Shown piece by piece: positions 1-55,850 of a DNA stretch of 55,850 nt. The translations under genes were made by a program, and so were the position numbers. The stretch is from the NCBI GenBank assembly GCA_035505375.1, contig DATJQV010000057.1, positions 1-55,850 on the forward strand, in the 5' to 3' direction. Origin of the DNA: a bacterium. Lineage in GTDB: Bacteria > Hydrothermota > Tepidihabitantia > Tepidihabitantales > Tepidihabitantaceae. The notes under the pieces are model-generated. The model was not told the DNA's origin. It saw nothing but the letters and a program-made list of their open reading frames with translations, and did no database searches. Numbering within the stretch: the stretch's first letter is position 1; each line of letters begins with the position of its first letter.

Positions 1-866
1 TTCACACCTGCGGCCCTCAACGTCGGCGGGTTTCTCAGGACGTCGTTGAACGCTTCCACCAGAGTGTCGGCCGACTGGTACCGGTCCCTGGCGTCCTTTT
101 CAAGGCATCGACAAAGGATGTCCTTAACCCTCTTGGGCACCTGGTGGTCTTTGAGCGGCTGCCCCGGAAGAGGCTCGTGGACCTGCTGATAGAAGACCGC
201 CTGCGGGTCCTCGCTGTGATAAGGAACATTTCCCGTCAGCAATTCATACAGAACTACGCCCAGAGAGTAGACGTCCGACCGGCCATCGATGCTGGCCTCA
301 CCCCTGATCTGCTCAGGAGACATATACTCAGGCGTCCCGGTGGTCGCGTGACCCTCTAGACGAGTACTATTGTCGCGCATCGCTATGCCGAAGTCGGTTA
401 GGACCGGCGCGCCGTGTTCGTCCAGCATGATATTGCCGGGCTTGATGTCCCGGTGGACAACGCCGCGCTTATGCACGAATGCGAGCGCCTCGGCGATGGG
501 TTCCAGTATCGTGATAGCCTCGACTGGAGTCAGCGCACGCTTCGTCTGCTTAAGAACCGAGACAAGCCCCTGCGGCAGGTACTGCATTACGCAGTAGTGC
601 AGGTTCTCATGTTGCTGGATTTCGTAGATCGTGACAATGTTGGGATGCTCGAGGTTGGCGGCGGTTTCTGCCTCGTCTCTGAACCTCCGGACCCAGTAGG
701 GATTGTTCGCGAATTCCGGGTCGAGCACCTTTATTGCGACTTTACGCTTCAGGTTGACGTCGATCCCCTTGAAGACCTCGGCCATGCCTCCACGGCCGAT
801 GAACTCGGTGACCTCGTACTTGCCGTTCGAGAGTTTCTGGCCGACTGCCAGCGAGTGGACCGGCAT
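1..866 (-). CDS. Serine/threonine protein kinase (C-terminus beyond window)
   Basis: This is a Hanks-type Ser/Thr kinase reading off the left edge of the window, so only the first 288 codons are present. The N-lobe has the glycine loop IGRGGMAEVF and the ATP-anchoring lysine in KVAIKVL. The catalytic loop reads HRDIKPGN, the Mg loop DFGIA, and the activation segment ends GTPEYMSPEQI, so all key residues for an active kinase are there. The ATG directly follows the TAG stop of the upstream lipoprotein gene (TAGATG), which implies translational coupling. It is the last visible gene of a phosphorylation-signalling operon with a PP2C phosphatase, FHA proteins and a second kinase. Family members often have a transmembrane segment and an extracytoplasmic domain after the kinase, but that part lies outside the window. 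Confidence 0.9.
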   Translation of the reverse strand, partial: MPVHSLAVGQKLSNGKYEVTEFIGRGGMAEVFKGIDVNLKRKVAIKVLDPEFANNPYWVRRFRDEAETAANLEHPNIVTIYEIQQHENLHYCVMQYLPQGLVSVLKQTKRALTPVEAITILEPIAEALAFVHKRGVVHRDIKPGNIMLDEHGAPVLTDFGIAMRDNSTRLEGHATTGTPEYMSPEQIRGEASIDGRSDVYSLGVVLYELLTGNVPYHSEDPQAVFYQQVHEPLPGQPLKDHQVPKRVKDILCRCLEKDARDRYQSADTLVEAFNDVLRNPPTLRAAGV

Positions 867-1556
867 CTACCTGACTCTTACTGGAACGCTGTGTGTGAAA
901 TCGACATGGTTCACCGGGTCATGGACGAAGAACTGCACCGCGGTCGTGCAGATACCGCCCTTTGCACGCACCTTGATACCACCGCTCTCAGGCGAACCGC
1001 TCCACGAGCAAGGTCTCAGCTTGGCCGTGTCGCAGAGGATTGTGTCACCCCATGCAAGCAGGGAAGCGAGAATAGGTCTGTACTTGCAGGTGATGTCCAC
1101 GTATGCCGAATCGTTCGTGTTCACGACAATCGTGTCCGCACCTGCAGTAACCCCGAACTCGTCGAAGACCGACACAACGCACGTCTTGCTGTTGCTTGCC
1201 CCCATTGCGTCGGTGGCGGTGAAGACCACATAACTTGTGCACACCTGGTTGGGCACCGGTCCCACGTCCGCCATGCTGCTGTTCAAGTCGACGGTGATCA
1301 GCGGGCCCGGCGACAACGACCACGCAATCGGAGTATTCTTGTCGACGGTATCCCTTACGATAGCGGCAAGGTCGAAGGTACGATGCCCGTTCTTGCTGAC
1401 ATACACGGTGTCGGGGACGACACTGATGACCAGTGCCGCGTCCGAAACAGCGTGAACAACATTCAGCTTGGGTGGGTAGTTCAGCGTTTTTGTATCGCAG
1501 TTCATCAGGATGATCGCCAACAACCCGGCGAGCGCTGCTACAATTCGCCTTACCAT
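867..1556 (-). CDS. Putative secreted or lipoprotein, Ig-like
   Basis: A 229-residue protein with a hydrophobic N-terminal segment ending LMNC near residue 20. This is a weak lipobox, so it may be a lipoprotein or simply secreted. The rest is beta-rich and Thr/Val/Asp-rich, which suggests one or two Ig-like folds; no family was recognised. The ATG overlaps the end of the PEGA gene by 7 nt and is preceded by GGAGGAGC, so it is translationally coupled. Its stop abuts the start of the next kinase gene. By position it may be an envelope partner or substrate of the kinase cassette; that role is inferred. Confidence 0.6.
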   Translation of the reverse strand: MVRRIVAALAGLLAIILMNCDTKTLNYPPKLNVVHAVSDAALVISVVPDTVYVSKNGHRTFDLAAIVRDTVDKNTPIAWSLSPGPLITVDLNSSMADVGPVPNQVCTSYVVFTATDAMGASNSKTCVVSVFDEFGVTAGADTIVVNTNDSAYVDITCKYRPILASLLAWGDTILCDTAKLRPCSWSGSPESGGIKVRAKGGICTTAVQFFVHDPVNHVDFTHSVPVRVR

Positions 1557-2548
1557 ATGCTCCTCCTTACTCCCAGAGTCAGGTTCAAGTTCTTGTCCAG
1601 CGAGCAGTAGATACTAGTCGGTCTGGATTCGTCCAGTCCAACCGTGTATTCCGGCAGGAACCTTTGTGCCAGTCTCAGCCCGGCAAAGAAGCCAACAGCC
1701 ATCAACGGATATGACGCATAGAATAGAACGTTGCCTGCTGTGTGGTAATTCTGGACTCTGTCGAAGTACTCCCGGGCACTCGCCGTGTCGCCAGCCGACG
1801 CGTAGCTTCTAAGGTTGACCCTTGCCTGGTCATCCGACCAGGCTGAGGCGAGATACGATACCAGCCCCAGGCCGGCTCCGGCTGCCACCCCGATCATGTA
1901 GGTGCGAACGCCTGTCTTCGGCGTCAGATACACTCTCTTCTCCGTCCACACGGTGTCGGGTTCCTTCAGCAGCTTGAATGTTAAGGACGTGTCTCGGTCG
2001 AGATGGATTGACGTTGACCAAGTCTTGTAGCCGTACTCACCGACTGCAACGCTGTAGTTCTCACCGACCGTCAGCGGAAAGGTCTTTGGTGTCACCCCGA
2101 CGTCAGACCCGCCAAGCATGATCCGGGCACCCACGGGCTCACTCGTCACCGTGAGCTGGCGGCGGTTCGCCATCGCCAGGTTGTCGCGGGTCTTCTCGAA
2201 ATCGCCCGAGAACTCGGTAACGAGTCTGCTCGGGAGCTGCGCTGTCGCGTCCCGCGACAGGACCTTCACGAAGTAAGCATCTCTCGCCGCCGGCTCGTTC
2301 AACTTTGCGCTGCATGCGCCCAGGTAGCAGTAGACATTGACGGACTCCCTGTATGTGACACCATCGCTTAGAGCCTGCTGGAAGCAGCGGATGGCACCCT
2401 CAAAGTCGGCGCTGTCATACTTGGCAGTGCCGGATGAAATCTGTCGCCACCCTTGCGCATTGGCAGCACCCGCGCCGAAGACCGTCAGCAACATAAGGAC
2501 ACCAGACAGCGACATGGACACCGCAGCCGTCTTCTTCTTGACACGCAC
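1550..2548 (-). CDS. TPR and PEGA-domain membrane protein
   Basis: A 332-residue protein starting at a GTG with a strong site, GGGAGG, 5 nt upstream. A signal peptide (residues about 10-33, ending GAANAQG) is followed by a TPR-like region starting near YDSADFEGAIRCFQQAL. A PEGA domain follows (about residues 120-180) with the typical pattern TVTSEPVGARIMLGG...GVTP. Two hydrophobic segments lie in the C-terminal third (MIGVAAGAGLGLVSYLA and LFYASYPLMAVGFFAGL). PEGA domains are surface or envelope modules often found beside Ser/Thr kinases. The gene lies 2 nt after the kinase-FHA gene stop. Earlier in-frame starts would overlap that gene deeply and were rejected. Confidence 0.75.
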   Translation of the reverse strand: MRVKKKTAAVSMSLSGVLMLLTVFGAGAANAQGWRQISSGTAKYDSADFEGAIRCFQQALSDGVTYRESVNVYCYLGACSAKLNEPAARDAYFVKVLSRDATAQLPSRLVTEFSGDFEKTRDNLAMANRRQLTVTSEPVGARIMLGGSDVGVTPKTFPLTVGENYSVAVGEYGYKTWSTSIHLDRDTSLTFKLLKEPDTVWTEKRVYLTPKTGVRTYMIGVAAGAGLGLVSYLASAWSDDQARVNLRSYASAGDTASAREYFDRVQNYHTAGNVLFYASYPLMAVGFFAGLRLAQRFLPEYTVGLDESRPTSIYCSLDKNLNLTLGVRRSIW

Positions 2549-2550
2549 TC

Positions 2551-3996
2551 TTACCTCCCGCTTTCTTTGACGCCCTTGAACACCAGTGTCTCTCCCCCGA
2601 CGCCAATTGCGTCTCCGTCTCTGAGGACGTGTTTGTCGATTCTCCGGCTGTTCAAGAATGTCCCATTGGTGCTGTTGAGATCGCAGACCCAGAAGACGCC
2701 GTCCTGATTGACGACCTGGGCGTGCGAACGTGATATGGAATCTTTGAATATCTCTATCCCGTCCGGCTGGTCGCGACCGATTGTGGCGACATGGCCAGCG
2801 ATGGGGAAAGCCTGGATTATCTCTCCCCCGCTGGACAAGAGCAGTTCTGCGGAAGAGAACTTCTCGCGCCCCGTCTTGCTCGAAGTCCCGCGCAGGACCC
2901 ATACCAGCAGTGCTATGCCCACCGGTATCAGTAGCCAGGGCGCAACAGACAGGACCAGGCCCGGGCGCGAGACAATCAACAGCAAGCACACCAGGCCAAT
3001 TGCCACGGCCGGCGGAATCCAGAACTCCTTCCTGGCGAGGAACGACATAATGGTCCTCCCTCCTACAGATGACGCCCTGCCCGTGCGGTCAGAAGGTTCA
3101 GAAGCCTTCGTAGCTCTGGCCTCTTCCTGGACCATCCCCGGACTCGGCATGTCATTTGCATCCTCCTCGGGCAATCCCAGCGTGTGATTCATCGCGTTCG
3201 CCATCTCCAGACCGGACGTGAATCGCTTTGTCCTGTCCTTTTCGATGGCCTTGAGCACGATTTCGTCCACTTCCTTTGGCAGCTCTCTGTTGAGTTCACT
3301 TGGCCGGCGCGGCTGGTCCCGCACTATCTTCTCGGCAATCTCGATGTGGGTGTTGCCGCGGAACGGCACGGTCCCTGTAAGAAGCTCGTAGAGAACGATC
3401 CCAAGCGAGTAAAGGTCGGCTCTGCCGTCGGGTGTCGTCCCCCTTATCTGTTCAGGCGACATATACTCCGGGGTCCCGATGAGCAGTCCGGGCCGAGTCA
3501 ATCGGGCCAGATACGTCACCTTGGCGATGCCGAAGTCGAGGATGATGACGTTGCCGTTCTCGTCGATGGCGATGTTGGAAGGCTTGATGTCGCGGTGGAT
3601 CACATGCGCACAGTGCGCGTAGTGAAGCCCGAGGCACACCATCTTGGAAACGACGAACGCCTTTTCGACCGACAGTGCACCTTCCGAGGACAGGAGTTTC
3701 CTCAGGGTAGGACCAGTGATGTACTCCATTGTGAAGTAGTGCTGCTCGTCCTCGAATCCCACATCATGGATCTTGATGATGTTGGGGTGTTCCAGCGCCC
3801 TGGTGGTCTTGGCCTCTCGCTTGAAACGTTCCACTACCTCCTCGTCCTCGGCGTACTCCTTCTTTAACGTCTTGAGCGCGACGGTGCGGTTCTCGGAAGG
3901 ATCATGCGCCTTGTAGAGCCTGCTCATTATGCCGCTGTTGATTTCCTCCAGAAGTGTGTACTTCCCGATACGACCGCAGCCAGCCGCGACCGACAT
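2551..3996 (-). CDS. Serine/threonine protein kinase with C-terminal FHA domain
   Basis: A 481-residue kinase. The kinase domain (about residues 10-270) has VALKTLKKE, HRDIKPSN, DFGIAKV and GTPEYMSPEQI, so it should be active. A low-complexity linker is followed by two hydrophobic segments (about residues 320-365). A C-terminal FHA domain follows with the phosphothreonine-binding pattern GRDQPDG..SRSHAQV..DLNSTNGTF. The chosen ATG overlaps the PP2C stop by one base (TGATG). An upstream in-frame start at 4020 would overlap further and has no better ribosome site. The kinase-phosphatase-FHA order is the usual layout of bacterial phosphothreonine signalling modules. Confidence 0.93.
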   Translation of the reverse strand: MSVAAGCGRIGKYTLLEEINSGIMSRLYKAHDPSENRTVALKTLKKEYAEDEEVVERFKREAKTTRALEHPNIIKIHDVGFEDEQHYFTMEYITGPTLRKLLSSEGALSVEKAFVVSKMVCLGLHYAHCAHVIHRDIKPSNIAIDENGNVIILDFGIAKVTYLARLTRPGLLIGTPEYMSPEQIRGTTPDGRADLYSLGIVLYELLTGTVPFRGNTHIEIAEKIVRDQPRRPSELNRELPKEVDEIVLKAIEKDRTKRFTSGLEMANAMNHTLGLPEEDANDMPSPGMVQEEARATKASEPSDRTGRASSVGGRTIMSFLARKEFWIPPAVAIGLVCLLLIVSRPGLVLSVAPWLLIPVGIALLVWVLRGTSSKTGREKFSSAELLLSSGGEIIQAFPIAGHVATIGRDQPDGIEIFKDSISRSHAQVVNQDGVFWVCDLNSTNGTFLNSRRIDKHVLRDGDAIGVGGETLVFKGVKESGR

Positions 3997-5429
3997 CAGA
4001 AACTGAAGTCCTTTCCCCAATACCTGAACACACTCTGCGATGGGTCTCGACTTATCTCCGTGAGTTCTCGTGGTTTCGAACTTGTACCGTCATTGAACTT
4101 AACCACGGCCTTGTATTGTCGGTTGCGCTCCAGCGTGGCCCTAAATGGCACACACCCCCGCGACGAATCGTCCAAGAATACTTCGGCACCTCGGATGTCT
4201 CTACCTGCACCACCCGGCATGAATATGACCGTAACCTTGGCACTGGACGGTTGCGGTCTCGCTGGCTGTTTGCGTACAGTATCGACCTCCCTGGCAGGAG
4301 AACCGGAGTCAGAACCAACAACCGCAGCACCAACGCGACTCGCCAGTTCTACTCTGTAGTATCTACGCGCGAGCCCCTCCACGACCAGCGTGGTCTCAGT
4401 GAAGCCTTCTCGCTTGAAGCGCAGCTTGTCACCTGGACGGAGAAGGAGCGAATCGCCGCTTCTCAGTTGACGGTCCACCCGGGCGCCGCCCACAGTTGAC
4501 GATACGTACAGGGTGTTTGGCGTTGTCGCGAAGGTGGCCCACATCGAGGGAGGAGGATAAGGAGTCAGGAATCGCAGCACCAATGGAACCACCCCCGCCA
4601 CCAAGGCCACGGCCGCCGCTCCTATCAGCACCTTCTTCCGGGTCAACACCCTTGGAGCACTGCGCCCCAGTATTGGGACTGACCCCCGCGGCACGGCCCC
4701 TCTCATCGTCGGGGTTGACTGAGCCAAGATAACCGAGATGTTGTCATGGCCGCCCCTCGCGTTAGCCTGCTCGATAAGGGAGTTGCACGCTTGCTGGCCG
4801 TCCACGCTGCTTAGGACGGTAGCCAGAATCTCCTTGTCGGTGACCTCCTCCCACAGTCCATCGGAGCATGCTAGAATCGCATCCGTCTCCCTGAATTCGC
4901 CCTCGAAGGTGTCGATCTCCACATCGGAATCGAGTCCTACTGCGCGAGTTATGACGTTGCGGTTTTCGTGGCGACGTGCTTCTTCAGAGGTGATGATTCC
5001 GCTATCCACCAGTTGCTGAACTTGAGAGTGGTCTTTCGTCACCTGGCCTATCTCATTGCCCCTGATGAGATAGGCCCGCGAGTCACCGACCTGAGCCACG
5101 AAGTATCGCCCGGAGCCGATGAGGAAGGCCGTGACAGTGGACGACATTCCTCGCTTGTTCTCGGACACGGCTATCTGGAAGATGCGGGAATTGGCCTCTC
5201 GGATGGCGCCCAACAGCGCTGCCTTCCTGTCCTGGTATGCCGGCTTGGCAGCAACGACCCACTCCTTTGCCAGCAACAGAACGATACCACTGGCGACATC
5301 GCCTCCAATGTGTCCGCCTACGCCGTCGGCGATCAGAAAGAGTCCGCTTGCCAAGTCTACGCCGACAGCGTCCTGGTTTGACCTCTTTACCCGGCCTTGA
5401 TCAGAACCGCTGCCGACGTAGACCCGCAT
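3996..5429 (-). CDS. PP2C-family protein phosphatase with membrane anchor
   Basis: A 477-residue protein. Residues 1-240 form a PP2C domain with the metal-binding motifs SNQDAVG, IADGVGGH and CSDGLW, plus GGHDNISVI. A transmembrane segment follows (about 265-290, KVLIGAAAVALVAGVV). The C-terminal half contains two PEGA-like or beta-sandwich stretches that would lie outside the membrane. PP2C enzymes dephosphorylate Ser/Thr residues using Mn/Mg. Placed directly before the kinase-FHA gene, it is the obvious antagonist of the kinases in this operon. The ATG is preceded by CAGGAG. The extracytoplasmic tail is unusual for a PP2C and suggests signal input from the envelope. Confidence 0.92.
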   Translation of the reverse strand: MRVYVGSGSDQGRVKRSNQDAVGVDLASGLFLIADGVGGHIGGDVASGIVLLLAKEWVVAAKPAYQDRKAALLGAIREANSRIFQIAVSENKRGMSSTVTAFLIGSGRYFVAQVGDSRAYLIRGNEIGQVTKDHSQVQQLVDSGIITSEEARRHENRNVITRAVGLDSDVEIDTFEGEFRETDAILACSDGLWEEVTDKEILATVLSSVDGQQACNSLIEQANARGGHDNISVILAQSTPTMRGAVPRGSVPILGRSAPRVLTRKKVLIGAAAVALVAGVVPLVLRFLTPYPPPSMWATFATTPNTLYVSSTVGGARVDRQLRSGDSLLLRPGDKLRFKREGFTETTLVVEGLARRYYRVELASRVGAAVVGSDSGSPAREVDTVRKQPARPQPSSAKVTVIFMPGGAGRDIRGAEVFLDDSSRGCVPFRATLERNRQYKAVVKFNDGTSSKPRELTEISRDPSQSVFRYWGKDFSF

Positions 5430-5470
5430 TCATGCTCCTGTTGCTGCTTAGTGTCCGCACGCCGAAGCCG

Positions 5471-7135
5471 TCAGGATAACTCGGCAAGACGCTGCTTGGC
5501 GCGGTTGTAGATGGTCGCGTCCGCCGTGTCTGCGCTGGCAGGCGGCGGGCCCATCTTGACTATCTGGTCGTACAGCGCCTTGGCCTTGGGACAGGACTCC
5601 TCGTCGCCATAGTCCTTGCAGCGACCGTAGTAATCCTGCGCTTGCTTGTCCAAGTCCTTCGCCTTCTGACTGTCCCAACTTGAAGCGCTCAGCTTGGAAG
5701 ACTCAGCTCGGGCGAGCGAGTTGGCCGGATCCCTCTGCAGCAAATCACCGTACAGCTTTGCCGCTCCGGGCAAGTCCGACACGTCTGGTCCCGAACGATA
5801 CCGGGCCTGCTGCCAAAGGTCTATCCAAGCTGCGAGTTCCGTCGCCTTAGGATCGCCAGCGGGAATCGCAGCGGCCATCTGCTGCGCATCCTCCAAGCTC
5901 CCGAGGCGATAGGTCGCGAGGGCCTTGTCATATGGTGTAACAGAAGTAATGGGCTCAGGCTTTTTCGAAGGGTTGACAGTCGGCTGTTCCTTTTCCGCCA
6001 CTGGATTCTCTCGCGTAGAGGTAGTTCCTGTGCCGACGCGCTTCATGGCGTCCGGATCGTCAGGCTTCAGAGCCCGAACCCTTGACCAGTGCATCTTGGC
6101 CTTATCCGGGTTTCCTTGATTTTCGAGCGCGAACGCCGCGGCCTTGTGCGCCGTCACGACCTGGTCACGAACGCTCCCGCTGGTGGAATCCTTACTCCAC
6201 GCCAGGTCTGCGAACTGAACCGCCTTCTCATTGTCGTTTTGACCAAGTGCTTCCATGGACTGCTTGACCAATTCGCTGGCAAGGACGCTGGTCTTGCCTC
6301 CCCCGGTCGTCGGACCCGTCTGGCGATGAAATGCAAGGTAGGCCCCCGCGACAACTATGATAGCCGCCGCGACACCCACCGCCCACTTCCACGGCTGTCC
6401 CTCCTTCTTGACAGGAGCAATGTCGGGCCTGAAGAAGGGAACGGTTGCCTTCTCGGCTTCAGCCTTTGTCGCCCCCCCCCCTCCTTTCCACTCGATCTCT
6501 AAGCTAGCCTCCCCAAGCTGGATCCGATCGCCGTCCTTTAGCTGCGTCGGCTTGTCGATCAGCTTTCCGTTCACGCGGGTGCCGCTCCTGCTCCCCACGT
6601 CAACGACAGTTAGCTTGTTCTCGATGAACTGGATTCGGGCGTGCTTGCGCGAGACCGTCGCCTCGTTCAGCGTGATGTCGCAGTCAGCGTCGCGGCCGAT
6701 AAGCGGGTTGTTGGTGAGATCATAGGACTTGCCCACCTCCTCGCCGCTACGAACCAGCACGCGCGGCGTACCGGTGAAGGTGAACACCTCGGTCGGTTTT
6801 TCAAGATTTTCCATTCTTCCTACCTGGGTTGGTCGTTCAAAGGCTGCTAAGCCAAAAGAAATCGTGTACGGGCTTATCCTGATGACATCGCCGTCTTTCA
6901 GTTCGTAGTCCTGAGTTATCTTCCTCGCTCCGACGAATGTACCGTTGGCGCTGCCCAGGTCGGAAACGAGATAGCGTCCGGTATCCTCCCTGATCTGGGC
7001 GTGCTCACGAGAGACGAGACTATCGTCAAGCTTGATGGCACTCTCGTCTCCTCTGCCGATCAGAACCACCATGTCACTCGTCATGTCCAGTTCCTGGACG
7101 GTCTTGTGCTTGAGTTGAACTATAAGTTTGGGCAC
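5471..7135 (-). CDS. Double FHA-domain protein with TM segment and TPR-like tail
   Basis: A 554-residue protein starting at GTG behind GGGAGGTAGAGA. Two FHA domains occupy about residues 1-95 (GRGDES..SREHAQI..DLGSANGTF) and 125-215 (GRDADCDI..SRKHARI..DVGSRSGTRVNG). Both keep the Arg, Ser-Arg-x-His and Asn/Gly residues that bind phosphothreonine. A single transmembrane helix lies at about 250-270 (WAVGVAAAIIVVAGAYLAF). The C-terminal half is alpha-helical and TPR-like, counting cargo-like repeats such as AVQFADLAWSKDS. It is probably the phosphopeptide reader of the kinases and phosphatase encoded downstream. A run of 10 C near position 6475 (G on the coding strand) sits in the linker and could be a slippage or sequencing-error hotspot. 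Confidence 0.85.
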   Translation of the reverse strand: MPKLIVQLKHKTVQELDMTSDMVVLIGRGDESAIKLDDSLVSREHAQIREDTGRYLVSDLGSANGTFVGARKITQDYELKDGDVIRISPYTISFGLAAFERPTQVGRMENLEKPTEVFTFTGTPRVLVRSGEEVGKSYDLTNNPLIGRDADCDITLNEATVSRKHARIQFIENKLTVVDVGSRSGTRVNGKLIDKPTQLKDGDRIQLGEASLEIEWKGGGGATKAEAEKATVPFFRPDIAPVKKEGQPWKWAVGVAAAIIVVAGAYLAFHRQTGPTTGGGKTSVLASELVKQSMEALGQNDNEKAVQFADLAWSKDSTSGSVRDQVVTAHKAAAFALENQGNPDKAKMHWSRVRALKPDDPDAMKRVGTGTTSTRENPVAEKEQPTVNPSKKPEPITSVTPYDKALATYRLGSLEDAQQMAAAIPAGDPKATELAAWIDLWQQARYRSGPDVSDLPGAAKLYGDLLQRDPANSLARAESSKLSASSWDSQKAKDLDKQAQDYYGRCKDYGDEESCPKAKALYDQIVKMGPPPASADTADATIYNRAKQRLAELS

Positions 7136-7179
7136 TCTCTACCTCCCTTTACTCCTGGAATCAGGTCCATCCTCTCGGA

Positions 7180-8280
7180 CTACTTGGGTTGAAGTTGCAG
7201 GCGCCATATGTCCCAGTCCTGTCCGTTTCCCTTTCTTAGAAAAGAGAAGTAGATGTAACCTCCCGGGCCCCACGACGGGTCCCACTCAGTTCCCTTGGAG
7301 GTAGTCAGCTTCATGAGACTCCTGCCGTCGGCATCGATCTTGTAGATATTCCAGTCCTTGTCTCTCCACGAGGCAAAAGCAATGGCATTGCCCGACGGCG
7401 ACCAGCACGGCATCCAGTCAACGCAATCAGTTCCATTTGTTATCTGACGCTCGTCCTTCGACTCTATGTCTTTGACCATTATGAAGGAGTTGTCACCGCG
7501 TCGCTGGGAGTACGCAACGCTCTTTCCGTCAGGTGACCAGGCAGGATCGGAGCCCGATGCGAAGTACTCGGCCAGTTTCGTGTCCACGTTAAAGATAACT
7601 ATCTGCGGGTTTTCCAACTGCGGTTGACGGCGGAAGACGTCGGTCTTGACAATCCTCGTCTTTCGGCTCTTCGGCGTCTCCATACACACAGCGATGAACT
7701 TGCCATCAGGAGAGGGGAAGCCGCTCCAGATAGAGGCGTCGCCCACCCAGAACTGGTTCTCTCTCTTGATTATGGCGTATCCTTCCATCTGTTTGGAAGG
7801 GAAGTCCTGCCAGTAGAGACTCCGGGTATAATACGGAGACCCGTCGTAGCGGGCGTACAACAGTCGGTTCCCCTTCCACCAGTACGGATAATAGGCATCC
7901 TGGTCGCCTTCCGTGTTTGTGATCTGGCGCCGGTTGCTGCCGTCATCCGCGTTCATGACATATACGTCATTGGTGGCTTCCTCGCCAGACCTCGTTACCG
8001 CAGGACGGGAAACGAAGGCCACGTACTTGCCGTCTGGAGAAACGCAAGCCTGTCGCTCGTCACCATTAGAAGTAGACGTCATTTGAACCACTTCTTTCAC
8101 ATTGGAGTGATCCCATTCCAACCTCTCTCCGGCCACTGGCACGTAGATTGAGTCTATCCTTGTCACAGGCGCGATGACCGGGGCGGGGCAACCTATCTGG
8201 GTTGATGCCAGCAGAAGCAGTGCCAGGCATAGGACGAGTCGCCCGAGGTTGGGCTGCCTGAGAGTTTTGTCCGCTTTCAC
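7180..8280 (-). CDS. TolB-like PD40 beta-propeller lipoprotein
   Basis: A 366-residue protein starting at GTG with GGAGG 4 nt upstream. The signal peptide ends in a lipobox (STQIGC). Several WD40-like/PD40 blades follow, recognisable by ACVSPDGKYVAFVS, GFPSPDGKFIAV, AWSPDGKSVAYS, CWSPSGNAIAFAS and SWGPGGYIYFSF. The family includes TolB, the periplasmic propeller of the Tol-Pal system, but this protein lacks an obvious TolB N-terminal domain. It is better called TolB-like. It is the first gene of the phosphorylation-signalling cluster (44 nt before the FHA gene). An ATG at 8355 is possible but has no ribosome site. Confidence 0.82.
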   Translation of the reverse strand: MKADKTLRQPNLGRLVLCLALLLLASTQIGCPAPVIAPVTRIDSIYVPVAGERLEWDHSNVKEVVQMTSTSNGDERQACVSPDGKYVAFVSRPAVTRSGEEATNDVYVMNADDGSNRRQITNTEGDQDAYYPYWWKGNRLLYARYDGSPYYTRSLYWQDFPSKQMEGYAIIKRENQFWVGDASIWSGFPSPDGKFIAVCMETPKSRKTRIVKTDVFRRQPQLENPQIVIFNVDTKLAEYFASGSDPAWSPDGKSVAYSQRRGDNSFIMVKDIESKDERQITNGTDCVDWMPCWSPSGNAIAFASWRDKDWNIYKIDADGRSLMKLTTSKGTEWDPSWGPGGYIYFSFLRKGNGQDWDIWRLQLQPK

Positions 8281-8494
8281 ATTTCCTCCTCGCTTATTGA
8301 TATGTCTTGGCTGTCTGAAGCGCGAATTCTCTTTGCTTGGTGACGGCCAGACCATGGTGCCGACGTCACCAGCCGGGCTTTCCCATTTGACTAATTGAGC
8401 AGCTCCATTGTAAACACACCTACGGTCTTCAACGAACGCGCCTCCCAGTTACGATTGGCTGCTGCACTGTACAGCCGTTCAGTTCCTGCCTCGG

Positions 8495-8851
8495 CTAGTG
8501 CCGCCGTGCGCCCTCCCGGGCGCGTGTTTTCTCAACAGGGATCCAGACGTTCAGAAAACGATACCGCTGCGGCATCGTGTGCCCATCCGGGCATTGCACC
8601 CGGACCCTTACTCGGCCAATCAACCCGGCAATTGTAAAATCCAACGTCCCGCTGTCAAGGACGGGGCAGACAAAGGTGGGCACATTGTTGGAGCCACGAA
8701 CCAGTCTGAGCCGATCCAGGAAACAGACGCCCTCATGGACAAGGCAGTCGGCAGTGCCTGCTCCCTCCAAAGTCCGCTCCGCTGTCTTCACGGACAAGCA
8801 CGCCCAGAGAACCGAGCGTGCGTCAGTCGGTCTGGCCATTGCATCGCGCAT
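8495..8851 (-). CDS. Hypothetical protein, possible second gene of sigma-54 unit 1
   Basis: A 118-codon open frame overlapping the 3' end of the secreted-protein gene by 29 nt. No domain is recognised. There is a short hydrophobic stretch (LDFTIAGLIGRVRVRV) and no signal peptide. The ribosome site is weak (GAGG about 6 nt before the ATG). It could be a real coupled gene or a chance GC-rich frame; the opposite strand is also open here. I lean slightly towards chance. Confidence 0.3.
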   Translation of the reverse strand: MRDAMARPTDARSVLWACLSVKTAERTLEGAGTADCLVHEGVCFLDRLRLVRGSNNVPTFVCPVLDSGTLDFTIAGLIGRVRVRVQCPDGHTMPQRYRFLNVWIPVEKTRAREGARRH

Positions 8852-9692
8852 CGGACGCCTCGCTTAACTGACCCATCACGCCTGCGGTTGTCGGTGCCAG
8901 CAATCCGCCAAGCCCGGACTGACCGATGTAGACGGCCCCGGACATTGGCTGCTGTTCGCCGGGCGTGTAAGGGCACTGGCACGGGTTTCTGTCCTCCGGG
9001 CTCCGCGCGCGGACGACATTCGGCGCGGGCTCGTTCTCGTCTCTACACGGCGGGCTGTTGGTGAACCTTGTGCCTGCCGGCCGTTCGAAACTAGGTGCCA
9101 TGTCCGTTCTCGCACCGCCCGAACCGGCGTGGTCCCAGAGCTCGCTGGACCCTCGGAGAGCGACCTCTCTGGTCGGGTTGCCCTGCGGGGCGACCACTGC
9201 TGCTGCGGGCGCAGCATCAGAGCCGCGATGGCGATAGTCAGTCTGCGGGTCGTCTGTCTTCCTCGAGAAGTCTTCCCGAGCATTGACGTATTCGACGAAC
9301 GACACGACCTCGTCAGCCACCTCGGAATTGGTTAGCCTGATGGTGACTGCGGCCACGTAGAGAACCTTCAGGATGTTACGCGCCTGGTCTGAGCCGTCAC
9401 GCTCAAGACCGGCTAAGAACGCTGCAGTCGCGGCGCCACGGTCGTGGTTTTCCACCAGCGCCCTGATGCAACTCACGTAGTCGTCGGCACCTCTGCAGCC
9501 GTTGCCGCGCAGGATGCCGCGCAGAACCTGATATGCAGCCTCACGCTGCAACCGATGGAGCGTGGCCTGTCCGATGTTTCCGCCCGAACCGTCGATGACC
9601 TGGCCAAGGTCTCCCAAGAGTCCTGCTTGCGCTGACGCCGCCATGGCGAGGCCGATCACGATTGCGAATACGGTCCTCTTCACGCTGTTCAC
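8823..9692 (-). CDS. Secreted protein of unknown function, sigma-54 unit 1
   Basis: A 289-residue protein starting at GTG behind GAGGAGGATTC. A clear signal peptide (about residues 1-24, ending ASAQA) precedes a helical N-terminal half containing the cysteine pair NGC...YVSC. The C-terminal half is Pro/Arg/Glu-rich and probably disordered, and ends with a GAVYIGQSG motif. A similar EVYVGQSS motif occurs in the secreted protein encoded at 10088-10636, so the two may be distant relatives. The gene lies about 85 nt downstream of the predicted transcription start of a sigma-54 promoter. Function is not recognised; an envelope or extracellular role is inferred from the signal peptide. Confidence 0.65.
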   Translation of the reverse strand: MNSVKRTVFAIVIGLAMAASAQAGLLGDLGQVIDGSGGNIGQATLHRLQREAAYQVLRGILRGNGCRGADDYVSCIRALVENHDRGAATAAFLAGLERDGSDQARNILKVLYVAAVTIRLTNSEVADEVVSFVEYVNAREDFSRKTDDPQTDYRHRGSDAAPAAAVVAPQGNPTREVALRGSSELWDHAGSGGARTDMAPSFERPAGTRFTNSPPCRDENEPAPNVVRARSPEDRNPCQCPYTPGEQQPMSGAVYIGQSGLGGLLAPTTAGVMGQLSEASDARCNGQTD

Positions 9693-9734
9693 GAATCCTC
9701 CTCTGGTTTCTTCTACCTTCCCGAGAACTATGGA

Positions 9735-9775
9735 CTCACGACTTATGCCGGAGTCTGGTTTGTCATGCGTCATCG
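9735..9775 (-). promoter_or_regulatory. Conserved 41-nt 5' leader, copy 1
   Basis: This is the first of three near-identical 41-nt segments lying exactly at the predicted +1 of the three sigma-54 promoters. It starts CGATGA on the minus strand and ends TCGTGAG. It contains a short stem, GACT...AGTC, around an 8-nt loop. Confidence 0.5.
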
Positions 9776-9787
9776 CAATAGACAAAG

Positions 9788-9802
9788 GCAGCAAGCGTGC
9801 CA
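9788..9802 (-). promoter_or_regulatory. Sigma-54 type (-24/-12) promoter, copy 1
   Basis: The minus strand reads TGGCACGCTTGCTGC. The -24 element TGGCAC is perfect, and the -12 GC lies the required 10 bp from the GG. The only departure from consensus is CTGC in place of TTGC. Predicted +1 is near 9776. Confidence 0.72.
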
Positions 9803-9877
9803 GAGGTGGTTAGCGCCGTTGTTTCAGTAGGTTGGACAGGGCGAAGCAAGCTGCGGCCGCGTGCAAGGGGTTTTCGT

Positions 9878-9915
9878 GTTGCGCGGGCGCAACGGGGTTG
9901 TGGCGGGCACGCAAC
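9878..9915. promoter_or_regulatory. Tandem palindromic activator sites, copy 1
   Basis: A palindrome GTTGCGCGGGCGCAAC (9878-9893, 7-bp perfect arms) is followed by a degenerate second site at 9900-9915 that matches the best site at 13 of 16 positions. They lie about 75-125 bp upstream of the sigma-54 promoter, the usual position for an enhancer-binding protein. Confidence 0.65.
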
Positions 9916-10041
9916 AGCAACAAAGCACGTCGGGCGGTATGAGAGAGGCGGCTGCAGAGCCGCTCCTCGATTCGTCATTGGACAATCTCGACGAGTTCAC
10001 GCGTCTCCGTGATGTCGCCAATCCTGAGTTTGCAAGTGTCA

Positions 10042-10061
10042 GGGCGGGCGCAAGCCCGCCC
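10042..10061. terminator. GC-rich stem-loop, possible terminator
   Basis: Arms GGGCGGGC and GCCCGCCC enclose a GCAA loop. It starts 26 nt after the stop of the secreted-protein gene transcribed towards it. There is no clear T-run, so termination is only likely. Confidence 0.45.
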
Positions 10062-10087
10062 CGACCGCACGAATCGGGCGCGCCCTA

Positions 10088-10636
10088 CTACCGCGGATGC
10101 ACGGGCCTTGTTTCTGTGTACTGGATTGGGCCGGCCTGGAATGACAGCTGGTCAGTCAAACCGCGCCGGCTGTCAAGGCACTTCGTGGCGGAGGCCTCAA
10201 CCCCCACCGGCCCGAGTCTGCCACTGACGCCGCCGCCGAAGCAGGCACCGCTCGACTGGCCGACGTAAACCTCTCCCCGAGCCAGCTCACCGGCGTCAAC
10301 TGACAGAGTGCCTTGGTTGTCAACGCACACTCCAATGGGACCAGCACCGTAGCACGCGCCGACCGTGCGCTCGACCTGGTCACCCGACGTGGACCCCTGG
10401 TAGTTGCTCAAGCCGGTTGCGGAGCTGTGGCCGTTCACGGTCGGACTCGGATTCGAATAGTAGGGAGACTGAGGGAGGCAGCGAGTCGGGTAGGAGCAGT
10501 TGTTCTGATACGAGTTGCCGTGAGGATAGTACTGCGCCTGCACCAGTGACGCGAATGCACTGATTGCGACGAGCAGTGCCGCAACTGCCACGGACTGAGC
10601 ATAGGTCCTCGTTGTTAGGCGATTGCAGTGAGACAT
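10088..10636 (-). CDS. Small secreted protein, sigma-54 unit 2
   Basis: A 182-residue protein whose ATG follows AGGAGGAGATGAA. The signal peptide ends SLVQAQ near residue 35. The mature part is rich in Tyr, Ser, Asn and Gly at its start and contains eight or so cysteines or Gly-rich turns (ACYGAG, ACFGGGVSG), suggesting a small disulfide-rich or surface protein. A GEVYVGQSS motif matches GAVYIGQSG in the protein of unit 1. The leader is about 128 nt and includes the conserved 41-nt element. No family recognised. Confidence 0.65.
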   Translation of the reverse strand: MSHCNRLTTRTYAQSVAVAALLVAISAFASLVQAQYYPHGNSYQNNCSYPTRCLPQSPYYSNPSPTVNGHSSATGLSNYQGSTSGDQVERTVGACYGAGPIGVCVDNQGTLSVDAGELARGEVYVGQSSGACFGGGVSGRLGPVGVEASATKCLDSRRGLTDQLSFQAGPIQYTETRPVHPR

Positions 10637-10722
10637 TTCATCTCCTCCTGTGAGCATCCCATTCAGCGCACCAGGGATGCGAGTTCTCGTCTCCGGCTCG
10701 GTGCCGCCGGATGAAGCGTGGG

Positions 10723-10763
10723 CTCGCGACTTATGCCGGAGTCTGGTTTGACATGCATCATCG
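10723..10763 (-). promoter_or_regulatory. Conserved 41-nt 5' leader, copy 2
   Basis: Second copy, beginning one base after the predicted +1 (10764). It contains GACTCCGGCATAAGTC, able to form the GACT/AGTC stem. Similarity to copy 3 continues downstream to about 10696, with another possible hairpin CCGGC...GCCGG. Confidence 0.5.
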
Positions 10764-10775
10764 GGACAGGTGAGT

Positions 10776-10790
10776 GCAGCATGCGTGCCA
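10776..10790 (-). promoter_or_regulatory. Sigma-54 type (-24/-12) promoter, copy 2
   Basis: The minus strand reads TGGCACGCATGCTGC, with a perfect TGGCAC and 10 bp between GG and GC. Predicted +1 is near 10764. Confidence 0.72.
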
Positions 10791-10865
10791 GAGGCGGCTG
10801 GCGCTGCTATTTCAGGGGCTAGGCTGGCTAGAGCAGGCTGAAGTTCGACGTGAGGGATCGCTCGT

Positions 10866-10903
10866 GTTGCGGGGCGCCACGGTGGCTGTTGCGTGGACGC
10901 AAC
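10866..10903. promoter_or_regulatory. Tandem palindromic activator sites, copy 2
   Basis: A degenerate site (GTTGCGGGGCGCCAC, 10866-10880) lies 7 bp before the best palindrome of the set, GTTGCGTGGACGCAAC (10888-10903). Total length is 38 bp, as in copy 1. Confidence 0.68.
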
Positions 10904-10945
10904 ATGCGGCGAAGGCAGAGAGACCTCTCCACTGCGGTCGGAATG

Positions 10946-11344
10946 GCACCGCGGGCTCGGGCTTCCGAGCAGGCGGGAGGCGATCAGCCGTCGGCTGTGA
11001 GCTGTGGGCCGTCAGTGGTGGTCAGTGGGGAGATAAAAGCACGTGCCCGGCGGGGCTCCAACCGTTGCTCTACTTGATATGCGCCGGGACCCTATCTTGT
11101 GGAGGATCCCCGACGTGCCCCGATGATGCGAAACGTTTAGCGTCCCCGATGCCTCCCAGTTCGCGTAACTCCTCCATGTCCTCTGGACCTGTCATCTCCG
11201 ATAGAGGGACTTGGGCCAACCACATGTTCCGCGGGTCACTCCGGTCATAGGGGAGCCTACGTCGTCACAAGCACGGTTTCACTCCGCCATCTCGACAGAG
11301 GTTTGCTCACTCCTTACGCGAGATTCCCAGAATGGTGGTAGATG
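10946..11344. other. Intergenic stretch, possible gene remnant
   Basis: No convincing gene. A minus-strand open frame of 51 codons (11225 to 11070) has a protein-like composition (NMWLAQVPLSEMTG...) but starts just after an in-frame stop and has no ribosome site. It may be the tail of a decayed gene. Around 10990-11030 there is a self-similar dispersed repeat (CGTCGGCTGTGAGCTGTGGG). Confidence 0.3.
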
Positions 11345-11493
11345 TGGGGCTGTTGAAAGAGGGCCTCACTACGTTCCGTCAGCGTGGCGGGCAGAATGAA
11401 GCCAGTGGAAGTAGCTCTACTGCGGCGGTTGCGGACGGCCGCTCCTGCGTGAAGCCTCAGGTCGGCTCCAAGATGGGGTTTTTCAACAGCCCC
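11345..11493. mobile_element. MITE-like element, copy A
   Basis: A 149-bp segment bounded by imperfect terminal inverted repeats: GGGGCTGTTGAAA at 11346-11358 and TTTTTCAACAGCCCC at 11479-11493. It has no coding capacity. A second copy of identical length lies at 42471-42619, and the right halves align well (CTACTGC.GCGGTTGC.GACGGCCGCT...). This fits a non-autonomous transposon remnant; no matching transposase gene is in the window. Confidence 0.7.
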
Positions 11494-11560
11494 GATGCAC
11501 CTATGCTGCTACGGATCTACTGTGGCTTCATCCTGACGTCAGGCGGTCCGCAGAGGATGG

Positions 11561-12013
11561 TCATTTGAAGTTCGGATCGTCGTCGTGCCGCGGCCACCAA
11601 GTCAATGTGTTTACGGTGCCATGGCTGTCCTCAACCCGAATCGTGGCACTGGCGTTATCGGCGTCATCAGTGGACACAGCCCCACAATTGATAGACCAAC
11701 TATACGTTTGGTTTACTCCAGCCCGCGCGTTCGCTTGTTCATCATAGGTAACAACGTCCCTGTGGTAGTCGCGGTACGAAATCGTCACAGTTGCATGGTA
11801 GTATTCCGACCACCAGTTGTTCGTCGTAATCTGAGCGTGCAGGTAGTACGTGTTGCCTACGAGGTTTGCTCCTATACCTGTCGGCCACGTGCTGGCATTG
11901 GCGAGTCCTGGAATCGCCAACGCGAGTGCCACCAGTGCACCGACTACTGCCGTCAGCGGGATCAGTGCCCGCGAGCCGGACTGGTGGCGTTGTTTCTCAA
12001 CCGCGTTTCTCAT
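11561..12013 (-). CDS. Small secreted protein, sigma-54 unit 3
   Basis: A 150-residue protein whose ATG follows AAGGAGCAAGC. The signal peptide is about 40 residues with hydrophobic core TAVVGALVALALAIPGLANA. The mature part is a beta-rich domain with aromatic-rich strands (NTYYLHAQITTNNWWSEYYHATVTISY) and ends with a His/Asp-rich tail. It could be a small extracellular beta-sandwich; no family recognised. The stop lies 67 bp from MITE copy A. Its promoter region is the closest of the three to the response-regulator gene. Confidence 0.65.
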   Translation of the reverse strand: MRNAVEKQRHQSGSRALIPLTAVVGALVALALAIPGLANASTWPTGIGANLVGNTYYLHAQITTNNWWSEYYHATVTISYRDYHRDVVTYDEQANARAGVNQTYSWSINCGAVSTDDADNASATIRVEDSHGTVNTLTWWPRHDDDPNFK

Positions 12014-12089
12014 GCTTGCTCCTTGTTCCCGCCGCGCACCACGGCGTTCGACTTCGCCTTCGGCTCGGTGCAGCCGGATGAAGCACGGA

Positions 12090-12130
12090 CTCGCGACCAT
12101 TGCCGAAGTCTGGTTTGACATGCATCATCG
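12090..12130 (-). promoter_or_regulatory. Conserved 41-nt 5' leader, copy 3
   Basis: Third copy, starting at the predicted +1. The stem reads GACT...GGTC here, so a G-U pair replaces A-U and pairing is kept. Homology with copy 2 continues to about 12055 and includes the hairpin CGGC...GCCG. Confidence 0.5.
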
Positions 12131-12142
12131 AACCATACCAGA

Positions 12143-12157
12143 GCAGCAAGCGTGCCA
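12143..12157 (-). promoter_or_regulatory. Sigma-54 type (-24/-12) promoter, copy 3
   Basis: The minus strand reads TGGCACGCTTGCTGC followed by T, identical to copy 1 in the core and with the correct GG-N10-GC spacing. Predicted +1 is near 12131. Confidence 0.75.
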
Positions 12158-12233
12158 GCGGTAATTGGCGCTGCTGTTTCAGAGGGTTAGGCTAGATGGA
12201 GCGGACTGCGTTCGGGCGTAGTGGCGTGTTTGT

Positions 12234-12272
12234 GTTCCGTGGACGCAACGGCTGGTGTTGCGTGGACGCAAC
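12234..12272. promoter_or_regulatory. Tandem palindromic activator sites, copy 3
   Basis: GTTCCGTGGACGCAAC (12234-12249, one arm with one mismatch) and GTTGCGTGGACGCAAC (12257-12272) are separated by 7 bp. They lie about 118 bp from the end of the response-regulator gene. Confidence 0.7.
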
Positions 12273-12390
12273 AGGTGGAGCGCGCCGAGAGATTCCTCCA
12301 CTACGGTCGGAATTACGTGATGGAAGGGGCCGGAGTGACGAGACGGAATCGGTCGTAGGCGGAAAGCGGCTGGCTGTGAGCTGTCGGCTG

Positions 12391-13764
12391 TTAGCTGCTG
12401 GCCGTACTAACGCCGAGGCGTTCCAAGGTTCGGTACAGCGTGGTTCTGTCTATCTCAAGGATACGGGCGGCTTCGGTTATGTTCCCTTGGCAGTCAGCCA
12501 GCACCTTGAGAATGTGCTTTCGCTCGAAATCGTCGCGAGCCGACTTGAGCGACTGGCCGTCCGATGCCGACTGCTCAGAACCGGTTTCGGCGGTTACTAG
12601 AGGTCTGATGTCATGCGCTGAGAGCGTCTGTTGGGGAAGAAGGACAACGAGCCGCTGGATGACGTTGCCGAACTCCCGGACATTGCCGGGCCAAGGTTGC
12701 GCCGCGAGAAGGTCAATAGCGTCATCTGTCAGCGCCTTCAACGGGACGCCATGCTCGGCGCAGTACTTGCCAAGGAAGTGCTCTGCCAGAGCCGGGATGT
12801 CCTCTGTCCTCTCACGGAGCGGGGGAACCCTGAGAGTCACAACGTTCAAACGGTAGAACAAGTCCTCGCGGAAGCGCTTTGCCTTGATTTCCTCTTCCAG
12901 GTTCTTGTTCGTGGCTGCGAAAGTGCGCACGTCCACCTTGAGCGTCTTTATGCCGCCGACGCGCTCAAACTCCCCTTCCTGCAGGAAGCGAAGCAGCTTG
13001 GCCTGAACATGGAAGTCCATGTCGCCAATCTCATCAAGCAATACCGTGCCCTTGTCGGCCAGCTCCAGCTTGCCCGGCTTCTGGGCGACTGCGCCGGTGA
13101 AAGCGCCTTTCTCGTGACCGAATAGCTCGCTCTCGATGAGTTCGTGTGGAATCGCGGCGCAGTTGAGGCGAACGAACGGCCCGCCGGCCACAGCGCTCTT
13201 CTGATGGACCGCGTGAGCGGCAAGCTCTTTCCCCGTGCCGCTCTCGCCCAGTATCAGGACGCTGGCCTTGGATGGCGCTACGCGGTCAATCATCTCGTAC
13301 AGTCGCTGCATGGCAGGAGACGTGCCGACCATCTGGTACTTCGCCAGAGTCTCGGCCTTGAGCGTGGCGACTTCTCGCCTGAGCAGGTCCTTTTCAAGGG
13401 CGTTCTTGATTGCGACGGTCACGCGGTCAACATCGGGCGGTTTCTCGATGAAGTCATACGCGCCCTCCTTTGTCGCCTGCACGGCCAGCTTGATGGTCCC
13501 GTAGCCGGACATCATCAATACCGGCAGCGTTGGGCTGATCTTGCGGGCCTCGTGCAAGACCTTCAGGCCGTCGAAGTCGGGCAGCCAGTAGTCCAGAATG
13601 ACCAGATTCAGGTCATTCTCACGGATGCGCCGCAGGGCCTCGGTTCCGTCCGGCGCTGCAAGGACCTCAAACCCCTGGTCTTCCAGCATCTCGCTCATCA
13701 GCGACCGGATGCTGGCGTCGTCGTCAACGACGAGGATTCGCGGCTTCACTCTCGCTGGTTTCAT
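12391..13764 (-). CDS. NtrC-family sigma-54-dependent response regulator
   Basis: A 457-residue activator with the full three-domain layout. The receiver domain (about 1-125) has the acidic pair VVDDD and the phospho-acceptor Asp in VILDYWLPD. The AAA+ domain (about 145-385) has Walker A GESGTGKE, the sigma-54-contacting loop GAFTGA, Walker B VLLDEIGD and the arginine-finger region FREDLFYRLNV. The C-terminal Fis-type helix-turn-helix reads NITEAARILEIDRTTLYRTL. The protein should remodel sigma-54 holoenzyme from upstream palindromic sites. Three sigma-54 promoters with such sites lie immediately downstream of this gene, and a histidine kinase gene lies immediately upstream. GGAAGG precedes the ATG. 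Closest named families would be NtrC/NtrX/AtoC; which one cannot be told by eye. Confidence 0.95.
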   Translation of the reverse strand: MKPARVKPRILVVDDDASIRSLMSEMLEDQGFEVLAAPDGTEALRRIRENDLNLVILDYWLPDFDGLKVLHEARKISPTLPVLMMSGYGTIKLAVQATKEGAYDFIEKPPDVDRVTVAIKNALEKDLLRREVATLKAETLAKYQMVGTSPAMQRLYEMIDRVAPSKASVLILGESGTGKELAAHAVHQKSAVAGGPFVRLNCAAIPHELIESELFGHEKGAFTGAVAQKPGKLELADKGTVLLDEIGDMDFHVQAKLLRFLQEGEFERVGGIKTLKVDVRTFAATNKNLEEEIKAKRFREDLFYRLNVVTLRVPPLRERTEDIPALAEHFLGKYCAEHGVPLKALTDDAIDLLAAQPWPGNVREFGNVIQRLVVLLPQQTLSAHDIRPLVTAETGSEQSASDGQSLKSARDDFERKHILKVLADCQGNITEAARILEIDRTTLYRTLERLGVSTASS

Positions 13765-13841
13765 GCACCTTCCATGCCCAGAACAGCCGACGGTTCACGG
13801 CTCACGGCTGACGGCCTCCAAACGGGCCGTGCAGAGGCACG

Positions 13842-13924
13842 AGATGCCTCGACCCGTCGGACTCGCTCGGAATGACAGGCTGGCGCGGTTGGACATGTCA
13901 TGCTGAGCGAAGTCGAAGCATCTC
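13842..13924. repeat. Inverted dispersed repeat between kinase and regulator genes
   Basis: A degenerate inverted pair. The left arm begins AGATGCCTCGACCCG and ends AATGACA (13842-13877); the right arm begins TGTCATGCTGAGCG and ends GAAGCATCT (13896-13924). The same kind of unit is common in genomes assembled from environmental samples. A 7-bp self-similar stretch (ACGGTTCACGGCTCACGGC) lies beside it near 13790. Confidence 0.55.
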
Positions 13925-13941
13925 TCATTCGCAGTAGTCCG

Positions 13942-16374
13942 CTATCCTGCCGGCAGCGTGATTGTCACGGTCGTACCTGCACCTTCTTTGCTCTCTACCC
14001 TGATCGTGCCCTTGTGGTCCTCAATGATGCGCTTGGTGATGGCCATTCCCAGCCCGGTTCCGCCGGGCTTGAGCGCGAAGAACGGCTCGCAGACCTCGTC
14101 GAGATAGCGCTCAGGGATTCCCTTGCCGGTGTCCTGCACCACTGCCTCCACCTTCTTGCCCTCAACGATGTACGATGTACGAATGGTGATGGTTCCCGAA
14201 TCAACGATTGCCGAGATGGCGTTTTCGATGATGTTGGAGCAGGCTACAGCCATCTGGTCGCGGTCCAGTGCCACCAACGGCAGGCCTTCGGCCAGGTCGT
14301 ACCTTAGCTCAACGTCCGCAGGTCTGACGCCCTCAAACTTGCTTGCACACTGACGAACGACCTCGTTGATGGCGGTCGAGACAAGCTTCGGCGGTTCCAA
14401 CTTGCTCAGTCGCATGAATCCGTCCGCCATCTTCTTCAGCCGGTCAATCTCGTCTCTTAGGCTCGTGTAGTATCGTTCGGTCTCGGGTGTGCGGTACTTG
14501 TCGAGTCGTTGGAGAGTCAGCGCCATCGCGGTGAGCGGGTTCTTGATGTCGTGCGCCAACTTCTGGGCGGCCGGCGCCCAGGATGTCACGCGTTTCATGT
14601 ACTCGACTGCGGAGATGTCCTCGAGCGTTAGCAGGGTGCCGGACTCCACCGGTGTTGCCCGGGCGAGGACTGTTTGCCCGGTGGACAGCGACAGTGGCAG
14701 TTCGCGTGCCGCTCTACCTTCTGCAGTGGAGCTAGCGAGTGAGGCAAGAGAACCTGAAAGTGGAGTGCTCTCAGTCGCACCGGCAGCCAAGAGAAGCTCA
14801 CGTCCCCTTGGGTTCGAACGCCGCACGTTACCCCGACGGTCGAGTTCGAGGACCCCGGCCGCGCCGGTGAGGCCTCGGATAATCGTGCGGATGTCGCGCA
14901 GATGCCGGTATCGGTAGGCGAAGGAGACCAGAATGGGAACCATGAGAGCTGCCGTAAGGATGGAAAGAAACCACCCCAATGCTACCCTTCGTGACAGAAC
15001 CGGGCTGACTCGGATTTCGTATAGCCGGTACGTCCTGGTCTGATCGCTGGTCGGGCCGGCTAGAAGGACAGATCTGCGCTTGTGGCGCAGAACTCGGAGA
15101 TCGCCGTCGCCGACGAGTGATTCAGCTATCGGCCGCCACTTGGAGTCGAAAATGATTGCTCGCCCGTTGGAGACTTGGACCAGCAGTTGGTCGTGGAGGC
15201 TGTCCGTGAACCTGCCCACATAGACGGCAGTACCGTAACCGCCGGTCAGTGGGATCTCCCTGACCAGCCTTAGTTTGTTGTCCAGAATCCTCATAGTATC
15301 GTCTCTGCCGGTCAGGGCGAGCCTCGGCTGGCCCGCCCGATCGGAAAAACCCACGCATGATGCATTGAGTTGTCCGTACTGAGCCGAGAGAACGCATCCC
15401 CCGTTGGAGGCATCCAGGACAAACAGACTGTCGGGCTGTGCGCCAGGGATCGCACAACCGCGCTCGACTACGAGGACTTGTGGAGTGCCAGCCGCCGTCT
15501 TGCCGAACCACGCAACCTGGGCCTCCTGACCGTAGGAACCGATGTCCCGCCGCCACTTCTCGCGGCCATCGCCGCCAACGCAAGCGACGTATGTAAGCGT
15601 GTCTGGCGGGTCATACCCGGGCGGCCGGTTCCCCGGTGCCAACGAACCGACGATAACTTCAGGCTTCCCGTCATTATCGACATCTCCGACAAGAAAGTTG
15701 CTCGGGTTCGGGCCCATCTCGTAGTACCAGAGGCGTTTGCCCGTTGCCCAGTCAATGGCGAAGATCCCTCTGGGCTGGAGGTCGAATCCTACCGCGACGG
15801 AGACGACCAGTTCTTTCCTGCCGTCCCCACCCAGATCATGTAGTTCGACTTGGCGGATGGCCCCATCCCACCAGTCGGGGGCTACTAGGCTGCGACCGCC
15901 CGCAACGGAGATTTCGCGCCTCGGCCAGAGGTCGTAGACGAAAGCGGAGTCTCCGCGGTCGTAGCTCACCCACACAGTGTCTCCGTTGATCCCGCCAGCC
16001 GAAGCTCCTCGTGACAGGGTCCCCTCCTTGAAGACGCGCGACCCAGATGCGACGTCGAAGTTCTGGTCGTACGCAACGACGTAGAAATCGCTGGCAAGCG
16101 TGAGAAGCTCGTCGACGGAATCACCGTTGACATCAATCGGGAAGACTGCGAGCAGTTTGTGCTCCCAAAGGAGATTGATATCAGCAGGCATGAGCCTGGC
16201 TGAGGAGAGGCCAGCCAGCATCAGTATCCCCAGAACGCCACGCCACACGGCGACATGGCGCGCTGCCATCCCCCAATGGTGAAACAGGCGGGGGCCGGTG
16301 AAGACCATCACCGTGCCGCGCTCGTCCGCGTCGCGGATAGTGCGTGCGTCGCGATTTCCGAGTTTCAGTCTCAT
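13942..16374 (-). CDS. Sensor histidine kinase with extracytoplasmic propeller domain
   Basis: About 810 residues. A hydrophobic N-terminal segment (VLGILMLAGLSSA) is followed by about 400 residues of FG-GAP/VCBS-like blades with DxDxDG-type loops (DVNGDSVDE, DLGGDGRKE, DVDNDGKPE), expected outside the membrane. A transmembrane helix lies near residue 470 (FLSILTAALMVPILVSFAY), then a PAS-like region. The HisKA domain has AHDIKNPLT. The ATPase domain has the N-box NIIENAI, the DTGKGIP box and GGTGLGMAI. All catalytic residues are present. It should phosphorylate the NtrC-type regulator encoded next. The ATG at 16374 is preceded by AGGTGAG. A GTG at 16410, 5 nt after a good -10 element, would give a leaderless mRNA and 12 more residues. 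Confidence 0.9.
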   Translation of the reverse strand: MRLKLGNRDARTIRDADERGTVMVFTGPRLFHHWGMAARHVAVWRGVLGILMLAGLSSARLMPADINLLWEHKLLAVFPIDVNGDSVDELLTLASDFYVVAYDQNFDVASGSRVFKEGTLSRGASAGGINGDTVWVSYDRGDSAFVYDLWPRREISVAGGRSLVAPDWWDGAIRQVELHDLGGDGRKELVVSVAVGFDLQPRGIFAIDWATGKRLWYYEMGPNPSNFLVGDVDNDGKPEVIVGSLAPGNRPPGYDPPDTLTYVACVGGDGREKWRRDIGSYGQEAQVAWFGKTAAGTPQVLVVERGCAIPGAQPDSLFVLDASNGGCVLSAQYGQLNASCVGFSDRAGQPRLALTGRDDTMRILDNKLRLVREIPLTGGYGTAVYVGRFTDSLHDQLLVQVSNGRAIIFDSKWRPIAESLVGDGDLRVLRHKRRSVLLAGPTSDQTRTYRLYEIRVSPVLSRRVALGWFLSILTAALMVPILVSFAYRYRHLRDIRTIIRGLTGAAGVLELDRRGNVRRSNPRGRELLLAAGATESTPLSGSLASLASSTAEGRAARELPLSLSTGQTVLARATPVESGTLLTLEDISAVEYMKRVTSWAPAAQKLAHDIKNPLTAMALTLQRLDKYRTPETERYYTSLRDEIDRLKKMADGFMRLSKLEPPKLVSTAINEVVRQCASKFEGVRPADVELRYDLAEGLPLVALDRDQMAVACSNIIENAISAIVDSGTITIRTSYIVEGKKVEAVVQDTGKGIPERYLDEVCEPFFALKPGGTGLGMAITKRIIEDHKGTIRVESKEGAGTTVTITLPAG

Positions 16375-16415
16375 CTCACCTGCCAAGGCCAGGTGGGTTT
16401 GAGGTTCCACGCAGA

Positions 16416-16443
16416 ATTGTAGGCGCGTGGGAAGTGAAGTCAA
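16416..16443 (-). promoter_or_regulatory. Sigma-70 type promoter for the histidine kinase gene
   Basis: The minus strand reads TTGACT, a 16-bp spacer, then TACAAT. The -10 element ends 5 bp before a GTG in frame with the kinase. Confidence 0.65.
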
Positions 16444-16650
16444 GCAGACGGAGGCGCGTGCGAAAGTGGGACCGGGAAACTGGTCGAAGGGTCGGCCGGG
16501 CGTGAGCACAACGGGTCAGATGGCGCGGCTAGAACATGATGTCGAGGACCTAGCCACGGGGATCCAGGAGCAGCGTGCGAGTGGCCAACTACGAAAGTCC
16601 AAGGGAAGGCGAAGGACCACGATGCACGCGGGGCGCGCAAGTGAAGAACT

Positions 16651-17010
16651 GAGGGCCGGTGCGCGGGCAGGAGCGGGTGCTGTTGCGGAGGCTGCTGCGG
16701 ATGCGGGAACGAGGGCCGGAGCGGCTGCTGTTCACCGGGCTGTTGCAGGCACCGGAGCGGGCGCTGTTGCGGTGGCTGTTGCGGTAGCCGCAGCGGAGGC
16801 TGGTGCGGCGGCTGTAGCGAGTGGAGAAGCGAGGGCTGTTCAAGGCGGCGGACCCATGCCTGTTGCGGGTGTTGTTGCGGTTGGACGAGCGGCTGATGTA
16901 GCGAGAGCGGCGCCAGAGGTCGTTCAGGAGGATTGAGCGGCGGTCGTTCCTTGCGCCGTTGCGGTGCCTGCAGCGAGTCCGGGAGCGAGGCCTGCACCGG
17001 GGGCCGCAGC
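16651..17010. repeat. 12-bp-period degenerate tandem array A
   Basis: Thirty consecutive 12-bp units without an insertion or deletion, consensus GGNGGCTGTTGC on the plus strand. Examples are GGTGGCTGTTGC (16771), GGCGGCTGTAGC (16807) and GGGTGTTGTTGC (16867). Units differ at several positions, but the closing GC is kept in most. Frames are open on both strands because of the high GC content, yet none has a start with a ribosome site. Confidence 0.85.
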
Positions 17011-17337
17011 TTCCCCTACCGTCCAGGGGATACTGAAGACCGGACAGTTCAGAGTCCAGAATTCAGAGACCAGAACTCTCAGCAGGAGAAGGAGTTGGGA
17101 CGCGACGGCGCGGGCGAAGTCAGAAGGCAGAGGCCAAGGGCCAAAAGTCAAAACTGGGGACGTGGAACAATGAGCGGAGGGACTCCGGGGCCACAGAGAG
17201 GGCAGAAAGAACTGAGGGTCTCGTGACACTCGACAACCGAGCGTAACTCAATTGCTCTCGGTCGGTTAAACACTGTCGGGTCGCGGAGAGTCCGCATATA
17301 GGGGTCGCCTGGGGGCTAGCCTTCGGAGAAGGAATAG
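17011..17337. other. Intergenic stretch without a gene
   Basis: Lies between two 12-bp arrays. It contains a self-similar repeat near 17045-17082 (AGTCCAGAATTCAGAGACC) and no convincing coding frame or promoter. Confidence 0.5.
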
Positions 17338-17601
17338 CCTAAGGTTAAGACTGAGGTTAAGAAGCAGGTTTGAAGGGAGCTTTCAGACGAGCTTTGCCGC
17401 GAGCTTTCTATAGAGCTTTGTAGCAAGCGATGTGAGAAGCGATGCGCTGAGCTTTGAGATGATCGATGAACGATGCGATGTGATGAGCTTTGAACTGAGC
17501 AATGGAAGATGCTATGAAGTACGCTTTCGAGTTTGCTTTCTAAGGTACTTTCCGACGAACTCTGAGTCGAGCTTTCTGGCGAGCCTTCAAGGGTATTTCA
17601 G
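17338..17601. repeat. 12-bp-period degenerate tandem array B
   Basis: Twenty-two consecutive 12-bp units in strict phase, consensus NNNGAGCTTTGN on the plus strand, for example GACGAGCTTTGC (17386), CGCGAGCTTTCT (17398) and GATGAGCTTTGA (17482). A subset replaces CTTT by CGAT (GAGAAGCGATGC, 17434). Stops interrupt all long frames, so it is not coding. Confidence 0.85.
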
Positions 17602-17701
17602 ATTCGAGATTGATGATTGCAGATTGCGGATTGGCGGGCGGGGCGATGTTGTGCGTCGAGTTCCCGGGCGGCGGGACTGGCGCGGCCGGGCGTCAATGCC
17701 A

Positions 17702-17726
17702 GCGGGCGCGTCAATGACGCGCCCGC
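17702..17726. terminator. Strong hairpin after the rplT operon
   Basis: Perfect 12-bp arms, GCGGGCGCGTCA and TGACGCGCCCGC, with a single A between them, start 20 nt after the rplT stop. No T-run follows. Confidence 0.6.
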
Positions 17727-17745
17727 GCAATTGGATCGAGCCGGA

Positions 17746-18141
17746 CTAGGCTTCGGCCTTAGCCATCGCCCGGGTCGCCGCCTCGGCGGCCAGCGATTCC
17801 TTCGCCACGGTCACTACGCCGGCGAAGTCCTCGGGCGCATCGATTGCCATCTCCGACAGCACGAACCGGTCCATTGTAATCCCGGCGAGTTTGAGGCCGT
17901 GGATGAACTTGGAGTAGCTGAGCTCCAGCGGTTTCAGCGCGGCGCCCAGCCGGATAATCGCGAGCGACCGGAACGTACGCTTCTTGCGCCGGCGCTCTTT
18001 GTAGCCGGAAACGCCGGCATGGACTACCGCCTGATGTGCGGTCCGGAAAAGCCTGGACCTGCCGCCCCAGTAGCCTCTCGCATCTTTGAGCCACTTCTTG
18101 CGGCGCTGCTTGGTATACGGGCCGTTCTTTACTCTCGGCAT
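17746..18141 (-). CDS. rplT: 50S ribosomal protein L20
   Basis: A 131-residue basic protein with the L20 signature in its first half (KQRRKKWLKDARGYWGGR, then RRRKKRTFRSLAIIRL). It binds 23S rRNA early in large-subunit assembly and in many bacteria also represses its own operon. Family length is about 115-120, so this one has a short Ala/Lys-rich C-terminal extension. AAGGAGACAGG precedes the ATG. It is the last gene of thrS-infC-rpmI-rplT, the classical order, and is followed by a strong hairpin. Confidence 0.97.
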   Translation of the reverse strand: MPRVKNGPYTKQRRKKWLKDARGYWGGRSRLFRTAHQAVVHAGVSGYKERRRKKRTFRSLAIIRLGAALKPLELSYSKFIHGLKLAGITMDRFVLSEMAIDAPEDFAGVVTVAKESLAAEAATRAMAKAEA

Positions 18142-18150
18142 CCTGTCTCC

Positions 18151-18351
18151 TTATTTGTAGGGAACAAGCTCGCTTAGCCGCCTGGCCCTTTCGCCGTCCA
18201 GGACTGTCGGCACGTTCAAGCCGCGCTTTCTCCGCTTGCTCTTGGATGAGTTGTTGTGGCTCCGGTTGGAGTTCCGGTACAGGAACTTGCCTCCGGCGGT
18301 GCGCTTGATGCGCTTCTTCAGCGAACTGAGGGACTTGGTCTTCTGCTTCAT
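18151..18351 (-). CDS. rpmI: 50S ribosomal protein L35
   Basis: A 66-residue, very basic protein of typical L35 length and pattern (MKQKTKSLSSLKKRIKRT, then SHNNSSKSKRRKRGL). It is a structural protein of the large subunit. The ATG overlaps the infC stop (ATGA), so it is translationally coupled to infC. rplT follows 9 nt downstream. Confidence 0.96.
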   Translation of the reverse strand: MKQKTKSLSSLKKRIKRTAGGKFLYRNSNRSHNNSSKSKRRKRGLNVPTVLDGERARRLSELVPYK

Positions 18352-18893
18352 TTTGGCACCAGCATCATCTGGATTGATTTTCTTCCTTCGGTCTGCAGTC
18401 GGGGTGGCGCTTCCACGCGGGCGACGTCAGACAGGTCCTGGCTCAGGCGGTCCATCAGTTTCATGCCGAGGTCGGCGTGAACGATTTCGCGGCCGCGGAC
18501 GAACAGCGTAATCCGAATGCGGTCCTTGTCGGCGAGGAACTCGCGCATCTTGCGGATCTTCACTTCGTAGTCACCGGGTCCGATCTTCATCTTCATGCGC
18601 ATTTCCCTGACCTCGGTGGCATGCTGCTTCTTCTTGGATTCGCGCAGCCGGACCTTCTGTTCGTAGAGGTATCGGCCGAAGTCGACGATGCCTGCGACCG
18701 GTGGTTCCTCGGTCGGCACGAGGACGACCAGGTCGAGGCCCTGCCGGCGCGCCAGACCGACGGCGTCGCGGGTCGGCAGGATGCCGATGAGCTTTTTGTC
18801 GGAGCCGATGACCTTGACATATGGTACGCGTATCTGTTCGTTTACTCTGGGCCTGTCTTTGAAAGCGTCGCGAGCAACTTTACCCGGGTACGT
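18348..18893 (-). CDS. infC: Translation initiation factor IF-3
   Basis: About 181 residues. IF-3N starts at RVNEQIRVPYVKVIG and IF-3C follows with KIGPGDYEVKIRKMREFL and the basic strand-turn FVRGREIVH. It binds the 30S subunit and checks the start codon. The start is uncertain. The only good site, AGGAGG (18905-18900), lies 6 nt before an ACG codon at 18893, and no ATG, GTG or TTG is suitably spaced. A GTG at 18941 has no ribosome site and lies deep inside thrS. A rare start codon is a known feature of infC, because IF-3 discriminates against such codons and so limits its own synthesis. The ACG choice is inferred. Confidence 0.9.
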   Translation of the reverse strand, partial: TYPGKVARDAFKDRPRVNEQIRVPYVKVIGSDKKLIGILPTRDAVGLARRQGLDLVVLVPTEEPPVAGIVDFGRYLYEQKVRLRESKKKQHATEVREMRMKMKIGPGDYEVKIRKMREFLADKDRIRITLFVRGREIVHADLGMKLMDRLSQDLSDVARVEAPPRLQTEGRKSIQMMLVPK

Positions 18894-20778
18894 TGTTTTC
18901 CTCCTTGATTTGGGCGAGCGCCGCCTCGACTGAAACCGCACCGAGATTGCCCTTGCCGTGACGGCGAACCGACACGGTGCCCTGCGCGGCCTCGCGGCCG
19001 CCCACTACGAGCATGAAGGGGATCTTTTGGCGTTCGGCTTCACTGACTTTGAGGTTTATCTTATCAGACTTCAGATCGATTTCAACTCTTATCCCGGCGG
19101 CTTCGAGCTTCTGCCCCACCTCGCGCGCATAGCCGATTTCGGTGTCGGTCACCGACAGCACGCGCGCCTGTACCGGCGCGAGCCAGACCGGGAACGCGCC
19201 GCCAAAGTGCTCGACCAGTATCCCCATGAAGCGCTCAATGCCGCCGAGGATGGTGCGGTGCACGAGGTACACGGGGTGGTGCTGCCCGTCCTGGCCCATG
19301 TAGTTGAGGTTGAAACGGACGCCCTCGTTGAAGTCGAACTGGCAGGTCGGGCACTGCCATTCGCGGCCGAGCGAGTCGAGCAGCTTGATGTCAATCTTGG
19401 GACCGTAGAAGACCGCCTCGCCCTCGGCCCGTTTGTAGGGCAGGCCGACGCGATCGAGCGCACGGATGAGCGACTGCTCGCCCAGGTTCCATTGCTCGTC
19501 GGTGCCGAGGTACTTGTCCAGGTGCTTAGGGTCACGCACCGACAGGTCGACCTTGAACTTCTCGAAGCCGAACGCCCGAAGCATCTTCACCGAGAGGCTG
19601 ACCACGCCGAAGACCTCGTCCTCGACCTGCTCGGGCGTGCAGAAGATGTGCGCGTCGTCCTGGGTGAACCCGCGCACCCGCATCATGCCATGGAGCACGC
19701 CTGACCGCTCGCGGCGGTAGACCGTGCCCCATTCGCCCATGCGCAGGGGCAGGTCGCGGTAGGAGTGCACCTTGGTGCGGTAGATGAGCATGTGACCGGG
19801 GCAGTTCATCGGCTTCAGCACGTATTGCTCTTCCTCGACGTCGAGCACGTACATGTTCTCGGCATAGTAGTCGAGGTGGCCCGATGTCCGCCACAGGCCG
19901 GCGCGGGCGATGTGCGGAGTGAGGACGAGCTGGTATCCGGCGGCGAGGTGCTCCTTCTCCCAGTATTGCTGGATCAGGCGGCGGACGGTCGCACCCTTGG
20001 GGTGCCAGAACGCCAGACCGGCTCCGGCCTCCTCGTGGAAGCTGAACAGGTCGAGCGCGGGTCCGAGCTTGCGATGGTCCCGTCGCTTGGCCTCTTCCAG
20101 CCGGTCGAGATACTCCTTGAGCATTTCCTTCGACGGAAAGGCCACGCCGTAAACGCGCGACAGCATTCGGTTCTTCTCGTCAGCATGCCAGTATGCGCCT
20201 GCAACCGAGAGCAGCTTCACGGCCTTTATCTTGCCGGTGCTGGTGACGTGCGGGCCCCGGCACAGGTCCACGAAATCGCCTTGCTCGTATACCGAGATGC
20301 TCTCGTCGGGTATGCCTTCAATCAGCTCCAGCTTGTACGATTCGTCTCGGGTCTTGAAGAGATCAATCGCATCCTTGCGCGGCAGGAACTTGTGGACAAT
20401 GGGAATCTTCTGCTTGGCGAGTTCGTACATCCGCTCTTCGATCTTCGCAAGGTCAGTCTCGGTGAACGGCTTCTCCACGTCGAAGTCGTAGTAGAAACCT
20501 TCGGGGACTGCCGGACCGATGGTGACCTTGGCACTCGGATAGAGCTGCTTCACCGCCTGCGCCATCAGGTGGGACGCGGAATGCCAGTAGACCTCGCGCC
20601 CCTCTTCCGAGTCGTAGGCCACCGGTTCGACCCGGGCGTCTTGTTCGAGACGGAAGGTCAGATCCACAAGCCGGCCGTCAACCCTGGCCGCTACCGCGTT
20701 CGGGTCGGCAAGGACCTGGCCGACGGCAACACCCGGCTCAAGTTGCCGAGCCTCGCCACTTACCGTGACGTTTATCAC
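18880..20778 (-). CDS. thrS: Threonyl-tRNA synthetase
   Basis: A 632-residue class II synthetase with all domains: TGS at the N-terminus (about 1-60), the editing domain with HSASHLMAQAV and the Cys-His end YWHADEKN, the catalytic core with KPMNCPGHMLIY, YRRERSGVLHGMMRVRGFTQDDAHIF and the class II motif 3 GGIERFMGIL, and a C-terminal anticodon-binding domain. It charges tRNA-Thr in the cytoplasm and clears Ser-tRNA-Thr. The GTG start lies 6 nt after the -10 element of a near-perfect promoter, so the mRNA is probably leaderless and there is no room for a T-box. The 3' end overlaps the start region of infC. Confidence 0.98.
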   Translation of the reverse strand: MINVTVSGEARQLEPGVAVGQVLADPNAVAARVDGRLVDLTFRLEQDARVEPVAYDSEEGREVYWHSASHLMAQAVKQLYPSAKVTIGPAVPEGFYYDFDVEKPFTETDLAKIEERMYELAKQKIPIVHKFLPRKDAIDLFKTRDESYKLELIEGIPDESISVYEQGDFVDLCRGPHVTSTGKIKAVKLLSVAGAYWHADEKNRMLSRVYGVAFPSKEMLKEYLDRLEEAKRRDHRKLGPALDLFSFHEEAGAGLAFWHPKGATVRRLIQQYWEKEHLAAGYQLVLTPHIARAGLWRTSGHLDYYAENMYVLDVEEEQYVLKPMNCPGHMLIYRTKVHSYRDLPLRMGEWGTVYRRERSGVLHGMMRVRGFTQDDAHIFCTPEQVEDEVFGVVSLSVKMLRAFGFEKFKVDLSVRDPKHLDKYLGTDEQWNLGEQSLIRALDRVGLPYKRAEGEAVFYGPKIDIKLLDSLGREWQCPTCQFDFNEGVRFNLNYMGQDGQHHPVYLVHRTILGGIERFMGILVEHFGGAFPVWLAPVQARVLSVTDTEIGYAREVGQKLEAAGIRVEIDLKSDKINLKVSEAERQKIPFMLVVGGREAAQGTVSVRRHGKGNLGAVSVEAALAQIKEENNVPG

Positions 20779-20784
20779 GGGGCA

Positions 20785-20812
20785 ATCATAGCGCGACTCG
20801 TGCGAGTGTCAA
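20785..20812 (-). promoter_or_regulatory. Sigma-70 type promoter for thrS-infC-rpmI-rplT
   Basis: Minus strand: TTGACA, 16-bp spacer, TATGAT, then 6 nt to the thrS GTG. Confidence 0.8.
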
Positions 20813-20927
20813 CCAAGGCGCGGCGAGCGGATGGGTTTCCGGTTACCAGGTACCAGTTGCCGGTAGACTGATCAGGCCACCTTGAGACTGAACACTGGAA
20901 ACTGGTCACTGGACACTTGCCCGTCGC

Positions 20928-20955
20928 TTGATTCACCTTGCGCCGACGCTACAAT
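20928..20955 (+). promoter_or_regulatory. Sigma-70 type promoter for the ispF operon
   Basis: TTGATT, 16-bp spacer, TACAAT. A TTG in frame with ispF begins 8 nt after the -10 element (20964). Just upstream, 20830-20920 holds self-similar dispersed repeats (ACTGGAAACTGGTCACTGG). Confidence 0.65.
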
Positions 20956-21023
20956 GTGGCCACTTGAGCCCCACACCAACACGACGTTCAGCACGGACCG
21001 CGTCTGGCCACTCGCCATTCCGC

Positions 21024-21497
21024 ATGGGCCTCGGCTTCGACGCCCACGAAATGGTGCGGGGCCGTCCGCTGATGCTCGGCGGCGTCCACGTTCCGTCGGA
21101 GCAAGGCCTTGCCGGCCACTCCGATGCCGACGTGCTCCTGCACGCCCTGACCGACGCCCTGCTCGGAGCGCTGGCGTTGCCCGACATTGGCACCCTTTTC
21201 CCGGATACGGACGCGAAGTGGAAGGATGCGGCCAGCGAGTTGATGCTCAGGGAGGCATATCGGCGCGTGAAGGCTAGAGGGTATCGGCTCGTCAATGCTG
21301 ACTGCGTTCTCGTCTGCGACCGGCCCAAGCTGTCTCCGCACTCCGACGCGATACGCGAAAGCATCGCCCGCATGCTCTCCGTACCGGCCGGCAACATTGG
21401 CCTGAAGGCCAAGACCACCGAAGGCACGCTCCTGGCTCTCAAGGCCAAGAGCATCGCGGCAATGGCGGTCGTGCTGGTAGCCCCGGCTCGCCCATGA
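21024..21497 (+). CDS. ispF: 2-C-methyl-D-erythritol 2,4-cyclodiphosphate synthase
   Basis: A 157-residue enzyme of the non-mevalonate isoprenoid pathway. It cyclises CDP-ME 2-phosphate with loss of CMP. Metal ligands lie in GFDAHEM and GHSDADVLLHAL; the substrate loops DIGTLFPDTD and the C-terminal KAKTTEG are present. Length with this ATG equals the family norm. No ribosome site precedes the ATG. A TTG at 20964, 8 nt from the promoter -10, would add 20 residues as a leaderless start and is the alternative. Four-base overlap (ATGA) with the rhomboid gene. Confidence 0.95.
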   Translation: MGLGFDAHEMVRGRPLMLGGVHVPSEQGLAGHSDADVLLHALTDALLGALALPDIGTLFPDTDAKWKDAASELMLREAYRRVKARGYRLVNADCVLVCDRPKLSPHSDAIRESIARMLSVPAGNIGLKAKTTEGTLLALKAKSIAAMAVVLVAPARP

Positions 21498-22168
21498 TCC
21501 CCCTCCGCGACGACATCCGCTCCGAGAAGCGGCCATACGTCACATGGGGGCTGATAGCAGTCTGCACCCTCGTATTCATACGACAGACGCTCACCGAGTT
21601 CAAGGACCCGGCTGCCGGCGACCTGATCGTTCGCACCTACGGAATGGTGCCCGCGGTCATCGTGTCGGGTCATCGCCTCTACACCCTCTTCACATCGATG
21701 TTCCTCCACGGCGGCTTCTTCCACATCATCGGCAACATGCTCTACCTCTGGATATTCGGCGACAATGTCGAGGATGCTTTCGGCCACTTTTGGTTCCTGA
21801 TCGTCTACCTGCTTACCGGCGTGGCCGGAAGCCTGCTCCAGATTGTGCTCATGCCCGGCTCGTCGGTCCCGACCATCGGCGCATCGGGCGCGATATCCGG
21901 AGTGATGGGCGCGTACTTCGTGCTCTACCCGCGGGCGCGGGTCCTGACCCTGATCCCTATATTCTTCTTTATCCGCCTCATCTACCTGCCGGCCCCGCTT
22001 CTGCTCGGGTTCTGGATTCTGTTCCAGGTGCTGTACGGATGCAGTTCGGCGCCGGGCATGGGCGGCGGTGTGGCCTACTTTGCCCACATCGGCGGATTCG
22101 TTGCCGGTCTCATACTGGGGCTGGCCGTGCGGAACCGGGTGCGCCGGCCCTGGTATGAAATCAGCTAG
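21494..22168 (+). CDS. Rhomboid-family intramembrane serine protease
   Basis: A 224-residue membrane protein with about six transmembrane helices. The catalytic serine is in GASGAISGVMGAY, the catalytic histidine in AHIGGFVAG, and the conserved loop HGGFFHIIGNMLYLWIFG is present, so it should be active. Rhomboids cut membrane-anchored substrates within the bilayer. It starts inside the ispF stop (ATGA) and overlaps the next gene by 14 nt. The operon link with an isoprenoid enzyme is probably only positional. Confidence 0.93.
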   Translation: MIPLRDDIRSEKRPYVTWGLIAVCTLVFIRQTLTEFKDPAAGDLIVRTYGMVPAVIVSGHRLYTLFTSMFLHGGFFHIIGNMLYLWIFGDNVEDAFGHFWFLIVYLLTGVAGSLLQIVLMPGSSVPTIGASGAISGVMGAYFVLYPRARVLTLIPIFFFIRLIYLPAPLLLGFWILFQVLYGCSSAPGMGGGVAYFAHIGGFVAGLILGLAVRNRVRRPWYEIS

Positions 22169-23669
22169 CCGGCTGCTCCTCGCAGCTTTGCTGGCCGGTC
22201 TCGCGCTGCGTCTCTGCCTGCTGCTGGCCCCTACCGCCTCTTTCGCGACCAAGGTGCTTGAGCCGACCGGTGACTCGCCCGAGTATGTGCGGCTCGCCGG
22301 CAACATCGTCCACGGTCATGGCTTCTCTCAGGATTCGATGCCGCCGTACCGACCCGACGTCCTTCGCACGCCCGTCTACCCCATGTTCCTCGCCCTGCCC
22401 CTGGCCGTCCTCGGCTCGTCGCTGGTCTGGCCATTGCTGCTCCAGTTGTTGCTTTCCCTTGCTACCATCTGGCTGACACGGAGGCTTGCGCTTGAGCTTG
22501 GGCTTGCGCCGGCTGCGGCCTCGCTTGCCGCGCTGCTGGTCGCACTGAGCCCGAACCTTGTCTTCTACTCGATCAAACTCACGACGGAGACGCTCTCCGC
22601 CCTGCTGCTGCTTACGACGCTGCTGCTCATCAACCGGTTCCGAGTTCTTCACCGCTGGCAGGAACATGCAGCCTCAGGTATCTGCTGCGGCCTGCTCATC
22701 CTGACCCGTCCCATCGCCGTCTTCTTGCCGTTACTCCTCGCCATCTGCATCCTCTGGCTACGTATCATGAAAGTGGCGACTCCCGGCGGAAAACAGGGAC
22801 TGTCCCGCGCTGAGTCCGACGCAAGCGCTCCGAGGGACTGTCACTCGTTTTCCGCCATCCAAGGGACTGTTCTCGGAACCTCCCCTGCTTTCGTCAGGAA
22901 TTGGAGATTGGCAATTGGGAACTCCGTTCTGTTCCTCGCCTGCACTTCTCTCGTCGTCCTGCCCTGGGTCATCCGCAATCGACACGCCGGCGGGAAGTAC
23001 ACAATCTCAACCGCGTTCGACTACAACATCTGCGAGTACAGCGGCGCGCTGACCCTTGCCGCCGACAGGCTGATATCGGTAGATGACGCGCGCGACTCGC
23101 TGGCAGCCCGGGCACAGGCGCGGTTCGGTCCGCTCGATACCAATGCGCAGGTTTCGTACTGGGCGTCGATGGCCAAAGCAGGTCGGCAGCAGATTTCGGC
23201 CCGACCGCTTCTGGCCGTCAAAATACACGCAGCCGGCAGCGCGGGCGGACTACTGATGCCGCTCAGCGTTCGGTCCCTGCGCGTGTTCGCCGGAGCGAAC
23301 CCGCAGACAGACACGACCGGAGAGCGGCACGTCGCACAGCGAACAGTCCAGTTCGTGGCTCGCGGCAGAATCGGACAGGCCCTCGCGCTCATCTGGAGGG
23401 ACCGGCTCGCCTCGATGCCGGCGCCGGCCGTTGGCATCCTGCTCTGCGCCGTGCTCTTCCACGCGACACTTCTCATTGCCTTCGCGATAGGCGTGTTCCT
23501 GCGGCGCTCGCGTCGCTTGCTCTGGCTGCTCCTGCCGATACTCTACTTCGTGCTCTCCACCGGCCCGGTTGGTGAAGCCCGATTCCGCGTCCCCATCGAG
23601 CCGCTCCTCTGCATCATCGCGGCCGTGGCTCTGACCCGGCCGCACCAGGCGCAAACCAAATCGCAATGA
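22155..23669 (+). CDS. Membrane glycosyltransferase, GT39/ArnT-like, paralog 1
   Basis: A 504-residue polytopic protein with about ten hydrophobic helices. The luminal first loop has the acidic motif GDSPEYVRLA and RTPVYPMFLAL, the layout of polyprenyl-phosphate-sugar-dependent mannosyl- and arabinosyltransferases. A sugar-transfer role to lipid or protein at the membrane is likely; substrate unknown. The next gene is a tandem paralog. Compared with it, this copy has about 42 extra residues between ILWLRIMK and NWRLAIGNSVLF, encoded by dispersed-repeat DNA. The ATG lies inside the end of the rhomboid gene. Confidence 0.8.
   Translation: MKSASRLLLAALLAGLALRLCLLLAPTASFATKVLEPTGDSPEYVRLAGNIVHGHGFSQDSMPPYRPDVLRTPVYPMFLALPLAVLGSSLVWPLLLQLLLSLATIWLTRRLALELGLAPAAASLAALLVALSPNLVFYSIKLTTETLSALLLLTTLLLINRFRVLHRWQEHAASGICCGLLILTRPIAVFLPLLLAICILWLRIMKVATPGGKQGLSRAESDASAPRDCHSFSAIQGTVLGTSPAFVRNWRLAIGNSVLFLACTSLVVLPWVIRNRHAGGKYTISTAFDYNICEYSGALTLAADRLISVDDARDSLAARAQARFGPLDTNAQVSYWASMAKAGRQQISARPLLAVKIHAAGSAGGLLMPLSVRSLRVFAGANPQTDTTGERHVAQRTVQFVARGRIGQALALIWRDRLASMPAPAVGILLCAVLFHATLLIAFAIGVFLRRSRRLLWLLLPILYFVLSTGPVGEARFRVPIEPLLCIIAAVALTRPHQAQTKSQ
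22780..22905. repeat. Dispersed repeat inserted in frame in the glycosyltransferase gene
   Basis: About 126 bp present here and absent from the tandem paralog. It has an inverted pair GGCGGAAAAC / GTTTTCCGCC, three AGGGACTGT copies, and ends next to GGAGATTGGCAATTGGGAA, another dispersed motif. Confidence 0.65.
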
Positions 23670-25267
23670 ACGCGACTCCGGGCCCGGACCGCAAGCGCGT
23701 GGCTGCAGCCGACCCGCTCCCTCCGGTCGACAGCTCTGAGCTTGATGTCCATCGTCAGGCATCCGACTTCCTCTTCATGGCGCTACTCCTCGTCATTCTG
23801 ACCCGACTCGCGTTCATACTCCTGCCGCGCGTCCCGGTCGAAACCAAAGCAGTGGCATCAATCGGGGACAGCGGCGAATACATCGCCCTTGCCCGGAACC
23901 TCGTGGCCCATCACACCTTTAGCCGCGATGTCGCGCCGCCGTGGCGTCCCGAACTCTTCCGCACGCCCGCCTACCCGCTGCTGCTGACAATCCCATACAT
24001 CATCAACCAGCCGGCTTCCCTGGGCCCCCGCCGCGGACTATACCCGCTTCGTCTGCCTCGCTTCATCCTCTTCAGCCTGATCCTGCAGTTTCTACTTTCA
24101 ATGCTCACCGTCTGGCTCACGTGGCGGCTTGGGCTTGAGCTTGAGCTTGGGCCGGTTCCGGCCGCTCTGGCCGCGCTGCTCGTCGGGCTCAGCCCGAACC
24201 TCGCATTCCTATCGTCCAAGCTGATTTCCGAGGCCCTGTTCATCCCGCTGCTCCTCATCTTTGTCCTGCTGTTCAACCGCTTCCGCAGTACCGGACGTGC
24301 CGCTGACATCATCGCCGCGGGCATCTGCACGGGTCTCCTCATTCTCACCCGCCCGATCGCCACCTTTTTTCCTCTACTGCTTGCGGTCTACATCTTCTGG
24401 CTGGCGGCGCGCAGGAGGAAGTGGGTCACGGGAATCAGCAACGCGGTGCTCCTCCTCGCTGTTACCTCCGTGACCATCTTACCCTGGGTCATCCGCAACG
24501 GCGTCCGCACCGGCCGCTACATCATCTCCACCGCGTCGGAGCACAACGTCTACTTATACGACGCCGCGACTGTGCTGGCTGCGGAGAACGGCACGACTAT
24601 CGCGCAGGCACGCGACTCAATGATGGCGCAGGCGGTAAGACAGTTCGGGCAGATTGACACGAACGACGAGGCGACCATGTGGCAGAAGCTGGCCGCGGTT
24701 GCCCGGCCGCATCTGCTCCGCAGACCCGCGCTCGCGGCTTCGGTGTGGCTGATGGGAGTGGCCGAAGATTTCGTGAGTCCGATCAGCATGGGCCCGCTGC
24801 TGATTCACGCCGGGGGTCTGCCCGCGCAGGGCAGCGCCAACCTGTTTCAGTCGTCGCTCGGCCTGCTTGCCAAAGGGAAGGTCATTCAGGCGTTCCGGAC
24901 CGCATGGCAGGTGCGGCTAAGCGGTGCCTCGACGTTCATCCTCGCGGTCCTGGCACTTGCGGCCTTGTTCAACTTCATTCTCATCATGTTCGGGCTTGTA
25001 AGCCTCTTCCTGCGGCGCACCCGCGGCCTGCTCTGGCTCCTCCTGCCGATTCTCTACTTCACGCTTGTGACCGGCACGGTCGGTGACGCCCGATTCCGCG
25101 CCCCAATCGAGCCCCTCCTCTGCTTCTTCGCCGCGGTCGCGCTCATTCGGCCTCCGCGGCCGGCTCCTTCCCGTACCCAGGCCCAGCCGGTGCGGAGGAC
25201 CGCGAATCTCGACGAAGGGAGTTGCTCAGTCGGCCTCGCCCAGCCCGGAATCCGCCCCACCGCATAA
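23666..25267 (+). CDS. Membrane glycosyltransferase, GT39/ArnT-like, paralog 2
   Basis: A 533-residue polytopic protein clearly homologous over its length to the preceding gene: GDSGEYIALARNLV, WRPELFRTPAYPLLL, GLSPNLAFLSSKL, TGLLILTRPIATFFP, TILPWVIRNGVR, and LLWLLLPILYFTLVTG at the end. It starts in the preceding stop (ATGA), so the pair is a coupled tandem duplication. A 45-residue N-terminal cytoplasmic extension and a Pro/Arg-rich tail distinguish it. The same sugar-transfer role is inferred; the pair could act on different acceptors. Confidence 0.8.
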   Translation: MNATPGPDRKRVAAADPLPPVDSSELDVHRQASDFLFMALLLVILTRLAFILLPRVPVETKAVASIGDSGEYIALARNLVAHHTFSRDVAPPWRPELFRTPAYPLLLTIPYIINQPASLGPRRGLYPLRLPRFILFSLILQFLLSMLTVWLTWRLGLELELGPVPAALAALLVGLSPNLAFLSSKLISEALFIPLLLIFVLLFNRFRSTGRAADIIAAGICTGLLILTRPIATFFPLLLAVYIFWLAARRRKWVTGISNAVLLLAVTSVTILPWVIRNGVRTGRYIISTASEHNVYLYDAATVLAAENGTTIAQARDSMMAQAVRQFGQIDTNDEATMWQKLAAVARPHLLRRPALAASVWLMGVAEDFVSPISMGPLLIHAGGLPAQGSANLFQSSLGLLAKGKVIQAFRTAWQVRLSGASTFILAVLALAALFNFILIMFGLVSLFLRRTRGLLWLLLPILYFTLVTGTVGDARFRAPIEPLLCFFAAVALIRPPRPAPSRTQAQPVRRTANLDEGSCSVGLAQPGIRPTA

Positions 25268-25350
25268 CCCGCTGCCGACACCGGGGCGACTGTCTTCGCG
25301 GAACGCGTCTTTCAAGCGATATCCCGGCCGTACCTCGCCCCTCCCGTCCC

Positions 25351-25378
25351 TTGACACCTCCGTCCGCGAACTTATCAT
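25351..25378 (+). promoter_or_regulatory. Sigma-70 type promoter for the propeller protein gene
   Basis: TTGACA, 16-bp spacer, TATCAT. The leader is about 40 nt with AGGAGG before the ATG, so this gene is not leaderless. Confidence 0.7.
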
Positions 25379-25424
25379 GTTCGCGTCTCATGAGGTCCAC
25401 AGATCAGTCACAGGAGGAAGAGTA

Positions 25425-27761
25425 ATGCGAATACCCGTTCTGGTCACAGCTATCTGCCTGGCACTGGTCGTGTCCTCACCCTGTATCGGCCAGTCGCTGC
25501 ACAAGGTCATTCCGCTGCCGGATACGTTCTTCAACGACGGCGGCGCGAACATGGTGACCTACAACCCGGTCAACAACCAGTTCTACTTTGCCAGCGACGG
25601 CGATTCAATGGTCCTCGCAATCGACGGGACGACCTTCGCGAAGGTTGCGCTGTTGCACCTCGACTTCGATGTCACCGCGGTCGGCTGCAACCCGAAGACG
25701 GGCAAGGTCTACATCGGCACGTTCAAGGACAGCGTCGCCGTGATTGATGGACATACCAATCGGATATTGACCTACGTCGGGTGTGGAGGGGACCCCTGCT
25801 GCTTCGGCTTCGACACGCTGCTGAACAAGGTCTACTGCGGCGGCGACAACGGCATCACGGTGCTGGACGGCAGCACCGACAAGGAGCTTACGACCATCGA
25901 CGTTGGCGGGGCAGGCACCGGGGCTTTCTGCTGCGTCCCAGGTGCCTCGCGAATCTATTGCTGCACCGACTGCGGCCCCGCGATAATCGACTCGAGAAGA
26001 GACAGCGTTATCATGCCGGCTTCCGGCTCGTCTGAGTTGGGATCGCTGGGGGTCGAATGGAGCCCGAAGGAGAACCGGGTATACGTCGGCTCGGATGAGA
26101 CGCTCTGGGTCATCGACGTGGCCGGCGACTCCGTGCGCAAGCGTCTGGTGCCGGACACCGAGGGGTGCTGCGCGGGCGCACTGGTCTACAACCCGTCGCT
26201 CGACCAGGTGTATACGCTCGACGCCGAGAGCGGCGACCTGATGGTATTTGACTGCGGCAGAGATTCCCTTGTCGACCGGATACCGATGGTTTCACAGGCT
26301 CCTTCGTACGCCTGCGGACTGTGTGCCGACCCGTTTGTCGGCAAGGTCTATTGCGTTGACTGGGACGAAGAGGGCGGCCTCGTGACCTCGTGCGACGTCA
26401 GGGCAAGAACACTCGACCACGTGCGCGCGGGTGATGACCCGGTCGCGCTCGCCGCGAGCACGCGCGAGCGCAAACTCATGTGCGCCGACGACGTCAATCT
26501 GGACGTCTTGGTGCTGAGTACGGCAAGTGACAGCCTCCTGGCGACGGTCGCGCTCACTGACTGGTCGACCGCTGTCGCTGCCTCGCCAAGAACGAACAAG
26601 CTCTACGTCAGTTGTTTCCGCGGCGGGCTGTTGGCCCTCGACCCGCTGAGCGGGGCCCTGGTGTCACGCCTTGGTACCTTCAATACGCTCTGGTCGCTCT
26701 GCTTCGGCCTCGGGGGCAGCAGGCTGTACGCCAGTCCGGAAAGCGACCAGGAATCGCTGCTGGTCTTCGACACCAAGACCGATTCGCTGGTCGGACGACT
26801 TTCACTCGGACCGGTTGGACAGGGGGGCCTGACCCACCTCGTGGTCGACGAGGAGCGCGCCAGAATCTACTGCCTGAACGACTGTGACTCGGCGGTCGCC
26901 ATTGTCGACCAGACCAACTGCACGGTCAAGGGTCATGTCATCCTGGCCGGCTCGCCGGGATGTGCCTGCCTCGACTCGGCCGCCGGACGGCTCTACGTGT
27001 CAAACACACGGTGGGATTGCATACTGTCGGTAATCGACTGCTATCGCGACTCGATTGTGGCGAATATCAGTCTGCCGTGCCCTGCGGCTGCCATGTGCAC
27101 TAATCCCGGCCGCTCTGAGGTTTATGTTTCGCTGGGAGACAAGCTCATGGTATTCGATGGAATCAAGGATAGCGTCGTGGCAGCTATCGTGGCAGGCAGC
27201 GGGCACCTTGGCAGCTTCTGTCTCGACCCGGCCGACGACCGCGTCTACTGCGCGGTGGGGACTGACAAAGTCGCGGCCGTGGACTGCGCGACGCGGAAGG
27301 TCGTGGCAACCATCCAGGTAGGCTACCAACCGGACAATCTCTGGTACAATGCCGCCAGCGGCCACATCTTCTGTACCATGAGCGAGGCCGGTTCCATCGC
27401 GGCCATCGACCCGATACGTGAGTCGGTCGTGGCGGAAATCCCGATCCGCGCCTGGCCCTGCGGCTTCTCTGCTTCTCACACCGGCGAACTGGTCTTTGTA
27501 AACTCGCAGTGTAACTTCATCACCGTGGTCGGTGACCAGTTGCCCGCGAGTCCGATGACCGCGAAGACCGGCGGGGCGTTGTTCAAAGGCACCGTCTACC
27601 TGCGAGGCGGCGACCCGACTCGAATCGTGAACTCGGCCGGCCGCTGCGTCCGGACACTCGTTCCCGGCAGCAACGACATCACCGGTCTCGCCGCCGGCGT
27701 CTACTTCGCACTGCCCCAGACGCAGAACAGCAAGCCCGCGAAACTCGTCGTAATCAAGTAG
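25425..27761 (+). CDS. Secreted YVTN-type beta-propeller protein with sorting-type C-terminus
   Basis: A 778-residue secreted protein. The signal peptide (about 1-24) ends SPCIGQ. The body is a long series of YVTN-like blades of about 42 residues with recurring elements such as NKVYCGGDNGITVLDGSTDKELTTI and SRIYCCTD. Many blades contain Cys pairs (GGDPCCFG, GAFCC, EGCCAG). The final about 70 residues (IVNSAGRCVRTLV...GLAAGVYFAL...KLVVIK) resemble the FlgD-like/T9SS-type sorting domain common in FCB-group secreted proteins. Start chosen by CAGGAGGAAGAGTA before the ATG. Likely an extracellular surface protein; ligand unknown. Confidence 0.8.
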   Translation: MRIPVLVTAICLALVVSSPCIGQSLHKVIPLPDTFFNDGGANMVTYNPVNNQFYFASDGDSMVLAIDGTTFAKVALLHLDFDVTAVGCNPKTGKVYIGTFKDSVAVIDGHTNRILTYVGCGGDPCCFGFDTLLNKVYCGGDNGITVLDGSTDKELTTIDVGGAGTGAFCCVPGASRIYCCTDCGPAIIDSRRDSVIMPASGSSELGSLGVEWSPKENRVYVGSDETLWVIDVAGDSVRKRLVPDTEGCCAGALVYNPSLDQVYTLDAESGDLMVFDCGRDSLVDRIPMVSQAPSYACGLCADPFVGKVYCVDWDEEGGLVTSCDVRARTLDHVRAGDDPVALAASTRERKLMCADDVNLDVLVLSTASDSLLATVALTDWSTAVAASPRTNKLYVSCFRGGLLALDPLSGALVSRLGTFNTLWSLCFGLGGSRLYASPESDQESLLVFDTKTDSLVGRLSLGPVGQGGLTHLVVDEERARIYCLNDCDSAVAIVDQTNCTVKGHVILAGSPGCACLDSAAGRLYVSNTRWDCILSVIDCYRDSIVANISLPCPAAAMCTNPGRSEVYVSLGDKLMVFDGIKDSVVAAIVAGSGHLGSFCLDPADDRVYCAVGTDKVAAVDCATRKVVATIQVGYQPDNLWYNAASGHIFCTMSEAGSIAAIDPIRESVVAEIPIRAWPCGFSASHTGELVFVNSQCNFITVVGDQLPASPMTAKTGGALFKGTVYLRGGDPTRIVNSAGRCVRTLVPGSNDITGLAAGVYFALPQTQNSKPAKLVVIK

Positions 27762-27812
27762 CGCCGGTGTCGCAGCAAGGCGGTCGGCGGCTCAGGCCGC
27801 CTGTCCGTGATG

Positions 27813-28970
27813 CTAGAATCGGACTGTGAGGAGACGCAGGTTGAAGTTGACGCCCGTCCCGCCGCCGGCGCAGTCCGGACCGATGTAGGCCAGGGCCGGG
27901 CCCGCGAACCGTTGACGTCCATCCGACAACTCGTCGTCAAAGTCGGTGTAGTTGTAGCCGATTGTCCCGACGACGCCGGCGGCAACCGCCGGGATGAGCC
28001 GCGCGAACGGATTGTCATCCAGTTGCTTGCTGAACCCGGTGAGAGCGCCGACGCCGACCACGGCGGCAGTTCCCAGGGCCGCGCCGAGGTAGCCGATCCA
28101 GAACTCGTTCTGGCGGTGCATTATCAGGGCGGAGGCATCTATGCCGATCATGCACGCAACCGGATAGATAACACCGATATCCATGAGTCGGTCGGCCGTC
28201 CGGTCGTCGGAGGATTTCTGACCGAGGGAATCGGCCTTGTGGTGCAACCAACGGGGCAGGATCAGACCTCCGGCAGCACCCAACGCAGTGCCGCAGGCCG
28301 CTTCAATCGGCATCGTTCGCCACCGGGTTGACCGCCTCTCCGACATGTCACCAGTTGAGAGCGCTTCGTTCGTGACTTCGCTGTTCCCGACCGATAGCGA
28401 CATCGACGGCCACCGCCAGCCCTGCAGCCAGACCAGTCCATTGTATCCAAGCACTGCCCCGACGCTGCCAACTGCGGCCGGCACCAGCCGTCGCAACACC
28501 GTATTCCCGGTCCGGGCATATGTGTATTCACCAAGGGGCTCGGCCGCGACCTCCGCGATGCCCCCCACGGCAAACCCGAACCAGAGGACACGTTCCTGCC
28601 CCACAGCCAGGCCGACGGCATCGCACCCCGCCGCGCAGGCAAACGGAGTACTGACAGCTATCAAGGTGACGAGATTCACGGAGCCGATGAGAGCGTCGAG
28701 GCCGGTGTGAGTAAGGGGAATCTGGAGATTGCCGACGTGGTCCTTCAGGACGCCGACGCCGGTCCCGACCGCGGTCCCTGCACCCCACTCCAGTGTGGCG
28801 GCCCACCATGTCAACTCGGGGCCATCCATGTCCTCTTCCGCGAACCGCCACGGGTCGACCTCCTGCCCTCGGACGCAAGGTACCCACAGCAGCAGGAAGG
28901 GCATCAACAGAAAAAGGCCATGCGCGACGAGGTTCCGGACCCGGCCGGACCCATCTGCGCCGTTGGCCAT
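27813..28970 (-). CDS. Membrane protein of unknown function
   Basis: About 385 residues. A hydrophobic N-terminus (GLFLLMPFLLLWVPCVRGQ) looks like a signal peptide, followed by several Gly/Ala-rich hydrophobic segments (WGAGTAVGTGVGV, AAVGSVGAVLGYNGLVWLQG, AACGTALGAAGGL, GAALGTAAVVGVGAL, AAVAAGVVGTIGYNY) and a short C-terminal strand NFNLRLLTVRF. The repeated glycine-zipper-like segments suggest an internal duplication. No family recognised. Two ATGs are adjacent; the second lies 7 nt after the -10 element of a good promoter, which fits a leaderless mRNA, and there is no ribosome site. Confidence 0.65.
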   Translation of the reverse strand: MANGADGSGRVRNLVAHGLFLLMPFLLLWVPCVRGQEVDPWRFAEEDMDGPELTWWAATLEWGAGTAVGTGVGVLKDHVGNLQIPLTHTGLDALIGSVNLVTLIAVSTPFACAAGCDAVGLAVGQERVLWFGFAVGGIAEVAAEPLGEYTYARTGNTVLRRLVPAAVGSVGAVLGYNGLVWLQGWRWPSMSLSVGNSEVTNEALSTGDMSERRSTRWRTMPIEAACGTALGAAGGLILPRWLHHKADSLGQKSSDDRTADRLMDIGVIYPVACMIGIDASALIMHRQNEFWIGYLGAALGTAAVVGVGALTGFSKQLDDNPFARLIPAVAAGVVGTIGYNYTDFDDELSDGRQRFAGPALAYIGPDCAGGGTGVNFNLRLLTVRF

Positions 28971-28977
28971 CATTGAT

Positions 28978-29005
28978 ATTTTAGGCACCGCTCGCCGCGT
29001 GTCAA
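28978..29005 (-). promoter_or_regulatory. Sigma-70 type promoter, predicted leaderless
   Basis: Minus strand: TTGACA, 16-bp spacer, TAAAAT, then 7 nt to the chosen ATG. Confidence 0.75.
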
Positions 29006-29140
29006 CCGCGCCACAAGCGCAGTGGAATGACCCCATGTCCGCCCCGCAGACACAAGGGGTCCGGCCCCGCGCAAGTGACTTCTGCAACTCCGTACCGATC
29101 AGCCAGTCGTTGATGTCCGCTGCCGGCACGACAAGCGGAA

Positions 29141-29165
29141 CCCGCCGGGCATGGAGCCCGGCGGG
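29141..29165. terminator. GC-rich hairpin after the flavodoxin gene
   Basis: Perfect 10-bp arms CCCGCCGGGC and GCCCGGCGGG with a 5-nt loop, 31 nt after the flavodoxin stop. Weak T content follows. Confidence 0.5.
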
Positions 29166-29195
29166 CAAATGCGTCAGGCGGTTTTGAGGCGGGGG

Positions 29196-29675
29196 CTAGA
29201 TTCCGGAGACGAACGTTTCGACCGCGGCCGTGTGACGCCCGCCTTTGACCTCGGCATTCCTGAGGGCCTGCGTCGCCACCGGCTGCTGTCCGCACAGCTC
29301 AGTCATTCCCTGCAGAGTGCCCTCTGTGCCGCTGCCGCCAAAGGTCACGAAGAACGCAACCCGCTTGAACTTACCCTTGTTCTGCGTGAGGTAAGTCCTC
29401 AGCGGGCTCGCCATCGAACTCGCCCAGACCGGCGTGCCCAGCACTACCACGTCGTACTGCCCCGGGTCTTTGGCGGTCGGCCGGATTTCAGGCAGGGTCT
29501 TGCGCATGGCCTCGCGCCCGGAGCGCAACCAGCCAAAGAGTCCCTTGCGGCTGCGCACGTCCTGGATGCCCTCGATGTCGCACTTCAACTTGGCGGCTAT
29601 TAACTCCGCCACTTGTCGCGTCGTACCGCCTCGGGAATAATAGACCACCAACCGCTTGCTGTTTGTCGTACTCAA
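29196..29675 (-). CDS. Flavodoxin-like protein
   Basis: A 159-residue protein with the FMN-phosphate loop YYSRGGTTRQVA near the N-terminus, and the flavin-contacting loops GTPVWASSMASPL and FVTFGGSGTEG. The fold is that of short-chain flavodoxins, soluble electron carriers or small NAD(P)H:quinone-type reductases. The TTG start is preceded by GAGGTG. It lies 18 nt after the EF-G-like gene, in the same operon, but no functional link is evident. Confidence 0.88.
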   Translation of the reverse strand: MSTTNSKRLVVYYSRGGTTRQVAELIAAKLKCDIEGIQDVRSRKGLFGWLRSGREAMRKTLPEIRPTAKDPGQYDVVVLGTPVWASSMASPLRTYLTQNKGKFKRVAFFVTFGGSGTEGTLQGMTELCGQQPVATQALRNAEVKGGRHTAAVETFVSGI

Positions 29676-29693
29676 GAGAACACCTCGACTTGG

Positions 29694-31778
<2,085 letters not shown>

Positions 31779-31815
31779 GGGGTCCTCCTGAAGTATTGTC
31801 TAAAAGCTGAGCGGT

Positions 31816-31843
31816 ATCATACCGAAACCTTCAGGCAAGTCAA
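31816..31843 (-). promoter_or_regulatory. Sigma-70 type promoter for the EF-G-like/flavodoxin operon
   Basis: Minus strand: TTGACT, 16-bp spacer, TATGAT. Leader is about 30 nt and includes AGGAGG. Confidence 0.75.
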
Positions 31844-31948
31844 TCGCAGGTGGTCATTGACGCGCCCCGGCGCTCGGCGGCGCGGCTTCCTGCACCGCGG
31901 TTTCTAATCTCAAATCGTACGGTTCGATTGTGACGACACGTATCTCTG

Positions 31949-32248
31949 ACTCTGCCTCGCATCGTACCTCTCATTGCAGGTCAGAAAGTGCCGGCCAAAG
32001 TTCCGTCCAAGGTATCGTCAACTGTATGGTGAACTACGTCAGTCAGTATGTCGTCAACTGCGTAGCGAATTGCGTCCGGAACTGAATAGGGAATTGTTCG
32101 CGGCATTCTATCGCGCATCCTCCGAGAAACTGCTCGCGACATTGTCCCCGTCATTATCCGCGACATTCTTCGACTCAATGTTCGCGTCAAAGTTCGACTG
32201 ATTGTGGGCTCAAACGTGTCTGGCAACGTGTCGGCTACTGCAGCCCCT
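31949..32248. repeat. 12-bp-period degenerate tandem array C
   Basis: Twenty-five 12-bp units in exact phase, consensus close to ATTGTTCGCGNC with variants AAAGTTCCGTCC (31997), ACTGCTCGCGAC (32129) and ATTATCCGCGAC (32153). One frame on each strand is open for most of the array and reads as tetrapeptide repeats with a hydrophobic residue every fourth position. Neither frame has a ribosome site. Confidence 0.85.
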
Positions 32249-32460
32249 TAGGCAGTCTCCGGGCCGAGGCGTGGACGGCAGAATTGTGGTCAGGTGTCCG
32301 GCCCTCACCACATATTGTGGACCTCCCAGACCCCCAAATGCGCACCTCGGCTCGCCAAATCCGGCCCAAGATGACCGGAAGACAGGTATTTCCGGCCAGA
32401 ATGACATCACGTAAGTCACGCATTTCCCGTCCAGGGGTCGTTGGGGGGAGGTCTACCCCG
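32249..32460. other. Spacer between two 12-bp arrays
   Basis: A 212-bp non-coding stretch with an imperfect mirror or inverted arrangement around GGTCAGGTGTCCGGCCC and GATGACCGGAAG. Nothing else recognised. Confidence 0.4.
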
Positions 32461-32748
32461 GACCTTGTCCCGGCGCTTATGGCGGTGCTTATCCCGACGC
32501 TTATCCCGATGCTTATGTCGGCGCTTATCCCGATGCTTATGACGGCGCTTGTCACGACGCTTATGACAGCGCTTGTCACGATGCTTATGACAGCGCTTGT
32601 CACGATGCTTGTGACAGCGCTTGTCACGATGCTTGTGACAGCGCTTATCACGACGCTTATGGGGGCGCTTATCCAGACGCTTATGACGGTGCTTATCCCG
32701 GCGCTCATGGGAGTGCTTATCCCGACGCTTCTGAGGGTGCTTATCACG
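32461..32748. repeat. 12-bp-period tandem array D with 24-bp higher order
   Basis: Twenty-four 12-bp units, consensus RYGCTTRTSNCG. It is the best conserved of the six arrays. Units alternate between GCGCTTGTCACG and ATGCTTATGACA, giving a 24-bp super-repeat in the middle. Junctions form near-palindromes such as TGACAGCGCTTGTCA, so transcripts from either strand could fold. Confidence 0.9.
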
Positions 32749-32911
32749 GCGCCGGATTTCAGCCGCAACGGCCCTGCGGCACTCGGCTTGACCGCGGGAC
32801 AGTCCTTGGAAGCTTTCTGACGTGTAGGCTGAGCTCTTCGAAACCTCGATGAATACTTGGGACAGTTGTATCCTTCTATCGTCCGCGTTCAGTCTCACGC
32901 AAACATGAAGG

Positions 32912-32933
32912 CTGCCCGCGTGGGTGCGGGCAG
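32912..32933. terminator. Hairpin after the LVIVD-repeat gene
   Basis: Perfect 8-bp arms CTGCCCGC and GCGGGCAG with a 6-nt loop, about 25 nt after the stop of the minus-strand gene. Confidence 0.5.
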
Positions 32934-32957
32934 GCTGAAAGAGAGAAGCTGTTTGTC

Positions 32958-35162
32958 CTACTTGGTCAGGACAACCTTGGAGACGCTGGACGCTTGACGC
33001 CTCACGCCCGACGCCTGACGGACAAAGTACACGCCCGGAGCCAGCGCCCGCACATCATTCGCGCCGGCTCTCAGGTTCATCACCTTCCGCCCGCTGACGT
33101 CCAGCAGTTCGGCCCTGTATGCTGTATGCTGTCTACTGCCTACTTCCAGATTCAGCACTCCCCTCACAACGCTCGCCCCCTTCCGCGCCTGCGCCAATCC
33201 GAGTTGCTTCGGCTCGGCGACTGCGACCTGCGTGGACTCGAAGACCCAGACGCCAGCGCCATAGCACGACGCATACACATAGGGCGCGGAATAGGTCAGA
33301 CGCATCGCGACATCCGCCACAGGGCTAGTCGCCAAGACCCGCATGTTGTGCGGGCTCGACACGTCTAGCAGAAGCACAGCATCCTGACACGCGACGTACG
33401 CCAGGCTGTCCGTCACTACGACGTCATATGCGTTGAACACCCCGCACAGCGAATCGACTGGGAAGGGCATGGTCGGCCTGGCAACGTTGTAAACGTAGAG
33501 GCCACCGTCCGCCAAGTACGCCAGCGTGTCCTTCACGAACACCCCGTTCGCTCCATGCAAGATGCTGTCGACCACAACCGGGTTAGTCGGGTCGGCTACG
33601 TTGATAATAGCAAACGGGTAACTAGCAACGTACGCAAGCGAGTCGACTAGACTCAGTCCGTAGGAATCATCTCCCAACACGCAGCTCCCCACCAGCACCG
33701 GCTGGCGCGGGCGGGCGACATTGACGACATTGAATCGTAGGTAGCCCACCAGGTAGACAAACGTGTCACGCAAGACCATGTCCTCTGGGATGGTTTGAAC
33801 AACTCCGCTGCCGACTTGCGTGGGCCGTGTTGGGTCGCTAACGAGCATGCTACGAAAGAACGGACTGGGATTCCAGCCAACGAACACAAAGCTGTCTCGA
33901 CCAGCCGCCGACCAGCAGGTCGAAACTGTGGAATCGATTCCCCCAAGTTCGACTGGTCGCGCCGGGTCAGTCACATCTAGGATTCTGAGTCCGCCCTGAT
34001 AGTCAGCTACGTATGCCCTGTCTCCATCCAGCGAGACATCCTGTGCAACATCAGCCTTCAGGACGCTCGTATCGTAGACTGGGGCATTGATGTTGGCCAT
34101 GTCTATTGTCGCCAGCCCCTTCATGTCAGCAACGTAGGCCCAGTTGGAAGCCCAATCTGCCCATACCGCATAGTTGTCGCCCGGCGTCGCGCAGGACGAG
34201 ACAACGCGCGGATGTGCTGAGTCTTGAATGTCCACAATCGTGAACTCATAGGCCGGATTCTGATACCCGGAAACAAACGCGAACGGCCCGCTGAGGTGAA
34301 CGCCCCAGCCGCCGACGCTATCTATGGAGCCTATTCTCGTGACGTTGGCCGGGTCCGAGATGTCTAGGACATCGAATCGGAAGTGGTCGTCGAGCGTGCT
34401 CCAATAGATGGAGGCAACGCAGATGTTGCCCCGCGCATCAGCCGCAAGGGCATAATTCGCGTACGTGCCGACCCGCTTCGGAACCGCCGGGTTCGACACG
34501 TCGATGAACCCCAGCACGTCATTGAGTTCTCTCGCTACCGCAACCGTCGCCGTCGCCGTCGCGACGTAACCGCTGTCCTGGCACGTGCCGAGCAGGCGAG
34601 GATTCACGGTGTTGCCGATGCTGTAGGAATAGAACGTACCGTAACTGGCAAAGTAGAGAAAGGTATCGTAGACGGCAAAGTCACCGACCCCGTACGGAAT
34701 GACGTTGCGGTAGACCGGATGCGTCGAGTCGGCGATGTTCCATATCTCGATGCCGTTCCCGCAGGTCAAGAGGAACGAGTCATGCAGCGCTGTCTGCCTT
34801 GGAATGAAGTTGAGTTGTATCTCGGAAAGCACAATCGGGCTGTCAGGCTTGGCGAAGTTGAGGAGTGCGACCTCGCTGCCGAGCGTCAGCGCCACGAGGT
34901 TTCCTCTGCCGGTCACCTCATTCGACTCGCCGCGGCCGTACTTGCCCACAAGCCGTAACCCCGTGGATGCCGACTCCGGCTTGTGATACTCGGTGTAGCG
35001 CGAAGCATCCAGCCCACGCTTCTGCAGCCACTCCGCCCTGAACCTCGCCGGCATCCGCGCCAGCGACTCCTGCACGGCGGGACTCTCCTGGAACCCCGGC
35101 ACTCCGGCCAGAGCGACGGCGGCCAGGAGCGCACCGAATAGAACAGCCACCGGTCTGTTCAT
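32958..35162 (-). CDS. Secreted LVIVD-repeat propeller protein with sorting-type C-terminus
   Basis: A 734-residue secreted protein. The signal peptide (MNRPVAVLFGALLAAVALAG) is followed by many LVIVD-type blades, each with a strand like FDVLDISDPANVTRIGS, FTIVDIQDSAHPRVV, LRILDVTDPARPVELGG or FAIINVADPTNPVVV. The C-terminal about 70 residues (LLDVSGRKVMNL...LAPGVYFVRQ...KVVLTK) form a sorting-type domain. Two short self-similar repeats lie in frame in that tail. The ATG is 6 nt after a promoter -10, so the mRNA is predicted leaderless. Likely displayed on or released from the cell surface; ligand unknown. Confidence 0.82.
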   Translation of the reverse strand: MNRPVAVLFGALLAAVALAGVPGFQESPAVQESLARMPARFRAEWLQKRGLDASRYTEYHKPESASTGLRLVGKYGRGESNEVTGRGNLVALTLGSEVALLNFAKPDSPIVLSEIQLNFIPRQTALHDSFLLTCGNGIEIWNIADSTHPVYRNVIPYGVGDFAVYDTFLYFASYGTFYSYSIGNTVNPRLLGTCQDSGYVATATATVAVARELNDVLGFIDVSNPAVPKRVGTYANYALAADARGNICVASIYWSTLDDHFRFDVLDISDPANVTRIGSIDSVGGWGVHLSGPFAFVSGYQNPAYEFTIVDIQDSAHPRVVSSCATPGDNYAVWADWASNWAYVADMKGLATIDMANINAPVYDTSVLKADVAQDVSLDGDRAYVADYQGGLRILDVTDPARPVELGGIDSTVSTCWSAAGRDSFVFVGWNPSPFFRSMLVSDPTRPTQVGSGVVQTIPEDMVLRDTFVYLVGYLRFNVVNVARPRQPVLVGSCVLGDDSYGLSLVDSLAYVASYPFAIINVADPTNPVVVDSILHGANGVFVKDTLAYLADGGLYVYNVARPTMPFPVDSLCGVFNAYDVVVTDSLAYVACQDAVLLLDVSSPHNMRVLATSPVADVAMRLTYSAPYVYASCYGAGVWVFESTQVAVAEPKQLGLAQARKGASVVRGVLNLEVGSRQHTAYRAELLDVSGRKVMNLRAGANDVRALAPGVYFVRQASGVRRQASSVSKVVLTK
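32983..33017. repeat. 7-bp self-similar repeat inside coding sequence
   Basis: Five units of ACGCYTG-type (ACGCTGG, ACGCTTG, ACGCCTC, ACGCCCG, ACGCCTG) encode the low-complexity tail RQASGVRRQASSV of the secreted protein. Being 35 bp with flanks, it keeps the frame. Confidence 0.7.
33112..33146. repeat. Self-similar dispersed repeat inside coding sequence
   Basis: CTGTATGCTGTATGCTGTCT-type sequence encodes GSRQHTAYRAE in the C-terminal domain. A related motif lies at 45785-45835, between genes. Confidence 0.6.
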
Positions 35163-35168
35163 AGGGTC

Positions 35169-35196
35169 AGTGTAACACGCTTGGACCTCGGGTCAA
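35169..35196 (-). promoter_or_regulatory. Sigma-70 type promoter, predicted leaderless
   Basis: Minus strand: TTGACC, 16-bp spacer, TACACT, then 6 nt to the ATG of the LVIVD protein. Confidence 0.75.
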
Positions 35197-35227
35197 GCGG
35201 CGGAATGTCCACAGAGCCGATATTGAA

Positions 35228-35310
35228 GCCACGAAAGCACGAAAGACACGAAACGAACGGGTGCAGGATGCCACGAGTCCGCTTCACTCCGTTTTCGTGT
35301 CTTCGTGGCC
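35228..35310. repeat. Inverted dispersed repeat (CACGAAAGACACGAAA type)
   Basis: Left arm GCCACGAAAGCACGAAAGAC and right arm GTTTTCGTGTCTTCGTGGCC, separated by about 35 bp, between two divergent promoters. Similar units are widespread in environmental genomes. Confidence 0.65.
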
Positions 35311-35403
35311 ATCTATCTCGGATTCAGGGATGTCCCGGCCCCGGAATCTCCCGGCCTCGTGGCCGCAAACAGTGTCCGAACTGCCGGCTTCGGCCCACGA
35401 TTC

Positions 35404-35431
35404 TTGACTCTGGTGCTGCTTCGGATAAGAT
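35404..35431 (+). promoter_or_regulatory. Sigma-70 type promoter for the glycine cleavage genes
   Basis: TTGACT, 16-bp spacer, TAAGAT, then 8 nt to the gcvT ATG. Too close for a 5' leader, so no glycine riboswitch. Confidence 0.8.
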
Positions 35432-35439
35432 AGCCGCCC

Positions 35440-36540
35440 ATGCTCAAATTGACACCGTTCCATGACCGGCATCTGGCGGCAGGCGGCAAGATGGTCGACT
35501 TTGCCGGGTATGACCTGCCGGTCCAGTTCCACGGAATCATACCAGAGCACATCCGGGTGCGCACGACTGTCGGTGTGTTCGACGTTTCCCACATGGGCCG
35601 GATAGAAGTCCGCGGCAAGGACGCGCTCGCCTTCGTCAACCGGGTGACGACGAACGACGCGAGCAAGCTGGCGGTCTACCAGGCTCAATACTCGGTCCTC
35701 TGTTATCCGGACGGAGGCATCGTCGACGACCTGGTGGTTTACCGGTTGCCGGATTGCTACTTTCTAGTCGTGAACGGCGCGAACAACGAGAAGGACACTG
35801 CCTGGCTGCGTGAGCATCTGTCGGGCGATGTCCGGATGGACAACATAACCGACACCCAGGCCCAACTGGCCATCCAGGGCCCTAAGGCCGAGGCGGTCAT
35901 GCAGAAGATATGTTCCATCCCGCTCTCACCCATCGGGTTCTACTGGGCCGCACACTGCGAGGTCGCAGGTGTGAAGGCGCTCGTTTCCCGGACCGGCTAC
36001 ACGGGCGAGGACGGATTCGAGGCGTACTTCCCGGCCGCGAGCGCGCTGGAGGTTTGGGACTCGATATTCGAGGCCGGCAAGGAGTTCGCCATCGAACCCA
36101 TCGGGCTCGGCGCCCGCGATACGCTCCGGATGGAGATGAAGATGGCCTTGTACGGCAACGATATCGACAAGACCACGAACCCGATTGAGGCAGGTTTGAG
36201 CTGGGTCGTAGCCTTGGACAAGCCGGAGGGCTTTGTCGGCTCCGATGTGCTCAAGAGAATAGAAGAGGAGAAACCGGCACGCAGGCTGGTCTGCCTGGAA
36301 ATGCAGGACCGCTCGATTGCCCGGCCGCACTACAACATCACGGCCCAGGGACAGACGGTCGGCTCCGTAACCAGCGGCACCCTCTCGCCTTCGCTGAACA
36401 AGGGCATCGCTCTGGGCTATGTGAAGCGCCAGTTGACCAAGGCAGGGACCGAAGTTCAGATTGACATCCGCGGCCGCAACGCCGCCGCGCTCATCGTAAA
36501 GCCGCCGTTCTACAAGCAGGGCTCCCGGAAACCGAACTAA
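35440..36540 (+). CDS. gcvT: Glycine cleavage system T protein (aminomethyltransferase)
   Basis: A 366-residue protein of normal family length. It takes the aminomethyl group from lipoyl-GcvH, releases ammonia and forms methylene-tetrahydrofolate. Conserved stretches are FAGYDLPVQFHGI, GVFDVSHMGRIEV (folate-site Asp nearby), YTGEDGFEAYF and GLGARDTLRMEM. First of a glycine cleavage cluster (gcvT-gcvH-gcvPA-x-gcvPB). The ATG lies 8 nt from the promoter -10 and has no ribosome site, so the mRNA is predicted leaderless. Confidence 0.97.
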   Translation: MLKLTPFHDRHLAAGGKMVDFAGYDLPVQFHGIIPEHIRVRTTVGVFDVSHMGRIEVRGKDALAFVNRVTTNDASKLAVYQAQYSVLCYPDGGIVDDLVVYRLPDCYFLVVNGANNEKDTAWLREHLSGDVRMDNITDTQAQLAIQGPKAEAVMQKICSIPLSPIGFYWAAHCEVAGVKALVSRTGYTGEDGFEAYFPAASALEVWDSIFEAGKEFAIEPIGLGARDTLRMEMKMALYGNDIDKTTNPIEAGLSWVVALDKPEGFVGSDVLKRIEEEKPARRLVCLEMQDRSIARPHYNITAQGQTVGSVTSGTLSPSLNKGIALGYVKRQLTKAGTEVQIDIRGRNAAALIVKPPFYKQGSRKPN

Positions 36541-36550
36541 GACAGGATGA

Positions 36551-36625
36551 TTACCACAAAGACACCAAGACACGAAGCCACCCGGATTTCGGGACCTCTT
36601 TGTGCCTTTGTGCCTTGGTGGTTAG
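36551..36625. repeat. Inverted dispersed repeat (CCAAGGCACAAAGGCAC type)
   Basis: Left arm ACCACAAAGACACCAAGACA and right arm TTTGTGCCTTTGTGCCTTGG, in the 117-bp gcvT-gcvH gap. Confidence 0.65.
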
Positions 36626-36657
36626 TCCCTTCCGTCTCCGCAATTAGAGGAGGATAG

Positions 36658-37053
36658 ATGGCCAGTTTCCCTAACGATCTTAAGTATGCCAAGACCCACG
36701 AGTGGCTGAAGCTGGATGGCGATATAGCGACCATCGGCATAACCGACTTCGCCCAGGGCGAGCTGTCGGATATCGTCTACGTCGAGATAACCGCCCTCGG
36801 CAAGGCCATCAAGCGCGATGAGCCGATCGGCACCATCGAGGCCGTGAAAGCGGTTTCCGACCTCTACTCGCCGGTCTCCGGGCAGGTCCTGGAGGCCAAC
36901 GAGTCTTTGAAAGACTCCCCGGCAACCGTGAACCAGGACCCGTACGGCGCCGGCTGGATGGCCAAGATCAAGCTCTCCGACCCGAGCGAGCTGAAGAACA
37001 TGCTCGACGTCGCAGCCTACGAAGAGCTGGCCCGGAAGTCCGCGCACCACTAG
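36658..37053 (+). CDS. gcvH: Glycine cleavage system H protein
   Basis: A 131-residue lipoyl carrier. The lipoylated lysine is in GTIEAVKAVSDLYSP; THEWLKLDGD and GITDFAQGELSDIVYVE are typical. It shuttles the aminomethyl group between the P, T and L proteins. GGAGGATAG precedes the ATG. Confidence 0.97.
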   Translation: MASFPNDLKYAKTHEWLKLDGDIATIGITDFAQGELSDIVYVEITALGKAIKRDEPIGTIEAVKAVSDLYSPVSGQVLEANESLKDSPATVNQDPYGAGWMAKIKLSDPSELKNMLDVAAYEELARKSAHH

Positions 37054-37059
37054 AACCAT

Positions 37060-37140
37060 TGATGATTCTAGATTGCAGATTGCAGATTTACGGGCTCCGG
37101 TTCGGAGAATCTAGAGTCTCAAATCTAGAATCCTAAATCC
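37060..37140. repeat. Self-similar dispersed repeat (GATTGCAGATT / AATCTAGA type)
   Basis: Fills the gcvH-gcvPA gap: GATTGCAGATTGCAGATTT, then CTAGAGTCTCAAATCTAGAA. Part is palindromic (TCTAGATT / AATCTAGA). Confidence 0.6.
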
Positions 37141-37145
37141 CGCCC

Positions 37146-38492
37146 GTGCGTTACACTCCCCACACCGAGGAAGACCGCAAGCTGATGCTGGACCGGATCG
37201 GCGTCGGCTCGGTCGAAGAGCTCTTTGCTGGCATCCCGGCGGACATCCGTCTCAAGCAGCCGCTCAATCTGCCCGAACCCCTGTCCGAGCCCGAGGCTGT
37301 CTGCGTGCTTTCCAGCCTTGCCGCGGCCAATGTCGGTTCCGGACAACTGACCTGCTTCGCCGGCGGCGGGGCCTACGACCACTACATCCCGGCTATCATC
37401 GACACCGTCCTGTCGAGAGCCGAGTTCTACACCGCCTACACGCCCTATCAGGCTGAGGTCAGCCAGGGCACGCTCCAGGCAATCTACGAGTTCCAGTCGC
37501 TCGTCTGCCGTCTCTATGGCATGGACGTCGCCAACGCCTCGATGTACGACTGCGCGACGGCGCTGGCGGAGTCGGCTCACATGGCGCGTGACATCAGCCA
37601 CCGGGCCAGAATCCTGGTGGCGGCAGGCATCAATCCCACCCACGTCGAGGTGGTCAGAACCTATGCCCATGGCCTGAACATCCCGATTGACGTTGTGCCC
37701 CTGTCCGGCAATACGACCGACCTCGACGCACTGGCCCGGATGTGCACTCCGGACGTGGCCGCGCTGGTAGTCCAGCATCCGAACTTCTTCGGCAATCTCG
37801 AGCCGGTCCGACGCGCCGCCGAGATCGTACATAAGGCGGGCGCCTTGCTGGTCGTTTCCGCTGACCCGATATCGCTGGGGGCGCTGGAGCCGCCCGGGAC
37901 GTATGGCGCCGACATCGCCGTCGGCGAGGGCCAGCCGCTCGGCATCCCGTTGAGCTTCGGCGGCCCCAACCTCGGCATGATGAGCGCGAAGAAGAAGCTC
38001 ATCCGTAACCTGCCCGGCAGGATAGTTGCGCGGACGGTGGACACCGAGGGCAAGCCCGGCTTCGTTCTGGCGCTGCAGACGCGCGAGCAGCACATCCGGC
38101 GCGAGCGGGCAACATCGAACATCTGCACGAACCAGGCGCTCTGTGCCCTGGCCGCGAACGTCTACCTGGCCACGATGGGCAAGACCGGAATCGCCGAAGT
38201 AGCGCGGCAGTGTATGGCGAAGGCGCACTATCTTGCCCGGGGCATTGCCGACGTTCCCGGGTTCGACACCGAAACCTCTGGCCCATTCTTCAAGGAGTTC
38301 GTGGTGCGTACGCCGGTTCCGGCCTGTGACGTGGTCGAGGCCGGGGTCAAACGCGGGCTCCTCGCGGGGATTGCGCTCGACCGGTTCAACCCCGAGTGGA
38401 AGAACCGGCTGCTCGTGGCGGTCACCGAGAAGCGGACCAAGGCTGAGATGGACGCCTATTGCCAATTCCTCAGGCAGGATTTCGCGAGGTAG
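37146..38492 (+). CDS. gcvPA: Glycine dehydrogenase (decarboxylating) subunit 1
   Basis: A 448-residue N-terminal-half subunit of the two-part P protein (GTG start). Typical motifs are [54 protein letters not shown] and [21 protein letters not shown]. With GcvPB it decarboxylates glycine using PLP; this subunit lacks the PLP lysine. The split form is usual in Gram-positives, archaea and many anaerobes. Confidence 0.97.
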
Positions 38493-38494
38493 TG

Positions 38495-38689
38495 ATGGAA
38501 TGCAACCTGAAGGCCAACCGGCAGAGCTGCACCTGCACCTACGAGCCCTGTTCGCGCAAGGGGAAGTGCTGCGAATGCATATCATTCCACCGGGTCAGTG
38601 ACGAGCTCCCGGGATGTCTGTTCTCTCCGGAGGTGGAACGCACTTACGACCGTTCTGCCGCACGGTTTGTCGCGGCGAGGAAGAACTGA
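38495..38689 (+). CDS. Small cysteine-rich protein (DUF6485-like)
   Basis: A 64-residue protein with eight cysteines, all in the first 47 residues: C3, C12, C14, C18, then [10 protein letters not shown] and ELPGCLF. The pattern suggests a zinc or Fe-S binding mini-domain. I recall small proteins of this pattern as DUF6485, common in anaerobes, but could not check. It starts 2 nt after the gcvPA stop and its stop overlaps the gcvPB ATG (TGATG), so it is translated between the two halves of one enzyme. Function unknown; a metal or redox accessory role is possible. Confidence 0.75.
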
Positions 38690-40155
38690 TGCCCGAGAAG
38701 ACGCTGTTCGAACTATCACGCCCGGGCCGGCAGGCATGGTCCCTGCCCAGCCTTGACGTACCGGCGGTAGATGCCGGCGACGCGGCCCGCAAGGACAACG
38801 ACCTGCCGGAGCTGAGCGAGGTCGACGTTGCCCGGCACTTCACGCGGTTGTCAATCATGAACCATCACGTGGACAAGGGGTTCTACCCGCTCGGCTCGTG
38901 CACCATGAAGTACAACCCGAAAGTGAACGAGCTGACGTCCCGCATGCCCGGCTTCACCGGGCTTCACCCGCTCGAACCGGAGACCCTCACGCAGGGCGCG
39001 CTGCGCCTGATGTACGAGCTGGCCCGGATGCTTGAGGAGATTACCGGATTCGATGCCGTCACCCTTCAGCCGGCGGCCGGCGCTCACGGCGAGTTGACCG
39101 GCATCATGATGGTGCGGAAGTACTTCGAGAAGCGGGGGGAACCGCGCGACGTCGTTCTCGTGCCGGATTCGGCTCACGGCACCAATCCGGCCTCGGTGAC
39201 CCTGTCCGGATTCAAGGCGGTCCAGATCAAGTCGAACGACAAAGGCGAGATCGACCCGGATGAGCTGGAGCGCGCCTGCTCCAGCTGCGTCGCCTGCCTG
39301 ATGGTCACCAACCCGAACACACTCGGCATCTTCGAGCCTCAGGCGAAGAGAATCTGCGACATCATGCACAAGCAGGGCTCGCTCGTCTACCTGGACGGCG
39401 CCAACCTCAACGCCTATGTCGGCGTGCACCGTCCGGCCGACGCCGGGTTCGACGTGATGCACATCAACCTGCACAAGACGTTTTCGACCCCGCACGGCGG
39501 CGGCGGCCCCGGCTCCGGCCCGGTTGCGGTCACCAAGGCGCTCGAGCCGTTCCTGCCCAAACCAGTGGTAAGGAAGGGTTCAGGGGTTCAAGGGTCCAAG
39601 GGTTCTAGTTCGGAACCCGAACCCCTCTTCTACCTCGACCATGACCGGCCCGATTCCATCGGCCGCGTCATGGGTTTCAACGGGCAGTTCGCGGTCCTCG
39701 TGCGTGCCTACACCTACATCCGCATGCTCGGGGCTCCCGGGCTCAAGGATGCAGCCGAGAGCGCCGTCTTGAACGCCAACTACGTCCGGGCGGAGCTGGA
39801 AGGCGTCTACGACCTGCCCTACAAGGATCGGAGCCTGCACGAAGTAGTCTTCTCCGGCACGAACCTGCGCGAGTATGGTGTCAAGACGCTCGACGTTGCC
39901 AAGCGCCTGCTCGACTATGGGATGCACGCGCCGACCATCTACTTCCCGCTGATCGTGCCCGAGGCCCTGATGATCGAGCCGACCGAAACCGAGTCGCGGG
40001 AATCGCTCGATGGCTTCATCGCCGCGATGAAACAGATTGCGGACGAGGCCAGGACCAATCCGGCTATCCTGCACGACGCCCCGGTCACCACGCCGGTGCG
40101 CCGTCTGGACGAAGCCAGGGCGTCACGCGAACTGGACGTCAATTGGAGAGCTTAG
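38689..40155 (+). CDS. gcvPB: Glycine dehydrogenase (decarboxylating) subunit 2
   Basis: A 488-residue PLP-binding half of the P protein. FYPLGSCTMKYNPK, SAHGTNPASV, DGANLNAYVG and the PLP-lysine segment NLHKTFSTPHGGGGPG are intact. Between FLPKPVV and FYLDHDRPDSIGR there is an insert of about 15 residues (RKGSGVQGSKGSSSEPEPL) encoded by a self-similar dispersed repeat. Family members normally have only a few residues there, so it is probably a tolerated surface loop. Confidence 0.97.
   Translation: MPEKTLFELSRPGRQAWSLPSLDVPAVDAGDAARKDNDLPELSEVDVARHFTRLSIMNHHVDKGFYPLGSCTMKYNPKVNELTSRMPGFTGLHPLEPETLTQGALRLMYELARMLEEITGFDAVTLQPAAGAHGELTGIMMVRKYFEKRGEPRDVVLVPDSAHGTNPASVTLSGFKAVQIKSNDKGEIDPDELERACSSCVACLMVTNPNTLGIFEPQAKRICDIMHKQGSLVYLDGANLNAYVGVHRPADAGFDVMHINLHKTFSTPHGGGGPGSGPVAVTKALEPFLPKPVVRKGSGVQGSKGSSSEPEPLFYLDHDRPDSIGRVMGFNGQFAVLVRAYTYIRMLGAPGLKDAAESAVLNANYVRAELEGVYDLPYKDRSLHEVVFSGTNLREYGVKTLDVAKRLLDYGMHAPTIYFPLIVPEALMIEPTETESRESLDGFIAAMKQIADEARTNPAILHDAPVTTPVRRLDEARASRELDVNWRA
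39578..39626. repeat. Dispersed repeat inserted in frame in gcvPB
   Basis: GGTTCAGGGGTTCAAGGGTC-type sequence followed by the inverted tail TTCGGAACCCGAACCCCT. It encodes the Gly/Ser-rich insert of GcvPB. Confidence 0.65.
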
Positions 40156-40160
40156 GCCTT

Positions 40161-40454
40161 ATGTTCGCTTCCGACATATCCGCCGAACGAAGTGATGAGA
40201 TCCTGACCAAGATAGCGCAGAAGGTCGTGGACCTGAGGCTGACGCCGGTCGCGGTGGTGATGCTTGAATCCAGCAAACCACTGTCGTTCGTCGGATCACA
40301 GTTGATGGTCTTCCTTCAGCCGATAGTAACCACAATCTTCCCGTTCCGGCAGTACGATGAGGTATCGGCCCTGCTGGAAGACCGGGCGAATGTCGAAGCG
40401 CTGATTCAGAAGATAGAGAAATTGGAGGATGGCAGAAGTGATCGAAAAGGATAA
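40161..40454 (+). CDS. Small protein of unknown function upstream of glmL
   Basis: A 97-residue protein without signal peptide. It has a central hydrophobic stretch (LSFVGSQLMVFLQPIVTTIFPF) and amphipathic ends (ERSDEILTKIAQKVVDL; ANVEALIQKIEKLED). It starts 5 nt after gcvPB and overlaps glmL by 26 nt, so it is coupled to both. It may be peripheral to the membrane or helical in a complex; not recognised. Confidence 0.65.
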   Translation: MFASDISAERSDEILTKIAQKVVDLRLTPVAVVMLESSKPLSFVGSQLMVFLQPIVTTIFPFRQYDEVSALLEDRANVEALIQKIEKLEDGRSDRKG

Positions 40455-42240
40455 GATTACCAGGATTCTTGCTACCGACTGCGGATCGACTACCACCAAA
40501 GCCATCCTGATTGAGAAGCGCGGCACCGAGTACCGCCTCAGTACGCGCGGCGAGGCGCCGACCACGGTGGAGGCGCCGTTTGAGGACGTGACCCGCGGCG
40601 TGCTGAACTCCGTGATGGAAGTCGAAGAGCTCTCCGGCGTGAAGCTGCTGGACGGCGAGACCATCATCAAACCGAAGAAGGGCGACAAGGAAGGCACCGA
40701 CGTCTACATCTCGACCTCATCGGCCGGCGGCGGCCTGCAGATGATGGTTGCCGGGGTAGTCTTGACAATGAGCGGCGAGAGTGCGGCGCGGGCTGCGCTA
40801 GGCGCGGGCGCCATCGTGATGGACGTCATCGCGTCGAACGACGGTCGACTCCCGCACGAGAAGATTGAACGCATCCGCACCTTGCGTCCGGACATGATTC
40901 TCCTTTCCGGCGGCATCGACGGCGGGACCATCTCACACGTCGTCGAGCTGGCAGAGCTCATCGCTGCCGCCGACCCCAAACCGAGGTTCGGCGTCGGCTA
41001 CAACCTGCCGGTCATCTTCGCCGGCAACACGGACGCACGCGAGTTGGTGCTCAAGACTCTGCGCGACAAGAGTGCCATCGAGGTGGTCGAGAACATCCGG
41101 CCGGTGCTCGAGCGGGAGAACCTGCGGCCGGCGCGCAACAAGATCCACGACCTGTTCATGGAACACGTCATGGCGCACGCCCCCGGCTACCGGAAGCTGA
41201 TGGAATGGACCGATGTGCCCATCATGCCCACCCCGGGCGCGGTCGGGCTCCTGATTGAGAACATCGGCAAGTCCCAGGGCATCGCCGTTCTCGGCGTCGA
41301 TATCGGCGGGGCCACGACCGACGTGTTCAGCGTGTTCCAGGGCGTATTCAATCGCACGGTTTCCGCCAACCTCGGCATGTCGTATTCGATATCCAATGTG
41401 CTGGCTGAGGCCGGCGAGAAGAACATCATGCGCTGGCTGCCGATGGAAATGTCGGCCGCCGAGGTCCGCAACCGCATCCGCAACAAGATGATTCGACCGA
41501 CCACCATCCCTTCAACCCTCGAAGACCTGAAGTTGGAGCAGGCCATTGCCCGCGAAGCGCTGAGGCTGGCCCTGGTCCATCACAAGTCGATGGCGGTCGG
41601 ACTCAAGGGCGTGCAGCAGGAACGAACGATTTCCGACGCCTTCGCGCAGTCGCGTACCGGCGAGACACTCGTAAGCATGATGGACCTGAACCTCGTCGTC
41701 GGTTCCGGCGGCGCGCTCTCCCACGCACCGCGCCGGGTCCAGTCAGCGATGATGACGATGGACGCATTCCAGCCTGAGGGCGTGACGCGCCTGACGGTCG
41801 ACTCCATCTTCATGATGCCGCACCTTGGCGTACTGACCGAAGTCCATCCTGAGGCGGCCTACGAAGTCTTCGAGAAGGACTGCCTGATTCACCTCGGCAC
41901 TTGCATCGCGCCGGTCGGTGAGGGCAAGGACGGCGGCCGTTGCGTGCATGTCAAGGTGGTCAAGGCGGATGGGAAAGAGATGGAGGCCCGGGTTGAGTTC
42001 GGCAACATCGCCATCCTGCCGTTGGGTGTGGGAGAATCCGCTCAGGCAACCATCAGCCCCGAGCGCGGATTCGACGTCGGTGCCGGGGCCGGCAAGGCAC
42101 ATGAAGCGAAGGTCGAGGGCGGTCTCGTGGGGGTCATCATCGACTGCCGTGGGAGACCTCTGGTTCTGGCCGAGGACGACAAGACGCGAATGGAAGCTCT
42201 CCGCAAGTGGGCGATGCAGCTCGACGCGTATCCGGCGTGA
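40429..42240 (+). CDS. glmL: GlmL/MutL-family ATPase (glutamate mutase accessory-like)
   Basis: A 603-residue protein of the ASKHA (actin-like ATPase) fold, with phosphate 1 motif ATDCGSTTTKAILIE, phosphate 2 VDIGGATTDVFSV and adenosine-like loop VGSGGALSHA. GlmL proteins accompany adenosylcobalamin-dependent glutamate mutase (GlmE/GlmS) and probably repair or reload the enzyme. No mutase gene is in the window, so the partner is elsewhere or the role differs. Start ATG at 40429 has GGAGG directly before it; a GTG at 40438 has better spacing. Confidence 0.88.
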   Translation: MAEVIEKDKITRILATDCGSTTTKAILIEKRGTEYRLSTRGEAPTTVEAPFEDVTRGVLNSVMEVEELSGVKLLDGETIIKPKKGDKEGTDVYISTSSAGGGLQMMVAGVVLTMSGESAARAALGAGAIVMDVIASNDGRLPHEKIERIRTLRPDMILLSGGIDGGTISHVVELAELIAAADPKPRFGVGYNLPVIFAGNTDARELVLKTLRDKSAIEVVENIRPVLERENLRPARNKIHDLFMEHVMAHAPGYRKLMEWTDVPIMPTPGAVGLLIENIGKSQGIAVLGVDIGGATTDVFSVFQGVFNRTVSANLGMSYSISNVLAEAGEKNIMRWLPMEMSAAEVRNRIRNKMIRPTTIPSTLEDLKLEQAIAREALRLALVHHKSMAVGLKGVQQERTISDAFAQSRTGETLVSMMDLNLVVGSGGALSHAPRRVQSAMMTMDAFQPEGVTRLTVDSIFMMPHLGVLTEVHPEAAYEVFEKDCLIHLGTCIAPVGEGKDGGRCVHVKVVKADGKEMEARVEFGNIAILPLGVGESAQATISPERGFDVGAGAGKAHEAKVEGGLVGVIIDCRGRPLVLAEDDKTRMEALRKWAMQLDAYPA

Positions 42241-42470
42241 TTTCTCCGGAACACAGACAGTCGACCGCAGACCGCTAGCAACCAACCGCTGACCACAGAC
42301 CAGTCGGAGCAATTGACACTCGTCAAACTGTAATGGGACGACGACCGAGGCTAGAGTCCAGCAATTCGCAGTCCACGGGCCTGATTCTGCAATGTATGGC
42401 CGCAGGCCGCCAGCGGTCAGCCCACGCGACCGGCGAATCCCGTCCTGAGTCCGGCCGCCAAGAAGTGACT
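42241..42470. other. Intergenic stretch with self-similar repeats
   Basis: No gene. Contains a CGACCGCAGACCGCTAGCAAC-like self-similar stretch near 42255-42302. It lies between the convergent glmL and nagA genes. Confidence 0.45.
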
Positions 42471-42619
42471 GTGGGCCGTCGTAGAAACGGCTCTCCGCAT
42501 TTCATCAACGAAGCCGTCAGAATGACACCGGTGCAAGTGACGCTACTGCAGCGGTTGCTGACGGCCGCTTCTGCATGCGGCCTCAGGTCAGCCCCAAACA
42601 GGGGTCGCTCAACAGCCCC
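42471..42619. mobile_element. MITE-like element, copy B
   Basis: A 149-bp copy of the element at 11345-11493. The right end CAACAGCCCC is intact; the left end (GTGGGCCGTCGTAGAAA) is degenerate against GTGGGGCTGTTGAAA. The right inverted repeat overlaps the last 11 bp of nagA and provides its stop codon. Confidence 0.65.
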
Positions 42620-43805
42620 TCTCTACCTGCCCCCCTCCCCTTGCGTACGCCACGCTTCCCCCGATGATAGTATAGGCCACTCGGCCGTCAGCATCCACGA
42701 TTGCGATATCCGCATCAGAGCCAACGGCGATCTCCCCCTTTTGGGGGTACAGATTCAGCTCTTTGGCCGGATTTGCTGTCACCATTGGAAGAACGTCAGT
42801 CATGCTCAAGCTCGACCATGAGAGAACATTGCGGATTGCCTGGTCGAGCGTCAACACGCTGCCGACGAGCTTTCCTTTGGGCCCCCACGTTCTCCCGTCC
42901 CGTATCTCCACCCTGAAACCGCTGGGGTTGTCGAACCCATCCATGTCAGTGCCCGCCGCCTTGCACGCGTCCGTCACAAGGCAGACCTTGCTACGTGGTT
43001 TCAGACGCATAATGCCAAGCACGTTGGCGGCTGCTACATGATGGCCGTCGGCGATGACCTCGACGCTGCATCTGTCATCACAAAGTGCCGCTCCAGCGAG
43101 CCCCGGGTCTCTTCCGGTAATAGACGCCATACCATTGAATAGGTGCGCCACATGTCTGCATCCCGTGGCCATCGCATTCACGGCCTGATCGTACGTGGCA
43201 CCGCTGTGCCCTAGAGACACGACTACGCCTGCGCGGAGAAGACGGTCGATAACCTTGTTGCTCCCTTTGAGCTCCGGCGCCAGGGTCATTATCCTAAGGG
43301 CTCCACCAGCAAAGTCGAGGCATCTGTCAACGACCTGTGTTGAAGGAAGAGAAAGGCCGTTCCCGTATATTCCTCCTTTGTACTTCAGATTCAGGAACGG
43401 GCCCTCCATGTGGATGCCGAGGATGTTCGCGCCTGTGGTGGGGGCCTGCATGACCTCATTTATCGAATGACAACTGAGTCTTAGGTTCTCATCGCCGAGG
43501 TTCGTGAGAGTGATCAGCAGTGACGTCACGCCGAATCTCGCGTACGTGCTCGCCATCACCCTGATCGCGTCCGCAGTCCCCTCACGCGAATCCCTTCCGC
43601 CGCCTCCGTGTACGTGAAGCTCGATGAAGCCGGGCATGACGACAAGATCAGAGCAGTCAATTGTTGAGCCCGAGGTTTTGCAGGGATCGCTGGACTCGAC
43701 AATGGCCGAGATGATACCGTTCTCGCATACAACCGAGCGACGACCTAGGACATCTCCGCTGGCGCGAACGAGTCCGTTCCTTAGTACAAGCCTCTGACTC
43801 TGCAT
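42609..43805 (-). CDS. nagA: N-acetylglucosamine-6-phosphate deacetylase
   Basis: A 398-residue amidohydrolase. Motifs: HVHGGGG (metal HxH), GIHMEGPFLN with the metal Glu, LGHSGATYDQA, HLFNGMASI, ADGHH and the catalytic Asp in VTDAC. It deacetylates GlcNAc-6-P to GlcN-6-P in amino-sugar catabolism or cell-wall recycling. GGAGGGCCAAAC precedes the ATG. The last codons and TGA come from the MITE inverted repeat, so the original C-terminus may have been trimmed or extended by a few residues. Confidence 0.93.
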   Translation of the reverse strand: MQSQRLVLRNGLVRASGDVLGRRSVVCENGIISAIVESSDPCKTSGSTIDCSDLVVMPGFIELHVHGGGGRDSREGTADAIRVMASTYARFGVTSLLITLTNLGDENLRLSCHSINEVMQAPTTGANILGIHMEGPFLNLKYKGGIYGNGLSLPSTQVVDRCLDFAGGALRIMTLAPELKGSNKVIDRLLRAGVVVSLGHSGATYDQAVNAMATGCRHVAHLFNGMASITGRDPGLAGAALCDDRCSVEVIADGHHVAAANVLGIMRLKPRSKVCLVTDACKAAGTDMDGFDNPSGFRVEIRDGRTWGPKGKLVGSVLTLDQAIRNVLSWSSLSMTDVLPMVTANPAKELNLYPQKGEIAVGSDADIAIVDADGRVAYTIIGGSVAYARGGGQVERGC

Positions 43806-43909
43806 GTTTGGCCCTCCAGTCCGTCAAATCCGGTCCGGATCGCAGCCATGCCTGGTGACAGGCATTGACCGCGTACCCTTTGCGTTCATCTTGGGCGGAT
43901 GATCACTTG

Positions 43910-45136
43910 TCACCTGTACTTCGGGTTTGCCCTTGCGAGATATGGCCGCTTCTTGGTCCTATCCAAGACGATGTTCTCGTAGCAGTACCAGTTGCCGTCT
44001 GCAGGAAAGAAGAAAGGCGGCAGTCTGCTGATATAGCTGCGACTGAGCTCTCTTGTCCTCTCAATGATTGCGCTGGAGTCCACACCGAAGTGCTGTCTAA
44101 TGACCTCGATCAACGGTGTGATGAAGTACTCGCCTAGCTTGAAATCGAACATGAAGCTGTGCTTGATGTTGTAGTTGTACTGCCCTCGCTGGATGCACTT
44201 GTAGGGAGCGCTGCGAAATTCAGCATTGATGTGCAAGTCCTCAGCCAAAGACAGGTCCTTGTCGACCGACTCCAAATCACGGATTACTATCCCCACCACC
44301 ATGCAGTCTGAATTCAGTCCTATCAGGGCATTCTGGGCGTGGAACTCGAGCTCCAAGGCGCAGTTAAGGAGAAGCTCAAAGTGGCAAACAATGAGTGGTG
44401 AGATAATGGACTCGAATAGGTAATCGTCGGGCGCCTTGTTCTGCGAATTCACGAGTTGGACCAGCAGCGGAGGGTCCTCTTCGTGCTTGATGTCCTTTGA
44501 GAACAGAGAGAAAGCAGGCACGCCGACGTGTAGCTTATTCGGACGCGGGAAAGGTGTGGCCTCACGGTACACCATCCCCCACTCATACTTGCCTGTCTTG
44601 GTTGGCAATGACACGACTCTGGCTCCGGGCTCTTCTAGGAACAGAAACTGCCTTGGCAGCTTGCTGGCCTGGACGGCTTTCCTGATGATCTCTGTAAGTT
44701 CCACACTGGAAATCGCATGGTTGCGCGTGATCTGCCGGTCAATCCTGCCTATCAGACCCTTGTAGTTCAGCTTGACGTACCCGGGCCGATCTGGGTTGAG
44801 GATCTCGACAGTTCTTGAACTGGAGGTCGGCAAGACGCAGAAATCTGAAACACGGATTGATTCACAGCAGGACGTGACCAACTCGTTCTCCGCCATGTCG
44901 GGGTGCAATAGGATTTCAGCGTCGCCGAAGAAGCCGGGAATGTCCCCGTAATCGGAAAGCATGTCCTTGGCGAACTTCGCGGCGTAGAGGTTGAAGGCTG
45001 TGGCCGGACCCCTTGGATTAGTCATAACCGACGTGTTGTACATCCATGTAAACCCGCTGGGCGACCCATCATTCACGTATCGTTCCATGTACCGCCTCGC
45101 CGCAATCGGGTCCCGTAGGATGTCCTTGATCAGCAC
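43910..45136 (-). CDS. IucA/IucC-like (NIS siderophore synthetase-type) protein
   Basis: A 408-residue protein. PTSSSRTVEIL followed by YVKLNYKGLIGRIDRQI matches the ATP-site strand pattern of the IucA/IucC family, and ALELEFHAQNALIGL matches its conserved EAHxQN motif. The family joins citrate or other carboxylates to amines, as in aerobactin synthesis. The usual protein is about 580-600 residues; this one lacks most of the N-terminal and FhuF-like C-terminal parts. It has no siderophore neighbours, so another amide-forming role is possible. The GTG start lies 6 nt after a TAGGAT -10-like element, though the -35 is poor. Confidence 0.65.
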   Translation of the reverse strand: MLIKDILRDPIAARRYMERYVNDGSPSGFTWMYNTSVMTNPRGPATAFNLYAAKFAKDMLSDYGDIPGFFGDAEILLHPDMAENELVTSCCESIRVSDFCVLPTSSSRTVEILNPDRPGYVKLNYKGLIGRIDRQITRNHAISSVELTEIIRKAVQASKLPRQFLFLEEPGARVVSLPTKTGKYEWGMVYREATPFPRPNKLHVGVPAFSLFSKDIKHEEDPPLLVQLVNSQNKAPDDYLFESIISPLIVCHFELLLNCALELEFHAQNALIGLNSDCMVVGIVIRDLESVDKDLSLAEDLHINAEFRSAPYKCIQRGQYNYNIKHSFMFDFKLGEYFITPLIEVIRQHFGVDSSAIIERTRELSRSYISRLPPFFFPADGNWYCYENIVLDRTKKRPYLARANPKYR

Positions 45137-46060
45137 AGACTCATCCTAGCGATCTGTATTGATGACATGAGGAACATAATCCTCTCATCGACTCTGCTAG
45201 ACCGGAGCCGGCCCTCAGTCCCCAAGAGCCTCGGGGTTTCTGGGCACACAGAGCTAGTCCCGAAACTCGCTCACACGGGCTTCGGGCCACAATTGTTTGG
45301 GTGTAGCGCGAGACAGTATCACAACAGACGCTAGTGTCTGCGTGCGACGGGCTGGTTTTCAGACAAGCTCCACATTACCAAACTCCAAATCCTCAAGTCA
45401 TGACGGAATTGATTCACCTTCGGCAGTGACTATACGCCCGCAGAACCGCATGTCAAGCGCTGCCAGAATCGCGCGTGAGCGAAGCCGTGGCGGTACCAGT
45501 CGCCGGCGGGAGAACGCGCGTCGGCTGCGCGAGTATCCAGCGACAACACGTGCCCATTCGACTCGCCGATTTCCCGAAACGACCCGGCCTCGGTTTGCCG
45601 GTGCCACATGGCAGCTTGCCGAGCAGAACCGGAGACCTGACACGGCGGAATGGACCGTGAGGCCGGAACCGGACAGCTACCAGATCTCCTTCCATCTCTC
45701 CTCCCATCCCTTCGTGTCCGCTCTTGCGACTGCGGCAAGTGCACTCACGAAGATTCGAGCGGGATGGCTTGAAGGCAAGCACAAGGCATACAGCATTCGG
45801 TACACAGCAGACAGCAGATAGTACACAGAGGCAGCCGAGAGTATCATCGAAAGATGTGGAAGAAGGTTGTAGCCGTGTCTGCGAGGCAGCCGCGCCATGG
45901 GCAGCCATCGCAGACACGGCCAAAGGCACGGGCTTCCGCAGAGCAGCATGGTTATCCAAGTGCGATTTGCCGTGGCATCCTCCCTTCCTCCGTGTTGACC
46001 TCATGACTCAATGTAACGCCACACGTTGGGGACGAAACACTAAGGAAGCAGACCGAAGAA
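45137..46060. other. Long intergenic stretch without a convincing gene
   Basis: Frames of up to about 180 codons are open on both strands but have mosaic, Arg/Ser/Pro-rich composition and no ribosome sites. I read the region as non-coding. A self-similar dispersed repeat lies at 45785-45835 (AAGGCATACAGCATTCGGTA). Confidence 0.5.
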
Positions 46061-46384
46061 GACGTCCTGCCGATCAACCTGGGAACCGTCCCCGGAGTGG
46101 TTACCAGGGCGACACCCGGCGGGGTTCTGATGGAGGCTGGCGGGTGGAATTCCTCGGCGTTTCCGCGGCCGGTCTGCGCCGCGACTACCGAGTCTCTTCG
46201 GAAGGCGAATTGCGGTCAGGCCCTTTCCACGACTGCAAATACGACTTCCCAGCCGGATCGCATCACGGCTCGCAGGTCAACTTGCGACGCCACCTGTAAG
46301 GGGACTTGCAGGAGAACTTCCGTGGCGACTTCGATGACTTCTTGCGGGTCGATGCCAAGGGCGCTCGGAGGCGTGCTTTGTCGC
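46061..46384. repeat. 12-bp-period degenerate tandem array E
   Basis: About 27 units in 12-bp phase, the most decayed of the six. The core reads ACGACTTCCCAG (46241), TCAACTTGCGAC (46277), GGGACTTGCAGG (46301), AGAACTTCCGTG (46313) and GCGACTTCGATG (46325); consensus NNGACTTGCNGG. Outer units are weak, so the edges are approximate. Confidence 0.65.
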
Positions 46385-46449
46385 CGGGCCGTCGGCCGTG
46401 TCTGTCCAGGCGAGCCCGCCGCTACGAGACGAGAGACCTAGCGGGGCAT

Positions 46450-46944
46450 CTATCGGCGAGGAATCGCGACGACGCTTGGGGCTGGGACACGGTCCGACTC
46501 CTCGGCGGAATCGGTCATGTCCTTCTGTCCCGGCATGGATCGCGCGCCGGATTCCCGGAAGTCTCTCAGTATTTCCGCGTGGTCGAAGACCAATTCGGTT
46601 TCGGTTATTGCGTCTAGATCAATCAAGCGGTAGCGGTCGGCATCGTCCCCAGCCCTGGGCTTCCCGATTCCGCGGGCTGTGAACACGACCGACACCACAT
46701 GCCCACGCGGATCCCGTCCCGGGGCTGAGTAGACACGGAACTGCCGCAGATTCTCAAGATCCAGCTCAGTTTCCTCCTTGACCTCCCGCCTAACTGCGGC
46801 TTCGACGCTCTCGCCAGATTCCACAAACCCACCGGGAAGGGCCCAACCAAGAGGCGTATACTTGCGCTGAATCACGAGCGCCTTGCCGTCCACAAGGACT
46901 ATGCAGTCAACCGCCAGCCTTGGTTGCCGAGGCTTATCCTGCAT
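46450..46944 (-). CDS. Nudix hydrolase
   Basis: A 164-residue protein with the complete Nudix box GGFVESGESVEAAVRREVKEETEL, so it should be an active nucleoside-diphosphate-X hydrolase. The N-terminal strand LAVDCIVLVDGKALVIQRK resembles ADP-ribose or NADH pyrophosphatases. A 50-residue low-complexity tail follows the domain. It begins 6 nt after the guanylate-kinase/deoxyribosyltransferase-like gene, in the same operon. A joint role in nucleotide clearing or signalling is inferred. Confidence 0.92.
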   Translation of the reverse strand: MQDKPRQPRLAVDCIVLVDGKALVIQRKYTPLGWALPGGFVESGESVEAAVRREVKEETELDLENLRQFRVYSAPGRDPRGHVVSVVFTARGIGKPRAGDDADRYRLIDLDAITETELVFDHAEILRDFRESGARSMPGQKDMTDSAEESDRVPAPSVVAIPRR

Positions 46945-46950
46945 GTGGCA

Positions 46951-48066
46951 TCACAGCGGACCTTGCCCGGCTGCCCCGCCCTTGTCATGAGCCAAGCCCA
47001 ACGCAGTCAGGACGGTCTGAACAAGCCTGCGCTCAAACACGCTCATGCCCTGGGGCGTGGACTTGTAGAGTACGTGCCGAAGGTGCATGAGATCGAACGG
47101 AACCTCATCGTCCTGCGTGATGAGAACTACTTCCTTGCCCATCGCGACGCATATTCCTGTCTCGTAGAAGACGTTCGGGTTGCCACGCGTCAGATCCGCA
47201 ACGACGATTCTTGCATTACGCAGGGCGAGCACAATGTCATCCATGACCGGCCTGTTTGAGAATATGCCGTCCGCCCTCAGCACGTCCAGTCCGACCTCCC
47301 GGAGCGCGTTGCGCATGTGGTCGTAGACTGGCTTGAGTTGCGGTCGAAAGGGCATGAGTACAAAGCACAGGTTCGGATTGACGTATGGATGCGGTACAAA
47401 AACCGGTGACGAACCGCGCATCTCTAGAAACTGCGCGACCGCGCTGTCCAAACAATCACGCGTGTTCTCGATTACTGTCAGCGGCTCACCCGACCTGTGC
47501 CGACCGTTAATGAAGGCCAAGTCGAGCACGTTCAGCTGCATCCGGCGTCGGATGAACTGCAACGGAGTCGCGCTTCCGTACTCTTGGCTGCTGAACGTCC
47601 GGTCAGCCACCTTCATTCGGAGTCTTCGCCGGAGTTCGACGTTCGGAGCGAAGTCACTCTCCAAGCATCTCGGATCAAAGAGCTCATCCACCGTCCCCGT
47701 GTGAACAAACACCGTCGCGATATTCGCGCCGTAGGTGGCCTTGAGCTTCGAGGCACCGAATGTGCCAGACATGATGATCCCGTCATCAACCGAGTGTATG
47801 GCTTCTATGATGTGGCGGGCATCGATCCCGAAGTAGTACCCTTCATATTCCTCGATGTGTACGAAGTCGCCCGCCAGTATCTTGCGCAGGAAGCCCGCCT
47901 TAGGTACGAAGTGGTAATCGACTCCGTCCCGTTCTCTCGGCCGTCTGGGTCTAGACGTGGTCCTGCACAAGAGTTGTAGACGCTGTGGACGCATCTTCTG
48001 AAGAGCCCGGAGGAACGCCGTCTTTCCGGCTCCAGAACAACCGCATACAGCGTATATGCGCCCCAT
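46951..48066 (-). CDS. Guanylate kinase-like domain fused to a nucleoside deoxyribosyltransferase/TIR-like domain
   Basis: A 371-residue two-domain protein. Residues about 1-190 resemble guanylate kinase: P-loop GCSGAGKTAFL, the GMP-site signature TSRPRRPRERDGVDYHFV and the Glu-Tyr-Tyr motif EYEGYYFG. Residues about 225-360 form a Rossmann-like domain, CFVLMPFRPQLKPVYDHM, ADGIFSNRPVMDDI, VVADLTRGNPNVFYETG and DLMHLRHVLY. This pattern is shared by a broad nucleoside 2-deoxyribosyltransferase/TIR-like group often seen in stress and defence loci. A lid Asp/Glu catalytic set is plausible (ADLT...YETG). Such a fusion is not one I recognise. The gene has a near-perfect promoter and is followed by the Nudix gene. 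Confidence 0.75.
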   Translation of the reverse strand: MGRIYAVCGCSGAGKTAFLRALQKMRPQRLQLLCRTTSRPRRPRERDGVDYHFVPKAGFLRKILAGDFVHIEEYEGYYFGIDARHIIEAIHSVDDGIIMSGTFGASKLKATYGANIATVFVHTGTVDELFDPRCLESDFAPNVELRRRLRMKVADRTFSSQEYGSATPLQFIRRRMQLNVLDLAFINGRHRSGEPLTVIENTRDCLDSAVAQFLEMRGSSPVFVPHPYVNPNLCFVLMPFRPQLKPVYDHMRNALREVGLDVLRADGIFSNRPVMDDIVLALRNARIVVADLTRGNPNVFYETGICVAMGKEVVLITQDDEVPFDLMHLRHVLYKSTPQGMSVFERRLVQTVLTALGLAHDKGGAAGQGPL

Positions 48067-48372
48067 ATGTTCGCCGTGTTCAGCGTATTGGCAGGAACGA
48101 CAAGTTCATGTCAACGGACCGGAGACGCCGATACTACTTGACGGTACCGATAGAACTAGCTCAGCCATCTTGCCTAATTATACGTTGTCAGGAAACTCAG
48201 TCAATTCCGCGATGCAGCGCGTCCGACCCCATCGAGTGGCCGGTACGTCAAGCGAATGGTGACTCGATCTCTGAGGCGGATATGTTACGGTGCTCCTCCG
48301 CCAACATCGGAATACGCCAGTAGGGACTGTCATCAACCGGGGAAAATGCAGTCGTCCGCGAGCTCAGGCTAC
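48067..48372. other. Promoter-bearing intergenic stretch
   Basis: A 306-bp gap without a gene. It contains the promoter at 48177-48204 and a GGGACTGTCATCAACCGGGG-type dispersed motif near 48327. Confidence 0.5.
48177..48204 (-). promoter_or_regulatory. Sigma-70 type promoter for the kinase-fusion/Nudix operon
   Basis: Minus strand: TTGACT, 16-bp spacer, TATAAT (perfect -10). Leader about 104 nt. Confidence 0.8.
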
Positions 48373-49272
48373 TTACCCTTCATTGTGACCCGAGCTACCG
48401 GATGGTGCAAGCAAGGAAGCAGAAGGGATTGCGTCCTTGCCCTGGATGTAGTTTGCCAATGCCTCCTGCCAAGGTCTCAGTTCCCTCCCGAATCGGCGCT
48501 TGAAGTTGCGATTCTCCAACACGGAGAATGCCGGCCGCGGCGCCCGTCTGGCAGCCGTGGCGGTGTCAATCGGTACGACTTCACACTTTGCGCCCGAGAG
48601 CTTCACCACTTCCGTCGCGAGTTCGAACCAGGAACATTGGCCGGAGTTTGTCACGTGGTAGAGACCGAAGTGCTTGGAACGGGCAAGATCCCACAATGGC
48701 CGGCACAGGTCACGCGCATAGGTCGGCGACCCAACTTGGTCGCTAACCACTTCTATTCTTGGAACTTGCTGCGACTTCTCACGTATAGTGTCAACGAAGT
48801 TTCGGCCGTACCTGCCGTAGAGCCAGCTCGTGCGTACGATGAAATGGCGGCGACAGCTCCGCGTGACCGCGTTCTCGCCCATCAGCTTGGTCCGGCCGTA
48901 GATGGAGAGCGGGTTGGTGGCGTCGTTCTCGCGGTAGGGTCGCCTGGATCGGCCGTCGAAGACGTAGTCGGTCGAAAGGTAGACCATTTTCCGGCTGAGC
49001 TCCTCAACGCCAAGCGCCACAGCCCAGGTGCCTTGAAGGTTGACGCTGGTCGCTCCGCCCGCATCGTCCTCGCAGCCGTCCACGTCAGTCCGTGCAGCGA
49101 GGTGGAACACGACGTCGGGGCCAACCTGGTGAATGCCATTGATGGTCTTCTCAACGTCGGTGACGTCATGCTCGGGCAGATCCCAGCCGATGACCTCCTC
49201 ATTCTGGTGGCGAAGAAATTGCACCAGATCAGTCCCAAGCATCCCGTTGGCACCGGTGACTAGGCAGCGCAT
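48373..49272 (-). CDS. rfbD: dTDP-4-dehydrorhamnose reductase family (RfbD-like)
   Basis: A 299-residue short-chain dehydrogenase. NAD(P)-binding GANGMLGTDL at the N-terminus, the LAARTDVDGCE segment, STDYVFDG, and catalytic YGRTKLMGE (YxxxK). RTSWLYG and VSDQVGSPTYARDL are typical of RfbD. It makes dTDP-L-rhamnose, a surface-polysaccharide precursor. No rfbABC are beside it, so an RmlD-like reductase of another pathway is possible. No ribosome site; leader about 36 nt. Confidence 0.9.
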   Translation of the reverse strand: MRCLVTGANGMLGTDLVQFLRHQNEEVIGWDLPEHDVTDVEKTINGIHQVGPDVVFHLAARTDVDGCEDDAGGATSVNLQGTWAVALGVEELSRKMVYLSTDYVFDGRSRRPYRENDATNPLSIYGRTKLMGENAVTRSCRRHFIVRTSWLYGRYGRNFVDTIREKSQQVPRIEVVSDQVGSPTYARDLCRPLWDLARSKHFGLYHVTNSGQCSWFELATEVVKLSGAKCEVVPIDTATAARRAPRPAFSVLENRNFKRRFGRELRPWQEALANYIQGKDAIPSASLLAPSGSSGHNEG

Positions 49273-49314
49273 ATGACTCGGTGAAGCCGGCCCGGCAGGA
49301 GACGCATCTGTCTG

Positions 49315-49342
49315 AGTGTATCCCCGGCGGCCACGGAATCAA
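49315..49342 (-). promoter_or_regulatory. Sigma-70 type promoter for rfbD
   Basis: Minus strand: TTGATT, 16-bp spacer, TACACT. Back to back with the divergent promoter at 49355, only 12 bp away. Confidence 0.65.
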
Positions 49343-49354
49343 GTCGCCATGGGT

Positions 49355-49382
49355 TTGACTAGTTGCGGCATGGGACTATACT
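49355..49382 (+). promoter_or_regulatory. Sigma-70 type promoter for the YidD-fusion operon
   Basis: TTGACT, 16-bp spacer, TATACT, then 8 nt to the TTG start codon. Predicted leaderless. Confidence 0.75.
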
Positions 49383-49390
49383 GACGCAAG

Positions 49391-50641
49391 TTGGCAAGAA
49401 CCATCTTCGTCGTTCTCTGGCTGGTCTGCACCGGCGCCGCCCGTTATGACCCGCTATCGGTCTCCGGCGAGTGGATGATCAATGCCTACAAGGCGGTGCT
49501 CTCGCCGCTGCAGGGCCAGAACGTCTGCAACTTCCAACCCACGTGCTCGCAGTTCATGAAAGCCGCAATCAAATCACAGGGATTCTTTCCGGGCGTATTC
49601 ATAGGCGCCGACCGCCTGATGCGCGACAACCCGGAAGTCTGGGCGTACTACGGGAATTACTACACGGGCGGCGTTGTGAACGGCAGAATCCCTGACCCGG
49701 TGGAGAACCACCTCGCATGGCGCAAGCCGGCCGACGAGCCGGGGCTCCTGGTGGCGGCGTCGCCGGGTTCCGCTCAAGAGAGCACCGGAGGCAGAAACAC
49801 GCCCCCGATTCCGAACCTGAGTTTCGCCGACTTTCTGTACTCTTCAAGCGATTATCAGCTGGCTGCGGCAGAGTACCTGAGAGTGAGATTCGCGTCGGGC
49901 TCGCCCGGCGTAAGCGCCTATGCCGGGCTCATGGCGGCTGAGTCGTACCTGCGGGACGGGGACATTCCGGCGGCGCGTCACGCTTTCAAGGACCTGGAAT
50001 ATCCATCATCACACGACTTCAAGTACTACGGGCTCGGCCGGGCCTGCTTCGCCGAGGCCGACTATGCCGGAGCACGCGCTGTTCTCGATTCAATCACTTC
50101 CTCTCCCCTCTCGCGACAGGCCCGGGACCTATCCGGCTGGACATACTTCCGGCAACACCGATTCGCCGACGGCGCGTCTCTGCTCAAGCCGGCTGGTGGC
50201 GCGGGGCAATCGACCGCGGCCGAGGACGAACTGTCCTCAATGGATGGACGCGCCATTCGACGACGCTCCCGACTCGTAAGCACCCTGCTCTCTGCGGTCA
50301 TCCCGGGCGTGGGACAAATCTACTCGGGCCGAGCCGGCGACGGAGGATACTCGTTCCTGACCGTTGCCGGGGCCGGCATCGTCACCTGGTGGTTCGCTGA
50401 GGAACACGGCAAGTATGACCCGACGTACGTCAAGGTATCCATCATCGGCGCCATCACCGCTCTGTTCTATGCGGGCAATGTCTACGGGGCAAACATCGCG
50501 GCCCGCGACTACAACCGGCTTCAGGAGCGCCGCTACGTCCAGCGCGCCGACTCTCTGTTTGGCCTCATCCCGCTGGAGCCGGACTATCGGGCGCTACTCG
50601 ACTCGGTGCCTCGTGACACAGCCACCGCCGGCCGCCAATGA
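49391..50641 (+). CDS. YidD domain fused to TPR-like and membrane domains
   Basis: A 416-residue protein. A signal-like N-terminus (TIFVVLWLVCTG) is followed by a YidD domain at about 30-85: INAYKAVLSPLQG, CNFQPTCSQFMKAAI, FIGADRLMRDNP. YidD proteins help YidC insert membrane proteins and are usually only 70-90 residues. Here a TPR-like segment (about 140-270) and a C-terminal membrane region (STLLSAVIPGVGQIYSGRAGDGGYSF) follow. That region is shared with the next gene (AAMSTLLPGSGEVYAGQPAKGL), suggesting a duplicated TM2-like module. TTG start 8 nt from the -10; the stop overlaps the next ATG. Confidence 0.8.
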   Translation: MARTIFVVLWLVCTGAARYDPLSVSGEWMINAYKAVLSPLQGQNVCNFQPTCSQFMKAAIKSQGFFPGVFIGADRLMRDNPEVWAYYGNYYTGGVVNGRIPDPVENHLAWRKPADEPGLLVAASPGSAQESTGGRNTPPIPNLSFADFLYSSSDYQLAAAEYLRVRFASGSPGVSAYAGLMAAESYLRDGDIPAARHAFKDLEYPSSHDFKYYGLGRACFAEADYAGARAVLDSITSSPLSRQARDLSGWTYFRQHRFADGASLLKPAGGAGQSTAAEDELSSMDGRAIRRRSRLVSTLLSAVIPGVGQIYSGRAGDGGYSFLTVAGAGIVTWWFAEEHGKYDPTYVKVSIIGAITALFYAGNVYGANIAARDYNRLQERRYVQRADSLFGLIPLEPDYRALLDSVPRDTATAGRQ

Positions 50642-51534
50642 TACTGCTTCTCGTCCTCTTCTCCCAATCGCCGATCGCCAATCACCAATCGCCAATCGCT
50701 GAAATGGCCCTGGGAGACTCGCTGCTCAAGCATGGCTTCAACGACGTGGCCGTGCAGGAGTTCAAACGCCTATCATGGCTCAACGAATCCGACAGTGCCC
50801 TTGCCGGCCGAGTGCATTTCAAGCTCGGACTCAGCCTCGCAGCCGCGTCTCAACTGGCGGACGCGGCCGAGGAACTGCAGGAGGCGGCGCGCAGCAGCCC
50901 GGAACTGTCCGAACCGACCCATGCCGCAATGACCGGCTACTACGCCCGCGCGAAGCGGTACGACCTTGCCGCCTTCGAACTCTCCGACATCCTTGTCTTC
51001 ACGCGCGACTCGGCCCGGCGGGCTAAGCTTGAGTCGGCAATGGGCTGGCTCCAATTGCACGAAGGCGATGTCGCATCCGCGGCAAGAAGCTACGACCTTG
51101 CCGGCATGCAGGACGTGGCCGGCGTAATCCGGTCCTCCGACCATGGCCCGAGCCGCAACTCCACGCTCGCCGCAGCGATGTCCACGCTCCTGCCCGGTTC
51201 CGGTGAGGTATACGCCGGGCAACCGGCGAAAGGGCTCCTGGCCTTCGCTGTGAACGCCGGTTCGCTCGCCTGGGCCACCGCCGCGGCCAAGAGCGGCGAC
51301 TGGGTGAGCGCGTCGGTGATTATCGGCGTGCTGTTCTGGCGGTTCTACAACGGTTCGCGTTCCAACGCGGCTGCCTTTGCCGACGACTTCAACTCCCTGT
51401 CCCGGCAACGCCGCATCGAGCGGCTCGCGGCTGAGCGGCAGGAACCGGATTGGTTCGGCGAGGTCGACAGCGTGCTTGGATACCCGTTGAGGCCGGCCGA
51501 CTCATCGGCCCATTCCGTACCAAGTCTGAGATAG
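50638..51534 (+). CDS. TPR and TM2-like membrane protein
   Basis: A 298-residue protein starting in the preceding stop (ATGA). The N-terminus is a short hydrophobic stretch (MILLLVLFS), then QSPIANHQSPIA, encoded by a self-similar repeat. TPR-like helices follow (about 30-160), then a membrane segment with the PGSGEVYAGQ motif found in TM2-like proteins, and a basic tail. The same order as the second half of the preceding protein implies duplication. Perhaps an assembly or protein-export partner; function not recognised. Confidence 0.7.
   Translation: MILLLVLFSQSPIANHQSPIAEMALGDSLLKHGFNDVAVQEFKRLSWLNESDSALAGRVHFKLGLSLAAASQLADAAEELQEAARSSPELSEPTHAAMTGYYARAKRYDLAAFELSDILVFTRDSARRAKLESAMGWLQLHEGDVASAARSYDLAGMQDVAGVIRSSDHGPSRNSTLAAAMSTLLPGSGEVYAGQPAKGLLAFAVNAGSLAWATAAAKSGDWVSASVIIGVLFWRFYNGSRSNAAAFADDFNSLSRQRRIERLAAERQEPDWFGEVDSVLGYPLRPADSSAHSVPSLR
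50662..50700. repeat. Self-similar repeat in the 5' end of a coding sequence
   Basis: CCCAATCGCCGATCGCCAAT-type repeat, in frame, encodes the residues just after the hydrophobic N-terminus. A true start at the ATG at 50704 would leave it outside the gene, but that start has no better site. Confidence 0.55.
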
Positions 51535-51555
51535 CCGGATCGACAGGAGGCACAA

Positions 51556-54216
51556 ATGAACGCGATTCTGCTTCTCTCCGCGATAATGAGCGTGGTCCCG
51601 CAGCCGGACCTGCACGCATTCCTCGCTCGCCGCGACTACGACTCGGCAGTGCAGTACTATCACCGACGTCTGTCACGCGACCCGGCCGATGTCGAGGACG
51701 AGATCAACCTCGCCCGGGTGTACGACCACTGGCACAAGTTCGACTCCAGCCTTGCCTGGTGGAACCGGGTACTTGTGCAGAGTCCGAATTGCGACTCGGC
51801 CATTGACGGTCGCTGGGGCGCGCTGTACAACCGAGACCAGAAGGACTCGCTCAAACTCGCCGCCACGAAGAGGCAAATCGCCCAAGAGGCTTCCGCGTTC
51901 CTCGCCGAGACCACCGCTCGCTCGCTGACCCTTGCGTGGGACGGCTTCAGCCTGTCCGACACGTCGCTTGCCCCGAAGGTCGGCTGGCTCATGATGGAGC
52001 AGTTTCCCTTCTCACCGCGCGCCTACGAAGTTACGGGCAACGCCTTCTACGACTCGCTGGAACCGGTCTGGACCAACGACACGCTCAAGATCCCTATCAT
52101 CCGCCGATTCCTTGACCGGCTGCCCAGAACCGAATGGCGTCAGACCTTCTACACCTTCCTGCTCAGCTCCCGGTTCGGACTCAAGGACACTGCCGGGCTC
52201 CGCGCCGACGCCGATGAGATGATTCAAGACGACCCTACTGACCCGTTCCGCTACCGCTACGCTGCTGCCCTCTTCGACCGCCTCAGATTCGATCCCAAGG
52301 CAGCCGAATCCTGTGCACGCAAGGCCATCGAGTGGCAACCGAGAGCCACCAAGTCGCCCAACAAGCCTCAGCAACAGTGGGACATCGAATACCCACCCCT
52401 GCGCGGCTCCGCTCTGCTCGCGCTGGCCGAGGCCCTCAAGCTTCAGGGCAGGCTGGCTGAAGCCGAAACCTCGGTCACACAGGCCATAAGCGAGTTTCGC
52501 TGGGACCCTCAGCAGGAAGCCACACCCGGCCCGTTCTACTGCCTGCTAGGCGAAATCAAGGAAGCGCAAGGCGACAGTTCAGAGGCCTCGGTCGCCTACG
52601 CGAGAGCACAGGACGCCGGCGACTCACGCAACTACTGGTCCCTGCGCGCTGACTCCGGGCGCGGCCGCATGAAATGGCGCCTCGTTGGTTGTCGCTTCAC
52701 GGGGCCATCATTCACCGACGTTACCGACTCGTTCGGGCTCAAAGACCGCCACGAGTCGCGCGTGGCTTGGGGCGACTACAACAGCGACGGCTATCAGGAC
52801 CTGCTCCTCAACGGCTGCGTCCTGTTCCGCAACGACTCGGGCCGCGGGTTCACAAATGTCACCGACTCCGTGGGCCTAAGCAAAGCAAACGGCCGTGGCG
52901 GGCTGTTCGCCGACTTCAACAACGACGGCTGGCTTGACCTCTACGTAGCCGGTGCAGAAGGCGGTGCCCGGTTCTACAAGAACGACTCGGGCAAGTTCGT
53001 CGAACTCTCCGACCGTGCGGGAGGACCTGACAACATGTACCCGACCGAAGGCGCCGGGTTTGCCGACTTCGACAACGACGGCTGGGTTGACCTCTACTGC
53101 GCCAATTACGAAAACTGGGAGAAGCACACGTACTATCCGGACCAGCTATTCCAGAACCAGCACGGATACTTCGCCGACGTCACCAAGAAGGCAGGCATTA
53201 TCCCGCCCTACGGCATTGACCTTGCCGGACGTGGCGTCAACTGGGGCGACTACAATAACGACGGCTACCCGGATTGCTACGTCTCGGACTACCGGCTCTG
53301 CGAGAACCTGCTCTGGGTCAACCACCACGACTCCACCTTCACCGATGACGCGGCCCAACTCGGCGTGGCCGGAGACGAAGTGAACGGCGCTTACGGCCAC
53401 ACCATCGGCTCGGAATGGGGCGACTACGACAACGACGGCTGGCTCGACCTCTTCTGCGGCAACCTCGCCCACCCGCGCTACATCGAATTCTCCAACCGCT
53501 CGATGCTATACCACAACCAGCTCGGATCGTCCGCCCCTGGCCCCGGTTCGGGATCCTCAACTCCTCTCCACTCCCTCCTCTCTCCTCCCTTCACGGACGT
53601 CCGCGCCGCCTCCGGCATCCGCTACGAGGAGACCCACTCCGACCCGGCGTGGGCCGACGTGGACAACGACGGCGACCTTGACCTGTACATCACCTCAATC
53701 TACGAAGGCCGCCGCTCGTTCCTCTACCTCAACCAGCTTCACTCACCCTCTTCTGACTCTACTCCTGCCAAGCCCGACTCCCCTCCTCACTTCACGGACG
53801 TGACTTGGAACTCCGGCACGCGCGTGTTCAACGGCTGGGGCTGCGCTTTTGCCGACTTCAACAACGATGGCAAGATGGACCTCGTAGTCGGCTCCGGCTC
53901 CGGCGTCCGCCTCTTCCGCAACGACACCCAGAATGGAAACCACTGGCTGGAAGTGCGCGTGATTGGACACAAGGCAAACCGGGCCGGCATCGGCGCGCGG
54001 GTGACGGTCACACAGGGCAAGAACCGTCAGATTCGCGAGGTCGAAGGCGGTAAAGGGACCATGAGCGAAAACTCGCTGGTCCAACACTTCGGCTTCGCCA
54101 ATGTTGCATCGCCGGTTACGGTCGAAGTGCGATTCGGCCCAAAGAGCACAGTCGTGCTCAAGAACGTGAAGCTCGACCAAATCATCACGGTTGATGAGAA
54201 AGCAACGAGGCCTTGA
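51556..54216 (+). CDS. TPR and FG-GAP repeat protein with UnbV/ASPIC C-terminal domain
   Basis: An 886-residue secreted protein. ACAGGAGGCACAA precedes the ATG. A weak signal segment leads into a TPR-like N-terminal third (about 1-370). It is followed by many FG-GAP/VCBS blades with calcium-type loops (GDYNSDGYQDL, ADFNNDGWLDL, ADFDNDGWVDL, GDYDNDGWLDL, ADVDNDGDLDL, ADFNNDGKMDL). The last about 90 residues form an ASPIC/UnbV domain (NHWLEVRVIGHKANRAGIGARV). These are surface or extracellular proteins; the ligand is unknown. Low-complexity Ser/Pro linkers (SSAPGPGSGSS) separate some blades. Confidence 0.85.
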   Translation: MNAILLLSAIMSVVPQPDLHAFLARRDYDSAVQYYHRRLSRDPADVEDEINLARVYDHWHKFDSSLAWWNRVLVQSPNCDSAIDGRWGALYNRDQKDSLKLAATKRQIAQEASAFLAETTARSLTLAWDGFSLSDTSLAPKVGWLMMEQFPFSPRAYEVTGNAFYDSLEPVWTNDTLKIPIIRRFLDRLPRTEWRQTFYTFLLSSRFGLKDTAGLRADADEMIQDDPTDPFRYRYAAALFDRLRFDPKAAESCARKAIEWQPRATKSPNKPQQQWDIEYPPLRGSALLALAEALKLQGRLAEAETSVTQAISEFRWDPQQEATPGPFYCLLGEIKEAQGDSSEASVAYARAQDAGDSRNYWSLRADSGRGRMKWRLVGCRFTGPSFTDVTDSFGLKDRHESRVAWGDYNSDGYQDLLLNGCVLFRNDSGRGFTNVTDSVGLSKANGRGGLFADFNNDGWLDLYVAGAEGGARFYKNDSGKFVELSDRAGGPDNMYPTEGAGFADFDNDGWVDLYCANYENWEKHTYYPDQLFQNQHGYFADVTKKAGIIPPYGIDLAGRGVNWGDYNNDGYPDCYVSDYRLCENLLWVNHHDSTFTDDAAQLGVAGDEVNGAYGHTIGSEWGDYDNDGWLDLFCGNLAHPRYIEFSNRSMLYHNQLGSSAPGPGSGSSTPLHSLLSPPFTDVRAASGIRYEETHSDPAWADVDNDGDLDLYITSIYEGRRSFLYLNQLHSPSSDSTPAKPDSPPHFTDVTWNSGTRVFNGWGCAFADFNNDGKMDLVVGSGSGVRLFRNDTQNGNHWLEVRVIGHKANRAGIGARVTVTQGKNRQIREVEGGKGTMSENSLVQHFGFANVASPVTVEVRFGPKSTVVLKNVKLDQIITVDEKATRP

Positions 54217-54249
54217 GAACAGCGAACCACCTCACCTTCGCTTCGCTCT

Positions 54250-54272
54250 CCCTCTCCTCGACGAGGAGAGGG
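54250..54272. repeat. Perfect hairpin (CCCTCTCCTCG type), dispersed repeat or terminator
   Basis: Eleven-bp arms CCCTCTCCTCG and CGAGGAGAGGG with one A between, 34 bp after the FG-GAP gene. It could end that transcript, but the same unit is a common dispersed repeat. Confidence 0.55.
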
Positions 54273-54363
54273 TATGGGGTGAGGAGCGCCTCCTGCGGTC
54301 TGCTCTCGGCGCCTTGGTGACTTTATGGTGAACTCCGTATTGTCCGAAGTAAGGAGGATTGAG

Positions 54364-55128
54364 ATGAAACCGATTCTGCCTAATCTACGGTTGTCCTTCC
54401 GCTCTACGTCTGGGGCCAATCTGCGTAATCTGTGGATGTCTGCTTTCTCCGTGACTGGACACCATCTGCGTCATCTGCGTAATCTGCGGTTAATCCTCTC
54501 CGGACGGTTCCATTCCGGCTTGCTGGTCTGCATCGCCGTACTGCTCTTCGCCGCGTGCGCCCGGGTCTACGTACAGCCCGCCATCGACCTGCACCCGCGT
54601 GAAGTAATCGGCCTCATCCAGTTCGCCACCAGCACCAAGGGCGAACTGGCCGGACTCGTCACCCAGAAATTCATCGAGGCGGTCACTGAGGACCAGACCG
54701 ACATCAAGATAGTTGAACTCGGTGACGAGGCGACCGTGCTCGCCGCGGTCAGTCAGAGCCGCCTCGGCCCGGAAGCATTCAAGGCTATCGGCGACAAGTA
54801 CAACCTCAAGACGGTCTTCACCGGTGAACTCGACGTATCCGGCGTCAACCCGAGCTGCGCCTTCGGCCCCGGCTACGCCAGCGTCGCGGCCAAGGTCAAC
54901 GCCCGGCTGACCGCCAAGCTGGTCGAAACCGCGACCGGCGCAACCCTCTGGAGCAACTCCGCGCGGGACGAACGCACGGTTGCCGGCGTCGACAAATCCG
55001 GCGACGACTTCTCATTCAACGCCCAGGACAAAGAAGAGGCCTACGGCGACCTGGCGCGCAGCCTGTGCGAAGGAATAACCTACGACTTCCGCGGCACGCG
55101 GCAACATCGTTGCTGCGGGAAACACTAG
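54364..55128 (+). CDS. Lipoprotein with curli-assembly (CsgG)-like features
   Basis: About 254 residues; AAGGAGGATTGAG precedes the ATG. The signal peptide is late: a hydrophobic core SGLLVCIAVLLFAAC (lipobox LFAAC) comes after an n-region of about 55 residues that includes dispersed-repeat sequence. The mature protein (IDLHPREVIGLIQFATSTKGELAGLVTQKFIEAV, then NLKTVFTGELDV and VNARLTAKLVETATGATLWSNS) resembles the CsgG/penicillin-binding-protein-activator type of alpha/beta fold. An outer-membrane or periplasmic lipoprotein role is likely; the exact family needs a profile search. Confidence 0.65.
   Translation: MKPILPNLRLSFRSTSGANLRNLWMSAFSVTGHHLRHLRNLRLILSGRFHSGLLVCIAVLLFAACARVYVQPAIDLHPREVIGLIQFATSTKGELAGLVTQKFIEAVTEDQTDIKIVELGDEATVLAAVSQSRLGPEAFKAIGDKYNLKTVFTGELDVSGVNPSCAFGPGYASVAAKVNARLTAKLVETATGATLWSNSARDERTVAGVDKSGDDFSFNAQDKEEAYGDLARSLCEGITYDFRGTRQHRCCGKH
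54418..54494. repeat. Dispersed repeat in frame in a signal-peptide region
   Basis: CAATCTGCGTAATCTGTGGA, then CATCTGCGTCATCTGCGTAA, encode NLRNLW and HLRHLRNLRL before the lipobox. The same ATCTGCGTAATCTGCG unit is common between genes in environmental genomes. Confidence 0.6.
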
Positions 55129-55146
55129 CGCTTACCCTCACGAAAC

Positions 55147-55178
55147 TGCGGGCGGGGCCTGCAGCGAAGCCCCGCCCG
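55147..55178. terminator. GC-rich hairpin after the lipoprotein gene
   Basis: Perfect 11-bp arms GCGGGCGGGGC and GCCCCGCCCGC with a 10-nt loop, 19 nt after the stop. Confidence 0.55.
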
Positions 55179-55338
55179 CCTTGCCGATCGAGCCAGGCGA
55201 AAGACGGGGACTGCACGGCGTTGAGTTTGACGGAAGTGCTCCGGCGGACTGTCCCTATTGGCCATCGCTCAAGACAATTCCCGTTCTTCCGGTTCCAGAA
55301 CCCTTGGCGTACTTGGAGACCTTGGCGGTCCACCCCTC

Positions 55339-55650
55339 GTTTACAGCGGAGTCGGCCGAGCAATAGAGGGAGCAACCTCCAGAGCAACCGAGAAGACAAC
55401 GGCCGAGACAACCCGGGAAACTACCGGGAGAGCAACGAGGACGGCAACCCGCGGAGTTAGCCAGACCGCAACGGTCCGACCAACCCGGAGGAGAACCGGT
55501 GGAGCAACGGGCAGACTAACCGGGAAAGCTAGCAGGAGAGTAACCGGTAGACCAACCCGGCGAGTTGCGGAGGAAGTTCATCTGGGAATTGCGGCGGAGA
55601 TAACCCGTCGGGCTATGTCCCAACCAATCCCTTAAGCTATCCTGGGGGTA
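55339..55650. repeat. 12-bp-period degenerate tandem array F
   Basis: Twenty-six units in exact 12-bp phase, consensus ACCGGNAGAGCA: ACCTCCAGAGCA (55375), ACCGGGAGAGCA (55423), ACCGGTGGAGCA (55495), ACCGGTAGACCA (55543). One plus frame is open across it and reads as tetrapeptides with Thr at a fixed position (RATR, TATR, RLTG, RVTG). It has no start with a ribosome site. Confidence 0.85.
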
Positions 55651-55850
55651 ATCCCCTGGGTGGGGGAGTCGATTCGTGAGCTACAAGCCTAACGCCCCAA
55701 ACAGTAAGCAGATAGCCACGAAATCCGTCTTGGCGTCTTGTAGACGTATAAGGCAAGCGTGGCGGAAATGCCGTTGAAAGTGAGCGCGGCTAGTGGTTGC
55801 GGATGAGTGAGTTAAGTCTGTTTTCTCTGCTGTATTCTCGTGCATGGCTA
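55651..55850. other. Window end, no gene seen
   Basis: Contains ATCCCCTGGGTGGGGGAGTC just after array F and otherwise nothing recognisable. Confidence 0.4.

Follow-up and report, generated by a model that had tools for sequence, protein, structure and literature searches.

The locus raises the question of how three neighbouring genes for essentially unrelated exported proteins come to stand behind copies of one regulatory module, and what that DNA does. The window (the whole 55,850-nucleotide stretch of DNA analysed here) had been read as holding a local sigma-54 regulon, in which a histidine kinase with an external propeller and an adjacent enhancer-binding protein control the secretion of three proteins. 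As judged by comparison with related genomes, the layout, the protein domains, the presence of rpoN and the sister genome support this reading, which was nevertheless incomplete, as it missed two structured leaders (R1 and R2) in the transcripts. A local sigma-54 regulon with structured mRNA leaders is thus considered the probable interpretation of the locus as a whole.

Sigma-54 promoters and upstream repeats

All three of the expected promoter modules, designated M1 to M3, were found, and all lie on the minus strand. The -24/-12 promoters, read from the sequence, are TGGCACGCTTGCTGC in M1 (9788-9802, minus strand) and M3 (12143-12157, minus strand), and TGGCACGCATGCTGC in M2 (10776-10790, minus strand), and they include GG at -24 and GC at -12 at the fixed spacing (TGGCAC-N5-NTGC) that defines sigma-54 promoters. 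Upstream of the -24 element, on the same strand, inverted repeats related to GTTGC-N6-GCAAC have their near edges at 75-76 and 97-99 bp, within the 75-125 bp suggested by the original prediction. In M1, the proximal repeat is GTTGCGCCCGCGCAAC (9878-9893), and the distal repeat (9900-9915) has one mismatch to GTTGC-N6-GCAAC. In M3, the proximal repeat (12234-12249), 76 bp upstream of the -24 element, has one mismatch, and the distal repeat (12257-12272) is GTTGCGTCCACGCAAC, as is that of M2 (10888-10903). Hence, the tandem pair proposed for each module is present in M1 and M3, but the proximal repeat of M2, GTGGCGCCCCGCAAC (10866-10880), identified from the sequence and its alignment with M1 and M3, is degenerate and, at 15 bp, 1 bp shorter.

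Allowing up to three mismatches, the window includes 7 repeat matches versus 2.8 in shuffled sequences, with none of 100 shuffles scoring as high. When the 3.62 Mb genome was scanned for the palindrome, a check that the prediction had itself proposed, 12 sites with no more than two mismatches were identified, and 5 of these (9878, 9900, 10888, 12234 and 12257) lie inside the 2.4-kb region occupied by the modules. The fourth site in the genome with one mismatch (C86:37830) has no promoter downstream. The 316-bp module occurs at three places in the genome, all of them here. Simulated DNA totalling 12 Mb yielded 298 promoter-like sites, not one of which was preceded by two repeats. Perfect GTTGC-N6-GCAAC repeats were also sought in 349 kb of related loci, where ~0.3 would be expected by chance (349 kb / 4^10); 11 were found (3 in the window, 4 in L047, and 2 each in L048 and L064), every one of them 75-220 bp upstream of a sigma-54 promoter and in the right orientation. 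A single rpoN gene, also expected under the prediction, is present in the genome as a 509-aa open frame without stops (Sigma54_DBD, E 5.8e-49).

Each module precedes a gene on the minus strand with a predicted signal peptide, as proposed. These are g1 (8823-9692; 289 aa, with a GTG start after GGAGGA), g2 (10088-10636; 182 aa) and g3 (11561-12013; 150 aa, belonging to no Pfam family). The proteins are essentially unrelated, with only a weak C-terminal similarity between those of g1 and g2 (E 0.04), and the regulatory DNA is indeed better conserved than the downstream products. Members of the g2 family occur in three genomes of the phylum and no others, always beside this kinase/regulator pair and behind a sigma-54 promoter. 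Sigma-54 has been described as a controller of the bacterial exterior (Francke et al. 2011, PMC3162934), and the sigma-54 part of this locus is in line with that bias.

The kinase and the regulator

The genes for the kinase and the regulator lie upstream of the modules on the same strand. The regulator (12391-13764, minus strand) includes, by Pfam and alignment, a receiver domain, an AAA+ sigma-54 activation domain with the GAFTGA motif intact, as had been noted, and an HTH_8 domain, and therefore has the receiver, AAA+ and Fis-type helix-turn-helix parts that define an NtrC-type activator. In an alignment with 10 homologues, it is 83% identical to the L047 protein, and the helix-turn-helix is near-identical.

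The histidine kinase is encoded by an ORF at 13942-16509 (minus strand), with the true start probably located inside the annotated frame. Pfam, AlphaFold and Foldseek together describe a signal/anchor helix, an extracytoplasmic beta-propeller (FG-GAP-like) sensor, a transmembrane helix, and HisKA and HATPase_c domains. The AlphaFold model of the first half, built with 12 homologues, has a pLDDT of 83.6 and ~30 beta strands, flanked by an N-terminal hydrophobic helix and a long C-terminal transmembrane-type helix. The Foldseek matches of the sensor are beta-propellers, among them chain B of BAM complexes, taken here to be BamB. The sensor is therefore predicted from the model to be an external beta-propeller, in agreement with the earlier proposal.

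Conservation of the regulon in related genomes

Adjacent homologues of the kinase and regulator are present in further genomes at the genus, family, order and class level. The nearest relative, the sister genome represented by L047, encodes the same kinase and regulator and has three sigma-54 promoters (5187, 8315 and 9932), each preceded by a pair of repeats, one at 74-76 bp and one at 97-99 bp. These promoters stand ahead of genes for different exported proteins, one of which, a matrixin-type metalloprotease carrying a sorting tail, is the product of the second gene in its operon. The module copies in the window and those in L047 are clearly related by duplication. Binding of the regulator to the repeats is inferred, in the absence of binding data, from the repeat-promoter pairing kept in other genomes and from the near-identical helix-turn-helix in L047. 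The paired repeats, promoters and leaders make up a clean, testable regulon: this genome has a single kinase-regulator pair, one repeat sequence and three promoters, and the sister species retains them.

The conserved start region is part of a structured RNA

The original prediction included a conserved transcript start in each module. The conserved region is real, but that reading overlooked the structured RNA encoded there; on comparative evidence, this region marks the 5' end of an RNA fold that is itself conserved. This element, R1, is 54 nt long and lies on the minus strand at 9722-9775 in M1, 10710-10763 in M2 and 12077-12130 in M3. In all copies, the first nucleotide is 11-12 nt after the -12 GC and corresponds to the predicted +1, the transcription start itself being inferred. 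R1 forms a long stem that is interrupted by an asymmetric bulge of 8 nt (consensus UCAAACCA) and by a single bulged base, and is capped by an apical loop of 3-4 nt whose sequence varies. In M1, the outer helix is partly degenerate.

When copies were folded alone, the minimum-energy fold was the same in nearly all. As judged across the alignment, 93% of cells in the structure are paired, compared with 25-43% in slid controls, and the covariation score was matched by 5 of 500 shuffles. Compensatory changes include GACUC/GAGUC to GACCU/AGGUC. One G-U pair in the stem is invariant, which fits an RNA fold rather than a DNA palindrome. Since R1 includes a short inverted repeat, the hairpin could conceivably be a DNA operator bound by a repressor at +20 to +45, but the invariant G-U pair, the U-G variants also seen, which are RNA-type pairings, and the varying length of the apical loop make this very improbable.

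Several R1 copies have an open ATG-led frame, and a short conserved peptide (MMHVKPDSG...) acting as a uORF to control the gene was considered. However, in the R1 copy L047a the loss of 1 nt from the apical loop breaks the reading frame and leaves the stem intact, loop letters vary at all codon positions, and the ATG, at 2-5 nt from +1, lacks a ribosome-binding site. The frameshift and the missing ribosome-binding site led to the rejection of this candidate, for which hardly any likelihood remains.

A search with the R1 model identified 12 copies in 5 of 6 genomes of the genus, two of them with insertions (L078 and L049), and no copy elsewhere among the searched genomes of the phylum. The R1 and R2 models were built partly from copies that were later scored. 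Beyond this locus, R1 occurs with diverged promoters and ahead of unrelated genes. Its most likely role is 5'-end protection or the binding of a factor. Pairing of the R1 3' strand with the Shine-Dalgarno site as a switch was also assessed and rejected, as the duplex energies were no better than those of shuffled sequences for most copies.

A second leader element adjacent to the ribosome-binding site

A second element of ~54 nt, R2, directly follows R1 in M2 (10656-10709, minus strand), M3 (12024-12076, minus strand) and most other R1 leaders; none follows R1 in M1. R2 consists of two hairpins, P3 (NGGY-GGCACCG(A)-RCCN) and P4, joined by a linker with GACGA/G; the P4 loop holds GGUGC, which complements GCACC in the P3 loop. 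The median distance from the end of P4 to the Shine-Dalgarno site is 7.5 nt.

Among 34 copies, 29 different P4 stems were found, all still able to pair. In a set of 33 distinct copies, 95% of cells are paired with 75 double changes, none of 500 shuffles scored as high, and covariation extends to each base pair in P4. Conserved secondary structure with covariation, located in 5' leaders, is what defines a structured cis-regulatory leader, and R1 and R2 both fit this description. The loop-loop helix is nearly invariant, and covariation therefore neither supports nor excludes contact between GCACC and GGUGC, which is inferred from their complementarity and is probable rather than established. For the complete M2 and M3 leaders, the minimum-energy folds favour pairings other than those of the R1/R2 model.

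The presence of structured leaders accounts for the regulatory DNA downstream of the promoters being better conserved than the proteins. It could be argued that the regulon is purely transcriptional and that the leader, lacking any function of its own, is conserved only through recent duplication of the promoter region, of which the window and L047 copies are clear products. This is unlikely, as R1 recurs with diverged promoters, unrelated genes and compensatory changes, and R2 is present in other families of the phylum with its many different P4 stems still pairing.

Neither R1 nor R2 matched any of 4227 Rfam covariance models; apart from a match to nadA at chance level (E 2.9), upstream of promoter M1, there were only weak, unrelated matches. 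No literature on these leaders was found in a search that did not extend to most subscription journals. R1 and R2 are therefore put forward as new candidate families of a known kind of RNA element.

Distribution of R2 and the genes behind it

R2 copies were found in 28 of 150 relatives at E ≤0.01 and in 23 of 147 at E ≤1e-4. In six outgroup genomes, chosen because they carry the exact R2 core, the best score was 30.4 bits, and R2 matches below ~31 bits are thus uncertain; copies scoring above 30.4 bits were counted in 21 of 147 genomes of the phylum (candidate division WOR-3). When 84,980 species were scanned for the exact core, the real leaders were confined to this phylum, one of whose genomes is filed as Latescibacterota; membership of the window in WOR-3 is inferred from the names of these genomes. 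Occurrences of the core outside the phylum (Streptomyces, Rhizobium and others) were rejected, as the GGUGC hairpin is absent at the right place and the surroundings resemble coding sequence.

Of 35 genes behind R2, 27 encode proteins of exported type, against a baseline of 24% of ORFs (P about 7e-11), where the call rests on a crude hydrophobicity test applied equally to the baseline ORFs. The remaining 8 genes, some of which encode small proteins, lack a signal peptide, and outside the genus R2 often follows a sigma-70-like promoter. These two features indicate that R2 is not specific to this regulon. In L063, a copy lies between two cistrons of one apparent operon. Given this internal position and the sigma-70-like promoters, R2 probably acts on translation or message processing, not on transcription initiation. 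The genes downstream of R2 do not suggest a riboswitch ligand.

R1 might be no more than a passive stabiliser of the 5' end, a terminal stem-loop shielding the mRNA from decay, and R2 might simply enhance the translation of abundantly made proteins in general, neither of them sensing anything. The position of R1 at the predicted +1, the near-constant distance of R2 from the Shine-Dalgarno site, the variety of promoters and the presence of some non-exported small proteins are all consistent with this explanation, but the conserved unpaired letters, namely the 8-nt bulge of R1 and the GACGA linker and loops of R2, exceed what it would need. It is regarded as quite possible, if somewhat doubtful.

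Proposed mechanism

In the favoured reading, a regulon with functional RNA leaders, the external propeller of the kinase would sense a cue, leading to phosphorylation of the neighbouring NtrC-type regulator, which would bind the paired GTTGC-N6-GCAAC repeats ~75 and ~98 bp upstream and drive sigma-54 transcription of the three exported-protein genes. Each transcript would open at about +1 with R1, followed by R2 in two of the three. R2 would then serve as a cis-regulatory or enhancer element in translation initiation, stabilising the ribosome-binding site or exposing it, and a protein or ligand may be bound to it. A role in translation is the most likely one for R2, inferred from its position, conservation and gene context; the direction and the trigger of RNA control are likewise inferred. 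Comparative evidence shows the layout of the regulon, the pairing of repeats with promoters, the RNA folds and the association with exported proteins. The absence of R2 from M1, the partly broken outer helix of its R1, the competing pairings in the full-length M2 and M3 folds, the lack of support for an anti-Shine-Dalgarno switch and the eight non-exported R2 genes count against so simple a picture.

More broadly, R2 may belong to a new class of regulatory RNA, either riboswitch-like or protein-bound, through which WOR-3 bacteria control the translation of exported proteins throughout the phylum; in this genus, where the likewise new R1 accompanies it at the 5' end of sigma-54 transcripts, secretion genes would be gated by an external sensor and then again at the message. 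This is offered tentatively, on evidence that does not quite tip in its favour. What can be said is that an uncultured phylum carries two structured RNA families absent from Rfam, one of which is tied statistically to exported-protein genes and lies within a few nucleotides of the ribosome-binding site, on its upstream side. Sensing by R2, if it occurs, would reveal how WOR-3 bacteria tune what they place outside the cell.

Comparison with known systems

The -24/-12 promoter, the AAA+ activator with GAFTGA, the inverted repeats ~100 bp upstream, the adjacent kinase and the exported products are shared with NtrC-family sigma-54 regulons. Unlike those, the regulon described here apparently comprises three adjacent genes only, and has a predicted external beta-propeller sensor and dedicated structured leaders on its transcripts.

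The 5'-terminal stem-loop of the ompA mRNA leader stabilises its transcript. R1 likewise places a stem at the extreme 5' end of the message, but differs from ompA-type stem-loops in its conserved 8-nt bulge and in being tied to one class of sigma-54 promoter. R2 resembles the guanidine-II riboswitch, a kissing-hairpin leader (PMC7544219), in having two small hairpins in a 5' leader with loops proposed to contact each other. However, the loop letters (GGCACCGA / GGUGC) and the downstream genes differ, and the absence of an Rfam match likewise sets R2 apart from that riboswitch.

Additional sequence blocks at the sigma-54 promoters

A further conserved block of DNA, approximating CTGAARYAGCRGCGCC, is shared by the six promoters of the window (minus strand, about 9810-9840, 10800-10830 and 12165-12195) and of the sister locus L047 (upstream of 5187, 8315 and 9932), where it is located between the -24 element and the inverted repeats. 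The block, which is absent from the related loci L048, L052 and L059, is possibly a site for another factor. A repeat-like block, ATTCCGACCGYAGTGGAG, sits at 10920-10946 in window module M2, at 12290-12316 in M3 and at about 5020-5050 in the first L047 promoter, in each case immediately before the distal inverted repeat on its upstream side.

In the regulators of L063 (5675-7045) and L058 (4825-6159), the GAFTGA motif of the sigma-54-contacting loop is replaced by GAFTDA, and both regulators adjoin sigma-54 promoters despite this alteration.

In the window, the regulon is followed on the same (minus) strand by genes for an FHA-domain protein, a PP2C-type phosphatase and a Ser/Thr kinase (2551-7135), with a TolB-like propeller gene (7180-8355) in between.

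Variation in the leader RNAs

One leader containing R1, the stem RNA at the predicted +1, is interrupted in L049 (12977-13140, minus strand) by an apparent small insertion of ~110 bp with inverted repeats (CCACGAAAGCACGAAA ... TTTCGTGG); R2, the two-hairpin RNA, and a promoter-like element are still present. In an R1 copy of L078 (295-375), 27 nt are inserted that may fold into an additional hairpin close to the apical stem.

Near-identical R2 copies in genome G109 (L124:4602-4656, L124:5410-5464 and L125:2245-2299) precede three proteins that do not appear to be exported, which suggests that R2 is used outside secretion in this lineage.
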